Source: Guyparkeria hydrothermalis (GTDB taxonomy: Bacteria; Pseudomonadota; Gammaproteobacteria; Halothiobacillales; Halothiobacillaceae). From it: a DNA stretch of 64,000 nt. The stretch is from positions 434,001-498,000 of the forward strand of contig NZ_JAJSED010000001.1 in the NCBI RefSeq assembly GCF_023555385.1, in the 5' to 3' direction. The translations under genes were made by a program, and so were the position numbers. This document shows, in pieces, positions 1 to 64,000 of the stretch (position 1 is its first letter; each line of letters begins with the position of its first letter). A model generated the notes under the pieces. The model worked only from the letters and a program-made list of their open reading frames with translations. It was not told the origin of the DNA and searched no databases.

Positions 1-2558
1 CCAAAGTCGTCGATCGAGAACCGCACACCGATCGCGGCGAGTGAACGCATCCGGTCGATGGCGTCCGATGCGTGGCTGACGAGCACGTTCTCGGTGATCT
101 CGATCATCAGGCGCGCGGGGTCGATGCCCGACTCCTGGATGATCTCACGCGCGCGGTCCGCGAACCCCGGGTCGCGGAACTGGCGTGGGCTCACGTTCAC
201 CGAAAGGGTCGGGGGCGGTACGTCAGAGCCCTCGGTTTCCTGAAGTCCATGGAGCAGGTGGCAGGCCTCGCGCAGCACCCATTCACCGATGTGAACGATC
301 TGGCCGGTTTCCTCGGCCACCGGCACGAATTCGGCCGGCGAGACGAGCCCGCGGACCGGATGTCGCCAGCGCACCAGGACCTCCGCCCCGACGATGCGTT
401 CGTTGCGGTCGAACTGGGTCTGCAGGTGAAGCTCGAACTCGCCATTGCTCAGGGCCTGATTGAGTTCCTGTTCGAGCCGGTAGCGTCGGGTCACCTTCTC
501 CACCATGCCGGATTCGAAATTGACCTGGTTGTTTCTCCCCGCGCGCTTGGCCTGATACATCGCGATGTCCGCTTCGCGCAACAGGTCCTCGGCAAGATCC
601 ACCTTGCCGGAGAAGAGCGTCAGGCCGATGCTCGCCGAGGCCACATGCTGGAACTCGTGAAACTTGAAGGGCTGTTCCATTGCGTGACGCAGCTTGTCGG
701 CGAGCGCAACCGCAGCCTGACGGGCAACGTCGACCTCATCCGCCACTTCCGGCACCAGTACCAGGAACTCGTCGCCGCCCAGCCGGGCAACGGTGTCGGT
801 GTCCCGCACCAGACCGGTCAGTCGGCGGGCCACCTCGATCAGCACCTGATCGCCACGTTTATGACCATAGAGGTCGTTGATCTGCTTGAACTCGTCGAGA
901 TCGACGAAGAACAGTGCGCCAACCCCACCATTGCGCTGGCGCCGCCGGATTGCCTGATCCACCCGGTCGAGGAGCAACGCCCGGTTGGGCAGATTGGTGA
1001 GGCCGTCATGGTAGGCCAGTCGTTCGAGTTCGGCGGCTGTCTCCTTGTCGCTCGTGATATCCAGACATTGGCCGATGAAACCCACGAACTGGCCGTGGCT
1101 GTTGAACCTCGGCGTTCCCTTGATCAGAAGCCAGCGGTACTCGCCGCTGTGATGACGCAGCCGGTATTCGCGCGTGAAGTTCGCACGTTCGTGATAGGCG
1201 TGATCGACAGCCTTCAGGAGAAGATCGAGATCTTCCGGGTGGATGGCCTCTTGCCAGCCGCCGTTGAGTGCCTGCTCTAGCGTCATGCCGGTAAAGGAAA
1301 GCCACGGCTGGTTGACGTAGTCGCGGTTGCCGTCAATGTCGGCGGTCCAGATCAGCGCCTGACCACTGTTGGCCAGGGTGCGGAAGTGTTGCTCGCTCTC
1401 TGCCAGAGCCTCTCGAAGTTCGTATTCCCGGCTGACGTCGTGGAACGCCAGCACCACCCCCATGAGCGTGCCGTCCTCGCGCTTGAGCGGGGCGGCGCTG
1501 TCGGCGATGTGGTAACGCGTGCCGTGGCGGTCCGTCAGCACGGTGTGGTTGGCCAGTCCAACGAGGGTGCCATTTTCCAGCACCTGCCGGATCGGGACGG
1601 GAACCGGTTGTTCGTCGCCGGCATGGCAGATCACGAAGATCTTTTCGATCGGCTGTCCCGCCGCCTGCTCACGTGACCAGCCGGTGAGTCGCTCGGCAAC
1701 CGGGTTCATCAAGGTGACGCGTCCGTCGAGGTCGGTTGCGATCAGGCCATCGCCGATGGACTCGAGGGCGACGCTCAGCTGCTCCTCGCTTGCCAGCAGT
1801 TTCTTACGTGCTTTGGCAACGGCGCGTGCCATGGCGTTGAAGCCTTCCGAGACCTCGGTGATCTCGCTGCTGCCCTGTTCTGGTAGACGGACGTCGTAGT
1901 TGCCCTGGCGCATGCGCTGTGCGGCCCGTCGCAGCCGGACGAGCGGGCGCGTTACCTGTGCGTTGAGCAGCCAGGCGGTGAGCAGAAGGATCAGGAGCAT
2001 GGCTCCGGTCTCCGGCAACCGGCTGACGATCGCTTCGTTGCGAATATTCGCCAGGGAGCGGGTCAGATCAAAGCGCACGCAGACCACCCCGCGCCCCTGG
2101 CTGCCGGCTGCCTCGGTGCCAAACTGGAATGATTGCATCGCCTCGATGACGTGCTGCTCGTCCATGGGATCAAGGTACGGCAGTCGCTCACGCTGGCGTC
2201 GGCGGAAGATTTCCTCGTCGAATGCCATGTCGGCCGATTTGGCGGGCAGGCCGGCAAGCGTTGGGTCGGGGGCCATCAGGATGTGCTTGTCCGGTCCGAC
2301 GACGAACAGGTCCTGAACGCGTTCATCGGTCATGATGCTGCTGATCTGGCTGCGTAGCAGCCCGCGCTCACTCACGCCCTGTTCGAGGATGCGTACCACT
2401 TCTGTGGTGTAACTCAGTGCGTCTCTTTCGGATTCCTTGATGAGCAGCTCGTACCGGTGGTGAATCCCGCTGATCAGCGACACCGTGGTGACCAGCAGGA
2501 AGATTAGGGCGAGCCCGAGGGGGATCATCACCCGGAGTGACAGGCGAGACATCGTCAT
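1..2558 (-). CDS. Membrane sensor with HAMP-PAS-PAS-GGDEF-EAL domains (c-di-GMP turnover), 3' end outside window
   Basis: The reverse strand reads open from the ATG at 2558 to the window edge, about 852 codons, so the C-terminus is missing. An N-terminal membrane helix (about residues 9-31) precedes a periplasmic part. A second helix (about 185-203) leads into HAMP (about 195-243) and two PAS domains (from about 253 and 380). The GGDEF domain has an intact GGDEF motif near residue 592, preceded at the correct spacing by an RDTD inhibitory site, so cyclase activity with product feedback is likely. The EAL domain begins near 690. Its signature reads EVL, and SVNVS, EITE and DDFG are visible before the cut, so phosphodiesterase activity is plausible. 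The start overlaps the stop of the upstream solute-binding protein gene (ATGA), so the two are probably translated together. The binding protein may deliver the ligand signal, which is inference. Confidence 0.9.
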   Translation of the reverse strand, partial: MTMSRLSLRVMIPLGLALIFLLVTTVSLISGIHHRYELLIKESERDALSYTTEVVRILEQGVSERGLLRSQISSIMTDERVQDLFVVGPDKHILMAPDPTLAGLPAKSADMAFDEEIFRRRQRERLPYLDPMDEQHVIEAMQSFQFGTEAAGSQGRGVVCVRFDLTRSLANIRNEAIVSRLPETGAMLLILLLTAWLLNAQVTRPLVRLRRAAQRMRQGNYDVRLPEQGSSEITEVSEGFNAMARAVAKARKKLLASEEQLSVALESIGDGLIATDLDGRVTLMNPVAERLTGWSREQAAGQPIEKIFVICHAGDEQPVPVPIRQVLENGTLVGLANHTVLTDRHGTRYHIADSAAPLKREDGTLMGVVLAFHDVSREYELREALAESEQHFRTLANSGQALIWTADIDGNRDYVNQPWLSFTGMTLEQALNGGWQEAIHPEDLDLLLKAVDHAYHERANFTREYRLRHHSGEYRWLLIKGTPRFNSHGQFVGFIGQCLDITSDKETAAELERLAYHDGLTNLPNRALLLDRVDQAIRRRQRNGGVGALFFVDLDEFKQINDLYGHKRGDQVLIEVARRLTGLVRDTDTVARLGGDEFLVLVPEVADEVDVARQAAVALADKLRHAMEQPFKFHEFQHVASASIGLTLFSGKVDLAEDLLREADIAMYQAKRAGRNNQVNFESGMVEKVTRRYRLEQELNQALSNGEFELHLQTQFDRNERIVGAEVLVRWRHPVRGLVSPAEFVPVAEETGQIVHIGEWVLREACHLLHGLQETEGSDVPPPTLSVNVSPRQFRDPGFADRAREIIQESGIDPARLMIEITENVLVSHASDAIDRMRSLAAIGVRFSIDDF

Positions 2559-3514
2559 GGTCCCTCCGGGAGAAAACGGGCCGTGGTCACGGAATCGAAT
2601 CGGGGAATTTCATCGATCAAGGCATTGACCAGCATGATGCCGGCCACTTCTCCGGCCACCTCCTGGAAGGGGCGTGCCGGGGGATCGAGCCACTCTTGGT
2701 TCTTCCTAAGATCGAACAGCTCGATGCCCTGGAATGCACGGTGAGTTTCCTCGGTGGTCAGCCCCAGGTGCGGGGCGATTGTCTCGTGTGCCCGGCCGGG
2801 GTTGGCTCTGAGCACACCGAGTGCCTCGAAGTGGGCCTTGAGGAGCAGCGCGAGGGTTCGCGGCTGACGATCGATGGCCCGCTCATGCACGGCGAGCACG
2901 TCGACGATCAGACCGGGAAACGCGCTACTGTCGTGCAGTCGGTGGGCGCCGACGGCCTCGAGTCGCGTGGCGTTCGGTTCGTAGCTGATCAATGCGTCGA
3001 CTTGCCCGGACCGGTAGGCGGCGAGGTGCTCGCCGCCCAGCAGCGGCACGCGAGTCACGTCTTTCGGTATGAGGCCGGCGGTTTCCAGCGACCTGCGTAG
3101 CATCAGAGCGCCGGCCGCGGTTTCCTCCACGCCGACGCGTTTGCCGGCGAGCTGTTCGACCGTCGTGATGTCGGGGCGACTCATGAGCACGTCTGCCCCG
3201 CGCGAGGTGTCGAAGATCAAGGCGGCTCGCACCGGGATGCCCCCGGCGCGCGCGAGTATGAATTCGTCGAGTGTGAGCGTGGCGGCCTCCACTTCACCGG
3301 CCGCAAGCTGCATCAGGGTGTTCGTATTCGAAGGAGAATCGATCAGGCGAACGCGGTCTGGCGGTAGGAGCTTCCATTCCCGGGCGAGGAAGAGTGGCTC
3401 GAAGCCGACCCAGGTGATGCCAGACACGCGCAGAAGCGGCTCGCGTCCCTCGCAGCCAATCAGGCCAGCGAGGGGCGCAAGCGCACCAATACTGAGAAAG
3501 CGCCTCCTATCCAT
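2555..3514 (-). CDS. NMT1/SsuA-type solute-binding lipoprotein, likely ligand sensor for the adjacent GGDEF/EAL protein
   Basis: This 319-residue protein belongs to the ABC substrate-binding superfamily of NMT1/THI5/SsuA type. The start at 3514 was chosen over an upstream in-frame start because a GGGAGGGG ribosome-binding site lies 6 bases before it. It also gives a clean signal: RRRFL resembles a twin-arginine motif, a hydrophobic stretch follows, and the lipobox LIGC places the lipidated cysteine at residue 21. Motifs typical of the family include WVGFEPLF near the N-terminus, the AAGEVEAATLTLDE region and the VDALISYEPNA segment. No ABC permease or ATPase lies nearby. The next gene is a c-di-GMP sensor overlapping by four bases, so a role in ligand sensing is more likely than import. 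The ligand cannot be read from sequence; taurine-, nitrate- and pyrimidine-like molecules are typical of the family. Confidence 0.85.
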   Translation of the reverse strand: MDRRRFLSIGALAPLAGLIGCEGREPLLRVSGITWVGFEPLFLAREWKLLPPDRVRLIDSPSNTNTLMQLAAGEVEAATLTLDEFILARAGGIPVRAALIFDTSRGADVLMSRPDITTVEQLAGKRVGVEETAAGALMLRRSLETAGLIPKDVTRVPLLGGEHLAAYRSGQVDALISYEPNATRLEAVGAHRLHDSSAFPGLIVDVLAVHERAIDRQPRTLALLLKAHFEALGVLRANPGRAHETIAPHLGLTTEETHRAFQGIELFDLRKNQEWLDPPARPFQEVAGEVAGIMLVNALIDEIPRFDSVTTARFLPEGP

Positions 3515-3579
3515 GGCAGCCCCTCCCGAAGGGCGTCGACGACTTGCCACAATCCGTGGCCGATCCTTGTGTTTCGTCG

Positions 3580-3628
3580 AGCCGCTTGCCTGCCTGTCGT
3601 TCCGTCGTTCAAGACAGGTCCCGCGGCT
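3580..3628 (-). other. Predicted stem-loop in the 5' leader of the solute-binding/GGDEF-EAL operon
   Basis: Read on the minus strand, an outer stem AGCCGC/GCGGCT (3623-3628 with 3580-3585) encloses an inner stem CCTGTC/GACAGG (3613-3618 with 3593-3598). It lies about 70 bases before the start codon of the solute-binding protein. There is no T-run after it, so it is not an ordinary terminator. It does not show the conserved core of a GEMM c-di-GMP or a TPP riboswitch. Its function is unknown. Confidence 0.3.
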
Positions 3629-3662
3629 TGGCGGGCAATATGCGTTTTAGAGTATTTTCTGG

Positions 3663-4361
3663 CTAGTTGCCTGCCAACTGTAGCTCACTTCCGTCCGGGG
3701 CGCGTCCACCGCCGACGTATCGACGTGCCCAGAAGCCTTTGTCGAGGCGGGAAAACGTGACGGTCTTGCCGCTGGACGGGGCGTGGATGAAGCGGTTCTC
3801 GCTAACGTAAATGCCCACGTGATCGATGCGGCTGCCACTGAGACGGAAGAAGACCAGGTCGCCCGGGCGTAGTTCGTCGCGTGCGACACGGCGGGTGGCG
3901 CGATATTGCTGGTAGGAGGTGCGCGGCAGTGGCAGCTCGGCGGCCTGGTAGGCGTACTGGGTCAGACCGCTGCAGTCGAAGCCGTTCTCGGCCGATGTAC
4001 CACCCCAGCGATAGGGGGTTCCCAACTGGGCAACGGCCTGAACCACGGCTTCGCTGGAACGGCTGCGCATCCCGGAGAGCGAATCAATGTCCTTCAGGGG
4101 GCGAGAGGGGAGGTCCCTGACCGATTGATCCGACTCCAGATCTGGGATTCCCATGGCGAGCTCGGCTTCCTTGGCGGTATTCGCTATGGGCAAGGCAGAC
4201 TTCTGGGCAGACATCGTGTTTGCGCTGTTCATCTGGCTCGCACAACCGCTCGTCAGAGCAATGGCCAGACCGGGGACGAGGGCCAGGGATGCGAGCCGTC
4301 CACGTGCCGTAACCCGCCTGCGCGCGGGGGCTGGCGGGATTTCAGCGGTGCCGGATTTCAC
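3663..4361 (-). CDS. NlpC/P60 family lipoprotein, cell-wall endopeptidase
   Basis: This protein of about 232 residues is an outer-membrane or periplasmic lipoprotein that probably cleaves peptidoglycan stem peptides. A basic N-terminus (ARRR) and hydrophobic segment end in the lipobox LTSGC (Cys40). The C-terminal NlpC/P60 domain has the catalytic cysteine in FDCSGL (Cys130), a histidine in DHVGIYV (His181) and a third polar position in FIHAPSSGK (His193), which is the usual Cys-His-His arrangement. GTG at 4361 was chosen because it overlaps rlmKL by only 20 bases. An upstream ATG at 4424 is in frame but would overlap rlmKL by more than 80 bases and give an unusually long leader. Neither start has a strong ribosome-binding site. 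The gene is probably cotranscribed with rlmKL. Confidence 0.85.
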   Translation of the reverse strand: MKSGTAEIPPAPARRRVTARGRLASLALVPGLAIALTSGCASQMNSANTMSAQKSALPIANTAKEAELAMGIPDLESDQSVRDLPSRPLKDIDSLSGMRSRSSEAVVQAVAQLGTPYRWGGTSAENGFDCSGLTQYAYQAAELPLPRTSYQQYRATRRVARDELRPGDLVFFRLSGSRIDHVGIYVSENRFIHAPSSGKTVTFSRLDKGFWARRYVGGGRAPDGSELQLAGN

Positions 4362-6618
4362 AGACAAAACGCCGGCCAGGCGTCCTTGAAAAATCTTTTG
4401 GCAGCGTTTTTCTCGATAGATCATGCGCTTGGGACCGGTCTTCCACGCTTCGGTTCAATGTAAACCCTTTGCGATTGTTTGAAAAGAGCAGCACGCCCTC
4501 GGGTGCGAGCAGCCGCATGCATGCCTCGATCAGTGCCGGATGATCGCGCTGGATGTCGAGGTCGTCTTCCATCGCCTTTGAATTCGAGAAAGAGGGCGGG
4601 TCGAGAAAGATCACGTCATAGCGTGCGTCGGTGCCTCCTGCCTGATCGAGCCAGCGCAGCACGTCGGCGCGTATCAGTTGGTGATCACCGCCGACGGCAA
4701 TGCCGTTGAGCTCGAAATTGTGTTCGGCCCAGTCGAGGTAGGTGTTGGACAGGTCCACCGAGGTGGTCGAACGGGCTCCGCCGACCGCCGCGCGCACGGA
4801 GGCACTGGCGGTGTAGCAGAACAGGTTCAGCATTCGCTTCCCACGGGCCAGCTCGACCAGTCGATCTCGGACCAGGCGGTGGTCGATGAACAGGCCGACG
4901 TCGAGGTAGTCGGTCAGGTTGATCAGAAGCCGGGTGTCCCGTTCGCGGATCACGCGCTCGATGTGCTCGCCGCCGAACCGTCCGTATTGCTGGCGGCCCG
5001 ACTGGCGCGCCCGCTGGCGGACGACCACGCAGTTCTCGTCGATGTCGAGCGTCTCCACTGCGGCAGCCACGGCCGCCGCCAGACGCTCACGTGCCTTTTG
5101 CGGATCGATCTGACGCGGTGCCTGGTATTCCTGGATATCCAGCCACGCCTCGCCGTCTTCGGTGCGGTAGTAGTCTACGGCCAGCTTGAAGTCGGGGAGA
5201 TCGGCATCGTACAGCCGCAGGGCGTTGTCGCCCTGCTTGAGCAGGAACTGGCGCTGCTTCCAGTTCTTCTTCAGCCGGTTGGCAAAATCCTCGGCACTGC
5301 GTTCGCCGGCACGTCCCTGGGCAATCAGGCGACCCGCCAGGGCGTGCGGTCCGGCCGGCTGGCGCAGGCTTTTCTCACTGAACTGGCCGCGAAGGAATTC
5401 GGCGTCGGCTCCGCCGTGGATCACGGTGAGGCGCTTGTCGAAACGCAGCGGCCAGGTCATCTCCGTTTCGCCGCCGCGCAGGATGCCCCAGTACCAGTTC
5501 GGCAGGCAGTGAATCCAACGCGAGCAGAGACGAGCCCAGTCGGCCTCGTCGCCGGCGGATTCGACTCGCTGGCCGAACGGGACGTTGCTGATCAGCAGGC
5601 CGGCATCGATTCCCTCAAGTGCCGCGGCGCAGGGCGCATTGAAACTGTCGGCGTGATGAATCTCGACGGCCTCGCCCAGTCCGGCCGCCTCGATATTCGC
5701 GTGAGCCGCCGCCAGCTGGAGTGGGTCCCGATCCTGCCCGAAGATCGTGATCGCCCCGCGTGCGGGCTGCTCAATGAGCCAGCTGTGCGGTGCGCCGTCG
5801 ATGATCGCGGCACGTGCCGCCGGGTCATGGCCACGCCAGGCGGGGGAGCCGAAGCGTCGTTGGCGCATGGCCGGCGTCATGCCCCACACGGCAAGCGCCG
5901 CCTCGATCAGGAAAGTGCCGGAACCGCACATCGGATCGAACAGGCCGGCACCGGTGCCGGCGACCTGTGGCCAGCGTGCACGCCACAGCAGGCCGGCCGC
6001 TAGATTTTCACGCAAGGGGGCCTCGCCGCCGTCGACCCGGTAGCCGCGTCGGTGCAGTGAGCCGTCGGAGAGTTCGATCGCGAGGCTCGCGTCGCCCCGA
6101 GCCGGGACGTGGCAGTGAATACGCAGACCGGGGTTCTCGCTATCCACGTCCGGGCGCCGTCCGGTCGCATCACGGAACTGGTCCACGATGGCGTCCTTGA
6201 TCCGAGTGGCGATGAAGCCGGTATGGCGCAGCTGGTCATTGCCGCCAGTGGCCGTGATCGACAGGCTATCGTCGGCCGTGAGGTGACTGGACCAGTCGAC
6301 GCCTGCGGCAAGGTCGTAGAGCTGATCGGCCTGGCCAGCGGGTCCACGTGCGATCGGCAGATAGACCCGCCCCGCGATCAGGCTGTCCGCCAGGACCCGG
6401 TAGACGAGCTCGGCGGGCAGCTCCGCACTCGCACCGTACGGGCGATCGCTGATGGCCGCGCCGGTGAGATGGCGCAGCTCCTCGGCCAGTGCCGTCTCCA
6501 GCCCGGGCGGCGCGATGACGTCGATGGTCCAGGCGGCATCCAGGGGGGATTGGCCGACGTGATCGGTGTCCGCCGTGGCAGCAGGGGTCGAGACATGGGA
6601 CATGGCGGCATCCGTCAT
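4342..6618 (-). CDS. rlmL: Bifunctional 23S rRNA m2G2445/m7G2069 methyltransferase RlmKL
   Basis: At 758 residues this is slightly longer than the E. coli enzyme (702). The order is THUMP domain (about 35-150), RlmL methyltransferase with the SAM motif DPMCGSGTF (about 225), then the RlmK half with MLNLFCYTASASV and the catalytic-loop motif FLDPPSFSNS. The family modifies G2445 and G2069 of 23S rRNA during large-subunit assembly. Motif IV of the RlmL half, normally NPPY, reads NVPF (codons AAC GTC CCG TTC near 5575), an uncommon substitution at the substrate-base pocket, while the rest of the domain is intact. The RlmK half keeps its DPPS motif. The NlpC/P60 gene follows with a short overlap. 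Confidence 0.92.
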   Translation of the reverse strand: MTDAAMSHVSTPAATADTDHVGQSPLDAAWTIDVIAPPGLETALAEELRHLTGAAISDRPYGASAELPAELVYRVLADSLIAGRVYLPIARGPAGQADQLYDLAAGVDWSSHLTADDSLSITATGGNDQLRHTGFIATRIKDAIVDQFRDATGRRPDVDSENPGLRIHCHVPARGDASLAIELSDGSLHRRGYRVDGGEAPLRENLAAGLLWRARWPQVAGTGAGLFDPMCGSGTFLIEAALAVWGMTPAMRQRRFGSPAWRGHDPAARAAIIDGAPHSWLIEQPARGAITIFGQDRDPLQLAAAHANIEAAGLGEAVEIHHADSFNAPCAAALEGIDAGLLISNVPFGQRVESAGDEADWARLCSRWIHCLPNWYWGILRGGETEMTWPLRFDKRLTVIHGGADAEFLRGQFSEKSLRQPAGPHALAGRLIAQGRAGERSAEDFANRLKKNWKQRQFLLKQGDNALRLYDADLPDFKLAVDYYRTEDGEAWLDIQEYQAPRQIDPQKARERLAAAVAAAVETLDIDENCVVVRQRARQSGRQQYGRFGGEHIERVIRERDTRLLINLTDYLDVGLFIDHRLVRDRLVELARGKRMLNLFCYTASASVRAAVGGARSTTSVDLSNTYLDWAEHNFELNGIAVGGDHQLIRADVLRWLDQAGGTDARYDVIFLDPPSFSNSKAMEDDLDIQRDHPALIEACMRLLAPEGVLLFSNNRKGFTLNRSVEDRSQAHDLSRKTLPKDFSRTPGRRFVCEIRHR

Positions 6619-6674
6619 GGCAAAACGCGCGAGTCTAACCGATCGGCAGACGGTCGGCGATGACGAGCGGTTCG

Positions 6675-7463
6675 TCAGTCCGTTCCGGTTTCCGGATTGC
6701 CGGTGGGAGCCGCACCGCTGACCAGATGAAGTCGGGAGGTCAGCCGTCCCTCGAAGTACGCCTCGAGGCGCAGCCCTGAGTCGTGCGTCTCGAGGGTTAG
6801 TCCCGGCTGCGCGGGCGGCTCGCTGCAGACAACCTCGAGCATCCGTTCCGGCCAGTCGACGGTCAGCGTGACTCGCATCGGGTAATAGCCGTCGAGAAAG
6901 CGGCGCATGAAGGGGCCGTTTTCCAGAAGATACCCCTCCGTCTGTGGGTCGGGCGTCAGGGCGAGCACGCGTGCAGCGACGCAGATCGAGGCACCGCGTT
7001 CGATCTCCCGCATCTGTACGCTCGGTCCTTCGACTCGTGCCTGTCCCACACCCTGTCGGCGGGTGATGCGGATGTCACGGGTTCGGTCGGGGTTGTAGAC
7101 GATCTCCACGGCAGGGGCGGGGTCGAGGTGATAGTGGCACTGGTTCATGTCCGCCCAACCGCTGTCGAGGCTTTGCCGGTCGAGCACGAGGCGTTTTTCC
7201 ATGCGCGCCGCATCGTCGGGTGGCGAGTCGGTCAGGAATTCGAGTTCCCCCTCATTGACCTGGCGCGCCTTCTCGATCAGGCGCTGTTCCTCTCGGGCTC
7301 GTTCCTCGGCCGCTTCCCACTCGGCATCCCAGTCGAATGCCTCGGTTTTATCGGTGCTCTGGGCAGGAGATGGCATCGCGTACAGCAGACCGGCCAGAGC
7401 GATGCCGGTGGCGACCAGGACACGTGTCGACAGGAGGTGGGGTGACGTTGCGCGTGGCGACAT
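6675..7463 (-). CDS. Exported protein of unknown function, conserved in gammaproteobacteria
   Basis: This 262-residue protein has an N-terminal signal peptide whose hydrophobic core VATGIALAGLLYA is followed by PSPAQS. A charged helical stretch comes next (about 40-75, rich in Glu, Arg and Ala, with WEAAEERAREEQR). The folded part holds cysteines at NQCHYH, ASICVA and EVVCSE, which could form disulfides in the periplasm. No catalytic motif was recognised. The start at 7463 was chosen because it directly precedes the signal peptide. An upstream in-frame extension would add 25 residues that do not look like part of an exported protein, but the ribosome-binding site is weak in either case. The gene diverges from the small exported protein at 7590. 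Confidence 0.6.
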   Translation of the reverse strand: MSPRATSPHLLSTRVLVATGIALAGLLYAMPSPAQSTDKTEAFDWDAEWEAAEERAREEQRLIEKARQVNEGELEFLTDSPPDDAARMEKRLVLDRQSLDSGWADMNQCHYHLDPAPAVEIVYNPDRTRDIRITRRQGVGQARVEGPSVQMREIERGASICVAARVLALTPDPQTEGYLLENGPFMRRFLDGYYPMRVTLTVDWPERMLEVVCSEPPAQPGLTLETHDSGLRLEAYFEGRLTSRLHLVSGAAPTGNPETGTD

Positions 7464-7589
7464 GCAGATGGATCGGGCCAGGTGGATATTGGAGGAAAAT
7501 AGACTACCGTCCGATGGGAAACCGCCATCGGCGGACATTGTCTGACAGCTTGGATCCCTTCATGCCCCGTGGTCGGGGAGGAGTACGCC

Positions 7590-8045
7590 ATGAAACGATC
7601 GATCTTTCCCCTTGCGGGCACGTTACTGCTCGCCTCCGGCTTAGTAGTGCCGTTGTCTGCCTCGGCGCAGCAAATGGGCGACGAAATGCGGGTCTACGGC
7701 AGTGAGTTGATGACGCAGCAGGAGCAGCTCGAGTACCGAGACCGTCTTCGGGAGGCGCAAACCCTGGAGGAACGTGAACGGATTCGGCAGGAACATCACG
7801 ATCGGATGCTGGACCGAGCCCGCGAGCGCGGCGTCGATCTGCCGGAAGCGCCGCCGCGCGGCGGGGCGGGCATGGGGTCCGGCGGCGGCATCCCCGGCGC
7901 CGGCTATGACGGCCGTGAGCGCATGGAACAGCAGCAGATGGAGCGTCGCGAGCGCACCCAGGAGCAAATGGAGCATCGTGACCGCATGCGTGATTCCAAT
8001 GGCGATTACCGGCGCAGCCCGGGCATGGGTGGCGGACGAAATTGA
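7590..8045 (+). CDS. Small exported Met/Gln/Arg-rich protein of unknown function
   Basis: This 151-residue protein starts at ATG 7590 with a strong GGGGAGGAG site upstream. A classic signal peptide (MKRSIF, then a Leu/Ala core ending SASAQQ) leads to a mature protein with YGSELMTQQEQLEYRDRL and ERIRQEHHDRM. I recognise this charged helical pattern from small hypothetical periplasmic proteins of gammaproteobacteria. A Gly/Pro-rich linker follows (about 95-115). The tail repeats ERMEQQQMERRERTQEQM-like helical units rich in Met, Arg and Gln. No enzyme motif is visible. The many Met and His residues could bind metal, but that is speculation. A clear intrinsic terminator follows, so the gene is probably transcribed alone. 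Confidence 0.7.
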   Translation: MKRSIFPLAGTLLLASGLVVPLSASAQQMGDEMRVYGSELMTQQEQLEYRDRLREAQTLEERERIRQEHHDRMLDRARERGVDLPEAPPRGGAGMGSGGGIPGAGYDGRERMEQQQMERRERTQEQMEHRDRMRDSNGDYRRSPGMGGGRN

Positions 8046-8071
8046 GTTCGCCACCGCGCAAGGATGATCAA

Positions 8072-8095
8072 CCCCGCCGATTGGCGGGGTTTTTT
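8072..8095 (+). terminator. Intrinsic terminator after the small exported protein
   Basis: A perfect CCCCGCC/GGCGGGG stem with a four-base loop is followed by six T residues, 27 bases after the stop codon of the gene at 7590-8045. Confidence 0.9.
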
Positions 8096-8115
8096 GTAGA
8101 CGTAGGATGCCGGTG

Positions 8116-10377
8116 CTAGCCCGTGATGGGCGCCACATCGGGGTGAGATGGGGGCGAGTGACCGGTGGGGCTCGCCAGGGATCTGCCGAAGCGCGCCGCG
8201 TTGAGGATGACCGTTAGGGAGCTTGCCGCCATGGCGGTCGCGGCGATGACCGGCTGGATCGCGCCCGCCACGGCCAGTGTGAGGCCGATACCGTTGTACG
8301 CCACGGCGAAACCGAGATTCTGGCGCATCATGCGCCGTCCCTGCCGGGCAAGATCGATGGCACGACTTACCCCCGCCACGCCATCGTTGCCGAGCACCAC
8401 ATCAGCGGCCATGGCGGCCGTACTGTTGGCATTGGCAACCGCGATGCCGACATCGGCGCTCGCCAGGGCCAGCGCGTCGTTGGCGCCGTCGCCGACAAAG
8501 GCGACCGGCCCGGCCGTTGCGCGGACCAACTTTGCCTTGTCGTCGGGCAGACAGTCGGATCGGACATCGCTGGGCGCGAGGCCGACTGCCGTGGCGATGC
8601 GCATCGCCGGCACCCGACGATCACCGGTGATCAGCCCACAGGTAATTCCGGCTTGCTGCAACTGCCGGATGGTGGTTGTGGCCGAGTCGCGCAACGGGTC
8701 GTCGAACACGATCGTGGCCACCCACTGGTCGTTGATCGCGACCTCCACCTGCAGGTCATCGCCCGGAGTCGGCTCGATTTGAACGTCATGATCGCGCAGA
8801 AGTCGTGGCGATCCGACCAGCACTTGCCCCCAGTCGGGGTGGCTTGCCGATACGCCGGCTGCGTGGCGGCGCGCCTCCATGGCCGGCATCGGCGTGTCGC
8901 CCGCGGCTCGTCGCAGGGCATCCGCAATCACGTGATCGACGCCGTTTTCCGCCGCGGCGGCGATCTGAAGCACGGTTGCGGCGTCCGTCCGTCTCTTGCC
9001 GGGCAACTGTCCTCGCACCATCACGTCGGTGACCGCAGGCCGTCCCTGCGTGAGGGTGCCCGTCTTGTCGAGATAAAGGGTGTCCACGTCGGCCAGTTGC
9101 TCGAGTGCGGCCGCATCGCGAAAGAGAATGCCTTCGTTGGCCGCCCGACCTGCCAGGCTGACGTACGCGATCGGCACGGCAATGCTCAGCGCGCAGGGGC
9201 AGGCGATCACCAACACCGAGGTCGCGCGGAGCAGGGATTCTTCCGGCGACAGGCCGAGAAGCCACGCGGCGAGCGCCGAGAGGGTAGCGAGGCCGATTGC
9301 GGTCGGTGCGATCCAGCGGGCGAATCGGTCGGCGATTCGTTGCGTGCCCGGCCGGCTGCGGACCGCCTCGATCACCCGCTCCCCAATGCGATCGATCGAC
9401 CGTTCCCCGACTGTCGCCTCGACCCGGATGGTGATGGCACTCTCCAGATTGACGCTGCCCGCGAGCACCTTGTCGCCGGGATGAGCGGTTGCCGGTCGGG
9501 ACTCGCCGGTCATCACTGACCGGTCCAGGCGGGTCTCGCCGTCCTCGATCACGCCATCGAGAGGTATCCGCTGGCCGGCCGGGACGCGCATGTGCTCGCC
9601 GATGGCGATGGTCTCGGCCGGCACGGTCTCGATCGCGCCCTCGGCAGTGAGTCGCTCGGCGCGCTCCGGCATTCGGGCGTGGAGGGCGTCGATGGTCGTG
9701 GCAGCCCGTCGCAGGGCGAGCGTCTCCAGCAGCCGGCCGAGGGTCAGAAGCACCACCAGCATCACGGCCGTGTCGGTGTAGACGTGATGGCTACCCTGGC
9801 CGAGCTGCCAGATGGACAGGCCGGCAGCCGCCAGCACGCCGAGGGTGACCAGCGTATCCATCCCGGGGATGCCGGTGCGCAGCGTGCGCCAGCCGGCCAC
9901 AAATACGGGCAGACCGGCGATGCCCAGAACGGGCAGGGCGAACGAGGCGCTTGCCAGCGCGAGCCACCAGCCCGTGGTTTCGCCGCTCGCTTGTCCGACA
10001 CCGAGGTAGAGCAGCAGGGAGAACAGCATCGTCCAGACGCCGAAAAATCCCGCGACGGTCAGTCGGATGCCGAGTGCACGCACCTGCTCGTCGAGTCGGG
10101 AACGCGTGGTCCGCTCGCTACGCGGTGGTGCCAGTCGATAACCGAGCCGGCGGACCTTCTCGGCGATCTGGGCAAGGGAGATACGCTCCGGATCCCAGCG
10201 CAGCATGGCGGCGGAGCCCAGAAAGCTCACCTGGGCCTCCTGCACCCCCGGGGTGTCACGCAGCAGTCTTTCGGTGGCCGCCGCGCAACTGGGGCACCAC
10301 AGCCCCTCGATAGTCATCAGCGCCCTGCCGTGGGTTTCCGGTGACGGGGGGCAGGGGGCGGTTGCATCACTGATCAC
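8116..10377 (-). CDS. Copper-type P1B ATPase (CcoI/CopA-like), last gene of the oxidase operon
   Basis: This 753-residue transporter has an N-terminal HMA domain with a CPSC metal site (residues 28-31, in GLWCPSCA) and eight predicted helices. The ion-channel motif is CPC (IACPCALSIA). TGES is the phosphatase loop, DKTGTLTQG carries the phosphorylated aspartate, and GDGANDALAL is the hinge. CPC plus YNGIGL and SSLTVILNAARF at the C-terminus fit Cu(I) ATPases. Placement at the end of a cbb3-type oxidase operon suggests the CcoI role, exporting copper for assembly of the oxidase's CuB centre. The normally conserved HP dipeptide of the nucleotide domain reads HV (GVDHVIADAL). GTG 10377 was chosen as start because GGAG lies 9 bases upstream; ATG 10317 is the alternative. 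The reading frame continues open further upstream, but only as a shadow of the preceding cytochrome gene. Confidence 0.88.
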   Translation of the reverse strand: MISDATAPCPPSPETHGRALMTIEGLWCPSCAAATERLLRDTPGVQEAQVSFLGSAAMLRWDPERISLAQIAEKVRRLGYRLAPPRSERTTRSRLDEQVRALGIRLTVAGFFGVWTMLFSLLLYLGVGQASGETTGWWLALASASFALPVLGIAGLPVFVAGWRTLRTGIPGMDTLVTLGVLAAAGLSIWQLGQGSHHVYTDTAVMLVVLLTLGRLLETLALRRAATTIDALHARMPERAERLTAEGAIETVPAETIAIGEHMRVPAGQRIPLDGVIEDGETRLDRSVMTGESRPATAHPGDKVLAGSVNLESAITIRVEATVGERSIDRIGERVIEAVRSRPGTQRIADRFARWIAPTAIGLATLSALAAWLLGLSPEESLLRATSVLVIACPCALSIAVPIAYVSLAGRAANEGILFRDAAALEQLADVDTLYLDKTGTLTQGRPAVTDVMVRGQLPGKRRTDAATVLQIAAAAENGVDHVIADALRRAAGDTPMPAMEARRHAAGVSASHPDWGQVLVGSPRLLRDHDVQIEPTPGDDLQVEVAINDQWVATIVFDDPLRDSATTTIRQLQQAGITCGLITGDRRVPAMRIATAVGLAPSDVRSDCLPDDKAKLVRATAGPVAFVGDGANDALALASADVGIAVANANSTAAMAADVVLGNDGVAGVSRAIDLARQGRRMMRQNLGFAVAYNGIGLTLAVAGAIQPVIAATAMAASSLTVILNAARFGRSLASPTGHSPPSHPDVAPITG

Positions 10378-10450
10378 CTGAGCGATCTCCAGGGCCCGGT
10401 TTGAGCATGTCCGCGTACTGCGGCTGTGGTCTGGGTGGTGCGTTGCAGCC

Positions 10451-11611
10451 TCATGGCTGGGCGCTCGTCCGTGTCGGCAGATGTTTCTGCCGGAAGCGCT
10501 CCCACTGCGCCTGGTCGAATGACTCGCCGAGGAGCTTGCCTCGCAGGGTATGGCCGTAATAGCCCTTCTTGTCCTTGTGGTAGGCATCCCGCGCTTCGGC
10601 GACCGAGATATTCTCCTCGACCTGGCGCGGATCGGGGGGACGGGGAAAGCTGTTGATGTAGGCGGCCACGTCCCACGCTTCCTGGTCGCTGAGGTAGTTT
10701 CGTTTGCCCAGCGGCATGTTGGCCTTGATGAACTCGGCGGCAGTCGGAACACGGTGCATCCCGGCGCCCCAGTTGTAGGCGCCCGGTCCCCACAGTGGCG
10801 GAAAGACCTGGCGTCCGTTCAGGTCCTTCTGGCCCTGGCCATCGAGCCCGTGACACACCGCGCAGTTGGCTTTGAAAACCTTCTCGCCGCGGCGATAGTC
10901 GAAGCCCTTGTCGGTGCGCTCGAGCTTGGGGTAACTCCGGCCGGGCAGTTTCTGGCCGACTGGTGCGCCGTCGGCAAGCCAGAACATGTAGCTCTGCAGG
11001 TCCTTGTAGATCTGGTGGTTGGCAGGCGGCGGGCCGCCGTTGGGCGACTGCGGCGCGTTCATCGAGTAGGTGAAGCAGCCGCGGATTCGGTCCTCCATGG
11101 TATTGACCATGTCGTTCTTGCCGCGGTGCTTGGGGTAGACGCCCCAGGCCGCCCACAGCGGGGCGCTGCCCTGGCGGCGGCCGCTGTCCAGATGGCAGTT
11201 CGCGCAGGCGAGGTCATTGCCGGTGAATTCGGCTGCCCGGGTGCCCGTGTTCACGAACACGCTACGGCCGCGTCGGATCGCGTCGCCCATCTTTCCGTTG
11301 GGGATTTCCGAGTCGTCCGGCGGCACGAAGTGGTTATCGTTGCCCAATGGCACCTGGGGAAACGCGGCATCGCCGTTTTCCGCGAGCTCCTTGCGGCTCT
11401 CCGCCAACTGCTCGCGCGCCTCGCGAGAGGCCCGGTCCGCCAGGGTTGTGGGCGTTTCGTCGCTCGTGACGCTGGTGGACGTGAACGGCCAGACGTCGTA
11501 ATGATCGGCCAGGAGGCCTGCCCCAAGCAGGAGTCCCGCACCGGCGACGGCGAGGGCGATCCGCACTGCCGTGGACTGTCCCTCTTCGGGATTCTCGGTC
11601 TGCCGGGTCAT
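10451..11611 (-). CDS. TsdA-like membrane-anchored dihaem cytochrome c (thiosulfate dehydrogenase family)
   Basis: This 386-residue protein has one N-terminal helix (about 17-35) that looks like an uncleaved anchor, then a periplasmic dihaem part. Haem 1 binds at CANCH (136-140). GCFTYSMN places Cys179 where TsdA enzymes have the unusual axial cysteine. Haem 2 binds at CAVCH (250-254), with Met299 in KANMPLG as the probable sixth ligand. The MVNTMEDRIRGCFTYSMN region closely matches TsdA, which oxidises thiosulfate to tetrathionate or runs the reverse. The substrate here is inferred, not shown. The start overlaps the stop of the preceding dihaem gene (ATGA). In an oxidase operon it could feed electrons to CcoNO. 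Most TsdA proteins are soluble and exported, so the membrane anchor is notable. Confidence 0.82.
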   Translation of the reverse strand: MTRQTENPEEGQSTAVRIALAVAGAGLLLGAGLLADHYDVWPFTSTSVTSDETPTTLADRASREAREQLAESRKELAENGDAAFPQVPLGNDNHFVPPDDSEIPNGKMGDAIRRGRSVFVNTGTRAAEFTGNDLACANCHLDSGRRQGSAPLWAAWGVYPKHRGKNDMVNTMEDRIRGCFTYSMNAPQSPNGGPPPANHQIYKDLQSYMFWLADGAPVGQKLPGRSYPKLERTDKGFDYRRGEKVFKANCAVCHGLDGQGQKDLNGRQVFPPLWGPGAYNWGAGMHRVPTAAEFIKANMPLGKRNYLSDQEAWDVAAYINSFPRPPDPRQVEENISVAEARDAYHKDKKGYYGHTLRGKLLGESFDQAQWERFRQKHLPTRTSAQP

Positions 11612-12459
11612 CGCGCGTCCTCCTCTTGGGTGGGTTGCCCGCGTTCGGACGGACGATCGGGTGCGAGTGTGTTCGGTGCCAGCCGGTTCGGCTCCTGACG
11701 GGGCGGTCGGCTGGCGAGGTAGTCTGCTAGGGCTCGGCGATCGGCGTCGGAGAGCACCTTGGCGACGTCGTGCATGAAATCTTCCGGGTCGTTCTGCCGC
11801 CGACGGGTCGCGAACGCCACGAGCTGTTGATAGATGTATTCCGGATGCTGCCCAGCGATAGCCGGGAATGCCTGCCCGACACCCCAGCCGGCTGAACCAT
11901 GGCAGCTGTAACAGGCGGGCGCACCCGCCCGCCAGTCACCCTCCAGTGCCAGTTTTCGGCCGCGCTCGATTCGTCCCTCCAGAGAGGCCCCGGCCGGCGT
12001 GTCGAGGGTACGGTTGGCGTAATAGCGACCCAGGGCAGCCATCTCTTTGTCGGAGAGCGAGCGGGCCACGGAGGACATCGTGGCGTTTTCTCGCCGGCCG
12101 TCGGCGAAATCCTTCAGCTGTTTGGCGATGTAGCCCGCCGGTAAGCCGGCGAGTGCGGGAATGTGGTTGTTGCCCTCGCCATTCTCCCCATGACAGGAGG
12201 CACAGGCCCACGAACCCTCCGATCCGGTTACCAGCGGGCTGGCTGCGGCCGTCGAGACGTCGGTGGCACGTTCGGCCCATCGCACTGCGGCGAGCGGATC
12301 GATCTCGCTGCGTTCGCCCGATTGCGAGTGGGCGTTTGAATGGCCCTCCTCGCTCGAGCAGCCGCCAAGCAGGACCACGAACACAGCTGTGGCCATCCCA
12401 AACGCTAGTGGGCGGAATCGCCCGACGACAGTGGTCTGTGGTCGATGATGTGGGTTCAC
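11608..12459 (-). CDS. Dihaem c4-like cytochrome lipoprotein
   Basis: This protein of about 283 residues has a signal sequence ending in LLGGC (lipid-bearing Cys34). Two similar cytochrome c domains carry CASCH (86-90) and CYSCH (183-187). Each is followed by the NHIPALAG/QAFPAIAG and YIAKQLKDF/YIYQQLVAF patterns typical of cytochrome c4/c553 domains. A proline-rich tail follows. It is probably anchored in a membrane facing the periplasm and shuttles electrons between the TsdA-like enzyme and the oxidase. The GTG at 12459 was preferred because a GGAG lies 8 bases upstream; a GTG at 12465 is too close to that site. The 3' end overlaps the TsdA-like start by four bases. Confidence 0.85.
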   Translation of the reverse strand: MNPHHRPQTTVVGRFRPLAFGMATAVFVVLLGGCSSEEGHSNAHSQSGERSEIDPLAAVRWAERATDVSTAAASPLVTGSEGSWACASCHGENGEGNNHIPALAGLPAGYIAKQLKDFADGRRENATMSSVARSLSDKEMAALGRYYANRTLDTPAGASLEGRIERGRKLALEGDWRAGAPACYSCHGSAGWGVGQAFPAIAGQHPEYIYQQLVAFATRRRQNDPEDFMHDVAKVLSDADRRALADYLASRPPRQEPNRLAPNTLAPDRPSERGQPTQEEDAR

Positions 12460-12473
12460 GAGCACGTCTCCTG

Positions 12474-13136
12474 TCAGCGAGTGGTCGAGGTTGCGCGGGC
12501 ATCACTGGAGGAACCAGTCGACGAGGACCGATCCGCGGTGAGCAGGGCCGCGATGCCCCGATTGCCATCGAGCGGTGCGGTATCGTCGGCGAGTCGCTTT
12601 CGCACCTTGGCGACCTTGCTGGCGGTGATCGGCTCGGCATCGTTGCCCCAGGCCTGCCGGATGTAGGTAACCACCGCGGCAATCTCGGTGTCGCTGAGCG
12701 TCTTGCGGAAGGTCGGCATGCGACCGTTGTACGTCTCCCCCTTGACGACAAGTTGGCCGCTTACGCCCATCAGGACAATGCTGGCGGTGACGTCCGCCTG
12801 GCCGGTGACGAACGACGATCCGGCCAGGGGCGGGACGGCGCCCGACAGCCCGATGCCGTCTTCCTGATGGCAGGTCGCGCAGTTGGCATTGAAGACCGCC
12901 TGTCCGGGGGAGGCAGCCCCGGATCCGGCCTCCCGGCTCGCGGTTTGCTCGCTGGTCGGCGTGTTCGCAACCGCCGGAGCGTCGCTGTCCACGTTGAACA
13001 GGGTGAACGCGCCCCAGGCGGCCAGCGCGATGACCACCGAGTAGACCGGCCAGGGAATGCGCTTGTACGTCTCATACGGGATGAATGACTCGTCTCGGAC
13101 ACCCGCGATCGACTCGATGCGGCGTTTCTTGCTCAT
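12474..13136 (-). CDS. Membrane-anchored monohaem cytochrome c in place of CcoP
   Basis: This 220-residue protein has a cytoplasmic N-terminus, one transmembrane helix (about 29-47) and a periplasmic haem domain with CATCH at 86-90 and the probable axial Met140 in NGRMPTF. A basic, Ser/Thr-rich C-terminal tail follows. The N-terminal layout resembles CcoP, with basic residues and YETYKRIPWP before the helix, but CcoP has two haems and this protein only one. It sits directly after ccoO with an ATGA overlap and so is likely the third oxidase subunit or its bound electron donor. The domain resembles small class I cytochromes (IVLMGVSGQLVVKGETYNG). Confidence 0.82.
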   Translation of the reverse strand: MSKKRRIESIAGVRDESFIPYETYKRIPWPVYSVVIALAAWGAFTLFNVDSDAPAVANTPTSEQTASREAGSGAASPGQAVFNANCATCHQEDGIGLSGAVPPLAGSSFVTGQADVTASIVLMGVSGQLVVKGETYNGRMPTFRKTLSDTEIAAVVTYIRQAWGNDAEPITASKVAKVRKRLADDTAPLDGNRGIAALLTADRSSSTGSSSDARATSTTR

Positions 13137-13753
13137 GAGTCACCCCCGGAATTGCGGTAGCCGTTATCGCGAAGATCGCGTCGCACGGGCGGATAGCTGC
13201 GATCCAGGCTCAACAGGTAGGCCACCAGGTCGAGTGCTGCCTGCCGTGCGACTACCACCTTGCCGTCGGGTTTGAATTCATCCGGTACGCTTACCACGAC
13301 GTCGCCGCTCTCTGCCGAAGATTTGGTCTCGAACAGGAACGGGAAGGCCGGCATGATGCTGTCCGAGTGAAGGGAGCGTGGGGCGTAGAGATGTGTCAGT
13401 TGCCAGTCGCGCGACGGTTGTCTGACCCCGATGTTCAGCAAGTCGGGCCCGGTCCGCATCGTGCCGAGCTGATGCGGTCGGTCGTAGACGTAGTCCGCCG
13501 GCGTGGAGGCACGTCCCCATCCGCGGGTCTCGTCCGGGGCCTGTGCCGACGAGCGCGGCTGCTGCGAATGGCAGTAGACGCAGCCGAGGTTGACGTAGTG
13601 TGCCCGTCCCCGGAGCTCCGCCTTGGAGTAGGGCTCCAGTTCGTCGGGTGGCTCGATCGGCGCGATCTGCATGGCGGGTCCGATGACGAGAAACAGCATC
13701 GCCAGCGCCAGGATGGCGAGGGCGACGATACCGAGAGGAAGAAGTCGGTTCAT
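13133..13753 (-). CDS. ccoO: cbb3-type oxidase subunit II (CcoO), monohaem cytochrome
   Basis: This 206-residue protein has one N-terminal helix (about 5-27). The haem site CVYCH is at 58-62 in the CcoO pattern YVNLGCVYCHSQQ, and DYVYDRPHQLGTMRTGPDL and the axial Met134 in DSIMPAFPFL follow. These match CcoO, which passes electrons to the haems of CcoN. Its start overlaps the ccoN stop and its stop overlaps the next cytochrome start, both ATGA. It is slightly different from standard CcoO around the haem (RGWGRAS where RYG-S is usual), consistent with a divergent oxidase clade. Confidence 0.92.
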   Translation of the reverse strand: MNRLLPLGIVALAILALAMLFLVIGPAMQIAPIEPPDELEPYSKAELRGRAHYVNLGCVYCHSQQPRSSAQAPDETRGWGRASTPADYVYDRPHQLGTMRTGPDLLNIGVRQPSRDWQLTHLYAPRSLHSDSIMPAFPFLFETKSSAESGDVVVSVPDEFKPDGKVVVARQAALDLVAYLLSLDRSYPPVRRDLRDNGYRNSGGDS

Positions 13754-15303
13754 CGTCCTGTCCCTCCGTTAGCTCGTACGTTGGCGGTTGCCGCCGTTGC
13801 CGCCTCGTTGCGAGGCAGCAGGAACACGATGAGATGGAAGGCGAACAGGAGGTGCCCCAGGGTCATCAGGGTGCCGCCCACGGAGCGCGTGGTGAGGTAG
13901 GGCAGGGTTACGTGGACACTCTCCATGAATGGCCGGGCTGGATCGAGCATGGAGAGGCCCTGCAGCCACCCGCCTATCGTAAGGGCACCGACGTACAGCG
14001 TGATCCCCAGGGTGACCAGCCAGAAATGCCACGTGATCAGGGCCGGGAAGGGCCAACGCCGCCCTGTCAGGTGCGGAAGCATGTAGTAGATGGCGCCGAA
14101 CATGACCAGCGCGACGAAGCCGTACATGCCGAGATGCGCGTGACCCACCGTGTAATGGGTGAAGTGGGTGACGGTATTCACCGCACGGACGGCTTCGAGG
14201 GAGCCCTGCAGGGATACGATCGTATAGAGAATCGCGCCCAGGGCCACGAACCGCAGAGGAATACTCTCACGCCACGCCCAGCCATTGGTGAGGCTCAGGG
14301 TGTGCTGGTTGATCGCCACGGCCACGACCGGGACGACCATCATCACAGACTGCACCACGGAAAGGGTCACGGCCCAGGTTGGGATCGGCCCACCGACCAG
14401 GTGATGCAGTCCGACTTGGCTGTAGAACAGCGCCAGGGCCCAGAAGCCCAGTAGCGAAAGCCGGTAGGAGAAGATGGGTTTGCCGATGATGCGCGGGATG
14501 AAATAGTACGCGGCCGCGAGCCCGAGCGGGGTGGCCCACAGGCCGAGCACGTTGTGGGCATACCACCAGTTGACCGTCGCCGCCTGAGCGCCGGCGTAGA
14601 GCGACGGGACGTTCGCGGTGATGAACAGCACCGGGAACCAGAGCATCGAGGCACTGATGTACCAGCCCGAGACGTAGATGTGGTTGATCTGGCGGTGCTT
14701 GCCGGTCGCGAGAACCGAGATCCCGATCAGCAGCACCGAGACGGCCAGTGCGATGTCGATCTGCCAGGGAAATTCCAGCCATTCCATGCCGTCGGTCCAA
14801 CCGGAGCCGATCGCGATCACGCCGGCGGCGGTGGCGAGGTTCCACAGCACGCCACCCGAGAGGGCCGCCCCGGGATGCCGCAGGCGTGTGCGGAACAAGG
14901 TCGGGATGAGCCAGAGTGCGGTGCCGAGTGCCGCAAGCGAGGTCCAGCCGTAGACGACACTGTTGAGGTGCATGGTGCGCATGCGGCCGAACGTCAGTGG
15001 CGCACTGCCGTCCAGCAGGCCCGGGATATGGAGTTTGAGCGAGGAGATCAGCCCGAATGCGGAGCCGACCACGAGCCAGGTCACGGCCGTAACGAAAAAG
15101 AACAGGATCAATCGTTGCTCGGGTGGCCCGAACGAGTTTTCCCCAACGGTCGTTTGTTCGTTCTCGCCTTCCGGGAGGATCGAGCGGGCCTGATCCTGCG
15201 AGATATCGAACTGGTTTGAATAGATAGCCCAGATCAGAGCGATGATCGCGATCAGCGACATCACGAAACTGAAGGCCAGCAATGAGCCGATGGAATAGAG
15301 CAT
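13750..15303 (-). CDS. ccoN: cbb3-type oxidase catalytic subunit I (CcoN) with CcoS-like N-terminal extension
   Basis: At 517 residues it has about 13 predicted helices. Active-site residues fit the cbb3 (C-family) pattern: His112 for the low-spin haem, CuB ligands His250 (WWYAHN), His300 and His301 (GLHHLVGGPIP), and haem histidines in VGHAHLGMYG (388, 390). Tyr294 sits six residues before His300, as the cross-linked tyrosine does in known cbb3 enzymes, so this is an oxygen reductase rather than a nitric oxide reductase. The first 45 residues form a helix followed by WAIYSNQFDISQDQARSIL, resembling the separate assembly protein CcoS. The ATG at 15303 has GAGGGG 10 bases upstream. It is the first gene of the operon. 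No ccoP or ccoQ follows. Confidence 0.93.
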   Translation of the reverse strand: MLYSIGSLLAFSFVMSLIAIIALIWAIYSNQFDISQDQARSILPEGENEQTTVGENSFGPPEQRLILFFFVTAVTWLVVGSAFGLISSLKLHIPGLLDGSAPLTFGRMRTMHLNSVVYGWTSLAALGTALWLIPTLFRTRLRHPGAALSGGVLWNLATAAGVIAIGSGWTDGMEWLEFPWQIDIALAVSVLLIGISVLATGKHRQINHIYVSGWYISASMLWFPVLFITANVPSLYAGAQAATVNWWYAHNVLGLWATPLGLAAAYYFIPRIIGKPIFSYRLSLLGFWALALFYSQVGLHHLVGGPIPTWAVTLSVVQSVMMVVPVVAVAINQHTLSLTNGWAWRESIPLRFVALGAILYTIVSLQGSLEAVRAVNTVTHFTHYTVGHAHLGMYGFVALVMFGAIYYMLPHLTGRRWPFPALITWHFWLVTLGITLYVGALTIGGWLQGLSMLDPARPFMESVHVTLPYLTTRSVGGTLMTLGHLLFAFHLIVFLLPRNEAATAATANVRANGGTGR

Positions 15304-15381
15304 GTGCGGAATTCCCCTCGCGCCACGTGATTCATGGCGACCGCTCGGTTTCGAGGTAACGACGCACTGACGCTAGATCAT

Positions 15382-15406
15382 GAGTGGACGCTTAGCAAAG
15401 CCACTC
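15382..15406. promoter_or_regulatory. Inverted repeat between ccoN and the ABC ATPase gene
   Basis: GAGTGG (15382-15387) and CCACTC (15401-15406) are separated by 13 bases, with TCAT/ATGA extending the symmetry imperfectly outside. It lies in the 222-base divergent gap that must hold the promoters of the oxidase operon and possibly of the ABC gene. It could be an operator. No FNR/ANR-type TTGAT-N4-ATCAA site was seen in the gap. Confidence 0.25.
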
Positions 15407-15525
15407 GTTATGACACCATGGAATGTCAGAATGCGTCTGACCATCGCGCCAGAGGGGCCAGTGGTCGGGAGGAAATAAGCGAACGCGCACCTTGGCCCTT
15501 GGCCGGGACAACGACGAGGAAAATC

Positions 15526-17121
15526 GTGGAGTCGAATCGATCGAGCCCCCTGTTGGAAATCACCGACCTGGACGTGTCGGTGGGTCAAGCCTCGCTGGTA
15601 CGTCGTATCTCCTTGACCGTGGAGGAGGGTGAGCGCCTTGCATTGGTGGGCGAGTCCGGGTCCGGCAAGACCGTGACTGCGCTTTCCATCCTGCGCCTGT
15701 TCGAGGCTAGTGACGCCACGACCAGCGGGCGTATCCGGTTCGAGGGCGAGGACGTCCTCGGCATGAGCGAACCGCGCATCCGTGCCTTGCGCGGCGGCCG
15801 GGTCGGCATGATCTTCCAGGAGCCCATGACTGCGCTCAATCCACTGAAAACGATCGGTGCGCAGATCGCCGAGGTGCTCAGCCGTCACCTGGGGCTGCGC
15901 GGCGAGTCGTTGCGGACGCGTGTCCGGGAGCTGCTCGATCAGGTGCATCTGCCCCAACCCGACCGCGTGATGCGTGCGATGCCCCATCAGCTATCCGGCG
16001 GCCAGCGTCAGCGCGCCATGATCGCCATGGCCATTGCCTGCAATCCCAGTCTGCTGATCGCCGACGAACCGACCACGGCCCTGGATGCCGGCCTGCGCAA
16101 GACCATCATGGACCTCCTGGTGGAGTTGCAGCAGCGCCTCGGCATGAGCCTGCTGTTGATCACGCATGATCTGCCGGTCGTGCGACGTTACGCCGATCGC
16201 GTGGCGGTGATGCGCAACGGACAGATCGTCGAATCCGGGCCGACGGAGACAATCTTTTCCCAGCCCAAGGACGGCTATACGCGCACGCTGCTGGAGGCTC
16301 GGCAGGTGGCGCCGATGATCGATCCGCCTCGATCTGAGGCAGACGAACGGCTTCGTTGCCGTGACCTTCGGGTGGTGGTGGGCAAGCGCCGCTGGCTTGG
16401 TGAGGACACGCGCAGCGAAATTCTCAAGGGCGTCGATCTGGCTCTACATGCGGGCCAGACGCTCGGGGTGGTGGGCGAATCCGGCTCCGGCAAGACCACG
16501 TTGGCCCTGGCGTTGTTGCAGCTGACCGGTGGGGCCAGTGGCGCCGTGTGGCTTGCCGGGCGGCGGGTCGACGAGTTGGCCGAGAAGCGCTTCCGTCCGT
16601 ATCGGCGTGATTTGCAGGTCGTGTTCCAGGATCCCTTCGGTGCCCTGTCACCGCGAATGAACATCGCCCAGATCGTGGGCGAGGGGCTGGATGTCCACGA
16701 ACCCGGCCTGACGCGCAGCGAACGAAACGCGCAAATCGAGCAGGTGCTCACCGAGGTCGGGTTGAGTCCGAAGGTGATGTCCCGCTATCCACACGAATTC
16801 TCCGGGGGGCAGCGCCAGCGCATTGCCATCGCACGAGCGTTGATTCTGAGGCCCAAGGTCCTGATTCTCGACGAGCCGACCAGCGCGCTCGATGCCGCGG
16901 TGCAGCTGCAGGTGCTGCGGCTGCTGCGCGACCTTCAGGCCGAGCACGGCCTGACCTATCTTCTGATCACCCATGATCTCGCCGTGGTGCGGGCATTGGC
17001 GCATCACGTGGTGGTGATGCTTGACGGCGAAGTGATCGAGAGCGGACAGACGGAGACGCTGCTGAGCAATCCGAGCCACGACTACACGCGGCAACTCATC
17101 GACAGTGCCTTGATGGCCTGA
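15526..17121 (+). CDS. Double-cassette peptide ABC transporter ATPase (YejF-like)
   Basis: This 531-residue protein carries two complete ABC cassettes. Each has Walker A GESGSGKT, signature LSGGQRQR or FSGGQRQR, Walker B LLIADEP or LILDEP, and a switch histidine in LLITHDL. The layout matches YejF-type ATPases that energise oligopeptide or microcin C-like import. GTG 15526 was chosen because GAGGA precedes it and the protein then starts just before the first cassette (LLEITDLDVS). The frame is open upstream but that part looks non-coding. No permease or binding protein gene is adjacent, so its partners must be encoded elsewhere. Confidence 0.85.
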   Translation: MESNRSSPLLEITDLDVSVGQASLVRRISLTVEEGERLALVGESGSGKTVTALSILRLFEASDATTSGRIRFEGEDVLGMSEPRIRALRGGRVGMIFQEPMTALNPLKTIGAQIAEVLSRHLGLRGESLRTRVRELLDQVHLPQPDRVMRAMPHQLSGGQRQRAMIAMAIACNPSLLIADEPTTALDAGLRKTIMDLLVELQQRLGMSLLLITHDLPVVRRYADRVAVMRNGQIVESGPTETIFSQPKDGYTRTLLEARQVAPMIDPPRSEADERLRCRDLRVVVGKRRWLGEDTRSEILKGVDLALHAGQTLGVVGESGSGKTTLALALLQLTGGASGAVWLAGRRVDELAEKRFRPYRRDLQVVFQDPFGALSPRMNIAQIVGEGLDVHEPGLTRSERNAQIEQVLTEVGLSPKVMSRYPHEFSGGQRQRIAIARALILRPKVLILDEPTSALDAAVQLQVLRLLRDLQAEHGLTYLLITHDLAVVRALAHHVVVMLDGEVIESGQTETLLSNPSHDYTRQLIDSALMA

Positions 17122-17160
17122 TTGTGGTCCGGGCCGTGACGACACCGAATCGTCGAAAAT

Positions 17161-17189
17161 AAAAAAAGCCAGGCCGATAGGGCCTGGCT
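17161..17189 (-). terminator. Intrinsic terminator downstream of fabB
   Basis: On the minus strand a perfect AGCCAGGCC/GGCCTGGCT stem with a five-base loop is followed by a run of seven T residues, about 30 bases after the fabB stop codon. Confidence 0.88.
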
Positions 17190-17217
17190 CGATAACGCCG
17201 CCGGTCTGCTGGAGCGA

Positions 17218-18435
17218 TCAGTCCTTGAAGCGCTCCATCACCAACGAGGCGTTGGTGCCGCCGAAGCCGAAGCTGTTGGAGAGGATCGTGTCGATCCGCT
17301 TGCCTTCGAGCTTCTCGGTGGCGATGTTCGCATTTTCGGCTTCCGGCTCGAGGTTCTCGACGTTGGCCGAGGCCGCGACGAAGTCATTCTGCATCATCAG
17401 CAGCGAGTAGATCGCCTCGTGGACGCCTGCCGCGCCCAGCGCATGGCCGGAGAGCGACTTGGTCGAGGTGACGATCGGCTGGTGGTCGCCGAAGACCTCG
17501 GTCATCGCCTGCAGCTCGCGCAGGTCGCCCACCTTGGTGCTGGTGCCGTGTGCGTTGACGTAGTCGATCGGTGCATCGACGGTCGCCAGCGCCTGCTGCA
17601 TGCAGCGCACCGCGCCTTCGCCGGACGGCTGGACCATGTCGTAGCCGTCGGACGTGGCGCCGTAGCCGGTGACCTCGGCGATGATGTTCGCGCCACGGGC
17701 CTGGGCATGCTCGAGCGACTCGAGTACCACCATGCCGCCGCCGCCGGCGATGACGAAGCCGTCACGGTCGACGTCGTAGGGACGCGAGGCCTTGTCCGGG
17801 GTGTCGTTGAAGTTCGAGGACAGGGCGCCCATGGCGTCGAACATCGCCGACAGCGACCAGTGCAGCTCCTCGCCGCCACCGGCGAAGATCACGTCCTGCT
17901 TGCCGAACTGGATCTGCTCGACGCCGGCGCCGATGCAGTGCGCGGAAGTCGAGCAGGCCGAGCTGATCGAGTAGTTGATGCCCTTGATCTTGAACGGCGT
18001 GGCGAGGCAGGCAGAGGTTGTCGAGCCCATGGTCCGGGTGACCATGTAGGGGCCGACGCGCTTTATGCCGCGCTCGCGGGCGACGTCCGCCGTCTGGACG
18101 ATGTTCTCGCAGGAGGAGCCACCGGACCCGGTGATCAGGCCGGCGCGCGGGGTGGAGACCTGCTCCTCGGTCAGGCCGGCCTGCTCGATCGCCTCCTGCA
18201 TCGCCAGGTAGTTGTAGGCGGCAGCGGAGCCCATGAATCGCATCAGCTTGCGATCGATGTGCTCGGACGGATCGATCTTGAGGGTGCCGGCGACGTGCGA
18301 GCGGAAACCATGCTCGACCTGTTCCGGATTGCGCTCGATACCGGAGCGACCTTCCTTCAACGAGGCGAGCACCTCTTTGCAGTTGTTACCCAGGCTGGAC
18401 ACGATGCCCATGCCGGTAATGACGACTCGGCGCAT
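17218..18435 (-). CDS. fabB: 3-oxoacyl-ACP synthase I (FabB)
   Basis: This 405-residue enzyme condenses acyl-ACP with malonyl-ACP in fatty-acid elongation and is required for unsaturated fatty acids. The active-site triad is clear: Cys161 in [10 protein letters not shown], His296 in [11 protein letters not shown] and His331 in [10 protein letters not shown]. It lies directly after fabA with a 9-base gap, the standard gammaproteobacterial fabAB operon for anaerobic-type unsaturated fatty-acid synthesis. An intrinsic terminator follows. Length and start agree with FabB. Confidence 0.97.
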
Positions 18436-18443
18436 TATAGAGC

Positions 18444-18962
18444 TTACTCCGAAAGTGCTTCTGTACTGGTGAACAGTCCGACGCGAAGGTCTTTGGCCTC
18501 GTAGATGACCGTGCCGTCGCAGAGCATCTGCGCATCGGCAATACCCATGGTCAGCTTGCGCATGATGACGCGCTTCATCTGCACGCGGTATTCGACCTTC
18601 TTGTTCCTCGGCAGAACCTGTCCCGAGAATTTTACATCACCAACGCCCAACGCGCGTCCGTGACCTTTGCCACCGCTCCAGCCGAGGAAGAAGCCGACCA
18701 GCTGCCACATGGCGTCGAGGCCGAGGCAGCCCGGCATGACCGGGTCGCCTTCGAAATGGCAGCCGAAGAACCAGAGATCCGGGTGGATCGACAGTTCAGC
18801 ATGCATTTCGCCCTTGCCGAATTCGCCGCCTTCGTCGGTGATGAGGTTGATGCGGTCGAACATCAGCATCGGCGGCAGCGGCAGCTGCGCATTGCCCGGG
18901 CCGAACATCTCGCCCTTGGCGCAACGGATCAGATCATCGTACTCGAAGCTGGTTTGGGACAT
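18444..18962 (-). CDS. fabA: 3-hydroxydecanoyl-ACP dehydratase/isomerase (FabA)
   Basis: The start at 18962 gives exactly 172 residues, the same as E. coli FabA. An open extension upstream is not part of the family. The catalytic His69 is in [14 protein letters not shown] and Asp83 in GLDAMWQ, one position from the E. coli numbering. The enzyme dehydrates 3-hydroxyacyl-ACP and isomerises trans-2- to cis-3-decenoyl-ACP, committing carbon to unsaturated fatty acids that FabB then elongates. It diverges from the cytochrome c'-like gene at 19108. Confidence 0.97.
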
Positions 18963-19107
18963 GCGTATTCCTGGCGCAAAAACGCGAATGGTACCGAAAT
19001 CGGGCGCGCGACGCAGCCTGTGGGAAATCACGCGGCTTGCGCGCATGCGTCCTGAACTATGCTCTCAGGCGTATAACCCCGAGCTGACGTGATGGAGGTG
19101 GCTCTGG

Positions 19108-19563
19108 ATGAAACGATGCACAACCCAGCTGATCCCTGCTGTCTTCGCTGCGCTGACGCTGGCCGGGCCGGCCATTGGTAGCGAGGGCGAGGATCGACAC
19201 GACCGCGTTCACGAGTTTCACGAAATGATGGAGCAACTGGGCGAGCACACGCAACGTATCGTTCAGGCGATCAACCATGAGGACTGGGAATGGGTGGCCA
19301 GCGAGGCGCGTGCCATCGCCGAGCATTCCCGGCCACCCGCCGAGGAGCGACGACGGATCAGGGCGTTTACGGGGGACCGTCATGCGAAATTCGCCGAGTA
19401 CGACAAGGCGGTGCATTCGGATGCGGCGGAACTGGCGGAGAGCGCCGACGAAGGCGATGGCCGTGAAGTGATCAACGCTTTTGCGCGCCTGCAGACGTCC
19501 TGTCTCGACTGTCATGGCGCGTTTCGCGCCGAGTTCCGCCGGCACTTCTACCTGACCGAGTAG
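19108..19563 (+). CDS. Exported cytochrome c'-like monohaem protein
   Basis: This 151-residue protein starts after a GGAGGTGG site and has a signal peptide ending near AIGSEG. The mature part is predicted to be all-helical. A single haem site CLDCH lies near the C-terminus (about residues 132-136) in LQTSCLDCHGAFRAEF, the layout of cytochrome c' four-helix bundles. Cytochromes c' bind NO or act in electron transfer. The role here is not shown. An intrinsic terminator follows, so it is a single-gene unit. Confidence 0.75.
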   Translation: MKRCTTQLIPAVFAALTLAGPAIGSEGEDRHDRVHEFHEMMEQLGEHTQRIVQAINHEDWEWVASEARAIAEHSRPPAEERRRIRAFTGDRHAKFAEYDKAVHSDAAELAESADEGDGREVINAFARLQTSCLDCHGAFRAEFRRHFYLTE

Positions 19564-19587
19564 CGCTTGGAAGCGGGGCGGACGAGG

Positions 19588-19623
19588 CCCGGCGAACCGA
19601 GGATGGGGTTCGTCGGGTTTTTT
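19588..19623 (+). terminator. Intrinsic terminator after the cytochrome c'-like gene
   Basis: The stem CCCGGCGAACC/GGTTCGTCGGG has one mismatch and is followed by six T residues, about 25 bases after the stop codon at 19563. Confidence 0.85.
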
Positions 19624-19632
19624 GTTGCCCGC

Positions 19633-20040
19633 TTACGGGGTCCGACTGGCGCCGAGCGATCCGACTAACCAACCCAGCCAGCCGAGCATCAGGAGCAGGC
19701 CACCCAGCGGTGTCAGTGCCCCCGGCCACGGTGCGGCAAACAGGGCCAGCGCATACAGGCTGCCGGCGAAGAGAGCCAGGCCCAGGCACCAGGCCAGGGC
19801 AATCCCCCGGCGCCAAAGGGCGGTAGACGGCCAGAAGGCCAGGATCATCAATCCCAGGCTGTGGACCAGGTGGAACAGGGTGGCCGTATCCAGCTGACGC
19901 TGGTAGGTGAGTGCGCTCGGGGCAAGAGGCCCGTGGGCGCCGATGGCGCCAAGCACCACCGCCACCAGCCCGCTTGCCAGACCGAGGGCGAGGACGAGCC
20001 GGTCTGGCAAGCGGTGCGGGTGGGTCGAGCTGTCTGCCAT
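19633..20040 (-). CDS. DUF423 (YgdD-like) inner-membrane protein
   Basis: This 135-residue protein has four predicted transmembrane helices. The GAIGAHG motif in the first helix region and the pattern TATLFHLVHSLGLM and PLGGLLLMLGWLGW are typical of DUF423/YgdD proteins. Their function is unknown. The gene ends against the terminator of the convergent cytochrome gene and starts about 50 bases downstream of the small acidic gene on the same strand. Confidence 0.85.
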   Translation of the reverse strand: MADSSTHPHRLPDRLVLALGLASGLVAVVLGAIGAHGPLAPSALTYQRQLDTATLFHLVHSLGLMILAFWPSTALWRRGIALAWCLGLALFAGSLYALALFAAPWPGALTPLGGLLLMLGWLGWLVGSLGASRTP

Positions 20041-20090
20041 GTGGCGACTCCGTCAGGGTGGCGATTCGGAAACGTGGCGCGACATCGATC

Positions 20091-20270
20091 TCAGAAATCG
20101 TCGTCCATCGCCGCGCGCAGTCGTCGTTCCTCTAGCAGGTCGTCGAGACGCCGGCGGGCATCCTTGTGACCGGCAATGCTGTCGAGCAGGTTATCGCTTT
20201 CCTGCTCGTCGTCCGAATCGTCGTCGTCCCAGGCGTCGTCGAGATCCTGGTAGTCGGTTTCCTTGCTCAT
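20091..20270 (-). CDS. Small acidic protein of the PA3496 family (putative regulator)
   Basis: This 59-residue protein starts at ATG 20270 behind GGGGAGA. The first half is very acidic (DDAWDDDDSDDEQESD). The second half holds the conserved ARRRLDDLLEERRLR helix found in small gammaproteobacterial proteins annotated as PA3496-family putative regulators. The frame is open further upstream, but that part has no family resemblance. Function is unknown. It sits between fis and a DUF423 gene on the same strand. Confidence 0.75.
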   Translation of the reverse strand: MSKETDYQDLDDAWDDDDSDDEQESDNLLDSIAGHKDARRRLDDLLEERRLRAAMDDDF

Positions 20271-20638
20271 GTCTGTCTCCCCGAGATCAATACGTTCAAG
20301 GCGCGCGGTGTGGCCGCGTCGCGTTGGCATCGATCGACGGTCATGGCGAAGGCGTCGGACGCCGATATCCCTTTGGGCCATCATGGAACCCGGATGCGGG
20401 AGGAGGCTCCTCGCGGCATCCGGGCCGGCACCCGACTCCCGAGGCTGACCAGCCGATTTCCGGCGCGTTATACCGCGTTTTTCCGGGGTGGAAAAGCAAA
20501 ATATCGATCGGATTGGGAAGAGGGACGTGGCGCCGTTTGCGCGCATACAACAGCGGGTCGGAAGTCGCGTGGCAGAGGTGCCAGCGTCAACGTCGAATCA
20601 GCGGGAAGAAGTGCCGGGAAAAGTGGACCCAGCCGGGC
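20271..20638. other. Intergenic region between the small acidic gene and fis
   Basis: These 368 bases hold no recognisable gene. The part next to 20271 holds the leader of the small acidic gene and a candidate promoter near 20467-20495. The part next to fis shows no convincing terminator: some GC-rich inverted sequence is present but no T-run. No known RNA family was recognised. Confidence 0.5.
20467..20495 (-). promoter_or_regulatory. Candidate sigma70 promoter for the small acidic gene
   Basis: On the minus strand a TATAAC -10 (20472-20467) stands 17 bases from TTTTCC (20495-20490), with an AT-rich stretch upstream in an otherwise GC-rich region. It would give a leader of nearly 190 bases before the start at 20270. 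The -35 match is weak. Confidence 0.35.
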
Positions 20639-20947
20639 TCAGATGAGGTCGTGGTCGCGGAGCTTTTTTCGCAGGGTGCTGCGGTTGATGCCCAGGCAGG
20701 CGGCCGCGCGGCTCTGGTTGTGATCGCAACGCTCGAGGACGCGGGCTAGCAGCGGGCGTTCGACCTGGCCCATTACCAGCTGGTAGAGGTTGCTGGGCTG
20801 ATCTTCCTCGAACGCGTCCCAGAGGATGTCGAGCGCGTCGATGATGGTCTCGTGCACGTCACGGTGGCACTCGGCCGCGCGGCGAGCGGTTCCGTTGAGG
20901 GCGGGTGCGGAGTCGGCGGATGTGCTGGTGGAGTAGGTCATGGTCAT
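20639..20947 (-). CDS. fis: Nucleoid-associated regulator Fis
   Basis: This protein of about 102 residues (100 if the second ATG at 20941 is used) resembles E. coli Fis (98). A short N-terminal arm leads to YQLVMGQVERPLLARVLE, then the helix-turn-helix NQSRAAACLGINRSTLRKKL at the C-terminus, which nearly matches E. coli [20 protein letters not shown]. It bends DNA and tunes rRNA and other promoters. It follows dusB on the same strand, the conserved dusB-fis operon. The start codon is uncertain because no ribosome-binding site stands out; the frame is also open upstream to 21022. Confidence 0.92.
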   Translation of the reverse strand: MTMTYSTSTSADSAPALNGTARRAAECHRDVHETIIDALDILWDAFEEDQPSNLYQLVMGQVERPLLARVLERCDHNQSRAAACLGINRSTLRKKLRDHDLI

Positions 20948-21069
20948 GAACACAACGCTGCTTGGCTGGGCCCTCCGGCCGGCGTGATGAATGACCTTCA
21001 TCAGGCCGACCGACCTTTTCACCGATCCGTATGTGATCGGCTATCCGGGATGCCGTTGCGGCAAGCGTC

Positions 21070-22098
21070 CTAGGTCAGGTCGGCCTCCCGCCGGTCGAGC
21101 CAATGGCGCTGGGACTCGATGGTCTCCAGCCGGTTGAACTCCTTGCGCATCCCTTCCTCAATCGGGAGCCGTGAAGAATACCACCCCCAGTGCTTCCTCG
21201 CGATGCGAACGCCCATCACATTTCCGTAATGGGAATAAATTTTCTCGAATTGCGCTCTCACGAAACTCATGATCTCGGTCGGGGCAGGCTCCTCGGGCAC
21301 GCCGCGGTTCTCGAGGGCGGCGCGCAGTTGGGCGAAGAGCCACGGCCGGCCGAAGGCTGCCCGGCCGATCATCAGTCCGGCCGCACCGGTGGCCGAGAGC
21401 ACGTGGAAGGCGTCCGGAACGGAGTCGATGTCGCCGTTGGCCAGGACCGGGATGCCACGCTCGGCAACCACCTGCGCGATGGTGTCGTATTCGGCCGAGC
21501 CGGTGTATTTTTGAGCCCGTGTTCGTCCGTGAATGCTCAGCATGGCAATGCCGGCGTTCTCGGCGATGTGGGCGATTTCGGGGGCATTGCGCTGCGAGTC
21601 GTCGGGACCGGTGCGCATCTTCAACGTGACCGGGCAGGGCACGGCTTCGACGGTTGCCTCGAGGAGCCGGGCGACGGTGTCGGGCTCGGCCATCAGCGCC
21701 GAGCCGGCGGCCTTTCGGCAGACCTTCTTGGCCGGACAGCCAAGGTTGATATCGATGATCTGCGCGCCGTCGGCGTAGGCCTGACGGGCGGCTTGGGCCA
21801 GGTCGTCGGGGTCGTTGCCGAGTAACTGGACGGCACGCGGCTCGGGGTCGTCGGGGCGTAGCCGACGTTGTTCACTCTTGCGCGTGTTGCGCAGCTCGGG
21901 CTTGCTGCTGACCATCTCGTTGATCACGAGACCCGCACCCTGGTCGTGGCAAAGCTGGCGGAACGGGCGATCGGAAATGCCGGCCATGGGGGCAAGCGCC
22001 AGCGGGAAATCGATGCGTACCCGTTCGTCCCGCCCGACCAGTTCGATCGGCCTCAGGTGGGCGCCGCTATCGGGCTTACTGGTGGGCACGCACGTCAA
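21070..22098 (-). CDS. dusB: tRNA-dihydrouridine synthase B (DusB)
   Basis: This protein of about 342 residues is an FMN enzyme that reduces a uridine in the tRNA D-loop. LALAPMAGISDRPFR is the FMN-binding strand. The catalytic cysteine lies in NLGCPAKKVCRKAAGSAL, a strong DusB/NifR3 signature. Later motifs are KMRTG, IHGRTRAQKYTG and GDIDS. Fis is encoded just downstream as in many gammaproteobacteria. The start is uncertain: TTG 22098 or GTG 22089 both overlap the TRAP permease gene, so expression may be coupled to it. Confidence 0.95.
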   Translation of the reverse strand: MTCVPTSKPDSGAHLRPIELVGRDERVRIDFPLALAPMAGISDRPFRQLCHDQGAGLVINEMVSSKPELRNTRKSEQRRLRPDDPEPRAVQLLGNDPDDLAQAARQAYADGAQIIDINLGCPAKKVCRKAAGSALMAEPDTVARLLEATVEAVPCPVTLKMRTGPDDSQRNAPEIAHIAENAGIAMLSIHGRTRAQKYTGSAEYDTIAQVVAERGIPVLANGDIDSVPDAFHVLSATGAAGLMIGRAAFGRPWLFAQLRAALENRGVPEEPAPTEIMSFVRAQFEKIYSHYGNVMGVRIARKHWGWYSSRLPIEEGMRKEFNRLETIESQRHWLDRREADLT

Positions 22099-23461
22099 GG
22101 CTTTCCGGCAACCACGTGACGAGATCGGGGAACAGCACCAGCAAGGCGATGACCGCGATCTGAATGGCGATGAAGGGCAGCACGCCGCGGTAGATCTGGC
22201 GCGTCTCGATGCTGGCCGGCGCCGCCCCGCGCAGATAGAACAGTGAGAAACCGAACGGCGGGGTGAGGAAGCTCGTCTGCAGGTTGACCGCGAGCAGCAC
22301 GCCCAGCCAGACCGGGTCGATGCCCATCATCAGCAGTACCGGCGCGACGATGGGTACCACGACGAAGGTAATCTCGATGAAATCGAGCATGAAGCCCAGC
22401 AGGAACACGACCACCATCACTAGCAGTAGGGCGGTCATGGCGCCGCCGGGCAGTCCGGAGAGCAGGTCGTGGACCAGCGCGTCTCCGCCAAAGCCGCGGA
22501 AGACCAGCGAGAAGATCGAGGCGCCGATGAAGATCATGAACACCATCGCCGTCACGCGCAGGGTCGACGTCAGGCTGTCCTGCAGGACCGGCCAGGTCAG
22601 GCGCCGCTTGAGCAGGGCCAGCAGCAGGGCACCCACGGCTCCCACGCCCGCCGCTTCTGTCGGCGTGGCGATTCCGCCCATGATCGATCCCAGTACCAGC
22701 ACGATGAGAAGGATCGGCGGTGCCAGTGCCAGCAGCAGGCGGCCGATTGGCGGTCGCTGCGCGAGTTCATCGGCGGTGAGTCCCGGTACGCGGTGCGGCT
22801 GGCGCCACGCGACGAACAGGATGTAGGCGGCATAGGCACCCACGAGGATTAGGCCGGGAATCAGTGCGCCGCTGAACAGATCGCCCACGGCGACCGTTTC
22901 CGGCGAGAAGATGCCCTGTTCCAGCTGGGCCTGGGTATAGGCGTTGGAGAGCTGGTCGCCGAGCAGTACAAGGATGATCGACGGCGGGATGATCTGCCCC
23001 AGCGTGCCGGCGGCTGCCACCGAGCCGCTGGCCAGGCGCGGGTCGTAGCCACGGCGCAGCATGACGGGCAGCGCGATCAGGCCGAGTGTGACCACGGTGG
23101 CCCCGACGATGCCTGTACTGGCGGCGAGAATCGCGCCGACCAGCATCATCGACAGGCCCAATCCGCCGGGGCGGCGGCCGAATAGCGCGCTCATGTTCTC
23201 GAGCAGATCGTCGGCCACGCGTGCCTTTTCCAGCAGCACGCCCATCAGAACGAACAGCGGCACAGCCACCAGCGTCTGGTTGAGCATGATGCCGAACAGC
23301 CGGTTCGGGGTCGCACCCAGCAGGGCGTAGTCGAACTGGCCGAGCAGGGTGCCGAGCCCGGCGAACAGCAGCGAGACGCCGGCGAGCGTGAAGGCGACCG
23401 GAAAGCCGCTCAGCAGGGCGGCGAACACGGTCACGATCATGAGGAGAAGCAACCACTCCAT
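22076..23461 (-). CDS. dctM: TRAP transporter large permease (DctM family)
   Basis: This 461-residue protein has about 12 predicted helices and the DctM motifs SGFPVAFTLAGV, PLFVLMGVLLEKAR, STGIVGATVV, GTLGQIIPPSI and PTEAAGVGAVGALLLALL. With DctQ it forms the sodium-driven permease that takes substrate from a periplasmic binding protein. A GGAGGG site inside the end of dctQ precedes the ATG. The substrate is unknown. No binding protein gene is adjacent, since dusB follows and thrB precedes the pair. Confidence 0.93.
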   Translation of the reverse strand: MEWLLLLMIVTVFAALLSGFPVAFTLAGVSLLFAGLGTLLGQFDYALLGATPNRLFGIMLNQTLVAVPLFVLMGVLLEKARVADDLLENMSALFGRRPGGLGLSMMLVGAILAASTGIVGATVVTLGLIALPVMLRRGYDPRLASGSVAAAGTLGQIIPPSIILVLLGDQLSNAYTQAQLEQGIFSPETVAVGDLFSGALIPGLILVGAYAAYILFVAWRQPHRVPGLTADELAQRPPIGRLLLALAPPILLIVLVLGSIMGGIATPTEAAGVGAVGALLLALLKRRLTWPVLQDSLTSTLRVTAMVFMIFIGASIFSLVFRGFGGDALVHDLLSGLPGGAMTALLLVMVVVFLLGFMLDFIEITFVVVPIVAPVLLMMGIDPVWLGVLLAVNLQTSFLTPPFGFSLFYLRGAAPASIETRQIYRGVLPFIAIQIAVIALLVLFPDLVTWLPESLDVRAHQ

Positions 23462-23464
23462 GGC

Positions 23465-24031
23465 TTACATTCCCTCCTCGATCGAGCCGTGATCGGGTTC
23501 GGTCGGCGACTGGTGGCGCAGACGGGCGATCTGGCGAAGCAGTTCGACCAGGCCCTGCCAGAACAGCAGCGCCGGCATCACGATCAGCAGGCTTTTCAGC
23601 AGGTAGAGCAGCGGGATGCCGCCGGGCTCGGGCGAACCCTCGCGCATCGCCCAGCTGTTGCCGACGTACTCGAAGCTGCTGACGGCGATGAACAGGCAGA
23701 CCGGCCAAAGCAGCAGCACGATGCCGACGATCTCGATCCATGCACGCCGCCGTGGCGAGGCGCCGCGCGAGAGCACGTCAACCCGTACGTGACCGTCGTG
23801 GCGGTAGGTGTAGCCCATGCCGAGCATGAACATCAGCGCGAACCAGTAGTAGATCGATTCGGACAGCCACTGGTTGCTGTCGGACAGCCCGTAACGCAGT
23901 GCGACCACGCCGAACACGGTCAGCGTGAGCAGCAGGCCAAGCCAGGCGGTGATACGCCCGATCCACTCGTTGACCCGGTCGAGACGGTCGACCAGCGTTG
24001 TCAGCCGGCTGGATGGTCGGGCGTCGCTCAT
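23465..24031 (-). CDS. dctQ: TRAP transporter small permease (DctQ family)
   Basis: This 188-residue protein has four predicted helices and the DctQ pattern YWFALMFMLGMGYTYRHDGHVRVDVLS. It lies 3 bases before dctM. Its start overlaps the thrB stop (ATGA). It is the membrane partner of DctM. The N-terminal EWIGRITAWLGLLLTL segment is typical for the family. Confidence 0.9.
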   Translation of the reverse strand: MSDARPSSRLTTLVDRLDRVNEWIGRITAWLGLLLTLTVFGVVALRYGLSDSNQWLSESIYYWFALMFMLGMGYTYRHDGHVRVDVLSRGASPRRRAWIEIVGIVLLLWPVCLFIAVSSFEYVGNSWAMREGSPEPGGIPLLYLLKSLLIVMPALLFWQGLVELLRQIARLRHQSPTEPDHGSIEEGM

Positions 24032-25005
24032 GAGCTTGCCTCGTGCGGCAGATTCGACGTGATCCAGGCTGCCGTTCGTGCGCCCGCATCGCGGTGATGC
24101 TCAAGGATCCGCCGGAACGGGGTCGGATCCTTGATGTAAGTCATCTCGGCCGCCCGCGGGAAGTACTGGTCCTGCATGCGCGAGACCCAGAAGCGCATCG
24201 CCGCCGCGCGCAACAGACCCGGCCACGCCTTTTGCTCGGCCGTATTGAAGGGACGTTCGGCCAGATAGGCGGACAGCAACGCGTCGCGTTCCGCCGGACG
24301 TGACTGTCCCCCCTCGTCGACGCACCAGTCGTTGAGGGTCACCGCCAAGTCATAGGCGAACGCATCGGTGCAGGCGTAGTAGAGATCGATGATCCCGGTG
24401 AGTCGCCCGTCGTCGAACAGGGCGTTGTCACGGAACAGGTCGGCGTGGATCGCGCCTCGCGGCAGGCCGTCGCGGGATTCGCCACGCTGGAAGGCGAGTT
24501 CGTCGGCGAGCAGGGTCCGTTCTTCCTCGGTGGCTCGTTCGTCGAGCTGCTCGGCGACCTGTTCTGCCCAGGCGAGATCGCGGTCGGGGGCGCGGTATTC
24601 CGGGAAGTCCGCCGAGACCCGGTGGAAGCGGGCCAGAGTGTGACCGATCTCCGCGCAGGCCGCCGGGTTGGGGTGATCGAGCGAGCCACCGGTAAGGCGC
24701 TGAACCAGGGCGGCGGGGCGGTCGTTGAGTTCGGTCAGGTACTTGCCGTCACGCGTGGGCACCGGATGCGCGGTCGGCACGTCGTGCTCGGCGAGGTAGG
24801 CCATCAGGTCGAGGAAGAACGGCAGCTCGTCGGCACCGTGGTTCTCGAACAGCGTCAGGACATACCGTCCACCGGTTGTGGTGACGAAGTAGTTGGTGTT
24901 CTCGATGCCCGCGGCAATGCCCCGGTGCTCGATCAGCTCGCCGCAGTCGAACTGTTGAAGGAACCTCTCGAGCTGATCGGTATCGACCTTGGTAAAAACC
25001 GACAT
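24028..25005 (-). CDS. thrB: Homoserine kinase, aminoglycoside-phosphotransferase fold (ThrB2)
   Basis: This 325-residue enzyme phosphorylates homoserine on the way to threonine. It is the APH-fold type, not the GHMP type of E. coli. GIENTNYFVTT is the N-terminal family motif. HADLFRDNALFD holds the catalytic aspartate and metal ligands, followed by GIIDLYYACTDAFAYDLAV. The start MSVFTKV is standard for this family. It is translationally coupled to dctQ by an ATGA overlap, which may simply be compaction. Confidence 0.93.
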   Translation of the reverse strand: MSVFTKVDTDQLERFLQQFDCGELIEHRGIAAGIENTNYFVTTTGGRYVLTLFENHGADELPFFLDLMAYLAEHDVPTAHPVPTRDGKYLTELNDRPAALVQRLTGGSLDHPNPAACAEIGHTLARFHRVSADFPEYRAPDRDLAWAEQVAEQLDERATEEERTLLADELAFQRGESRDGLPRGAIHADLFRDNALFDDGRLTGIIDLYYACTDAFAYDLAVTLNDWCVDEGGQSRPAERDALLSAYLAERPFNTAEQKAWPGLLRAAAMRFWVSRMQDQYFPRAAEMTYIKDPTPFRRILEHHRDAGARTAAWITSNLPHEASS

Positions 25006-25050
25006 GACGGTCTCGTCTGTGTAGGAAGTGTGCCCTGGGGTGAGTCGGGA

Positions 25051-25770
25051 TCAGAGGTCGAGCAGCTTCTGCTGTTCTTCCTCGGTCGCCGTAACACCGC
25101 GGTTGCGGTAGAAATCGAAGATGGCGTCCACCGCTTCGTCAGCCGTGTCGCAAAGGGTGAACAGGTCCATGTCCTCCTCGGCGATGGTCTTCTCGCCAAG
25201 CAGTTGGGCCCGGAACCAGTCGATCAGTCCCTGCCAGAAACTCGAGCCCACCAGGATGATCGGGATGCGCCGCGACTTGCCGGTCTGTACCAGCGTGAGG
25301 ATCTCCGCCAGTTCGTCGAGCGTGCCAAAACCGCCCGGCATGACCACGTAGGCCGAGGCGTGCTTGACGAACATCACCTTGCGGGCAAAGAAGTGCTGGA
25401 AATGCAGGGAGATGTCCTGGTAGGCGTTATCCATTTGTTCGTGGGGCAGGGCAATATTCAAGCCCACGCTTGGGGCGCCGCCTGCCTGTGCGCCCTTGTT
25501 GGCCGCTTCCATGATGCCGGGGCCACCGCCGGAGATCACCGAGAAACCGGCGTTGGAGAGTTTCTCCGACACTTCGACGGTCAGGCCATACCAGGGGTTG
25601 TCGTCGTTGTAACGCGCCGAGCCGAAGATGCTGACCGCCGGCTCGATGCTCGCCAGCGTCTCGTAGCCGTGTACGAACTCGGCCATGATCTGGAAGACCT
25701 TCCATGACTCCTGTGAGAGCCGCTGCTGCTGGTCCAGACGGGTCGGGTGATTCGGTAGCTTTCTGCTCAT
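25051..25770 (-). CDS. LOG-family protein (TIGR00730), probable nucleotide 5'-monophosphate phosphoribohydrolase
   Basis: This 239-residue protein has a Rossmann-like fold with GSARYNDDNPWY, the diagnostic GGGPGIMEAANKGA and PGGFGTLDELAEIL. These are the LOG/PpnN-type motifs for hydrolysis of nucleoside monophosphates to base and ribose phosphate; some members are cytokinin-activating. The exact substrate is not determined. The start at 25770 was chosen because the family begins around SQESWKVFQIMAEFV and upstream sequence is not conserved. The gene diverges from polA. Confidence 0.88.
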   Translation of the reverse strand: MSRKLPNHPTRLDQQQRLSQESWKVFQIMAEFVHGYETLASIEPAVSIFGSARYNDDNPWYGLTVEVSEKLSNAGFSVISGGGPGIMEAANKGAQAGGAPSVGLNIALPHEQMDNAYQDISLHFQHFFARKVMFVKHASAYVVMPGGFGTLDELAEILTLVQTGKSRRIPIILVGSSFWQGLIDWFRAQLLGEKTIAEEDMDLFTLCDTADEAVDAIFDFYRNRGVTATEEEQQKLLDL

Positions 25771-25953
25771 TGGCGCTGGCTGTTCGCAAACGGGTTCGAA
25801 CCGGGTCGGGGGCGGACGACGAGTTGGCGGCCTGTGGCATAGTATCGGCACCCAAGGACGTCGCCTGCGCGAGTCCCGTCGATGCGCCGAAAGCCGCGTC
25901 CGGACTCGCGCCCGGCCATCCCAACCCACGGTTTCAAAGGGGCAAATCCTACC

Positions 25954-28668
25954 ATGTCCGACCGCAACGGACCCGTGATTCTCGTCGACGGCAGTTCCTT
26001 CCTGTTCCGCGCCTTCCACGCTCTGCCGCCGCTCAACGCGCCAGACGGCACGCCGACCGGGGCGATGCACGGCGTGATCAACATGCTGTTGAAGATGCGC
26101 CGCGAGGCCAACCCCAGCCACATGGCAGTGGTGTTCGACGCCCCGGGCAAGACCTTTCGCGACGACATCTACCCCGAGTACAAGGCCCACCGCCCGCCGT
26201 TGCCGGACGACCTGCGGGTGCAGATCGAGCCGGTCCACGCACTAGTGCGCGCGCTGGGTTTTCCGCTGCTGTGCGTTGAGGGGGTCGAGGCTGACGACGT
26301 GATCGGCACGCTCATGCACGAAGCGCGCGAGAAAGACGAGGAGGTGATCGTCGCCACCGCGGACAAGGATTTCGCCCAGCTGGTTGCCCCGAGCGTGACG
26401 CTGGTCAACACCATGAGCAACAAGACAACGGACGTTGAGGCCGTCGAGGAGAAGTACGGCATCAGCCCGGCGCAGTTCATCGACTTCCTCGCGCTGGTCG
26501 GCGACAAGGTGGACAACATCCCCGGCGTGCCCGGTTGCGGGCCGAAGACGGCTACCAAGTGGATCAGCCAGTACGGCTCGCTTGACGACATCATCGCGCA
26601 TGCCGAGGAGATCAAGGGCAAGGTCGGCCAGGCGTTGCGTGACTCGCTCGAATTTCTGCCCATCAGCCGTGAACTGGTCACTATCCGCACGGACTGCGAC
26701 CTGCCGGTGAAGCTCAACGATCTGGTGATCGAGGCGCCCGACGTGCAAACCGGGCTGGCAATGGCTGATCGCTACGGCCTGAACACCTTGCGCCGCTGGT
26801 TCGGCGAACAGGGACTGGCCGAGGGCGAATCGGCGGTCGAGGCGGCAGAGCGTCCCGAGGTGGACTACCGAACCGTTACCGACATGGCGGCGCTCGACGA
26901 GTGGATCGAGCGCATCGAGGTGGCCCCGCGCGTGGCCTTCGACACCGAGACCAACTCGCTGGAGCCGATGCAGATGGCGGTGGTTGGCCTGTCGTTTGCC
27001 GTCGAGCCACACGAGGCCATCTACGTGCCGCTGGCGCACGTCGATGCCCACGGCGAACGGATCGAGCCCCAGCTGGATCGCGAGGCGGTATTCGAACGGC
27101 TGAAATCGTGGCTGGAGGACGAGCGGCCCACCAAGATCCTGCAGAACGCGAAGTTCGACATGCATGCGCTGGCCAACCACGGCATCACGCTACGTGGCCT
27201 GGTCGACGACAGCATGCTCGAGTCCTACGTGCTCGACCCGACCGCCTCGCGTCACGACATGGACACGCTTGCCGCGCGCGAGTTGTCGCACCAGACCACG
27301 ACCTTCGAGGAGATTGCCGGCAAGGGCGCCAAGCAGCTGACCTTCGACCAGATCGAGATTGATGTGGCCTCGCCTTATGCCGCCGAGGACGCGGACATCA
27401 CCCTGCAGCTGGCCGACCGGTTGCGGGCGAAGCTCGCCCAGGAGTCGTCCCTGATGTCGGTCTACGAGGAAATCGAACGGCCGCTGGTGCCGGTGTTGTT
27501 CGCCATGGAGCGCGCCGGTGTCGCAGTCGATGGCGAGGAATTGGCGCGTCAGGGCGAGGCGATCGGAGAGCGGATCACGGCAATCGAGGCCGAGGCGCAC
27601 GAGATCGTCGGCGAGGCGTTCAACCTCGGTTCGACCAAGCAGCTCAAGGCGATTCTGTTCGAGCGGATGGAGCTACCGGTCAAGGTCAAGACGCCCAAGG
27701 GGGAGCCTTCCACCAACGAGGAGGCCCTGTCGGCGCTGGTCGACGAGCATCCGCTAGCCCAACTGATTCTCGACTATCGCAGCCTGACCAAGCTCAAGAG
27801 CACCTACATCGACCGGCTGCCCGAGCGCATCGATCCGGATACCGGTCGGGTGCACAGCATGTTCCACCAGGCCGTGACCGCCACCGGTCGGCTGTCGTCG
27901 TCCAATCCCAATCTGCAGAACATTCCGATCCGCACCGAGGAAGGGCGGCGCATCCGCAAGGCGTTTGTCGCTACCCCGGGGCACAAGCTGATATCTGCGG
28001 ACTATTCGCAGATCGAGTTGCGCATCATGGCGCACCTGTCCGGCGACGAGGGGCTGCTGACGGCCTTTGCCCACGGCGAGGACATCCACCGGGCGACCGC
28101 CCGCGAGGTGTTCGCTGGCGGTGGTGAGGTGAGCGACGAGCAGCGTCGCGCCGCCAAGGCGATCAACTTCGGGCTGATCTACGGCATGTCGGCGTATGGC
28201 CTGGCGCGTCAGATCGGCGTGGGCCGGATCGAGGCCCAGGACTACATCGACCGCTACTTTGCCCGTTATCCGGGGGTCGCGCGGTACATGGACGAGACCC
28301 GCAAGCGAGCTCACGAACGTGGCTACGTGGAGACCGTCTTCGGTCGGCGCCTGTACCTGCCCGAGCTCAAGAGCCGCAACGGCCAGCGTCGCCAGTACGC
28401 CGAGCGCACCGCGATCAACGCACCCATGCAGGGCACGGCCGCCGACATCATCAAGCGGGCGATGCTGGCGCTACAGGAGAGCGTGGTCGCGAAGGGACAG
28501 GCCCGCATGATCATCCAGGTGCACGACGAGTTGATCTTCGAGGCACCGGCCGATCAAGCCGAGGCGCTTGCAAAGGAAATCGAGCGCATCATGATCGCCG
28601 CGGCCGATCTACGAGTGGCGCTGGAAGTGGGTGTCGGCATCGGCGAGAGCTGGGACGAGGCTCATTGA
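25954..28668 (+). CDS. polA: DNA polymerase I
   Basis: This 904-residue protein has three full domains. The 5' nuclease is at about 1-290 (ILVDGSSFLFRAF, EADDVIGTL, GVPGCGPKTA). The 3'-5' exonuclease is at about 310-500 and keeps its metal ligands (FDTETNSLE), so proofreading should be active. The polymerase is at about 520-904 (YSQIELRIMAHLSGDE, RRAAKAINFGLIYGMSAYG, IIQVHDELIFE). It removes RNA primers and fills repair gaps. ATG 25954 follows AAAGGGG; an upstream in-frame ATG at 25882 adds residues not in the family. An intrinsic terminator follows. Confidence 0.98.
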   Translation: MSDRNGPVILVDGSSFLFRAFHALPPLNAPDGTPTGAMHGVINMLLKMRREANPSHMAVVFDAPGKTFRDDIYPEYKAHRPPLPDDLRVQIEPVHALVRALGFPLLCVEGVEADDVIGTLMHEAREKDEEVIVATADKDFAQLVAPSVTLVNTMSNKTTDVEAVEEKYGISPAQFIDFLALVGDKVDNIPGVPGCGPKTATKWISQYGSLDDIIAHAEEIKGKVGQALRDSLEFLPISRELVTIRTDCDLPVKLNDLVIEAPDVQTGLAMADRYGLNTLRRWFGEQGLAEGESAVEAAERPEVDYRTVTDMAALDEWIERIEVAPRVAFDTETNSLEPMQMAVVGLSFAVEPHEAIYVPLAHVDAHGERIEPQLDREAVFERLKSWLEDERPTKILQNAKFDMHALANHGITLRGLVDDSMLESYVLDPTASRHDMDTLAARELSHQTTTFEEIAGKGAKQLTFDQIEIDVASPYAAEDADITLQLADRLRAKLAQESSLMSVYEEIERPLVPVLFAMERAGVAVDGEELARQGEAIGERITAIEAEAHEIVGEAFNLGSTKQLKAILFERMELPVKVKTPKGEPSTNEEALSALVDEHPLAQLILDYRSLTKLKSTYIDRLPERIDPDTGRVHSMFHQAVTATGRLSSSNPNLQNIPIRTEEGRRIRKAFVATPGHKLISADYSQIELRIMAHLSGDEGLLTAFAHGEDIHRATAREVFAGGGEVSDEQRRAAKAINFGLIYGMSAYGLARQIGVGRIEAQDYIDRYFARYPGVARYMDETRKRAHERGYVETVFGRRLYLPELKSRNGQRRQYAERTAINAPMQGTAADIIKRAMLALQESVVAKGQARMIIQVHDELIFEAPADQAEALAKEIERIMIAAADLRVALEVGVGIGESWDEAH

Positions 28669-28701
28669 TCCCGGCCTAATCGAAGGCGAGCCTGCGAAAA
28701 G

Positions 28702-28738
28702 AAAGCCCGCCCGGGCGAGCAGCCGGGGCGGGCTTTTT
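28702..28738. terminator. Intrinsic terminator between convergent polA and the GGDEF/EAL gene
   Basis: AAAGCCCGCCCGG pairs with CCGGGGCGGGCTTT with one bulged G, flanked by T-run on the plus side and A-run on the other. It therefore can serve both polA and the convergent gene ending at 28760. Confidence 0.85.
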
Positions 28739-28759
28739 CGTGGACATTGGCGCTCGCCG

Positions 28760-31336
28760 TTAGTCGGTTTGGCGCGGAGGCTGGATGTCCGGCACCGGAT
28801 AGTTCGGCACCTTGCCGTGCATGAACTCACCATCCCAGTAGTCCTCATCGAACGGCCGGGAGAAGACGAAGCCCTGGATCTGCAGCCGGCTGCCGAACTT
28901 GCGCAGCTCGACCAGCTGTTGTGGCGTTTCCACCCCTTCGACTACGACCTCGAATTCGAGCTTCTCGGCCATGGCCAGAATCGATCCGAGCAGTTTGCGA
29001 GCGTCCTCGCTGTGGACGATTTCGTCGACAAACTGCTTGTCGATCTTGAGCTTCGTGATCGGCAGGTTGTTGAGGTACGCGAGCGAGGAGTGTCCCGTGC
29101 CGAAGTCGTCGATCGCAATGGCGAATCCCTGCATGGCGAGCTGGTGCAGCCGCTCGGCCAGCAGGGCCGGATCGGAGCCGAAATCGCTTTCGGTGATTTC
29201 GAGCACAATGGACGAGGTGGGCAGGTTCGCGGCACGAGCGATCTGAATCAGCCGTTCCCCGATCTTGTCGAGCAGCAGCAACTGCGGCGGCATGTTGATC
29301 GAAATGGTGAATTCCTGACCGGACTGGCGCTGCCAATCGGCGATCCGCCGGCAGGCGTGGGTCAACGCCCATTCGGTGAATTCACCGATCAGGTTGTGCT
29401 CTTCCGCCAGCGGAATGAATTCGGACGGCGATATCCAGTCACCACGGTAGCGCCAGCGCATCAGCGCCTCGAATCCCAGCAAGGCGCCGCTTGCGAGGGA
29501 TACCTGCGGCTGGTAGTGCACGCGCATTTCGCGATTGCCGAGCGCCTTGCCCAGGGCCTGGGTGAGTTCGAAGCGTCGTTCAGCGGCCTGGGTATGCCCC
29601 TCGGCATGCCCGATGATCCGGTTGCCACCCTGGGACTTGGCCTCCGATAGGCCGTTGTCCGTGATCCGCAACAGTTCTTCCGAGGTCTTGCCCTCTGCCG
29701 GGTAGTGAGCGGAAGACACGCTGGCCCGGATATCCAGACGATAACCAGCCAGCTCAACGCGGCGTGTGGTGACACTGTGCGCTTCCCGCATTGCCGCCTC
29801 GACCGTTTCGTCGAGCGCTTCTTCCTCCTCGGCAAACACCAGGAAGGCGAATTCGTCACCATCGACACGCGCCAATTGCGCGCGTGGCGCAGTCATCTCG
29901 GCGAGCCGGTCACCGATGACGCGCAGGATGCGGTCGCCGAAGCGGCGGCCGAGCGCCTCATTGAAGGCGGTGAAGCCGTCGAGGCCGATGGCAACCAAGG
30001 CAAACGGCTGATCGGGATGGGTGCGGATCTGTGTGTCGACCTGCTGAACGAAATAGCCGCGATTGAGTCGATCCGTGACACGGTCGAGGCGGGCGAGGGC
30101 GAGGATTTCGCGCTCCCGCGACCGGATTTCGGTGTGGTCGTTGATGACGACGATCACATGGCCACGTCCCTCGCGCGGCTCGCCGACCAGCCGGATGGAA
30201 ACCAGTGCAATCAGCGGCTTGTCGTCGTCAGGACGGGTGAATTCGATCTCGCTGCGCCACTCGCCTTCTTCCAGCACGTGTTTCCAGATCGGGGCGATGA
30301 CGTGGCCGGGCTGATGCAGAAGGATTTCAAGCAGCGGTCGCTCGGAGAGCTGGACTGCGGTCAGACCGAGCAGTTTTTCCGCGGCGGGGTTGGAGCGGGT
30401 GACGTGGCCCTCGATGTCCGTGACCAGCACCGCCTCCTGGACTTCGTCGAATACCGAGGCGGTCAGGCGCAGCGAACCCTCGGCCCGGCGGCGGCTGAGC
30501 GACTCCTTGTCGTGCTTCTTGAGCATCGCCTGCAGTTGTTCCCGGGAATTCGACAGGCTGACCAGCGAACTGCGGAACTGCTGAACGCTCCGAGCAATAC
30601 GGCCAAGCTGGTCGCGGCGCTTCTGTTGCGAGCCCGCGCTGGCCTGCCTGCCGGCGACGATCCGTTCGGTGATGTCGGCCAGCTGGCGGATCTGGCGATT
30701 GGTGAGCCAGAGCACCACCATCAGCAGGAGTGCCTGGAGGGCGACGAACGCGACCAGTACCAGCTGGTAGTTGCCGACGACCGCCGCGTTCGCGCCGCGG
30801 ATGGCGCGCATGGTGGATTCGAGTTCGTCGTTGGCGGCCTCGATCAGCTCACCGAACCCGCTGCTCATAATGCGGGCTCGCTGGTCGGCAAGTTGGCCCT
30901 GGATGCGGCTGACTTCGGCACGGTCGGCCGAGGGGAGGTTCTGGCTTGCCTCGACCAGCGCGTTGGCCTGCGACTCGATGGCCGCGGCCAGATTGTTGAC
31001 CGCGCCGGGGTGGTTGTCACGCAACGGGCCCAGGGTGACGCTGTTGCGGACCGTCGAGGCAATTTGCTTGAGCTCGCCTCGCAGCTCGGTCACGTCGTGA
31101 CGACCGCCGGGGGTGAAGCTCGCCACTGTCCGTTCCACGTTCGCGGCAACCGACGCATAGTCGCTGCGGATCTGTTCGATTGATTTGTGCGTGTCGACGA
31201 AGCCGCTGCTCGCCTCGGCGAAGGTTTCGACGTTCGATTCGGCCAGGTTGCCGAGGTAGAACACCAATCCGGCACTTAGCGCCAGTTGCACGAGAATGAA
31301 GATCAGAAACTGTAGCGGCAGGGGGAGCAGTCGCAT
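28760..31336 (-). CDS. Membrane c-di-GMP phosphodiesterase with PAS and degenerate GGDEF domain
   Basis: This 858-residue protein starts at ATG 31336 with AGGA 8 bases upstream. A membrane helix (about 7-28), a long periplasmic helical region, and a second helix (about 195-215) lead to a HAMP-like segment, a PAS domain (about 295-410), GGDEF and EAL. The GGDEF motif reads DGDEF and no RxxD inhibitory site stands before it, so it is probably inactive or regulatory. The EAL domain is intact (FEALMRW, EITESDF, DDFGTGHSS, KIDKQF, EGVET), so the net activity is likely c-di-GMP hydrolysis. It is transcribed alone from the look of its flanks. Confidence 0.92.
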   Translation of the reverse strand: MRLLPLPLQFLIFILVQLALSAGLVFYLGNLAESNVETFAEASSGFVDTHKSIEQIRSDYASVAANVERTVASFTPGGRHDVTELRGELKQIASTVRNSVTLGPLRDNHPGAVNNLAAAIESQANALVEASQNLPSADRAEVSRIQGQLADQRARIMSSGFGELIEAANDELESTMRAIRGANAAVVGNYQLVLVAFVALQALLLMVVLWLTNRQIRQLADITERIVAGRQASAGSQQKRRDQLGRIARSVQQFRSSLVSLSNSREQLQAMLKKHDKESLSRRRAEGSLRLTASVFDEVQEAVLVTDIEGHVTRSNPAAEKLLGLTAVQLSERPLLEILLHQPGHVIAPIWKHVLEEGEWRSEIEFTRPDDDKPLIALVSIRLVGEPREGRGHVIVVINDHTEIRSREREILALARLDRVTDRLNRGYFVQQVDTQIRTHPDQPFALVAIGLDGFTAFNEALGRRFGDRILRVIGDRLAEMTAPRAQLARVDGDEFAFLVFAEEEEALDETVEAAMREAHSVTTRRVELAGYRLDIRASVSSAHYPAEGKTSEELLRITDNGLSEAKSQGGNRIIGHAEGHTQAAERRFELTQALGKALGNREMRVHYQPQVSLASGALLGFEALMRWRYRGDWISPSEFIPLAEEHNLIGEFTEWALTHACRRIADWQRQSGQEFTISINMPPQLLLLDKIGERLIQIARAANLPTSSIVLEITESDFGSDPALLAERLHQLAMQGFAIAIDDFGTGHSSLAYLNNLPITKLKIDKQFVDEIVHSEDARKLLGSILAMAEKLEFEVVVEGVETPQQLVELRKFGSRLQIQGFVFSRPFDEDYWDGEFMHGKVPNYPVPDIQPPRQTD

Positions 31337-31376
31337 TCGGGTCGTCCTGGGTCCGTGTTCTATCGCATTCCATTGA

Positions 31377-31397
31377 ACCGGCCCGAGGTGGGCCGGT
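31377..31397 (-). other. Perfect hairpin between the HIT gene and the GGDEF/EAL gene
   Basis: ACCGGCCC and GGGCCGGT form an 8-base perfect stem with a five-base loop, 17 bases beyond the HIT stop codon on the minus strand. No T-run follows, so it may be a weak or Rho-assisted terminator or an RNA-stabilising hairpin. Confidence 0.4.
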
Positions 31398-31413
31398 AAC
31401 ACCATCGTTGTGG

Positions 31414-31875
31414 CTACGCGGTGCGCTCAGAGTTTCTCGCAAGGCGTCGACCGAGTCCAGCGGCGATTGGCTGGACGCGGGCCAGCAGCTCGATCGGCAT
31501 GAGTGGTTCCCGGTCGCCTGCGCCCCAGACGACGCCTGGCCAGGCAGGGTCGTCGGGGAAGCGGGCCACGCAGTGTACGTGAAGCTGGGGTACGAGGTTG
31601 CCGATTGCGCCGACATTGATTCGTTCGGGGTGATGTAACGCATCCAGCGTCCGGCTGGCCGCGTCGAGTGCCGCCATTGTCTGCCTGTGCCAGTCGTCCG
31701 GCAGTCGATGCAGTTGCTCGGCATTCGTCAACATGGGTACGACCAGTAGCCAGACGAACCGGCGGTCGTTCATCAGGCGGAACTGCATGCCCTCGTGCGC
31801 AATGACCGGCACGGTATCGGCCATCAGTCGAGGATGCAGCTCCCAGTCAGGATCAGGCACGAGGGGCTCGGTCAC
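31414..31875 (-). CDS. HIT-like domain protein, function unknown
   Basis: This 153-residue protein has a HIT superfamily fold, with NDRRFVWLLVVPM near the N-terminus and the histidine segment PQLHVHCVARFPDD at about 99-112. HIT hydrolases carry H-x-H-x-H. Here the third histidine position is not histidine (HVHCV). I recall this diverged pattern, followed by DPAWPG-VWG, from a proteobacterial subfamily of unknown substrate. It ends 77 bases before the GGDEF/EAL start and follows motB on the same strand. Confidence 0.8.
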   Translation of the reverse strand: MTEPLVPDPDWELHPRLMADTVPVIAHEGMQFRLMNDRRFVWLLVVPMLTNAEQLHRLPDDWHRQTMAALDAASRTLDALHHPERINVGAIGNLVPQLHVHCVARFPDDPAWPGVVWGAGDREPLMPIELLARVQPIAAGLGRRLARNSERTA

Positions 31876-31887
31876 GGGGCGTTCTCC

Positions 31888-32802
31888 TTAGCGGGCGGGC
31901 ATTTCCAGAACCAGATCGACACGACGATTCTCGGCTCGCCCGACGGAATTGTCATTAGTTGCGATCGGCTGGGTGTCGGCCAACCCGACGGCGTGCAGGC
32001 GCTGAGGACGAATGCCGGCATCGATAAGCTGACGCACGACCGCGGCCGCACGGGCTGCCGAGAGCTCCCAGTTGGAAGGATACCGCCAGGTCTCGATCGG
32101 GCGGTTGTCGGTGTGGCCCTCCACGGTGATCCGGTAGTCGCTTCCGGTCAGGCGTGTCGCCAGTTGGCCCAGCAGGGAGGCGCCCGACGCGGACAGACTT
32201 GCTTCGCCGGTGGGGAACAGGATGTTGTCCTTGACGCGCAACTGGACGTGGTCGGCGATGGTGGAGACCTCGATGTTCTCGCCCATGCCGACGAACCGCT
32301 CGGCGAGGGCTCTGGCTTGCGCGTCGGCGCTTGATTCCTCGGCGGTCGACGCTGTGGGTTGGGCGTCCGCGTTGCGAGGTGGGTCCAGCACCAGATCGCT
32401 GCGCTCGCCGATCAGGGCGGTGCCACTGGCGGTCCGGGCATCCGGATACGGCTGATCACCGCCGGTGACGGCATCTGGTGGATCCATTTGGCCGGTTGAA
32501 CCACTGGCGGCCGGGCGATCGGTATTGGCCGGCTGATCGACCTGTGCGCCGCTGCCGGGGGCGATCGGGTTCTCGGCCTTGTGTTGATAGGCATAGGCAG
32601 CCAGAAGGACGAACAGCGTCAACAGCAGGGTCATCAGGTCGACCATCGTCAGCAGCCAGTAGGACTGATCGTCCTCGACCTGACGGACATCCGGTTCCCA
32701 GCCCTCGCTCCAGGGGCGTCCCGAGTCGCGGGCCGCGGCGGCGACGCGGGCTTCCTGCAGCTCGATCTCCCGGTCACCGGGATCGGCGTTTACGACGTTC
32801 AT
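31888..32802 (-). CDS. motB: MotB-family stator protein with OmpA-like peptidoglycan-binding domain
   Basis: This 304-residue protein has a cytoplasmic N-terminus and one helix (about 48-68) containing Asp55 in TMVDLMTLL, the position of the ion-carrying aspartate of MotB/PomB. A variable periplasmic linker follows, then an OmpA-like domain (about 190-300) with ITVEGHTDNRPI and NWELSAARAAAV, which binds peptidoglycan. Its start overlaps the motA stop by four bases. With MotA it would form an ion-driven stator, for flagellar rotation or gliding. No other motility gene lies in the window. Confidence 0.88.
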   Translation of the reverse strand: MNVVNADPGDREIELQEARVAAAARDSGRPWSEGWEPDVRQVEDDQSYWLLTMVDLMTLLLTLFVLLAAYAYQHKAENPIAPGSGAQVDQPANTDRPAASGSTGQMDPPDAVTGGDQPYPDARTASGTALIGERSDLVLDPPRNADAQPTASTAEESSADAQARALAERFVGMGENIEVSTIADHVQLRVKDNILFPTGEASLSASGASLLGQLATRLTGSDYRITVEGHTDNRPIETWRYPSNWELSAARAAAVVRQLIDAGIRPQRLHAVGLADTQPIATNDNSVGRAENRRVDLVLEMPAR

Positions 32803-33638
32803 TCGCTGGCCTGTCGGGGGCGACGGCGCGGGCTTGGGTGCCGTGCTCCGCGTTCGCCACGGCGGTCACCATCACGCAGTTCGTCCTCGCTCTGGGCGAG
32901 GAAGGAGCTCAACGTTTCGCGGATGAAGGCCGGCGATCGCTCCTCCTGCATTAGCAGCACACCCTCGACCATCATGTTCATCAGCATTACGCGCTGCTCG
33001 GTACGCCGCTCGAGCTTCAGCGCGATCGGTTTGAAAAACATGTTGGAGAGCAGGATGCCGTAGAGCGTCGTGATCAGCGCCAGTGCCATGTTGGTGCCGA
33101 TGGCGCCGAACTGGTCGGCGTCCATGGCGCTGAGCATGTTGATCAGGCCGAGCAGCGTGCCCAGCATGCCGAAGGCCGGTGCGAACGTGGCCATGGTGCG
33201 GAAAATCTGTGCCTCCGCCCGTTCGCGGGCTCGCATGCGAGAGATGCGCCACTGCATCAGGGTGATCAGATCCTCGCTGGAAGCCCCGTCGAGCACCATC
33301 TGCATGCCCGAGCGCAGAAAGGGGTTCTTGATCCGGTTGAGCTTTTCGTCCGCGCGGCTGATCTGCCCCTGGAACTTGAGCTTGGCCACCTCGACCAGTT
33401 CGTTGATGTCGCGCTCGGCGTAGAGCCGCTCGTTCTTGAGGACGATGCCGAACACGCGGAAGACCCGCAGCAGCTCGTGCAGGGGGTAGCTCACCAGTGT
33501 CGCGGCCACCGTGCCGCCGACCACGAGCAGAAGGCCGGGAAGGTTCAGGAAGCTGGTGGGATCCTCGGTGGAGAGTCCGATCGCCGCGACGACGATGGCC
33601 AGGCCGGTGAACATGCCGAGTAGCGTGCTGGGATTCAC
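32799..33638 (-). CDS. motA: MotA-family stator protein
   Basis: This 279-residue protein has four predicted helices and the MotA/PomA pattern: VNPSTLLGMFTGLAIV at the start, LLLVVGGTVAATLVSYP, a large cytoplasmic loop with GMQMVLDGASSEDL, then MLGTLLGLINMLSAM and LITTLYGILLSNMFFKPIA. GTG 33638 was chosen because GAGGA lies about 10 bases upstream and the family starts there; an open upstream stretch is not conserved. The C-terminal 30 residues are very basic (RRRPRQ). It pairs with the overlapping motB. Confidence 0.9.
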   Translation of the reverse strand: MNPSTLLGMFTGLAIVVAAIGLSTEDPTSFLNLPGLLLVVGGTVAATLVSYPLHELLRVFRVFGIVLKNERLYAERDINELVEVAKLKFQGQISRADEKLNRIKNPFLRSGMQMVLDGASSEDLITLMQWRISRMRARERAEAQIFRTMATFAPAFGMLGTLLGLINMLSAMDADQFGAIGTNMALALITTLYGILLSNMFFKPIALKLERRTEQRVMLMNMMVEGVLLMQEERSPAFIRETLSSFLAQSEDELRDGDRRGERGARHPSPRRRPRQASE

Positions 33639-33786
33639 GGATCGATGGTCCTCGGGGGCAAAAGGTGCACGATGAAAACGATAGCATTGGCCGCAGTCGT
33701 CGGAACGACCGTGCTTAGCCATTATGATCGGCCGGGAAGCGGCATTCTTGATAGCGAACTGACCGACTGAGGAGGCCGGCTACGCC

Positions 33787-34590
33787 ATGGAATTGATCGA
33801 CACCCATTGTCACCTGGACGCGGCCGCTTTTGCCGACGATCTGCCGGCCGTTATGCGGCACGCCGTCGAGCAGGGGGTCGCCGGTGTCGTGGCCGTGGGT
33901 GTCTCGCCAATGGACTTTTCAGCGCAGTGCCGCGCAATAACTCAGGCCAGGCGGGCTGGTTTGTCGGCCTGGGCGGCGTTCGGCACCCACCCCTGGTGGG
34001 CGAACCGCGTGGATCCGGCGGAGGCCGTGGACGGCCTCGAGGCGCAGTGGGCGGGAGCCGAGCGGCCGGTCGCGGTGGGTGAAGTCGGGCTGGACTTTGC
34101 CCGTGATGACATCGAAACCGAACAGCAGAACGCGCTGTTCACCGCCCAGCTCGACTGGGCGGCCGAGCGGGATCTGCCTGTGATTCTCCACGAACAAAAG
34201 TCCGCCGACCGACTGCTGTACTGGCTGCGGCGGCGCCGTCACGCCGGCGGCGTGGTGCATGGCTTCACCGGCTCTCAGCAGCAGGCCGAGCAGTTCATCG
34301 AGCAGGGCTTTTTCATCGGCGTTGGCGGGGCGATCACGCATCCCGGCGCTCACCGCATGCATCGGATGATGCGCGAGTTGCCGCTCGACTCGCTGGTGCT
34401 GGAGACCGATGCCCCCAACCAGCCTGGCCATGCCCACCGCGGCGAGCGCAACAGGCCCGGCTATCTGCCGGAGAACCTGACTGCCCTGGCGTCCCTGCGC
34501 GGCCTTGACGAGGGTCAGTTGCGCGAGGCAATTGCTCGCAACGTCGAGCGGTTGTTCAAGGGCCGTCTTCGCTACAATGCCGCCGGCTGA
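33787..34590 (+). CDS. tatD: TatD-family metal-dependent DNase
   Basis: This 267-residue TIM-barrel hydrolase has metal ligands DTHCHLD (about 5-11), GEVGLDF, HEQKS, VHGFTGS and the late aspartate in LVLETDAP. This fits TatD/YcfH-type nucleases, which act on DNA 3' ends in repair and stress. It could also be a YjjV-type paralogue; the family member cannot be settled here. It is followed 27 bases later by tcdA on the same strand and diverges from motA. Confidence 0.88.
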   Translation: MELIDTHCHLDAAAFADDLPAVMRHAVEQGVAGVVAVGVSPMDFSAQCRAITQARRAGLSAWAAFGTHPWWANRVDPAEAVDGLEAQWAGAERPVAVGEVGLDFARDDIETEQQNALFTAQLDWAAERDLPVILHEQKSADRLLYWLRRRRHAGGVVHGFTGSQQQAEQFIEQGFFIGVGGAITHPGAHRMHRMMRELPLDSLVLETDAPNQPGHAHRGERNRPGYLPENLTALASLRGLDEGQLREAIARNVERLFKGRLRYNAAG

Positions 34591-34617
34591 CCATTCATCC
34601 AACAGGACCGATCCCTC

Positions 34618-35355
34618 GTGACTGCCATCAATCCCGTCGACGAACGCACCGAACTGCTCATCGGAGAAGAGGGCATCCAGCAGCTCAGACACGCCACGGT
34701 GCTGGTGGCCGGGCTGGGCGGGGTCGGCGGCGCGGCTGCCGAATCACTGGCGCGTGCCGGGGTAGGGCGACTGATCCTGCTTGATCACGACACGTTCGCC
34801 GCCTCGAACCTCAACCGCCAACTGCTGTCGACCGGCGACGTACTGGGGCGTGGCAAGGCGGAGGTGGCCGTCGAGCGGCTTGCCTCGATCCGTGACGACA
34901 TCGAGCTGGTCGCCAGTCCCGAGTTTCTCGACGTCTCGGGGGTGGACGGGTTTCTGGAACGGCACCAGCCGGATTTCGTGGCCGACTGTATCGACTCGAT
35001 TGCGGTCAAGGCTCGCCTGCTGGCGGTGGCCCGTGAACAGGGGCGTGGCACGTTCACCGCGCTTGGTGCCGGCAACCGTATCGACCCTCGCAAGATGCAT
35101 GTCGGTCGGCTCGATCGTGTGCACGGCTGCGGTCTGGGTGCGGTGTTGCGTCGCAAGCTGAGGAAGGCGGGCGCGCCGGTTGATTTTCCGGTGGTCTACT
35201 CGAGCGAGCAGCCACGCAAGCCCGCGCCGCATCAGCCGACCGAGGACGGCAGCCAGCCACGCGCGATCAATGGCACCATCAGCTACCTGCCCAACCTGTT
35301 CGGCCACATGGTGGCCGGCGAAATCATTCGCCGAATCCTTCAGGGCACGCGCTGA
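34618..35355 (+). CDS. tcdA: tRNA threonylcarbamoyladenosine dehydratase (TcdA)
   Basis: This 245-residue E1-like enzyme cyclises t6A37 of tRNA to ct6A using ATP. The nucleotide-binding motif is VLVAGLGGVGGAAAESL. DHDTFAASNLNRQL is the family's Arg/Asn region, and DCIDSIAVKARLL follows. FTALGAGNRIDP and ISYLPNLFGHMVAG match YgdL/CsdL. GTG 34618 starts the protein at MTAINPVDERTELLIG-type sequence. It is not a molybdopterin MoeB, which usually has zinc-cysteine pairs that are missing here. Confidence 0.92.
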   Translation: MTAINPVDERTELLIGEEGIQQLRHATVLVAGLGGVGGAAAESLARAGVGRLILLDHDTFAASNLNRQLLSTGDVLGRGKAEVAVERLASIRDDIELVASPEFLDVSGVDGFLERHQPDFVADCIDSIAVKARLLAVAREQGRGTFTALGAGNRIDPRKMHVGRLDRVHGCGLGAVLRRKLRKAGAPVDFPVVYSSEQPRKPAPHQPTEDGSQPRAINGTISYLPNLFGHMVAGEIIRRILQGTR

Positions 35356-35367
35356 CGCCGCTGCGAA

Positions 35368-36738
35368 TTATTCCTCGCGCAGGAACACCCGTCGGCCGTT
35401 GACCCAGGTTGCCTCGACCCGGTGGGCAAAATCCCAGCCAGCGAAGGGCGTGTTCGAACCCGCGCTGGCCATGCCGGTTGAGTCGAGGCTCCACATGGCG
35501 TCCGGATCGATCAGTGCCAGGTCGGCCCGTTGACCAACGGCGATCGAGCCGGCATCGCTCAGACCGAACAGTGATGCCGGACGCGTCGCCAGCGCATCGA
35601 TCGCGCGGTCGAAAGTGATCACGTCTTCTTCGACAAGCTTCAATACCAGCGGTAGCAGCGTCTCGAGCCCCGATATGCCCGGTTCGGTTTCCGGGAAGGG
35701 GGCGAGCTTGGCGTCCGGCTCGTGCGGCTGGTGGTCCGAGACCACCGTGTCGATCAGCCCCTCGGCTAGCCCGCGGCGCAGCGCGTCGCGGTCACGCATG
35801 GTTCGCAATGGCGGGATCACGTGTGCGTTGGGGTCAAGCGCGTCCGTGTCCATCTCGGTCAGCCAGAGCTGATGTGCGGACACGCCGGCCGTGATCGGCA
35901 GCCCATCGGCCTTGGCCCGCTCGATCAGCTTGAGCGCAGCGGCCGAGGAAATCATGGGCACATGCACCCGCGCGCCGGTCTCGTTGATCATCGCGATCAG
36001 TTGCGCCAGCGGAGCGGTCTCTGCGGAAACCGGTAGGCCGGGCAGCCCGAGTCGTGTGGCGACTGCACCGTCGTGGGCGCAGCCACGGGCGGACAGTGAC
36101 GGGTCGATCGGCTGGAGCAGCACCTGCAGGTTGAAGGTGGCAGCATATTCGAGTGCCCGGCGCATCAACCGCAGGTCATGGAACGGGTAGTGCGCGTTGG
36201 AGATCGCGACGCACCCGCCTTCGTCGAGGGCCGCCATCTCGGCCAACAGTTCGCCCTCGAGCTGCTGGGTCATCGCGCCGATGGCGACTACACGCGCTCG
36301 ACCGGCCAGTTGCGCGCGCCGCTTGATGTAGCGCGCGACGGCGACGGTATCCAGAACCGGGGTAGTGTCCGGGGGCATCACCAGCGTCGAGATGCCGCCG
36401 GCGACAGCAGCTGCGCTCTCGGTGGCTATGGTGGCCTTGTGCTCCAGACCCGGCTCACGCAGTCGGGCCCAGCCGTCGATGATGCCGGGGATCAGCCAGT
36501 GGCCCTCGGCACAGAGGTGTTCGGCAGTGTCGCCCGGCCAGTCGCCCGGTGCTTCGCCGATAGCGATGATGCGCCCGTTGGACAGGTAGATGTCGTCGTT
36601 GCGGTCAAGTTCGCTGGACGGATCGCGCAGGCGCGCGCCGCGGATCACCCAGTGGTCGCAATCGATGCCGGGCCGGCAGCCTTCCGGGTGGCGGACCGGA
36701 TCGTAGTCCAGACCGAGGTTTTCCGGTGCGTCCTTCAT
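35368..36738 (-). CDS. pyrX: Inactive dihydroorotase homologue (PyrX/PyrC'), partner of aspartate carbamoyltransferase
   Basis: This 456-residue amidohydrolase-like protein matches dihydroorotase overall, but the metal motif DxHxH is lost: the segment reads [15 protein letters not shown] where active enzymes have D-x-H-x-H-LREPG. In Pseudomonas and relatives such non-catalytic PyrC' subunits assemble with PyrB and keep the ATCase dodecamer stable. Its start overlaps the pyrB stop by four bases (ATGA), strengthening that reading. ATG 36738 follows GGGAGAGAAC. An active PyrC must be encoded elsewhere. Confidence 0.88.
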
Positions 36739-37748
36739 GCGTTCTCTCCCCGGTTGGCGCTCATGCACAGGCTCATCACCGCCATGCGCACACCAATGCC
36801 GTTGGATACCTGTTCGAGGATCACCGACTGCGGACCGTCGGCAACCGAGGATTCGATCTCCACGCCGCGGTTCGCCGGTCCCGGATGCATGACGATCGCG
36901 TCATCCTTGGCCCAGGCAAGCTTCTCCTCGGTCAGGCCGTAAAGGCGGTAGAACTCTTCTTCGCTGGGCAGCAGGCCCGATTCCATCCGTTCGCGCTGCA
37001 GGCGCAGCATGATGATCACATCGACGTCGCGCAGGCCCTCGCGCATGTCGTGGAAGACGCGCACGCCGAGTTTTTCGACATCGGTGGGTATCAGGGTGCG
37101 CGGCGCGATCACGCGCAGTTCGCCGACGTTGAGCGAGTTGAGCACATGCATCTGCGACCGGGCGACGCGCGAGTGCCGGATATCGCCGACGATCGCGACG
37201 CGCAGCGGGGTGAAGTCACCTTTGTGGCGACGGATCGTGAACGCATCCAGCAGCGCTTGGGTTGGGTGCGAATGCCAGCCGTCGCCGGCGTTGAGCACAG
37301 AGACGTGCGGAGCGACGTGGCGGGCGATGAAGTGTGCCGCACCGGACTGCTCGTGGCGGACGACGAACATGTCCGCCTGCATGGCCTCGATGTTGCGCAG
37401 TGTGTCGAGCAGGCTTTCGCCCTTCTTGGTGGCCGATGTGGCGAGATTGAGGTTGAGCACGTCGGCCGAGAGGCGCTTGGCGGCGAGTTCGAAGGTGGTG
37501 CGGGTCCGGGTCGAGGACTCGAAGAACAGGTTGACCACGGTGCGCCCGCGCAGCAACGGCACCTTCTTGATCTCGCGGTCGGTGACCGAGACGAAGCCCT
37601 CGGCCGTGTCGAGGATGCGCGTGATCCACTGGGGGCCGAGGCCCTCGATGGTAAGCAGGTGGCGCAGATGGCCTTGTTCGTCGAACTGGATCGCCCAGGG
37701 GTCGGGCGCAAATTTCGGGATCTTGGGGCGGACGAAGTTCACGGCCAT
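36735..37748 (-). CDS. pyrB: Aspartate carbamoyltransferase catalytic subunit (PyrB)
   Basis: At 337 residues it matches the long class of PyrB found with PyrX. The carbamoyl-phosphate site is [13 protein letters not shown] (about 80-90), with [11 protein letters not shown], and the MRLQRERM region in the aspartate domain. It commits carbamoyl phosphate and aspartate to pyrimidine synthesis. It lies between pyrR (5 bases upstream) and pyrX. The N-terminal extension ([15 protein letters not shown]) is typical of enzymes that bind nucleotides in the catalytic chain. Confidence 0.96.
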
Positions 37749-37753
37749 GGCGC

Positions 37754-38275
37754 TCAGCTCTCCTTGCTAGAAACGAGGCGGGCGGTGATCGGCTCCGGCC
37801 CGTCGACGTGAATCTGTTCATCGGGGCCGAGCGCGACTTCCTGGCCGGCCCAGTCGGCGCATATCGGCAGTTCGCGACCGTCGCGCTGGTAGAGAACGGC
37901 CAGCGCGATACAGCGCGGCCGGCCGTAATCGAACAGCTCGTTCATCGCGGCGCGCACCGTGCGACCGGTGAACAGGACGTCGTCAACGAGAATGATATCG
38001 CGGCCGTCCACGTCCACCGACAGGTCCGACGGGCTGACCTGCGGATGCAGGCCGAGGGTATGAAAATCATCACGATAGAACGTGATGTTAAGGCGGCCTA
38101 GCGGTTCGGTGCAGCCGAGAGCCCGGTGCAGGGCGTCGGCGACCCAGACACCGCCGGTGTGGATGCCGACGATCAGCGGATCGGTGAATTCGCCACGTTG
38201 CCGTGACTCACGGATCTGAGCCTCGAGTCGGTCGATGGCCTCGTTCACCGGCAGCAGGCGATCGGTTGGTGTCAT
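37754..38275 (-). CDS. pyrR: PyrR, uracil phosphoribosyltransferase-type pyrimidine operon protein
   Basis: This 173-residue PRTase-fold protein has the PRPP loop [18 protein letters not shown] and [13 protein letters not shown], diagnostic of PyrR. In Gram-positives PyrR attenuates the pyr operon by binding mRNA. In gammaproteobacterial pyrR-pyrB-pyrX clusters the role is less clear, and no attenuator was recognised before pyrB here. ATG 38275 was chosen because the family starts with [10 protein letters not shown]-type sequence; upstream frame extends as shadow only. The ruvX stop is 40 bases upstream. Confidence 0.92.
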
Positions 38276-38315
38276 CGGTGCAGCATCCCGGTCAGGTGAT
38301 TGGCGAGGGATTGTA

Positions 38316-38819
38316 TCAATCTCGCGCGGCAGCGGGAGTGTCGACGAGGTTCTGGGTGACCTCGGCCTTGGAGACGTCCTCGATCGGGCGGGGGGCGGAG
38401 AGGGTGAAGAAGCCGTCGAGGATGATGGCGGCGGCCATCGCGTCAAGACGGCCCCGGTCTCGCTCGATTGCCCGTCGGCCGAGCCGTTCGGCTGCCTGCT
38501 CGGAGCTCAGCCGTTCGTCGACCACGTACACGGGTAGACCGCTGCGTACGCGCAGTCGATTGCCAAAGCGCCGGATCGCGGCGGCCTGCGGGTAGCAGCG
38601 CCCGGCATCATCGATCGGCCAGCCGATGACCAAAAGATCCGGCTGCCACTCCGCGATCAGCTCCTCGATCGCCTGCCAGTCGATCTGGTCGGCATTGCGA
38701 TTGTGCAGCGTCGTCAGTGGGCGACCGTTGCCGATGCGCCGGTCGCCAACGGCGATGCCGATACGCCATTCGCCGTAATCGAAGCCCAGGGCCTGCGTTC
38801 CGGGCGTCGCCTCGGCCAT
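38316..38819 (-). CDS. ruvX: RuvX/YqgF, putative pre-16S rRNA nuclease
   Basis: This 167-residue RNase H-fold protein has ALGFDYGEWRIGIAVGD at the N-terminus (catalytic Asp in FDYG), VIGWPIDD, YVVDERLSS with Asp/Glu, and the final DAMAAAIILDGFF. The family processes the 16S rRNA 5' end and was also proposed as a Holliday-junction resolvase. It overlaps the yqgE stop, keeping the conserved yqgE-ruvX-pyr order. Confidence 0.93.
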   Translation of the reverse strand: MAEATPGTQALGFDYGEWRIGIAVGDRRIGNGRPLTTLHNRNADQIDWQAIEELIAEWQPDLLVIGWPIDDAGRCYPQAAAIRRFGNRLRVRSGLPVYVVDERLSSEQAAERLGRRAIERDRGRLDAMAAAIILDGFFTLSAPRPIEDVSKAEVTQNLVDTPAAARD

Positions 38820-39382
38820 CAGGCGTGCCCGGCCTCGCCGGAGAGCAGGTTGATGTCGATGCCGAGCTGTTCGGCGGCCGTGGTCCAGCGCTGGTCGACC
38901 GGCTGCTGGAACAGGATTTCCTCGGTTGCCTCGACGTTGAGCCAGCTGTTCTCGGCCATCTCCTGATCCATCTGCTCACGGCTCCAGCCGGAGTAGCCCA
39001 GCGCGACGATGACGTTTTGCGGGCCGGCGCCGTCGGCCAGGGCCTGGAGGATATCCTTCGAGGTCGTCAGACCAATGCGATCGGTGACTTCCAGCGTCGA
39101 GTCCCATCCGCCGTGCGGGGCGTGAAGTACGAAGCCACGCTCCAGGTCGATCGGTCCGCCCATGAAGACTGGCTGGGCGCGAACGTCCGAGTCGGTGCAG
39201 GTGATCTGCATGTGATCGAAGATGTCGCCCAGATCGAGTTCGAGCGGGCGGTTGATGGTGATGCCCATCACGCCGTCATCGTTGTCCTCGCAGATATAGG
39301 TCACGCTCCGGCTGAAGTTGGGATCCTCCAGGTTGGGCATGGCGATGAGGAGTTGGTTGGTGAGCGAGCTGTGTTCTTGCAT
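38819..39382 (-). CDS. yqgE: YqgE/AlgH family protein (UPF0301)
   Basis: This 187-residue protein begins LTNQLLIAMPNLEDPNFSRS and contains GVMGITINRPLE and VFMGGPIDLERGFVLH, the signature segments of the UPF0301 family. VALGYSGWSREQMDQEM follows. Its biochemical role is not known; AlgH in Pseudomonas was linked to alginate regulation. It is coupled to ruvX by a short overlap. rluB lies 60 bases upstream on the same strand. Confidence 0.93.
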   Translation of the reverse strand: MQEHSSLTNQLLIAMPNLEDPNFSRSVTYICEDNDDGVMGITINRPLELDLGDIFDHMQITCTDSDVRAQPVFMGGPIDLERGFVLHAPHGGWDSTLEVTDRIGLTTSKDILQALADGAGPQNVIVALGYSGWSREQMDQEMAENSWLNVEATEEILFQQPVDQRWTTAAEQLGIDINLLSGEAGHA

Positions 39383-39441
39383 GGTCTTCCCAGTATTGTT
39401 GGCGGGAGTCCGGCCTTCAACCGTTCCCGTCGCAATCGGTA

Positions 39442-40401
39442 TCAGCCGCGAGGGCCGCGTCGCCGGTTGGGAGCCGCGCCGGCCTTGCGGCGCGAGCGGG
39501 CCGGCTTGACGGTGGTCTCGCGCTTGAGCGAGTGCCCCTTGGGCTCTTCGCGTTGGGTTCGGTTTCGCGCCGGTCGTTTCGCTTCGCGCACGGACTTCCC
39601 GGCCTTGAAGGGCTTGTGGGCGCGGCGCGCCGCGTGTCGGCCGAGCGTTTTGTGCCGGGTTTCGGCCTTGAGACCCACCAGTTCGGCCAGTGCGCCCTCG
39701 ATTGCCGGCTCCACTTCCTGCACCTTGCCCGGACGCAGGCGAGGGGGCAGGTTCACTCCCGCGTAGCTGATCCGTATCAGTCGCGAGACTTGGCCGCCGA
39801 CGGCCTCGATCATCCGGCGCACTTCCCGGTTACGCCCCTCGTGCAGAGTGACGTGGTACCAGTGGTTCGCGCCCTGGCCGCCAGCGTCATGGAGGCGGGT
39901 GAAGTGCGCGACCCCGTCTTCGAGTGTGACGCCCTCGACCAGCTGTTTCTGCTGTTCGTCGTCCAGGCCGCCAAGCACCCGGACGGCATAGGTGCGTTCG
40001 ATGCCGTAGCTCGGATGCATCAGTCGGTTGGCGAGTTCACCGTCGTTGGTGACGAGCAGCAGGCCACTGGTGTTGAAGTCGAGTCGACCCACCGTGATCC
40101 AGCGTCCTTCACGGATCGGCGGGAGGTTTTCGGCGACGGTGGGGCGCCCCTCCGGGTCATGGTTGGCCGTGATCTGGCCTTCGGGCTTGTGATAGATCAG
40201 CACGCGGCGGACCGGACGCACGTCGGGGACCTGGACGCGCTTGTCTCCCAGCTCGATGGTGTCTCCCGGTCCGGCCTGGTCGCCGAGGGTGGCGAGAGTG
40301 CCGTTGACGCGGACTCGGCCTTCGGCGATCCAGTTCTCGATCTTGCGGCGCGAACCGAGTCCCATGGCCGCCAGAACTTTCTGCAAGCGTTGTTTTTCCA
40401 T
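39442..40401 (-). CDS. rluB: 23S rRNA pseudouridine synthase RluB
   Basis: This 319-residue protein has an S4-like domain (RLQKVLAAMGLGSRRKIENW), then the catalytic domain with Asp in GRLDFNTSGLLL (about 105) and GRNREVRRMIEAVGG. This is the RsuA/RluB/E/F family, and the length with a long tail fits RluB, which modifies U2605. The last 80 residues are very basic (RKAGAAPNRRRGPRG), probably RNA-binding and disordered. ATG 40401 follows GGAGA. The frame upstream is open but antisense to the MlaE-like gene region. Confidence 0.92.
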   Translation of the reverse strand: MEKQRLQKVLAAMGLGSRRKIENWIAEGRVRVNGTLATLGDQAGPGDTIELGDKRVQVPDVRPVRRVLIYHKPEGQITANHDPEGRPTVAENLPPIREGRWITVGRLDFNTSGLLLVTNDGELANRLMHPSYGIERTYAVRVLGGLDDEQQKQLVEGVTLEDGVAHFTRLHDAGGQGANHWYHVTLHEGRNREVRRMIEAVGGQVSRLIRISYAGVNLPPRLRPGKVQEVEPAIEGALAELVGLKAETRHKTLGRHAARRAHKPFKAGKSVREAKRPARNRTQREEPKGHSLKRETTVKPARSRRKAGAAPNRRRGPRG

Positions 40402-40626
40402 GGGGTCTCCTGCGCGATAGGCGCCGTCGGCCGGTTGTCCGGACGGCGTGTCGAAAATGGCCGTGCATTCTAACAGGCCGGGTGGCCGATGATCGGCTAT
40501 TGCTCCACCAGTTGGCCTGCAGATTGGCAAGGGTGCCTGTGGACGCGCTCGCTTCATGATCCTACGCTTGGAGCAGTCTGCCCGGGGTGACGGTTGGGGC
40601 CGTGTGGCGACCCGGAACGAAATTGG

Positions 40627-41790
40627 ATGTCGACTAGAGCAGCGAGGAACGAAACGATCGACGCATTCGACCAGCGAACTTCCCCGCCCTCCCTGCGGCT
40701 GGACGACTCCGCAGGGGAGGTGACCATGGTGCTGTCTGGCGCGTGGGTGCTCGCGCAACTCGCCGAGAAGGTGCCCCGCCCGCCGGACCCGGGGGCGGGG
40801 AGCGGCTCCTTGCGGCTCGACGGCGCCGCCGATGCGCTCGACAGTGCCGGTGCGCTGGCCATCGCCCGGTACATTTCCCGCTGGGAAGAAGATGGCTGGA
40901 GCGTCGACGTGGCAAGCCTGCCCGATTCCCAGCGCAGGTTGATCTCCCTGCTCAAATCCCGGCTCCCGGACATGCATCCGCCCGCCGCCTCGCGGGAAGG
41001 CCCGCTGGCCCGGCTGGGGCGCGCTACCGTCGGCAAGCTCATCGAGGCGAATGCGTTTCTCGCGTTCATCGGCGAACTGGTCAGTCGGGGCGGGCGATTG
41101 TTGCTTCTGCCGTGGCGCATTCGCTGGCGCCAAGTGATCGCCGAGATCGAGGCCGCCGGACTGCGTGCGCTGGGGATCGTCGGCCTGCTTTCCTTTCTGG
41201 TGGGCATGGTAATGGCCTACCAGGCGGGCGCGACGCTGCAGGATTACGGTGCCAACGTACTGATCGTGAACCTGGTCGGGATCATCACCCTGCGCGAGAT
41301 GGGCCCGTTGCTGACCGCGATCATCGTGGCCGGGCGTACCGGCTCCTCGTACACCGCCCAGATTGGCACCATGCGGATCACCGAGGAGATTGACGCCCTG
41401 CGCGCAATCGGCATCCCGCCGTTCGACATGCTGATCCTGCCCAAGGTGATCGCGCTGATTCTGGTCATGCCGTTGCTCACCGTGTTCGCGAATCTGATGG
41501 GGTTGCTAGGTGGTGCCGTGGTCGCTGCATACCGCTTCGAGGTCAGCTTTGCCGTGTATTTCGATCGGTTGCCGGAAGTGGTGAATCTCACCACCCTAAT
41601 GCTCGGCCTGGTCAAGATGCCGGTTTTCGCCGTCGTCATCGCCCTGATCGGCTGCATGCAGGGCATGCGGGTGGCTGGCAGCGCCCTGGCCGTTGGCCGC
41701 GCCACCACGGTCAGCGTCGTACAGGCGACCTTCCTGGTGATCGTGATCGACGCCGTGTTCTCAGTCCTGTTCAACTTGCTGGGGTATTGA
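40627..41790 (+). CDS. MlaE-family lipid ABC permease with N-terminal STAS-like domain
   Basis: This protein of about 387 residues has an N-terminal region of about 120 residues with a STAS-like pattern (VTMVLSGAW, ADALDSAGALAIARY), then the MlaE permease with five or six helices: GLLSFLVGMVMAYQAG, GIITLREMGPLLTAIIVAGRTGS, EIDALRAIGIPPFDMLILPK and VLFNLLGY at the end. This architecture is known for YrbE/MlaE relatives encoded with an ATPase, an MCE protein and a PqiC-like lipoprotein, as here. Such systems move phospholipids between membranes. ATG 40627 was preferred over a TTG at 40594; neither has a strong ribosome-binding site. Confidence 0.9.
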   Translation: MSTRAARNETIDAFDQRTSPPSLRLDDSAGEVTMVLSGAWVLAQLAEKVPRPPDPGAGSGSLRLDGAADALDSAGALAIARYISRWEEDGWSVDVASLPDSQRRLISLLKSRLPDMHPPAASREGPLARLGRATVGKLIEANAFLAFIGELVSRGGRLLLLPWRIRWRQVIAEIEAAGLRALGIVGLLSFLVGMVMAYQAGATLQDYGANVLIVNLVGIITLREMGPLLTAIIVAGRTGSSYTAQIGTMRITEEIDALRAIGIPPFDMLILPKVIALILVMPLLTVFANLMGLLGGAVVAAYRFEVSFAVYFDRLPEVVNLTTLMLGLVKMPVFAVVIALIGCMQGMRVAGSALAVGRATTVSVVQATFLVIVIDAVFSVLFNLLGY

Positions 41791-41791
41791 G

Positions 41792-42589
41792 ATGAGCGGC
41801 TCGACGCACGAGATCACGGCGCGGCTGGACGGCATTCGCAATTGCTTCGGCAGCGAATGCGTGCATGACGGACTCGAGCTCGCATTGCCTGCCGGGCGGA
41901 TCACGGCGTTGGTGGGTGGTTCGGGCAGCGGCAAGACGGTGTTGTTGCGTACGCTCGCGATGCTGCACGAACCGGATGCCGGCTCGGTGGAACTGTTCGG
42001 TGTGGATGCCGCCCAAAGCGGCGAATCCGCCCGTCTGGCCTTGCGCCGCCGGATCGGGCTGCTGTTCCAGGGCGGGGCGTTGTTTACCGCGTTGACGGTG
42101 TTGGAGAACGTGATGCTGCCGCTGCGTGAGCACACGGAGATCGGCGGTTCCTGGCTCAAGGAGTTGGCGATGAGCAAGGTGCTGTTGGCCGGACTCCCGG
42201 CGGACAGTGCCCGCAAATACCCGGCGGAGTTGTCGGGGGGCATGGTCAAGCGTGCCGCCCTGGCGCGGGCGCTCGCGCTTGATCCCGGTCTGTTGATCCT
42301 GGACGAGCCGACGTCCGGGCTCGATCCGATTTCGGCGGCCAGCTTCGACGCACTGATCCGTGACCTGACCGACTCGCTCGGCCTGACCGTGATTCAGGCC
42401 ACCCATGATCTCGATTCGATCTGGCGTGGCTCGGATCAGGTCGCGTTTCTGGCCAGGAAGCGCGTTCTGGCGATCGGGCCGGCAGCAGAATTGGCGCAGC
42501 GCGATGAGCCCGAGCTCGTGGCCTACTTTCGCGGGTCGCGTTCGGCGGAGTATGCGAAACTCCATACAAGCCTGCCTCCGGAGGAGTGA
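41792..42589 (+). CDS. MlaF-like lipid transport ATPase
   Basis: This 265-residue ABC ATPase has Walker A GGSGSGKT, signature LSGGMVKR (the GGM-K-R form is typical of MlaF), Walker B LLILDEPTSGLDPIS and switch ATHDLDS. FQGGALFTALTVLENV follows the MlaF pattern. The ATG is 1 base after the permease stop. It should power the MlaE-like permease and MCE partner. Confidence 0.92.
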   Translation: MSGSTHEITARLDGIRNCFGSECVHDGLELALPAGRITALVGGSGSGKTVLLRTLAMLHEPDAGSVELFGVDAAQSGESARLALRRRIGLLFQGGALFTALTVLENVMLPLREHTEIGGSWLKELAMSKVLLAGLPADSARKYPAELSGGMVKRAALARALALDPGLLILDEPTSGLDPISAASFDALIRDLTDSLGLTVIQATHDLDSIWRGSDQVAFLARKRVLAIGPAAELAQRDEPELVAYFRGSRSAEYAKLHTSLPPEE

Positions 42590-42598
42590 GACACCGGC

Positions 42599-43570
42599 AT
42601 GGAATCGAAGGTTAATTACAGCATCGTCGGGTTGTTCGTCATCCTGCTGCTGATCGCCTCCATGGTCACTGGCTGGTGGCTTCACAGCGGTGGCACCAAT
42701 CGCCAGTACAATCCCTATCTGGTATTCGCCACGGACAGCGTCTCGGGGCTCAACTCCGACAGTCGCGTGTACTACCACGGCGTGGATGTGGGCTACGTCG
42801 ACAGTATCCGCATCGACCGCGAAAACCCGGACAGCATCCGGATTCGACTGCTGATCGACCACACGGTGCCCATTCGCGCCGATATCCGCGCCCAACTGCA
42901 ACCCCAGGGCGTGACGGGGTTGAGCGTGCTGAACCTGAAGGGCGGCGGGTCCGGCAAGCCCTTGGCTCCAGCGCCCGGTGAGTGCTGCCCGGTGATTCCC
43001 TACGAACCGTCGCTGTTTTCCAAGCTCGAAGGCGGCATAAACGACACGATGGTGCGCATGGTGGCGGTGAGCGAACGTCTCGATCGGCTCCTGCGCGAGG
43101 AAAACCTCGACGCGATCGAGCGGACGGTGCATCAGCTTGACCAGATCACCGGCGCGCTCGCCTCCGAGCGGGACCAGATGCGCTCGCTGCTGCAGGATGC
43201 CGCCGAGACGGTGGAGAACACGGCCAGCCTGACCGCCAAGGGCGACCGGCTGATGGGGCACGCAGAATCGACGCTATCGTCGGTTGATGAGGCCGTCGGC
43301 AAGGTATCCAGCGCGATGGATAGCTTCGAATCCACCGCCGCTCGCGTATCGACGGCTGCCGATGCCACCGTCGGCTTCAGTCAGGCCGGCGAGCAGGCTG
43401 CCCGCGAGATATCGCGTCAGACCCTGCCTGACATGAGCTTGCTGATCCGCGACCTGCGTGAGCTTTCGAGACGGTTGTCCGCATTCACCTCAACGCTTGA
43501 CGCGAATCCGTCTCGGGCGCTGATCGGTGGGGACCAGCGTCCGGCCGGCCCCGGAGAGGCTGCACAGTGA
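42599..43570 (+). CDS. MCE-domain protein of an MlaD/PqiB-like lipid transport system
   Basis: This 323-residue protein has an N-terminal membrane helix (about 8-28), one MCE domain (about 40-120, with VYYHGVDVGYVDSIRI and LQPQGVTGLSVLNLKGG), and a long helical C-terminal part (about 140-310) that could form a periplasmic tunnel or coiled coil. MCE proteins ferry lipids across the periplasm. It is longer than E. coli MlaD (183), closer to single-MCE proteins of organic-solvent-tolerance operons. It lies 9 bases after the ATPase gene and overlaps the next lipoprotein start. Confidence 0.9.
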   Translation: MESKVNYSIVGLFVILLLIASMVTGWWLHSGGTNRQYNPYLVFATDSVSGLNSDSRVYYHGVDVGYVDSIRIDRENPDSIRIRLLIDHTVPIRADIRAQLQPQGVTGLSVLNLKGGGSGKPLAPAPGECCPVIPYEPSLFSKLEGGINDTMVRMVAVSERLDRLLREENLDAIERTVHQLDQITGALASERDQMRSLLQDAAETVENTASLTAKGDRLMGHAESTLSSVDEAVGKVSSAMDSFESTAARVSTAADATVGFSQAGEQAAREISRQTLPDMSLLIRDLRELSRRLSAFTSTLDANPSRALIGGDQRPAGPGEAAQ

Positions 43571-44265
43571 TGGTGAAAAACATGAATAATATCCCTCAAC
43601 ATACGGTTTTTATGGGGTTTTTCATCCCTTCGAAAGGGCGAGGTCTGTTGGGTTTCATGGCTGTCATGCTGGCCACGGCGCTGGCCGGTTGCTCGATCTT
43701 GCCGAAACCGGCCGGCGAACCGGATCACTGGCGACTGGTAGCGCCGTCTCTGGAAGAAAAGGGCGATTTTGACGGGGCCCCGGTGGTGCTTCGTCTGATC
43801 GAGCCGCGGGCAAACAGCGCCATCGACCGCCGCGACATGGCCTACAGCCGTACGCCCCAGTCGCTCGCGTATTACCGGGACAATCGCTGGATCGCCTCGC
43901 CGGCAGTAATGCTTGACGAGATCATCGACGAGACCCTGTCGGCCCAGCCCTGGGTGCGTAACGTGATGCGGGGTGGTGGACGCGTATCGACCGACTTGGC
44001 GCTGTATTGCGAAGTGCAGCAGCTCGAACACCAGGTTGAGTACGTCGATGGTCGCGTGCAATTGAAGGCGGCCTGCAGCTGGTACCGCGGGGAGAATCGC
44101 AAGTTGATTGAGACGCTGCAGTTCGACCAGGCGGTCGACATCGATCGCAATGACGCGCCGCATTATGCCGCCGGTGCACAGGAGCTGGTGGCGGACTTCA
44201 TGCGCGCATTGACCCGCCAGGGTCGTGCCTTGGCCGCCGCCGGGGGCGAAGCGGGCGGAGGCTGA
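43570..44265 (+). CDS. PqiC/YmbA-type auxiliary lipoprotein of the MCE transport operon
   Basis: This protein of about 231 residues has a long N-region, a hydrophobic segment and lipobox LAGC (about residue 45), followed by ILPKPAGEPDHWRLVAP. The body resembles the ABC-type transport auxiliary lipoprotein family (PqiC/YmbA): VLRLIEPRANSAIDRRDMAY, and YRDNRWIASPAVMLDEIIDETL. These lipoproteins sit at the outer membrane and work with the MCE protein. The start is ATG 43570, or GTG 43567 three bases upstream; both overlap the MCE gene's stop and both lie within reach of a GGAGAGG site. It is the last gene of the operon. Confidence 0.85.
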   Translation: MVKNMNNIPQHTVFMGFFIPSKGRGLLGFMAVMLATALAGCSILPKPAGEPDHWRLVAPSLEEKGDFDGAPVVLRLIEPRANSAIDRRDMAYSRTPQSLAYYRDNRWIASPAVMLDEIIDETLSAQPWVRNVMRGGGRVSTDLALYCEVQQLEHQVEYVDGRVQLKAACSWYRGENRKLIETLQFDQAVDIDRNDAPHYAAGAQELVADFMRALTRQGRALAAAGGEAGGG

Positions 44266-44274
44266 ACGGTCCCG

Positions 44275-44973
44275 TCAGTCCTGCCGGTACCAGTCGTCCG
44301 GTATCGGCAGGTGGCCGGTCTTGACCCAGATGGTGCAGCCGCTGTCCGAGTAGGGCGCGTGCCGGCTCCAGTGCGGGTTGCGTAGCCAGGTGCCGGCGGG
44401 ATATTCCCCGTATTCGTCCGCGAAGGTTCCCTCAAGGACGAAGATCTCCTCGCCACCGAAGTGTCGGTGCGCCTTGAACCGTGTGCCTGGCGCCCAGCGG
44501 ACCAGCGCCGTGTGCTCTCCCTCGAAACCGCCCAACGGCATGACCTCGAGTCCGTCGACCAGCCCTGGCTGCCAGGGCTCTTTGCGGGTGTCGACGAGGA
44601 TCTGTTCCGTCTCGCGCGGGTCGAGGTGGTGCAGCTTGACTAGGATCACGCAGCCGTCCGGCGCACTGGGGCGGTGCCGGGAGCCGGGCGGATTGCGCAC
44701 GTAGTGCCCGGCGGGAAAGCAGCCGGTTTCGTCACAGAATGCACCTTCGAGGACGAGGAACTCCTCGCCGCCGTGGTGTACGTGCTCGGGAAAGGAGGCA
44801 CCGGGCGTGAAACGCACCAGACTGGTCGCCCGGGTACCGTCGCCACCTTCGCGCTCGATCAGCTTGCGTTGAACGGTCGGCTCCGGCGATTGCACCCAGG
44901 GCAGGGCGTCTGTGTCGACGACAGCACGTTCCGAGAGATCGGCATGTCGGGGTGTCAGGGGATGTTCAGCCAT
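44275..44973 (-). CDS. Double-cupin protein (ChrR-like cupin domains)
   Basis: This 232-residue protein has two ChrR-type cupin domains in tandem. The first has SFPEHVHHGGEEFLVLEG and the second FKAHRHFGGEEIFVLEG. Each keeps the His-x-His and Glu ligands for a metal. PAGHYVRNPPGSRH and PAGTWLRNPHWSRH are matching later strands. ChrR proteins are anti-sigma factors with an N-terminal zinc domain, which is absent here, so this is more likely a stand-alone cupin enzyme or sensor. The substrate is unknown. ATG 44973 was chosen over an in-frame start at 45006. It is convergent with the lipid transport operon. Confidence 0.82.
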   Translation of the reverse strand: MAEHPLTPRHADLSERAVVDTDALPWVQSPEPTVQRKLIEREGGDGTRATSLVRFTPGASFPEHVHHGGEEFLVLEGAFCDETGCFPAGHYVRNPPGSRHRPSAPDGCVILVKLHHLDPRETEQILVDTRKEPWQPGLVDGLEVMPLGGFEGEHTALVRWAPGTRFKAHRHFGGEEIFVLEGTFADEYGEYPAGTWLRNPHWSRHAPYSDSGCTIWVKTGHLPIPDDWYRQD

Positions 44974-45015
44974 GGGTCCGTCGCTGAAAAAACTGGAGGG
45001 AGGCAAAGGGTAGAC

Positions 45016-45052
45016 AAAAAAAACCGCGACCGGCCGTTTCGGCGGGTCGCGG
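45016..45052 (-). terminator. Intrinsic terminator of the RND efflux operon
   Basis: On the minus strand CCGCGACC/GGTCGCGG forms a perfect 8-base stem with further inner pairing, followed by eight T residues. It lies 25 bases after the stop of the RND gene at 45077. Confidence 0.9.
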
Positions 45053-45076
45053 TACGTTTCGGCGTCAAAGATCCCG

Positions 45077-48000
45077 TCAGGCGGTCTTGGCCTTTTTGGC
45101 CTTCTTATCGGCCTTGATCTGCTGATCGAGCTGCCAGAAGTAGTACATGATCGGGATCACCAGCAGCGTGAGCATCGTCGAGGCGAACGTGCCGAAGATC
45201 AGCGAGACAGCCAGCCCGCCGAAGACTGGGTCGGTGATCATGATCGCCGAGCCGAACATGATGGCCAGCGCGGTCAGCAGGATCGGGCGGAAGCGCACTG
45301 CGCCGGCCTCGAGCACCGATTCCTTCAGGCCGTAGCCCTGATGGCGGTAATCGAGGATGAAGTCGATCAGCAGCAGCGAGTTGCGCACCACGATGCCCGC
45401 CAGCGCGATGAAGCCGATCATCGAGGTGGCGTTGAAAGGCATGTCGAAAATCCAGTGGCCCGGGAAGATGCCCACCAGCGTGAGCGGAATCGCGCCCATC
45501 ACGATCACCGGCAGCATGAACGACTGGTAGTAGGCCACCAGCAGCAGGTAGATGAACACCAGGGCGACGATGAACGCGGCCCCCAGATCGCGGAACACGT
45601 CCAGCGTCAGGCGCATGTCACCGCCCCACAGTAGCTGGTAGCCCTCCAGGTCGTCCGGCTGGGTGTCGACAAAGCCGAGGTTGCCGGTGGTGATGGTGAC
45701 GTTCTCGCCCAGTTGCATCTCGTCGAGCCACTTGTTGAGTGTCAGCGTGGCGTAGACCGGGCTGGAGCCAAGCAGGTCGCCCTGGACCATCACCATCGGG
45801 TGCTGGTCGCGGTCCATGATCGGCTTGGTGGCGATTCCCTGTTCGATTTCGACCAGATCGCCGATCTTGACCGCCGTTCCCTGCTGGTTGGTGACAGTGA
45901 GATCGCGAATCTGCCGAATCCAGGCGCGATTGGCCTGGTCGAGCTTGAGGACGATGTTCACCGGCTCGGAGGAGTTGGTGCCGTGCACCGTACCCAGAGT
46001 CTGCCCGCTGACGTACTCGTGCACGACCTTGGCGATTTGCGCCGGGGCGACACCGGATTGCAGTGCCTTGGTCTGGTTGACGTCGATGCGGTATTCCGGG
46101 GCGTCGGCCGTGATCGAATCATCGATGTTGATCATGCCGTAGACGTCCTCGAAGCGTGCGCGCACCTTGGTGGCGATCTCGCGCAGCGTCTCGTAGTCCG
46201 GGCCGTGGATGCGGGCGAGCACCTGTGCCTGCACCGGCGGACCCGGCGGGGTGAGGAACAGCTTGATGCCGGCGCTGGCGTACTGCTCGCGCACCGGCTC
46301 GAGCTGCTGCCACATCTCGGTGGCGACCTCGCTGGTCACCGGTCGGTGGTGCCGGTCGACGATGTTGACCCGGATCTGCGCCATGTTGGGTGCCTGGCGC
46401 ATCATGTCGCCACGTACCATGCCGGCGAAGGTCAGCGGGCCGGTACGGCCGACGTAGGTCTGATAGTCGGTGACGTACTGGTTCTGCGAGACGACCTGGC
46501 CGACGGCGTCGGCGACCAGCGCAGTGCGCTCGGCGGCCGTGCCTTCCGGGGTGTTCACCTCCAGGAGAAAGGTGTTCACGTTGCCCTCGGGTAGCATCTT
46601 GAGGCTGACGCCGGCCGGGGAGAGCGGGCCGTTCATCCCGGAGTCGCGGATGAATTGCCAGGCCGGCATCAGCATCGAGGCGATCATCAGGCCGAGCACG
46701 AACAGGAGGAAGGCCAGCGAGAAGCCGCGCGAGCCCAGCAGCGGCTTGGCGACGCGCTTGTAGTTGCGCATCAGCCAGTCCTCGTGGTGCGGGTCGCCTT
46801 CGAGGGTCTCGCGCGTGGCCAGCGCCTTGCGCGCCTTCGTGCTGAGCCAGCGATAGGCCGTCCACGGCACGATGATGTAGGCCAGCACCAGCGAGGCGAT
46901 CATGGCCACCGAGACGTTGATTGGGATCGGCAGCATGAACGGCCCCATCATCCCGGAGACGAACGCCATCGGCACGAAGGCGAGGATGACAGCCAGCGTG
47001 GCGATGTTGGTGGGATTGCCCACCTCGTTGGTGGCCCGGACGAGCAGGTCGGCGAACGACGGTTCCTTGCCCTCGTGAAGGTGGCGGTGGATGTTCTCGA
47101 TCACCACGATCGCGGCATCCACCAGCAGGCCGAGAGACAGGATCAGGCCGAACAGCGAAATACGGTTGATCGTCTGGCCGAAGATCCAGCCCACGCCAAG
47201 GACCACGAACAGCGTAAGCGGCACGGTCAGGGTGACGATCAGGGCCTCGCGCCAGCCGAGGAAGAAGAACAGGATGATCAGCACCACCAGCACGGCCACG
47301 CCGAGGTGCTCGATCAGCGTGTTGACGGCGTCGTCGGCGCGGTCGCCATAGTCGCGGGTGATGGTCATGTCGACCTGCTCGGGGAGCAGCTCGTCCTGGA
47401 CCACCTTGAGCTTGTCCTTGACGGCACCGGCCACGGTGACCGCGTTTGCCCCTGCGCGCTTGCCGATGGTGACCGTGACCGAGGCGGTGGGGTCGCCGGC
47501 GGCTTCGCCCTGGTGGTTCGCCGGACCGAAGGCGTGCGAGGTGAACTGGTCGTTCTCCTCCGGTGCGTAGCCGATCTCGGCGACCTGGCTGAGGTAGATC
47601 GGTCGCTTGTCATGCTGGCCGATCACCAGGTTTTTCAGATCCTTGGGGCCCTCGAACGCCGCGTCGGTGCGCAGGCGGAATTCGCGGTTGTCGTGGGTGA
47701 TGGTGCCGCCCGGCAGCACGACATTGGCGCCCTTGAGCATCTCGCTGAGCTGGGTCATGGAGACGCCTGTGGCAGCCAGGCGCTGCGGGTCGACGTTGAC
47801 CGAAAGCACCCGGCGATGGCCGCCGATCACATCGCTTGCCCCGACGTTGGGCACGTTCTGCAGCTGCTCGAGCAGCCGCTGGCCTACCTCGCGCAGCTGC
47901 GTGCTGTCGAGCTCTTTCGAGCTCAGGGTGATACCCATGATGGGCACGTCGGTGATGCCGATGCTCTTGACCAGCGGCATCCGAGTGTTGGGTGGCAGCC

Positions 48001-48394
48001 GGTCGATGTTGCGGGAGATCTCGTTGTAGAGGAGCAGCAGGCTCGATTCCTCGTCGCTGCCGACCTCGAACTGGACCGTGACGACGCCCATGTCGTCCAT
48101 GGCCACGCCGTAGGTGTGATCAACCCCCTTGAGGCGTGCCATGAGCGCCTCAAGCGGTTTGACCACCTGATCGTGTATCTGGGGGGCGGAGTTGCCCGGG
48201 CGCTGCACGAATATCTGCGCACCCGGAACGACGATCTCGGGGTTATACAGGCGCGGCGTGATCAGCACCGCCATCAGCCCGAACAGGGTGATGGCGATCA
48301 TGATCAGCGCCGTGATCTTCGAATACAGGAAGCCGCTGGCAAGCTTCCCGGCGAGGTTCAGCTTCGGCTGCTTCGGATTCGTCGACTGGCTCAT
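45077..48394 (-). CDS. RND-family efflux permease
   Basis: This 1105-residue inner-membrane transporter has the RND layout: helix 1 (SKITALIMIAITLFGLMAV), a large porter loop, helices 2-6, a second loop and helices 8-12. The proton-relay region reads GLLVDAAIVVIEN; multidrug AcrB-type proteins have two aspartates there (DD), here only the first. This variant occurs in other RND subgroups. Substrate is not readable: drugs, solvents or metals are possible. The long first loop and a C-terminal tail of lysines (KADKKAKKAKTA) are seen. It overlaps the adaptor gene stop (ATGA) and is the last gene of a tolC-adaptor-pump operon. Confidence 0.93.
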   Translation of the reverse strand: MSQSTNPKQPKLNLAGKLASGFLYSKITALIMIAITLFGLMAVLITPRLYNPEIVVPGAQIFVQRPGNSAPQIHDQVVKPLEALMARLKGVDHTYGVAMDDMGVVTVQFEVGSDEESSLLLLYNEISRNIDRLPPNTRMPLVKSIGITDVPIMGITLSSKELDSTQLREVGQRLLEQLQNVPNVGASDVIGGHRRVLSVNVDPQRLAATGVSMTQLSEMLKGANVVLPGGTITHDNREFRLRTDAAFEGPKDLKNLVIGQHDKRPIYLSQVAEIGYAPEENDQFTSHAFGPANHQGEAAGDPTASVTVTIGKRAGANAVTVAGAVKDKLKVVQDELLPEQVDMTITRDYGDRADDAVNTLIEHLGVAVLVVLIILFFFLGWREALIVTLTVPLTLFVVLGVGWIFGQTINRISLFGLILSLGLLVDAAIVVIENIHRHLHEGKEPSFADLLVRATNEVGNPTNIATLAVILAFVPMAFVSGMMGPFMLPIPINVSVAMIASLVLAYIIVPWTAYRWLSTKARKALATRETLEGDPHHEDWLMRNYKRVAKPLLGSRGFSLAFLLFVLGLMIASMLMPAWQFIRDSGMNGPLSPAGVSLKMLPEGNVNTFLLEVNTPEGTAAERTALVADAVGQVVSQNQYVTDYQTYVGRTGPLTFAGMVRGDMMRQAPNMAQIRVNIVDRHHRPVTSEVATEMWQQLEPVREQYASAGIKLFLTPPGPPVQAQVLARIHGPDYETLREIATKVRARFEDVYGMINIDDSITADAPEYRIDVNQTKALQSGVAPAQIAKVVHEYVSGQTLGTVHGTNSSEPVNIVLKLDQANRAWIRQIRDLTVTNQQGTAVKIGDLVEIEQGIATKPIMDRDQHPMVMVQGDLLGSSPVYATLTLNKWLDEMQLGENVTITTGNLGFVDTQPDDLEGYQLLWGGDMRLTLDVFRDLGAAFIVALVFIYLLLVAYYQSFMLPVIVMGAIPLTLVGIFPGHWIFDMPFNATSMIGFIALAGIVVRNSLLLIDFILDYRHQGYGLKESVLEAGAVRFRPILLTALAIMFGSAIMITDPVFGGLAVSLIFGTFASTMLTLLVIPIMYYFWQLDQQIKADKKAKKAKTA

Positions 48395-49539
48395 GAGTCA
48401 GCGCCACCCTTGCTGTTCGCGTTGCGGGTCACCTTCACACCGTTGGAGAGATGGTCGGCCGCGCGCACGACCACGCGGTCGCCATCACGCAGCCCGGCGA
48501 GCACGACTACCTCGTCACCGCGTTGCTGGCCGATGCGGACCAGACGGAAGCGGGCGCGGTCGTCGTCATCGAGCACGAACACGCCCTGCATGCCGGCACG
48601 GTCGTGAAGGGCGCTCGCGGGGACGGTGATGGCCGGCTTCTGGTCGAGCACGACGTTGACGGTGACGTAGTTGCCCGGCGAGAGCGGCACGTCGGCGGGA
48701 ACGCTGATCTTGACCGTGTGGGTGCGCGTGATCGGGTCGGCGGCACCAACCAGCCGGAGCACTTCGCCGTCGAAGCTGGCCGCGGTGCCATCGGTGCTCC
48801 GGTAACCCACCTCGATACGATCGCCTTCGTCGAGCTTGGCGAAGGCTTGGTCGTCCACCTCGACCTGGATCTCGCGGTCACCGCTGCCCATCAGCATCAG
48901 CAGAGGCTGGCCGGGCGTGGCCAGCTGGCCGGGATCGGCCATGCGCTGGACGATGGTGCCGGCGAACGGTGCGCGAATCTGGGCGTAGCTGACCTGGGAC
49001 TCTGCCTGTTCGACGGCTGCCTGGGCGGCACGGTAATCGCCCTGTGCCACTTCGTAGGCCGTTCGCATCTGTTCGAACTGCTGCTTGGGTACGGCGTTCT
49101 CTTCGTAAAGCCGCTTGAAACGCTCGTAGTTGCTGCGCGCATTGGCGAGCCCCGAGCGCGCCTTGGCCAGGGCAGCCTCGGCCTGGCGGATTTGGCTGGT
49201 GACGTCGCTCTGGTCGATGGTGAGCAGGACCTGATCCTTATCGACCGTTTCCCCCTCGCGCACGTTGATCTCCCGCACGTAACCCATCATCCGGGAGGCG
49301 ATGGGCGAGCGGTCGCTGGCCATGACTGTGCCGGGGAACAGGGCGGTGTCGTCGACCTTGCTGGCATCGACGGTGATCCAGTCGCCCTGAATCGTGGTTT
49401 CGGCGCCAGCCGCAGCGTGTTTCTCACCTTCGTCGCCGCCACAGCCGGCCAGGCCGAGGGACGCGAGGGCGACGAGGAGAGAGCCGGCCAGCCGGCGGGC
49501 AGAGGCGGACGTGAGGAACGAATGAGTCGCGTGATTCAT
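48391..49539 (-). CDS. RND efflux periplasmic adaptor lipoprotein
   Basis: This 382-residue membrane-fusion protein has a lipoprotein signal ending LGLAGC (about residue 33). GYVREINVREGETVDKDQVL is the lipoyl half-motif, followed by a helical hairpin (about 115-185: LAKARSGLANARSNYERFK and AQAAVEQAESQVSYAQIRAPFAG). The beta-barrel and membrane-proximal domains follow. It joins the RND pump to the TolC channel. It is encoded between the two with the same direction. Confidence 0.93.
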   Translation of the reverse strand: MNHATHSFLTSASARRLAGSLLVALASLGLAGCGGDEGEKHAAAGAETTIQGDWITVDASKVDDTALFPGTVMASDRSPIASRMMGYVREINVREGETVDKDQVLLTIDQSDVTSQIRQAEAALAKARSGLANARSNYERFKRLYEENAVPKQQFEQMRTAYEVAQGDYRAAQAAVEQAESQVSYAQIRAPFAGTIVQRMADPGQLATPGQPLLMLMGSGDREIQVEVDDQAFAKLDEGDRIEVGYRSTDGTAASFDGEVLRLVGAADPITRTHTVKISVPADVPLSPGNYVTVNVVLDQKPAITVPASALHDRAGMQGVFVLDDDDRARFRLVRIGQQRGDEVVVLAGLRDGDRVVVRAADHLSNGVKVTRNANSKGGADS

Positions 49540-49604
49540 GATCAGGGGTTCTCGCTCAGTACGGATCGCGATAAGACGGTTGAGATACAGGAGCGCTGGC
49601 GTGA

Positions 49605-51221
49605 TCAGGCGTCGTTGTGCGCCAGCGCGTCACGAATGCCGTTGCCGTTTTCGGTCGCCACGCGCTCCGGCGCCAGTTCGCCCAGTGCCAACCAGAGTGC
49701 GGCACGTTGCATGGTGCGTTGGAAATGTGCGCGGATGAGTTCGGCCCGGGCGTTGTCGAGTTCGGTCTGCGCGGCCAGAAGTTCGGTCATCGTGGCCAGG
49801 CCCTGCTGGTAGCGCAGAGTCTCGAGTCGGACGGCTTCCTCGCTCTGGTCGATGGCCAGTTGGCGGACCTCGACGCGTTTTTCGGCCATGTTGGCCTCAC
49901 GCCAGACCTTGCCCACCTGGCTGACGAGCTTGTCGAGTGCCTGCTGGCGTTCGGCGAGGCTGGCGTTGACCTTGGCCTGGGCGCGATCGACCTTGCCCGA
50001 GCGGGCGCCGAAGTCGAAGATTCGCCAGGTGAGCTGGCCGCCGACGGTATAGCTCTCGTTGTCCAGTGCCACGGACTCGCTGTTGAAGTCCTGCTGGGCC
50101 ATCAGGTTGAAATGCGGCTTGTAATCCGCGCGGGCGACATCCACCTCGGCACGCGCCGCGTCGACCTGACCGCGCAACGCCTTGATGCGTGGGTTGTTTG
50201 CCAGCGCTCGCTGGCGCGCCTCGCTCAGATCGGTGTTCGGCAGTGCCACATCGATCGTCTCGGAGAGGTCGACGGGGCGTGCCGTATCGATGCCGGCGAG
50301 AACCTTGAGGCCGTCGGACGCGTTTTCCGCCTGGTTGCGGGCGTTTTCCAGATCCAGTTCCCGTTCGCCGAGGTTGACCTTCGCCTTCAGCAGATCTGCC
50401 TTGGTAACCACGCCCTCGTCGTAGAGCTTCTGCGACAGGTCACGGTAGGAACCGGCGGCTTCGTGCGCCTGGCGCGCAACCTTGACGAAGGCCTCGGCGG
50501 TGTTGATGCCTGCATAGGCCTCGATGGTATGCAGCACCAGTTGTTGGCGTGCCGCCTCGTCGCCGGCCTGTGCAGCCTGCAGCAGCGCCTGGGCCTGTGT
50601 ACGCATCTCGCGGATCTTGCCGCCGTTGTAGATCGGGATCGACAGCTTCAGCGAGGTCTGGACATTCCGGTGCCAGCCCGGGTCGTTGAGATTATCCGGC
50701 TCGGTTTCCAAGGCCGTCGGCAGGTTGCCGAAGTTAGGACCGGCTGCCTCGAAGAACTCACCGGCACCGAAATCGTTGAAACTGGCCTGCTCCTGCTGGA
50801 GCTTCATGCCGAAGACGTTAAGCGGATTGTTCGAGGCCATCACGCCGAACGAGAGGTCGAGCGTCGGCAACAGGTTGCCGTTGGCTTGTTCGATTGCCGC
50901 ACGTGCCTCGGCGATGCGGGCCTGAGAGAGGTCCATCGCGGCGTTCTGACTCAGGGTGCGCTCGATCGCCTCGGAAAAGGTGAGGGCGACCGTTTGTCCG
51001 CTCGTCGCGTTCGTGTTCGTTGCCGCGCTCGACGGGGCGGCAGTGAAGGTGGGCTGCTGGCCGGCGGCGGCCCAGCCCGACAAGGGGGCGGCCAAGATAG
51101 CTGCCAGTGCCGCGGCGAGTGGCGCGCGGACAAGTCCCGGCATCCGTTGTCGAGCGCGCGAAGCGCACGGTCCACTGAGGTGAGAAGTCGTCTGCCCGCC
51201 AGTCTGCTGGTTGCGCACCAT
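49605..51221 (-). CDS. tolC: TolC-family outer-membrane efflux channel
   Basis: This 538-residue protein starts at ATG 51221 with AAGGA 9 bases upstream. A signal region (RAPLAAALAAILAAPLSGWAAA) precedes two OEP repeats of long helices and strands: ALTFSEAIERTLSQNAAM at the start, ANGNLLPTLDLSFGV, and in the second repeat RAEVDVARADYKPHFNLMAQ and LRYQQGLATMTELL. It forms the outer-membrane exit for the adjacent RND pump. Frame extension upstream to 51320 is not supported. The adaptor follows after 65 bases. Confidence 0.9.
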   Translation of the reverse strand: MVRNQQTGGQTTSHLSGPCASRARQRMPGLVRAPLAAALAAILAAPLSGWAAAGQQPTFTAAPSSAATNTNATSGQTVALTFSEAIERTLSQNAAMDLSQARIAEARAAIEQANGNLLPTLDLSFGVMASNNPLNVFGMKLQQEQASFNDFGAGEFFEAAGPNFGNLPTALETEPDNLNDPGWHRNVQTSLKLSIPIYNGGKIREMRTQAQALLQAAQAGDEAARQQLVLHTIEAYAGINTAEAFVKVARQAHEAAGSYRDLSQKLYDEGVVTKADLLKAKVNLGERELDLENARNQAENASDGLKVLAGIDTARPVDLSETIDVALPNTDLSEARQRALANNPRIKALRGQVDAARAEVDVARADYKPHFNLMAQQDFNSESVALDNESYTVGGQLTWRIFDFGARSGKVDRAQAKVNASLAERQQALDKLVSQVGKVWREANMAEKRVEVRQLAIDQSEEAVRLETLRYQQGLATMTELLAAQTELDNARAELIRAHFQRTMQRAALWLALGELAPERVATENGNGIRDALAHNDA

Positions 51222-51340
51222 GCTGCGTGTCCTTCCTCGGGTGTCTGCGGTGGTCGCCCGCCTGGTGGGCGGGCCAGGCTCCGGCTCCTTTTGGGAGCCG
51301 AGCGGTGATGCCCGGCACAATATCAGAAAACGCTAATATA

Positions 51341-51376
51341 TGGAAAACGGACCCGTTGCCGATGTTTCCAATATTG
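51341..51376. promoter_or_regulatory. Candidate operator for the efflux operon
   Basis: TGGAAA (51341-51346) and TTTCCA (51365-51370) are inverted, with ACGG/CCGT nested inside (51347-51350, 51353-51356). A perfect CAATATTG palindrome (51369-51376) sits at the edge. It lies about 120 bases upstream of the tolC start. RND operons are often controlled by TetR-type repressors at such sites, but no regulator gene is adjacent. Confidence 0.3.
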
Positions 51377-51408
51377 TTTTGTCCTTGGCTACCGAAAAGG
51401 AGACTAGC

Positions 51409-51465
51409 ATGCGCTTTGTGGCCATGTTCGAGTATCAGTGCATGGTGAAAAACTTATGCATGTGA
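51409..51465 (+). CDS. Candidate 18-residue micro-ORF upstream of truA
   Basis: ATG 51409 is preceded by AAAAGGAGAC at ideal spacing, one of the best ribosome-binding sites in the window, yet the frame ends after 18 codons (MRFVAMFEYQ...LCM). It lies in an AT-rich patch between divergent operons, about 95 bases before truA. It could be a leader peptide or small membrane-active peptide, the decayed end of a lost gene, or chance. Two cysteines and four methionines in 18 residues are notable. Confidence 0.3.
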   Translation: MRFVAMFEYQCMVKNLCM

Positions 51466-51559
51466 CGCGCTGAATCGGTACTTCGTTTGCCTGTGTCGGC
51501 GGCCCTGGATCGGGCGGACGCGTTATCATCGCGCCTCGTTTGATTGGGGAGGGCACGGC

Positions 51560-52348
51560 ATGCGGCTGGCCATGGGCATCGAATACGACGGCGGGCGCTA
51601 CCACGGCTGGCAGCGTCAGTCGCACTGTGACTCGGTCCAGGCTCGTCTGGAGAAAGCCATCAGTCGGGTGGCGGATGCGCCGGTCGAGGTGGTGTGCGCC
51701 GGGCGGACCGACCGTGGTGTGCACGCGACGAATCAGGTGGTGCATGCCGATGTGACGGTGGACCGGCCGCTCTATGGCTGGCAGATGGGTACGATGCAGC
51801 ACTTGCCGCGCGACATCACGGTGCTGTGGGTGCGCGAGGTCGACGACACCTTCCACGCCCGCTTTTCGGCGACTGCCCGCGAATACCGTTACTGCCTGAT
51901 CAATCGCTCGACCCGCCCGGCAATCGCAGCGGGGCGGCTTAGCTGGTGGTACCGCCCGCTGGACGAAGGGCGCATGCAGGCCGCCGCTGATCGACTGCTG
52001 GGCGAACACGACTTTTCCAGTTTCCGCGGCAAGGATTGCCAGGCCCACTCGCCGGTGCGCACCGTGGAGATGATCCGCATCACGCGCCAGGGCGACTACC
52101 TGTTCTTCGACGTGCGCGCGAACGCGTTCCTGCACCACATGGTGCGCAATATCGTGGGCAGCCTGTTCGCAGTTGGTACGGGAGAACGGCCGGTCGACTG
52201 GATAGTCGAGGCGCTGGGCGAACGGGATCGCGAGGCAGCCGGTATTACCGCGCCCGCCGACGGGCTTTACCTCACCGGCGTGGAATATTCGGCCGAATTC
52301 GATCTGCCGACCGAGCCGCGCCGGCCCATGTTCGAGCAGGTCGACTGA
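51560..52348 (+). CDS. truA: tRNA pseudouridine(38-40) synthase TruA
   Basis: This 262-residue enzyme has its catalytic aspartate in AGRTDRGVHATNQV and family motifs GIEYDGGRYHGWQRQ at the N-terminus and RANAFLHHMVRNIVGSL near the end. It isomerises uridines 38-40 in the anticodon stem. GGGGAGGG gives a strong start. It heads the conserved truA-trpF-trpB-trpA-accD-folC run. Confidence 0.97.
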   Translation: MRLAMGIEYDGGRYHGWQRQSHCDSVQARLEKAISRVADAPVEVVCAGRTDRGVHATNQVVHADVTVDRPLYGWQMGTMQHLPRDITVLWVREVDDTFHARFSATAREYRYCLINRSTRPAIAAGRLSWWYRPLDEGRMQAAADRLLGEHDFSSFRGKDCQAHSPVRTVEMIRITRQGDYLFFDVRANAFLHHMVRNIVGSLFAVGTGERPVDWIVEALGERDREAAGITAPADGLYLTGVEYSAEFDLPTEPRRPMFEQVD

Positions 52349-52428
52349 GCCGCTGCCATTCGAGGCCAACGGCGAATCCTGCTAGTATTCCCCGCCCGAT
52401 TCCCAATACCGCGAGGGCCGTCACCCAG

Positions 52429-53088
52429 GTGGACACCAGCCGTACCCGGGTCAAGATTTGCGGCATCACCCGCTTGACCGACATCCAGGCCGCCGTGGCC
52501 GCCGGCGCCGATGCGCTCGGCTTTGTCTTCGTGCCTGCCAGTCGCCGCTCGATCAAGGTCGAGACGGCCAGGGAGCTGGTGGGGCGGGTGCCGGCCTTCG
52601 TCCAGACCGTGGCGCTGTTCTCGGACCCATCCGTCGACTGGGTCGAGATGGTGGTCGATCAGGTCGGACCGGACCTGCTGCAGTTTCATGGCAGCGAAAG
52701 CGGTCGGTTCTGCCGGCAGTTTGGCCGGCCGTACATCAAGGCCATCAGTGCGGACCTCGACGAAGCCGCACGCGAGAGCGTGCTGAAAGATCATTACACC
52801 GCCCGCGGCTTTCTGCTCGACAGCCATGCGTTGAGCGGGCTCGGCGGGACGGGCCACACGTTCGACTGGAGCCGCTGGCCGCGCGAGGCGGGTCCGGGCC
52901 GTCGGCCGTGGATTCTGGCCGGTGGACTGTCGCCGGAAAACATCGCCGATGCCGTCGCCAGTCTGGCGCCGTATGCCGTGGACGTGTCCAGCGGCGTCGA
53001 GGAAGCGCCCGGCATCAAGTCGGCGGACAAAATCAATGCATTCATTCGAGGGGTAGGGCATGCCCGAGACCAACAACAGGGTGACTGA
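52429..53088 (+). CDS. trpF: Phosphoribosylanthranilate isomerase (TrpF)
   Basis: This 219-residue TIM-barrel enzyme has the catalytic cysteine in [12 protein letters not shown] and the catalytic Asp region in [34 protein letters not shown] and [15 protein letters not shown] bind the phosphate. It converts phosphoribosylanthranilate to CdRP in tryptophan synthesis. GTG 52429 is the start just before VKICGIT; the frame upstream is a shadow of truA. The 3' end overlaps trpB by 29 bases. Confidence 0.95.
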
Positions 53089-54289
53089 CGCACCGGTCGA
53101 TTACGGGAGCTTCCCGGACGTGCGCGGTCGTTTCGGGGATTACGGCGGCCGCTATGTGGCCGAGACCCTGATGGCGCCGATCGAGGAGCTGACCGCCGCC
53201 TACGCCAAGTACCGCAACGACCCCGGGTTCCTCGAGGAATTCGAGACCGACCTGCGCGACTACGTCGGTCGTCCGACCGCGCTGTACCACGCCAAGCGAC
53301 TCTCCGAGCTTTACGGTGCCGAGATCTGGCTCAAGCGTGAGGACCTGAACCACACCGGCGCGCACAAGATCAACAACGCACTTGGCCAGGCGTTGCTCGC
53401 CAAGCGCATGGGCAAGACACGCATCATCGCCGAGACCGGTGCCGGTCAGCACGGCGTGGCCACCGCGACCGTCGCCGCGCGGCTGGGCATCGAATGCGTC
53501 GTCTACATGGGCGCCGACGATATCCAGCGCCAGGCGCCCAATGTGTTTCGCATGCGATTGCTCGGGGCGAAGGTGGTGCCGGTGGATTCCGGCACCCGGA
53601 CCCTGAAGGACGCGCTCAACGAGGCAATGCGCGATTGGGTCACCAACGTTGACGACACCTTCTACATCATCGGCACCGTCGCCGGGCCGCATCCGTACCC
53701 GCAGATGGTGCGCGACTTCCAGTCCGTGATCGGACGCGAGGCGCGCGAGCAGATGCTGGAGAAGACCGGCGAGTTGCCCGATCAGGTGGTCGCCTGCGTC
53801 GGTGGCGGCTCGAACGCCATCGGCATCTTCCACGAGTTTCTCGCCGACGAGTCGGTCGAGCTGCACGGCTCGGAGGCCGGCGGCGAGGGCGTCGAGACTG
53901 GCCGCCACGCCGCGCCGCTGACGGCCGGGCGCCCGGGCGTGCTGCACGGCAACCGCACTTACCTGATGGAAGACGAGAACGGCCAGATCATTGGCACGCA
54001 CTCGATTTCCGCCGGGCTCGACTATCCGGGCGTGGGACCGGAGCACGCCTGGCTCAAGGACATCGGTCGCGTGCAGTACGCGGCAATCACCGACGAACAG
54101 GCGATGGAAGCGTTCCACGACATGATGCGCTGCGAGGGCATCATTCCGGCGCTGGAATCCTCCCACGCGGTCGCCCATGCGCGCCTGCTCGCCGAGGCGC
54201 GTGGTGGCCAGCGCATCCTGGTCAACCTGTCCGGTCGGGGCGACAAGGACATCAACACCGTGGCACGACTCGAGGGGATCGAACTGTGA
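53060..54289 (+). CDS. trpB: Tryptophan synthase beta subunit (TrpB)
   Basis: This 409-residue PLP enzyme has the Schiff-base lysine in [19 protein letters not shown], the PLP phosphate loop [12 protein letters not shown] and [15 protein letters not shown] at the N-terminus. It makes tryptophan from serine and indole delivered by TrpA. It starts inside trpF and ends in a GTGA overlap with trpA, so the subunits are translated together. Confidence 0.98.
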
Positions 54290-55134
54290 GCGACACCAGT
54301 CAGCAGACCGGCAGCCGCCTGGCGCCGCTTTTTCAGCGGCTTTCCGCCGAAAACCGTGCCGCACTGATTCCTTACATCACCGCTGGCGATCCGAGCGCCG
54401 AAGCCACTCTCGACCTGATGCATGCGCTGGTCGAGGGCGGTGCCGATGCGATCGAGATCGGCGTGCCATTCTCCGACCCGATGGCCGACGGCCCGGTTAT
54501 CCAGGCCGCACATGAGCGTGCGCTGCGATCCGGGCTGGGCCTGCGCGGCGTGCTCGACCTGGTTGCCGAATTCCGTCGCAAGGACGCCGAGACGCCCGTG
54601 ATCCTGATGGGCTATCAGAACCCGATCGAGGCCATGGGCGTGGCGCGCTTTGCCGAGCGGGCCGCGGAGGTCGGGGTGGATGGTGTGCTCACCGTCGACC
54701 TGCCGCCCGAAGAGGCGGACGAGCTGGCCGGGGCACTTGGCGCGCCCGGACTGGACTGCATCTTCCTTCTCGCCCCCACTACCACGGGAGAGCGCACGCG
54801 GGCCGTAGCGGCCAAGGGCTCGGGTTTCGTCTATTACGTCTCGTTGAAGGGCGTCACCGGTGCGGCGAATCTCGATACGGACGCGCTGGGTGATCAGCTC
54901 GGCCGCATTCGCGAGACCTGCGAGTTGCCTGTAGGGGTCGGTTTCGGAATTCGCGATGCCGATACGGCCGGCCGGGTCGGCGCTGCCGCCGATGCCGTCA
55001 TCGTGGGCAGCGCCATCGTCAGGCTGATTCACGAACGGGCCGAGGCCGCAGGGGGCGTGAATGGCTCGGTGCTCGACGAGGTAAAGGACTTCGTCGCTGG
55101 TATGCGTCAGGCAATCGAAGCCGCACGCGGATAG
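54286..55134 (+). CDS. trpA: Tryptophan synthase alpha subunit (TrpA)
   Basis: This 282-residue TIM-barrel protein has the catalytic Glu in [18 protein letters not shown] and Asp in [13 protein letters not shown], with [12 protein letters not shown] and VGFGIRD for phosphate binding. It cleaves indole-3-glycerol phosphate. GTG start overlaps the trpB stop. The tail is slightly longer than E. coli TrpA (268). Confidence 0.97.
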
Positions 55135-55203
55135 CGAACGACACGCTAACGGACAAAGCGCCGCGACCTGGTCGGCGGCAGATACATCCTGGGAGACTGG
55201 ATC

Positions 55204-56088
55204 ATGAGCTGGCTCGACAAGCTGATTCCATCACGTATCCGAACCGAGAGCACCGGCAAACGCGGTGTGCCGGAAGGGCTTTGGGTGAAATGCCCGGGTT
55301 GCGACGCGGTTCTTTACCGCGAGGAGCTGCGGCGCAATCTGGAGGTCTGCCCCAAGTGCGGCCACCACATGCGTATCGGTGTGCGGGAGCGGCTGGACGC
55401 ATTCCTCGACGAGCGCGGGCGTGAGGAGCTGTTTACCGATATCGCGCCGGTCGACATGCTCAAGTTCCGCGACCAGAAGAAGTATCGAGACCGCATCAAC
55501 GTCAGCCAGAAGAAGACCGGCGAGAAGGATGCCCTGGTGGTCATGCGCGGTCAGGTCGACGGCGTGCCGGTGATCACGGCGGCCTTCAACTTTGCGTTCA
55601 TGGGTGGCTCGATGGGCTCGGTCGTCGGCGAGAAGTTCGTACGCGCGGTGGAAGCGGCGATTCAGAACCGATGCGCGCTGGTCTGCTTCACCGCTTCCGG
55701 CGGGGCGCGCATGCAGGAAGCGCTGTTTTCCCTGATGCAGATGGCCAAGACGTCCGCGGCGTTGACGCGCCTGTCGAACAAGCGGCTCCCGTTCATTGTC
55801 GTGCTCACTGACCCGACCATGGGCGGTGTGTCCGCGTCACTGGCGATGCTGGGAGACGTGCAGATCGCCGAGCCCAATGCCCTGATCGGTTTTGCCGGGC
55901 CGCGCGTCATCGAGCAGACCGTGCGGGAAACCCTGCCAGAGGGCTTCCAGCGCAGCGAATTCCTGCTCGAGCATGGGGCGATCGACATGATCGTCTCGCG
56001 TGGCGAGTTGCCGGAGACGATCGCACTGCTGGTTGCCAACCTGCAGAAGAAGGACCTACCTAAGGCGGACGCAAAAGCCGCTTCGTGA
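55204..56088 (+). CDS. accD: Acetyl-CoA carboxylase carboxyltransferase beta subunit (AccD)
   Basis: This 294-residue protein has an N-terminal zinc ribbon (CPGC...CPKCGHH, about 30-55) and a crotonase-like carboxyltransferase core with [19 protein letters not shown] and [20 protein letters not shown]. It pairs with AccA to make malonyl-CoA. GGGAGACTGG precedes the ATG. folC starts 52 bases later. Confidence 0.97.
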
Positions 56089-56140
56089 TGCGGGAAATCT
56101 TCTCTCCTTTCCCGGCTGGCGGTTTGTCGCCGAGGACGCG

Positions 56141-57433
56141 TTGAGCAAGCCAGTCTCACGCTGGCTGGACGAACTGCTGGCTCGGGATCCGAACCGGATC
56201 GAACCGGGGGTCGAGCGCACGCGTCGTCTCGCTCACGACCTGCTTGGCGGCAAGCCCTCCGCCTGCGTGATCAGTGTCGCTGGCACCAACGGCAAGGGCT
56301 CGAGCGTGATGATGGCGTCGGCGATCTGCCGGGCGGCCGGCTACCGGGTCGGCAGCTATACGTCGCCGCATCTGGAAGATGTCCGTGAACGGTTTCTGAT
56401 TGACGGCGAACAGGTCGATGAGGCGGCGTTGGTTGAAGCGTTCGAGCGCATCGACTCCCACCCGGACAGTGACGCGCTGACGTATTTCGAATGGCTCACC
56501 CTGGCGGCGTTTCTGGTCTTCGAGCAGGCCGGGGTCGATGTCTGGGTACTGGAAGTCGGCCTGGGAGGTCGGCTCGACGCGGTCAACGCCCTGGATGCGG
56601 ACCTGGCCTTGATCACGCCGATCGGGCTCGACCACCAGGCCTGGCTCGGTGACAGTCGCGAGGTCATCGGGCGGGAGAAGGCCGGCATTCTTCGACCGGG
56701 GCAGGTGGCCGTCTACGCCGACCCGGACGCGGTCGATTCGGTAGCCAAGATCGCGGATCGCCTCGGTGCCGAGTTGTGGTGCTTTGGCCGAGACTACGAA
56801 TTGCGCCGCCGGGGTGTGTCGCCGACCGCCGAGGCGTGGGAATTGGTCACCAGGGAGCGTTCCTCCCCGTTGCCGGTTCCGGCGCTGTTCGGGCGGCACC
56901 AGTGCCGAAATGCTGCCGGGGTCGTTGCGTTGCTGCAACATCCCGCGAGCCCGCTTGCAGTGCCGGATTCCGCGATCCAAGCGGGGCTGTCCACGGTGCG
57001 ATTGGCCGGTCGTCTGGAGCGTGGCCATGATCGAGACCGGGTGGTCTGGTTCGATGTGGCCCATAATGCTGAGGCAGCGACCGCTCTCGCGGAGTCGCTC
57101 GCCTCGAAGCCTGTCCGGGGACGTCGACTCGCCGTTTTTTCCGCTTTGGCGGACAAACCGATCGAGGCGGTGGTCAGACCGATGGCGGAGGTGATCGATG
57201 CGTGGTGGGTTGCGCCGCTGGCGGAACCGAGGGCCGCGGACATCGGTCGGATCGAATCGGCCCTGGCCGACATCGGCGTTGACGCAGTGACGCGTGAAGC
57301 CGACCTGTTCGGTGCGTATAATGCCGCGCTGGCGACGGCCGGGGAGGGAGATGAACTCGTGGTGTTCGGCTCCTTTCACGTGGTTGGCCCGTTACGGGGC
57401 CGTCTGACCGGGCAAGAGATAGCGGACGTCTGA
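56141..57433 (+). CDS. folC: Dihydrofolate/folylpolyglutamate synthase (FolC)
   Basis: This 430-residue ligase has the ATP loop SVAGTNGKGSSVMMASA, YTSPHLEDVRERFLIDG, VLEVGLGGRLDAVN and the C-terminal VWFDVAHNAEAATALAE. It makes dihydrofolate and adds glutamates. The start is read as TTG 56141 behind GAGGA: no ATG or GTG lies in frame near the family's start (SRWLDELLARDP), while the open frame upstream overlaps accD in a different frame. Confidence 0.95.
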   Translation: MSKPVSRWLDELLARDPNRIEPGVERTRRLAHDLLGGKPSACVISVAGTNGKGSSVMMASAICRAAGYRVGSYTSPHLEDVRERFLIDGEQVDEAALVEAFERIDSHPDSDALTYFEWLTLAAFLVFEQAGVDVWVLEVGLGGRLDAVNALDADLALITPIGLDHQAWLGDSREVIGREKAGILRPGQVAVYADPDAVDSVAKIADRLGAELWCFGRDYELRRRGVSPTAEAWELVTRERSSPLPVPALFGRHQCRNAAGVVALLQHPASPLAVPDSAIQAGLSTVRLAGRLERGHDRDRVVWFDVAHNAEAATALAESLASKPVRGRRLAVFSALADKPIEAVVRPMAEVIDAWWVAPLAEPRAADIGRIESALADIGVDAVTREADLFGAYNAALATAGEGDELVVFGSFHVVGPLRGRLTGQEIADV

Positions 57434-57467
57434 ATCGACGTCCTGGCCGACTCGACAAGGGGGTGCC

Positions 57468-58265
57468 GTGGCAGAGCAAACCGAATCAAACTGGACCGAA
57501 TCGCGCTTTCGTCAACGGTTGGTTGGCGCATCGGTCGTAGTCGCCCTGGCGGTGCTCCTGCTGCCGCTATGGCTGGACGGCAGCGGCATCGATAGCCTGC
57601 GGGTCCAGTCCGTGCCCGAGAAGCCCGAGGTGGAAGGCGCCGAGAAGGTGGATATTCCCCAGCCGCCGGGTGATAGCGGTGAGCCACTCGAGGACCCGCC
57701 ACAATCCCTCTTTCCGGACCAGACTCCCATCGAGGCGCGCTCCGGCGACGACGGCGAAGCGATGAGGCAGGAAACCGTCGCACCGCCAAAAGAGAAAACG
57801 GTCGAGCCGTCGACCGTCGAGACATCGACGCAGGAGAGCGGCGACGCGTCCGACGAGGATGCTCCGTCGAGCGAATCGGCAGCAGCTGACGAGCCCAAGG
57901 AAAAAGAACAACCCGAGAAGGATTCCAGCGACGCATCCCAGAAGCAGCCTGATGACAAGACGAGCGAGACTGCTGACAAGGGTGCCGAGGAGGACTCGGG
58001 CGATGCGGCCGCGCTCCCGGAAAGCGCGACTGATGGGGAGTTCGTCGTGCAGCTGGGCAGTTTCTCCGATGAGCGCAACGCCCGGGCGCTGGCCGAGTCG
58101 GTGAAGTCATCCGGATTCGACGTGTTTGTCACGCCGCTGTTCTCGGAGCAGGGGACGGTCTGGCGGGTGCGCGTCGGGCCGTACGCGACTCGCGAGCAGG
58201 CGAGCGAGGCGACAGAGCGTTTGCGGCAGCGCATCGGTCGTGACGGCCTGGTGATGACCAAATGA
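57468..58265 (+). CDS. dedD: SPOR-domain cell-division protein (DedD-like)
   Basis: This 265-residue protein has a short cytoplasmic N-terminus, one helix (about 18-35, VGASVVVALAVLLLPLWL), a long acidic and Pro/Glu/Ser-rich linker (about 45-185) and a C-terminal SPOR domain (FVVQLGSFSDERNARALAE, VWRVRVGPYATREQASEA). SPOR domains bind denuded septal peptidoglycan, so it is a division-site protein. GTG start. It sits between folC and cvpA as in many gammaproteobacteria. Confidence 0.92.
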   Translation: MAEQTESNWTESRFRQRLVGASVVVALAVLLLPLWLDGSGIDSLRVQSVPEKPEVEGAEKVDIPQPPGDSGEPLEDPPQSLFPDQTPIEARSGDDGEAMRQETVAPPKEKTVEPSTVETSTQESGDASDEDAPSSESAAADEPKEKEQPEKDSSDASQKQPDDKTSETADKGAEEDSGDAAALPESATDGEFVVQLGSFSDERNARALAESVKSSGFDVFVTPLFSEQGTVWRVRVGPYATREQASEATERLRQRIGRDGLVMTK

Positions 58266-58317
58266 CACGTGACCGGGTCGCTCGGTTGCGCAGAGCGGAA
58301 GCGACGGGGAGAGCAGC

Positions 58318-58806
58318 ATGACGCTGGTGGATTGGATCCTGCTGGCAATCGTCCTGATATCGACTGCGATCGCGCTGGTGCGCGGTTTCATCAAGGAAGT
58401 AATCTCCCTGGTCACCTGGCTGGCGGCATTCGGCATTGCCCTGGGCTTTTCCCAGGCGGCCGCCGTACTGGTGCCGGAAGCGGTCGACATTCCCTCGGCG
58501 CGAGTGGCAATCGCCTTCGTGGCGCTGTTCGTCATCGTCCTGATTCTCGGCGGGATCATTAACTGGGCGGTGTCGAAGCTGGTGGAGACCACCGGCCTGT
58601 CGGGGACCGATCGCTCGGTTGGTATGGTGTTCGGCCTGTTGCGGGGCGTGCTGATCGTGGCAGGCCTGCTGCTTCTGGCGGGATTTACCGCGCTGCCGCA
58701 GGAGTCGTGGTGGGAGGCTTCGGCTCTCATCCCGCACTTCAAGGTCGTGGCCGGCTGGTTGCTCGCGGTCCTGCCTTCAGACGTGGCGAGTAACGTTCAG
58801 TGGTGA
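58318..58806 (+). CDS. cvpA: CvpA-family membrane protein
   Basis: This 162-residue protein has four predicted helices with the CvpA pattern VDWILLAIVLISTAIALVRG at the start and IKEVISLVTWLAAFGIA, and LRGVLIVAGLLLLAGF later. The family, first linked to colicin V production, has a poorly known role in envelope stress. A terminator overlaps its stop codon, so purF downstream needs its own promoter. Confidence 0.93.
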   Translation: MTLVDWILLAIVLISTAIALVRGFIKEVISLVTWLAAFGIALGFSQAAAVLVPEAVDIPSARVAIAFVALFVIVLILGGIINWAVSKLVETTGLSGTDRSVGMVFGLLRGVLIVAGLLLLAGFTALPQESWWEASALIPHFKVVAGWLLAVLPSDVASNVQW

Positions 58807-58833
58807 CCCCGGTAAGATGGGGGTCGATTTTTT
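58805..58833 (+). terminator. Intrinsic terminator overlapping the cvpA stop
   Basis: GACCCC (58805-58810) pairs with GGGGTC (58820-58825) around a nine-base loop, and six T residues follow at 58828-58833. The stem begins within the cvpA stop codon. Confidence 0.7.
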
Positions 58834-58860
58834 AGGCGACGTGCCGGATGATGCGTCGCC

Positions 58861-58922
58861 ATCGGGGCAACCCGATTGACGCCGGGCTGGTCGGTTGACC
58901 GGTCCGGCGTAGCCGTTTCGGC
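58861..58922 (+). other. Strong tandem hairpins in the region upstream of purF
   Basis: Three hairpins follow each other. ATCGGG-GCAA-CCCGAT (58861-58876) has a GNRA-type loop. A stem of 14 pairs including two G-U (58879-58910) closes on a GGTT loop. GCCG-TTT-CGGC is at 58912-58922. They lie 70-135 bases before the purF start and after the cvpA terminator. No T-run follows, so they are not plain terminators. They may form a structured leader, a palindromic repeat or a processing site. No known riboswitch was recognised. Confidence 0.45.
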
Positions 58923-58994
58923 AGCCGGCAGGGACGCGCCGGGTCGAGGCCTTCTGACGTTTTTGCACGGTTAAGTACCGAGGTGGTTTGACGC

Positions 58995-60530
58995 ATGTGC
59001 GGCATTATTGGGATGGTGGCGAAATCGCCGGTCAATCAGGCGCTGTATGACGGGTTGACCGTTCTTCAGCACCGCGGTCAGGATGCGGCAGGCATCCTGA
59101 CTTCCGACGAGGAACGCCTTTTTCTCCGCAAGGAAAACGGTCTGGTCAAGGACGTTTTTCACACCCGTCACATGCGCCAGCTGATGGGCAACATGGGCAT
59201 CGGCCATGTCCGCTACCCGACGGCCGGCTGCGATTCCTCGGCCGAGGCGCAGCCGTTCTACGTCAACGCCCCGTTCGGTATCGCCATGGGGCACAACGGC
59301 AACCTCACCAACGTCGACGAGCTGCGTGCCGCCGTCGTGGCCGAGGATCGCCGTCACCTGAACACCAATTCCGACTCGGAAGTTCTGCTCAACGTCTTCG
59401 CGCACGAGCTTGCCGCGATTGCCGAGGCGCGTCCGACGGCCGATGACGTGTTTTCCGCCATCACGAACGTGCACCGCCGGGCGCGCGGCGCCTATGCCGT
59501 TATCGGCCTGATCGCGGGCGAAGGCGTGTTCGCGTTCCGTGATCCGCGCGGCATCCGTCCGGTTTGCTACGGCAAGCGCGAGACCGAACACGGCACCGAA
59601 TACATGATCGCCTCCGAGTCGGTCGCGATCGAGGCGGGCGAGTTCGAGCTGGTCCGCGACCTGGCGCCCGGCGAGGCGATCTTTATCTCGCGTGAGGGTG
59701 AGGTCACACTTCGCCAGTGCGCCGACGACCCGTCCTATTCCAGCTGCATTTTCGAGTACGTCTATCTTGCACGTCCCGACTCGATCATCGACGACGTGTC
59801 GGTTTATCGGGCCCGCATGCGCATGGGCGAGAAACTCGCCGAGAAGATCCAGCGCGACTGGGCGCACCACGATATCGACGTGGTGATCCCGATTCCGGAC
59901 ACGAGCCGGACGGCGGCTCTGGAGATCGCGGTCAACCTGAACATCAAGTACCGCGAAGGCTTCGTGAAGAACCGCTACATCGCGCGCACCTTCATCATGC
60001 CGGGGCAGGCCAAGCGCAAGCGTTCGGTCCGGCAGAAACTCAATGCCATCGATCTCGAATTCCGCGGCAAGAACGTGCTGCTGGTCGACGATTCGATAGT
60101 CCGCGGCACGACCTCGAGCGAGATCATTCGCATGGCGCGTGAGGCCGGGGCGAAGAAGGTCTTCATGGCGTCTGCTGCGCCGGCGGTTCGGTTCCCGAAC
60201 GTCTACGGCATCGACATGCCGGCCGCCGACGAATTCGTCGCTCACAACCGGGACGTCGAGGAGATCCGCGACGCGATCGGCGCCGACGACCTGATCTACC
60301 AGGATCTCGATGACCTCAAGGAGGCAGTTCGCCTCGGCAACTCGACCCTGGCGGAATTCGACTGCTCGTGCTTCACGGGCGATTACGTCACCAACGACAT
60401 CGACAAGACCTACCTGGCCAACCTGGCCAGCTGCCGGGCCGACAGCGAACGTGACAAGGCAAACGGGGCGGCCGGTGCGTCGCGTCGGTCCCGGGATATC
60501 GTGTCGGTCGGCCTTTACAATGACCAGTGA
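58995..60530 (+). CDS. purF: Amidophosphoribosyltransferase (PurF)
   Basis: This 511-residue enzyme makes phosphoribosylamine from PRPP and glutamine, the first step of purine synthesis. Cys2 after Met (MCGIIGMV) is the glutaminase nucleophile, exposed once Met is removed. GHNGNLTN is in the glutaminase domain, and the PRPP loop is [21 protein letters not shown] precedes the ATG. It overlaps the next gene start by 11 bases. Confidence 0.98.
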
Positions 60531-61212
60531 GGCGCGCCGTTCGGTCGTCCGGGGACTGATGCTCCTGGCCGTGGTCGGCCTGTTCGGACTGCAGGTTCCC
60601 GTCGCGACGGCCGCGGCCGCGAGTGACGGCAAGTCCATGAACGATCCCAGAACCTCGCTACCCGAGCGGGTGCAGCGTTCGTCTGCGATGATGGCGGATC
60701 GGCTTGAAGCCGAGGGCGGGAACGGCACCGCCCAGGCGATCGTGGTCGACGTGACCAGTCAGCGGATGTACCTGTTCGAGCAGGGCAGCCTGGTCGGTTC
60801 GTATCCCGTCTCGACCGCCGAGCGCGGCACCGGTAACCAGGAAGGCAGCCTGCAGACCCCGTTGGGGTTGCATCGGGTCGACGAGAAGATCGGCGCCGAT
60901 GCCCCCATGGGCATGATCTTCCGCGGTCGCCGTCCGACCGGCCAGCAGGCCGAGATCCTCACCGGCCCGGACGAGCGGGCTGAGCGGGACGACGTCACCA
61001 GTCGCATCCTGTGGCTTTCCGGCCTGGAGCCGGGCGTCAACCAGGGCGGCGACGTCGACTCCAAACGCCGGTATATCTATATCCACGGCACGCCGGAGGA
61101 GGGCCGCATCGGCCGTCCGGCCTCGCACGGTTGCGTGCGCATGACCAACGCCGACGTGATCGCGCTTTTCGATCGCGTGGAAGTCGGTGCGCTGGTCGAC
61201 ATCATCGAATAA
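60520..61212 (+). CDS. L,D-transpeptidase (ErfK/YbiS family)
   Basis: This 230-residue protein has an N-terminal hydrophobic segment ([23 protein letters not shown]) for export and a YkuD catalytic domain (about 75-230) with [20 protein letters not shown], where His and the catalytic Cys of SHGCVRM are intact. Such enzymes make 3-3 cross-links in peptidoglycan or attach proteins to it. The start ATG 60520 lies inside the end of purF; an upstream open frame is a purF shadow. It sits between purF and ilvD by compaction rather than shared function. Confidence 0.9.
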
Positions 61213-61258
61213 CGGACCCCGGTCCACTCGTTCCCAGATCGTTTGCGGAGAGCCATCC

Positions 61259-63124
61259 ATGCCCGATTATCGTTCCAAGACCACCACCCACGGCCGCAAC
61301 ATGGCCGGTGCCCGCGCCCTGTGGCGCGCGACGGGCGTGAAGGATGACGATTTCGGCAAACCGATCATTGCGATCGCGAACTCATTTACCCAGTTCGTAC
61401 CGGGCCACGTTCACCTGAAGGACCTCGGCCAGCTCGTCGCGCGCGAAGTGGAAGCCGCCGGCGGGATCGCCAAGGAATTCAACACCATCGCGGTCGATGA
61501 CGGCATCGCGATGGGGCACGGTGGCATGCTCTACTCGCTGCCGAGCCGCGACATCATTGCCGACTCGGTCGAGTACATGGTCAATGCGCACTGCGCCGAC
61601 GCGCTGGTGTGCATCTCCAACTGCGACAAGATCACCCCGGGCATGCTCAACGCCGCCATGCGGCTGAACATTCCAGTGATCTTCGTCTCCGGCGGCCCGA
61701 TGGAGGCCGGCAAGACGCGCCTGTCCGAGGATTCCGACGAGATCATCAAGCTCGATCTGGTCGATGCCATGGTTCAGGCCGCCGACGACTCGGTTTCCGA
61801 CGATACGCTCGCGCAGATCGAGCGCTCGGCCTGCCCGACCTGCGGCTCATGCTCGGGCATGTTCACCGCCAACTCGATGAACTGCCTTACCGAAGCGCTG
61901 GGCTTGTCCTTGCCGGGCAACGGCTCGCTCTTGGCCACCCACGCCGACCGCAAGGAGCTGTTCCTCGAGGCCGGCCGGCAGATCGTCCGTCTGGCCAAGA
62001 CCTACTATGAGAACGACGACGCCTCCGTGCTGCCGCGTTCGATCGCCACCCGTGAGGCGTTCGAAAACGCCATGGCGCTCGATATCGCCATGGGCGGCTC
62101 AACCAACACCGTGCTACACCTGCTGGCCGCGGCACGCGAGGGCGAGGTCGAGTTCGACATGACCGACATCGATCGCATGAGCCGCAAGATCCCGCACCTG
62201 TGCAAGGTCGCGCCAAGCACGGCGCAATACCACATGGAAGACGTGCATCGCGCTGGTGGCGTGATCGCGATCCTCGGCGAGCTCGACCGGGCCGGTCTGC
62301 TGCACAGCGACATCCCCAACGTCCACAGCAAGACCGTCAAGGAAGGGCTGGACCGCTGGGACATCGCCCGAGATACCGTCTGCGAGGAAGCCAAGCTGCG
62401 CTTCTCGGCCGGCCCGGCTGGCATCCCGACGCAGACGGCGTTCTCCCAGGACACCCGCTGGCCGAGCCTGGACATCGACCGCGCCAAGGGCTGTATCCGC
62501 GACTACGAGCACGCCTACTCGAAGGATGGCGGCCTGGCGGTGCTGTTCGGCAATATCGCCCGTGACGGCTGCATCGTGAAGACGGCCGGCGTCGACGAGT
62601 CGATCCTCAAGTTCACGGGCCGCGCGCGCTGTTTCGAGTCGCAGGATACGGCCGTCGAGGCGATCCTGGCCGACCAGATCGTGCCGGGCGACGTGGTCGT
62701 CATCCAGTACGAGGGCCCGAAGGGTGGGCCGGGCATGCAGGAGATGCTTTACCCGACCAGCTATCTCAAGTCGAAGGGGCTGGGCAAGGACTGCGCGCTG
62801 CTCACCGATGGCCGTTTCTCCGGTGGGACCTCCGGCCTGTCGATCGGCCACGCCTCGCCCGAGGCGGCCGCCGGCGGCGAGATCGCGTTGGTGGAAGAGG
62901 GCGACACCATCGTCATCGACATCCCCGAGCGCACCATCCATCTCGACATCAGCGATGCCGATCTCGCGCATCGCCGCGAGAAGATGATCGAGAAGGGCGA
63001 TGCCGCCTACAAGCCGGTCAATCGCGAGCGCTACGTTAGCCAGGCGCTCAAGGCCTACGCGGCCCTGACGACGTCGGCGTCACTGGGTGCGGTGCGCGAT
63101 CTCTCGCAGATCGGCGTCAAGTAA
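61259..63124 (+). CDS. ilvD: Dihydroxy-acid dehydratase (IlvD)
   Basis: This 621-residue iron-sulfur dehydratase acts in valine, leucine and isoleucine synthesis. Cluster-ligand cysteines lie in [12 protein letters not shown] and [39 protein letters not shown] is the C-terminal signature. GCGGAG precedes ATG 61259; a frame upstream is shadow. Length agrees with E. coli IlvD (616). Confidence 0.98.
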
Positions 63125-63147
63125 CCCGGCCGGCCGCGAGGGAACGC

Positions 63148-63825
63148 ATGTCGGGCCATACCTACATCCCGCCGGCATTCCAGCAGGACGATCCCGAACG
63201 ACTCGCGGCCACCGTCAGCGCGCATCCTCTCGGCTTGCTGATGCTGGGCGGGCTCGACACGCTCGAGGCGGTGCACCTGCCGTTTCTGCGGGTCGGTGAG
63301 CGCGATGATCCCGCTGCCTGGCACTTTCAGTCGCACCTCGCGCGCGCCAATCCGGTGGCCAAGGCACTGAGTGACGGTCGGGAATGCCCCGGCATGCTTG
63401 TCTTCACCGGCCCGGACGCCTATGTGAGCCCGCACTGGTATGTCGATGCGCGCGAGAGCAGCGTACCGACCTGGAACTACCAGGCGGTTCACGTGCGGGG
63501 TAGGGCGCGCCTGCTGGGCGAGGATGCAGCCGATTGGCTCGATGGACATCTGCACGACCTGATTGCCACCCAACAAGCCCGTATCGGGCAGCCGCCGTTC
63601 GATTACTCGCACCTGCCTGACGAGCGGCTTGCAGCGATGAAGGCGGCCATTGTCGGTATCGAGCTGACCGTCGAAACGATCGAGGGGATCGAGAAACTCA
63701 GCCAGAACAAGAGCGCCGCCGATCGCGCGGGTGTGATCGAAGGATTGCGTGCTCGTGGTGATGCCGAGTGCGCGGCGATGGCCGAACTCATGCGCCAACG
63801 CGAACAGGGAACATCGTCCGACTGA
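63148..63825 (+). CDS. PaiB-family FMN-binding protein
   Basis: This 225-residue protein has a split-barrel FMN-binding fold. MSGHTYIPPAFQQDD at the start, YVSPHWYVDARESSVPTWNYQAVHVRG in the middle (read as two motifs, SPHWY and VPTWNY) and ELTVETIEGIEKLSQNKSAADR-like C-terminal sequence (IEGIEKLSQNKS) are the PaiB signature. PaiB was described as a negative regulator in Bacillus; most relatives are likely flavin or haem-binding oxidoreductases. It lies 23 bases after ilvD. Confidence 0.88.
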   Translation: MSGHTYIPPAFQQDDPERLAATVSAHPLGLLMLGGLDTLEAVHLPFLRVGERDDPAAWHFQSHLARANPVAKALSDGRECPGMLVFTGPDAYVSPHWYVDARESSVPTWNYQAVHVRGRARLLGEDAADWLDGHLHDLIATQQARIGQPPFDYSHLPDERLAAMKAAIVGIELTVETIEGIEKLSQNKSAADRAGVIEGLRARGDAECAAMAELMRQREQGTSSD

Positions 63826-63835
63826 CGTGGCGTGA

Positions 63836-64000
63836 TCAGCCGTGCGTCGTGTCGCGATTGGATCCGCGAAGGCGTCGGCGAAGCAGCCGGGGTAATCGCC
63901 ACAGAAAGCCGGCCAGCAGTCGCAGGTGCATCCAGATCAGCAACCGGTTGTCTCGTGCATAGTGAAAGTGCGAGACGCCATCGGTTTGTGCATCGAAGTA
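63836..64000 (-). CDS. C-terminal end of an unidentified protein, possibly a family 2 glycosyltransferase
   Basis: The reverse strand is open from the window edge to a TGA at 63838-63836, giving the last 54 residues of a gene that starts outside. The segment begins YFDAQTDGVSHFHYARDN and continues with an amphipathic basic part (LRLLAGFLWRLPRLLRRRL). The SHF-Y-RDN pattern followed by a basic membrane-associated helix resembles the C-terminus of some family 2 glycosyltransferases, but the piece is too short to be sure. It is convergent with the PaiB-like gene. Confidence 0.5.
   Translation of the reverse strand, partial: YFDAQTDGVSHFHYARDNRLLIWMHLRLLAGFLWRLPRLLRRRLRGSNRDTTHG

Follow-up and report, generated by a model that had tools for sequence, protein, structure and literature searches.

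The cbb3-type oxidases of the CcoNOQP kind (3mk7 and others) and the thiosulfate dehydrogenases of the TsdBA kind (A. vinosum TsdA; M. purpuratum TsdBA) are the described systems closest to the operon reported here. Ducluzeau et al. reportedly divided cbb3 oxidases in 2008 into proximal and distal subtrees differing in subunit composition. The operon shares with CcoNOQP the homology of CcoN and CcoO, the haem and CuB ligands, the active-site Tyr, a CcoI-like ATPase and CcoS, whereas CcoP and CcoQ are absent, CcoS is fused to CcoN, the Glu323 position holds Gln in 85 of 91 subfamily copies and the His243 position Gly in all 91, and its CcoN falls into a separate clade. With TsdBA it shares the position of TsdB immediately before TsdA, the pair of haems in each protein and the Cys ligand of haem 1, while its TsdA has a longer N-terminus with a probable anchor, belongs to a clade of its own and is encoded within an oxidase operon. 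According to passages of PMC8788666, distal ccoNO is upregulated on thiosulfate in Sideroxydans ES-1, and a route from TsdB to a cbb3 oxidase has already been proposed in sections of PMC9237845, where 5LO9 of M. purpuratum serves as the TsdB structure; MpTsdBA is named a fusion in an abstract/legend. The electron route from TsdA to oxygen has so far only been proposed, and the operon ties both of its ends together, in three proteobacterial classes.

The window, a stretch of 64,000 nucleotides from the sulfur-oxidising bacterium Guyparkeria, carries on its minus strand at 8116-15303 six genes in the order ccoN, ccoO, monohaem cytochrome, c4-like cytochrome, tsdA and P-ATPase (ORF list), as the first-pass annotation had stated. 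Its description of four tight junctions out of five likewise agrees with the ORF coordinates: ccoN/ccoO, ccoO/cytochrome and c4-like/tsdA overlap by 4 bases each, cytochrome/c4-like are separated by 8 bases, and the looser fifth junction, tsdA/ATPase, is the longest, with a gap of ~73 bases from GTG 10377 or ~133 from ATG 10317. These are the in-frame ATPase starts nearest to the HMA domain, the mechanical ORF start (10752) lying inside tsdA. Neither CcoP nor CcoQ was detected among the six operon genes by ORF inspection and profile models, which bears out their reported absence. Cytochrome c domains were among the profile matches of the operon proteins. The features are as follows.

13750..15303, minus strand: divergent cbb3-type oxidase, CcoN-like catalytic subunit of 517 aa (COX1 266 bits; 3mk7 E=1.2e-64)
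15175..15291, minus strand: FixS/CcoS-like segment at the CcoN N-terminus, aa 5-43 (PF03597 28.1 bits, cut-off 23.1)
13133..13753, minus strand: CcoO-like monohaem subunit, 206 aa (PF02433 FixO 112 bits)
12474..13136, minus strand: monohaem cytochrome c of 220 aa with a membrane anchor (hydrophobic segment at aa 29; a single CxxCH)
11608..12465, minus strand: TsdB-like lipoprotein of the dihaem c4 type, 285 aa (lipobox-like motif at aa 33; two CxxCH)
10451..11611, minus strand: TsdA, thiosulfate dehydrogenase family, 386 aa, probably N-terminally anchored (hydrophobic segment from aa 16; two CxxCH)
11075..11077, minus strand: Cys179 codon; the residue aligns with the cysteine that ligates haem 1 in TsdA (pairwise alignment)
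8116..10317 (alternative GTG start 10377), minus strand: P1B-type heavy-metal ATPase, CcoI/CopA-like (HMA domain; CPSC, CPC and DKTGT motifs)

The place of CcoP in the operon is occupied by the monohaem cytochrome and the TsdB-like protein. The former shows a partial match to the ccoP model TIGR00782 (43.6 bits, cut-off 180) and is a candidate for replacing part of CcoP. The latter had been described as a dihaem c4-like lipoprotein, which its two CxxCH and lipobox-like motif confirm, and can be refined to TsdB-like: it aligns with the N-terminal region of 5lo9 (E=9e-27) and with cytochrome c4 (E=1.3e-24), its Met130 and Met231 are invariant (7 aligned), and it is a dihaem c4-type cytochrome encoded directly upstream of tsdA, by which a TsdB is recognized. 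Together with the fusion of CcoS/FixS to CcoN and a TsdA with the haem-1 Cys and an apparent membrane anchor, this TsdB-like character goes beyond the first description of the operon.

We consider it likely that the operon codes for a respiratory module dedicated to the thiosulfate:oxygen couple. This reading is based on gene content, gene order, conserved residues, correlated divergence and the sulfur-gene context in many relatives; from these we infer the direction of the reaction, the electron path, energy conservation and physical association. Following this, we propose that anchored TsdA would convert two thiosulfates to tetrathionate at the Cys-ligated haem 1, and that the electrons would pass from TsdA haem 2 to the TsdB-like lipoprotein, on to the anchored monohaem cytochrome, the two together standing in for the missing CcoP, and then to CcoO, which would deliver them to the divergent CcoN for reduction of O2 to water at its b/b3-CuB centre. 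The copper P-ATPase and the fused CcoS segment would serve oxidase assembly. Together with a parallel version that carries SorAB, the operon opens the route to tests in which its genes are removed one at a time, and structural work could draw on it as a natural and compact sulfur-oxyanion:O2 system.

Conservation of the gene order had been set beforehand as one of the tests on which the proposal would stand or fall, and tsdA was found downstream of ccoN in 74 of 82 CcoN copies, a fraction that is biased upward because the loci comprise the window and the best 80 of 321 relatives matching window-like CcoNs, near-identical loci being counted singly. The recurrence at this level among the best 80 of 321 relatives rules out a chance or genus-only arrangement. 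At the eight copies where tsdA is missing, two loci run off contigs; the linkage is also present on plasmids (L126 and L128), and the gene set occurs in alpha-, beta- and gammaproteobacteria, with Thioclava pacifica among its carriers. The module is uncommon: in less biased samples, window-type CcoN was present in 5/274 genomes and in 5/398 genomes of a phylum sample, with tsdA linked to it in 2/5 and 1/5, respectively, while TsdA itself occurred in 34/274 and 35/398 genomes, nearly always without a window-type oxidase. Only one of 17 oxidase carriers in the beta-family sample had tsdBA. Metagenome counts of tsdA or ccoN can hide such a coupled module.

The two ends of the proposed route appear to have diverged together. 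The linked CcoNs form a clade (SH-aLRT 95; 69 of 75 rows linked) in a tree from which identical rows had been removed and in which the outgroup branches are very long, and again in another tree, built from 48 copies chosen by hand among the 91 plus others (SH-aLRT 100; 36 of 39 rows linked). The linked TsdAs also group together (SH-aLRT 99; 67 of 71 rows linked, with 16 of 20 other TsdAs outside), identical TsdAs having been removed so that 67 of the 76 linked were kept. The distances of CcoN and TsdA correlate with a Mantel r of 0.84 (0/2000 permutations as high, n=69), calculated with no correction for species kinship, after removal of identical CcoN rows (69 kept of 76 linked) and with the comparison CcoN rows discarded because they included wrong ORFs.

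The alternative that survives best is a looser coupling, in which electrons from TsdBA would enter the common pool of periplasmic cytochrome c, and the divergent oxidase would only share its conditions of expression and accept electrons from any donor. It is in line with the finding that none of 12 tsdA loci picked from the samples (L141-L152; 14-17 kb each) contained a CcoN match, and with a related oxidase clade carrying SCO, in which 10 of 11 members have no adjacent dehydrogenase match, the exception (L168) being a weak SorA-like match of 29% at 8 kb distance. The separate clades and correlated distances of linked CcoNs and TsdAs argue against it, as does the probable anchor of TsdA. So does gene fusion: the anchored cytochrome and TsdB, encoded separately in the window, are united in a single trihaem protein in 41 of the 76 linked copies, 38 of these being alphaproteobacterial. 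The oxidase is moreover associated separately with SorAB. We give loose coupling an appreciable probability, clearly below an even one.

In that further related clade (loci L159, L161 and L163-L167), sorAB, coding for sulfite dehydrogenase (2blf), takes the place of tsdBA in the operon; SorAB differs from TsdBA in enzyme and substrate and is absent from the window. Since these related clades are without tsdA, the oxidase core is not bound to TsdA everywhere. Tentatively, and with somewhat less than an even chance in our estimation, these oxidases could constitute a distinct cbb3-type family, marked by the CcoS-CcoN fusion, CcoO, an anchored cytochrome and the lack of CcoP and CcoQ, that is dedicated to particular donors, TsdBA (thiosulfate) in one clade and SorAB (sulfite) in the other, forming anchored sulfur-oxyanion:O2 oxidoreductase supercomplexes that would bypass the quinone pool and bc1 and that would have spread by interclass horizontal transfer. 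No paper on a ccoNO-tsdBA or ccoNO-sorAB operon was recognised in a literature search that covered few subscription papers and sorAB less fully, and oxidase terms yielded nothing of use in papers on E. flavus/Halothiobacillus (PMC9426585, PMC12172448, PMC10086054) or Bordetella (PMC13038864).

Sulfur or thiol-redox type neighbours were found at 47 of 81 loci. Over the 81 loci the neighbours included DsbD (29), TlpA (28), SoxB-like (20), ArsR/BigR-like (17), DsbG (14), MBL (13) and DsrE (12) genes. None of the sulfur neighbours lies in the flanks of the window's own operon and the Guyparkeria genome also encodes SoxB, so that the Tsd flux may be minor there. A comparable arrangement exists in Erythrobacter flavus 21-3, whose cluster D0Y83_01340-01450, as given in parts of PMC7608252, contains TsdB, TsdA, one gene and SoxB consecutively, an order that fits the cassette of Pelagerythrobacter (L057); in the family of the latter the oxidase is present in 2/149 genomes, one being its own. 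By gene order, tags 01380/01385/01400 would correspond to ccoN/ccoO/ATPase; the word oxidase is absent from the main text of PMC7608252. Excerpts of the same paper report that the cluster rises with thiosulfate and that thiosulfate stays constant and no tetrathionate is made in the delta-tsdA strain, which would directly support the module if the operon is the same one. A role in recycling or detoxification, with TsdA as a tetrathionate reductase or thiosulfate remover and the oxidase as a sulfide-tolerant alternative, seems unlikely: TsdA can act as a tetrathionate reductase and bifunctional TsdAs exist (passages of PMC5146829), and thiol-disulfide and MBL neighbours are present at many loci, but such a reductase would be in competition with a partner that reduces O2, and thiosulfate is oxidised by E. 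flavus tsdA, again provided that the operon is the same. The coupling of thiosulfate oxidation to O2 reduction, as originally suggested, is supported, as far as comparison of genes and genomes allows, by conserved order, catalytic residues at both ends, correlated distances and these sulfur/thiol-redox loci.

CcoN, by its haem and CuB His ligands and its active-site Tyr, and CcoO, by its FixO match, are assigned to the C-family (cbb3-type) haem-copper oxidases; canonical CcoNOQP membership, which would include a dihaem CcoP and CcoQ, is not claimed. Window CcoN scored 264.7 bits with the ccoN model TIGR00780, under its equivalog cut-off of 583, and 20 alignment columns separate its subfamily from the comparison CcoNs, as does a tree that still includes one wrong ORF (L022). 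Its PF03597 segment is the second FixS match in the genome, and a filled N-terminus occurs in 1 of 17 comparison rows, that of the wrong ORF. Residue roles are those of P. stutzeri CcoN. The Glu323 position, Gln in the window, is Glu in the remaining 6 subfamily copies and in 15 of the 17 comparison rows, the other two having Gln (L014, from a third clade) and Arg (L022). With Gly at the His243 position in the window as well, proton handling may differ. This Gln, the low identity (31-38%) with CcoNs that do not belong to the subfamily and the NnrS gene adjoining two SCO-type relatives could suggest a nitric oxide reductase or other non-oxidase of the haem-copper family. Nitric oxide reductases are not known to have the active-site Tyr, and the position aligned to Tyr251 (Tyr294 in the window) is Tyr, and the His ligands of haems b, b3 and CuB are kept, in 91/91 subfamily and 76/76 tsdA-linked copies; NorB structures matched far more weakly (8.2e-7) than 3mk7. 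Nitric oxide reductase was rejected on account of the kept Tyr, and this reading is very unlikely. One CcoN match (29.7%) was obtained in a phage collection search.

The TsdA-like dihaem cytochrome of the earlier annotation was recovered in pairwise comparisons, with E=1.3e-83 against 5lo9 and E=2e-52 against 4wqc, the TsdA of A. vinosum, the SoxA/TsdA domain PF21342 scoring 26.6 bits, slightly below the 27-bit cut-off. By its two haems and Cys ligand it is a putative thiosulfate dehydrogenase, and it is probably anchored at the N-terminus; an AxA signal-cleavage pattern occurred in 21/76 linked and 6/17 standalone TsdAs, which does not separate the groups. That it is a mere electron carrier to the oxidase, like CccC of Campylobacter jejuni, is highly improbable: in CccC-type proteins the haem-1 Cys is replaced by Met (both according to portions of PMC5146829), whereas the Cys is kept in 74/74 aligned oxidase-linked TsdAs (second CxxCH in 73/74), and such a carrier was rejected on this ground.

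Finally, the ATPase had been proposed to be a copper P-ATPase of the CcoI/CopA-like type. It passes the Cu model TIGR01511 with 422.9 bits (cut-off 397), above its score of 360.6 (cut-off 313.5) with the Cd model TIGR01512, and its metal is probably Cu.

The first-pass annotation had described a compact six-gene operon on one strand (CcoN, CcoO, an anchored monohaem cytochrome, a dihaem c4-like lipoprotein, a TsdA-like cytochrome and a P-ATPase), and ORF calls bore out both its positions, on the minus strand from 15303 to 8116, and the junctions, four of five being a 4-base overlap or an 8-base gap; for the TsdA-ATPase junction the alternative ATPase starts give a gap of about 73 or 133 bases. 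The surrounding genome is a single contig of 2.39 Mb, and all six genes were also found in two genomes of the window's genus. Three COX1 matches were detected in this genome, two of which match the operon CcoN (a CcoN-matching copy lies at 2222032 and a P-ATPase match at 2228169), together with one TsdA match at E ≤ 1e-40, one SoxB over the cut-off and two FixS matches, namely a separate one at 89656 and a segment fused to the operon CcoN. Convergent to the operon, a 158-aa ORF with a signal-like N-terminus (7569-8045, plus strand) had no match in Pfam or NCBIfam.

The gene order recurs in relatives, as the first-pass annotation had proposed to check: tsdA lies downstream in 74 of 82 CcoN copies (the window and the best 80 of 321 relatives obtained, the Marinobacter aromaticivorans locus L047 contributing two), and two of the eight copies without it reach a contig end. 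With nine further loci, 76 of 91 copies were linked in this way. CcoN and TsdA distances were correlated (r = 0.84, n = 69, 0 of 2000 permutations; computed without species-tree control). Linked CcoNs formed a clade with SH-aLRT 95 in the first tree (69 of 75 rows linked) and 100 in the second (36 of 39), and linked TsdAs one with SH-aLRT 99 (67 of 71), its four unlinked rows being loci L133 and L134 and the plasmid TsdAs L122 and L127. The simplest reading is that tsdBA joined the oxidase once and then spread, with some loss. At L133 (about 11300-13000) TsdA stands beside a damaged oxidase whose ccoN is missing its middle, as would result from gene decay or faulty assembly, and at L134 (6622-8874) a trihaem cytochrome and an oxidase-clade TsdA have no adjoining oxidase. 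L047 (1792-17127) carries two adjacent oxidase versions, one with TsdBA and one without. Records from Pigmentiphaga, Pseudomonas and Cupriavidus (L109, L111 and L112, 1-21545) share 21.5 kb, operon included, at 100% identity, and Achromobacter (L110) matches at 100% in two blocks; this reflects either very recent cross-class transfer or shared contamination.

The subfamily of window-like CcoNs was rare in genome samples, in which misses are possible because few candidates were scored per genome: it occurred in 5 of 274 genomes of the class sample (TsdA in 34), two of them, both of the window's genus, with tsdA linked, and in 5 of 398 genomes of the phylum sample (TsdA in 35), with linkage in the window's genome only; genome G358, the source of L133, also has the operon, with ccoN damaged.

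The operon CcoN shares 31-38% identity with matches beyond the subfamily, and 20 columns set the subfamily apart from 17 comparison rows, one of which is a wrong ORF and one a third clade. In the alignment, all 91 copies retained the His ligands of the haems and CuB as well as a Tyr at the Tyr251 position; the Glu323 position was Gln in 85/91 and the His243 position Gly in all 91 (residue roles as in P. stutzeri CcoN). The first 45 residues, which include the FixS match in the window, were present in 74/76 linked and 12/15 unlinked copies and in 1/17 comparison rows, that row being the wrong ORF.

The place of CcoP was filled in three ways among the 76 linked copies: by a separate anchored cytochrome plus TsdB, the window's type, in 17 (11 gamma- and 4 alphaproteobacterial, 2 without class including the window), by a single trihaem protein in 41 (38 alpha) and, in the remaining 18 (16 beta), solely by a dihaem TsdB that is anchored. 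The TsdB-like c4 protein has two CxxCH motifs, and two of its Met were invariant (7 aligned). TsdA aligned to the Marichromatium purpuratum TsdBA structure 5lo9 (E = 1.3e-83) and Allochromatium vinosum TsdA (E = 2e-52), and the alignment extended to the haem-1 cysteine, described in PMC4423706 as the site where an S-thiosulfonate intermediate forms. Judged from its N-terminus, TsdA is probably membrane-anchored: a hydrophobic segment starts at aa 16, a segment of this kind exceeded a simple threshold in 62/76 linked TsdAs, and by eye most standalone TsdAs start with a short Sec-type leader, unlike the linked examples displayed. A simple AxA test did not tell linked and standalone TsdAs apart, and a lipobox was found in 0/76 linked TsdAs. 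Upstream of the oxidase, ten loci (L061, L063, L064, L066, L071-L073, L082, L083, L107) carry a second trihaem cytochrome and a divergent TsdA-like gene (30-35% identity).

Other versions of the oxidase operon occur in relatives:
L159 8848-12866, and L161, L163-L167: sulfite dehydrogenase genes sorAB in place of tsdBA
L136, L137, L138, L160, L168-L177: SCO-type version of the oxidase, accompanied by a small conserved protein that has no Pfam match

In the family of the Burkholderiaceae genome G539, 17 of 249 genomes carry the oxidase, 5 with sorAB, 11 with SCO and the small protein and 1 with tsdBA; sorAB also occurs in two plasmid records (L159, L161). SorA (572 bits, cut-off 600) and SorB (67 bits, cut-off 93) both scored below cut-off, and SorA matched the SorAB structure 2blf at 6e-133. 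The seven sorAB oxidase copies formed a clade (SH-aLRT 99), as did 13 of 14 SCO copies (SH-aLRT 100). The sorAB locus L165 has SCO and lacks the ATPase, and NnrS lies close to L136, L137 and L173. We consider it likely that the operon is a thiosulfate:O2 module; our confidence was lowered slightly by the finding of tsdBA in just 1 of 17 oxidase carriers of this betaproteobacterial family and by an N-terminal anchor that is no more than probable.

PMC9237845 repeats a proposal of TsdB as donor to cbb3. According to PMC9032823, Guyparkeria B1-1 and SCN-R1 have a tsdA homologue of function left open, and G. halophila and G. hydrothermalis are said to have neither a tsdA homologue nor a tetrathionate intermediate. 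For SCN-R1, PMC6504805 gives cbb3 and ba3 oxidases, and its text does not mention TsdA.

At least one SoxB-like, DsbD, TlpA, DsbG, MBL, DsrE or ArsR/BigR-like gene was present in 47 of 81 loci, and none in the stretch of window flanks examined; histidine kinases occurred in 33 loci and response regulators in 31. Among neighbour representatives DsbD and DsbG scored above cut-off and the rest below, SoxB-like at 312 bits (cut-off 550). L057 reads SoxB-like, one gene, solute-binding protein, ccoN, ccoO, trihaem, tsdA, ATPase, SoxB-like. According to PMC7608252, the Erythrobacter flavus 21-3 cluster 01340-01450 is up with thiosulfate, TsdB is proposed at 01390, and in ΔtsdA (01395) the thiosulfate level stayed constant and tetrathionate was undetected. 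The L057 order fits tags 01365-01405, with a poorer fit in the cluster's left part, and we infer that these tags may represent an L057-like oxidase-tsdA order.

In the unrelated genome G039, a canonical ccoNO is preceded, about 460 bases upstream, by a TsdA gene (L140, 7470-10322), a possible second, independent association. A ccoN-like gene close to the end of the Pseudomonas phage Ostro record (L162, 1198-2625) is possibly host DNA.
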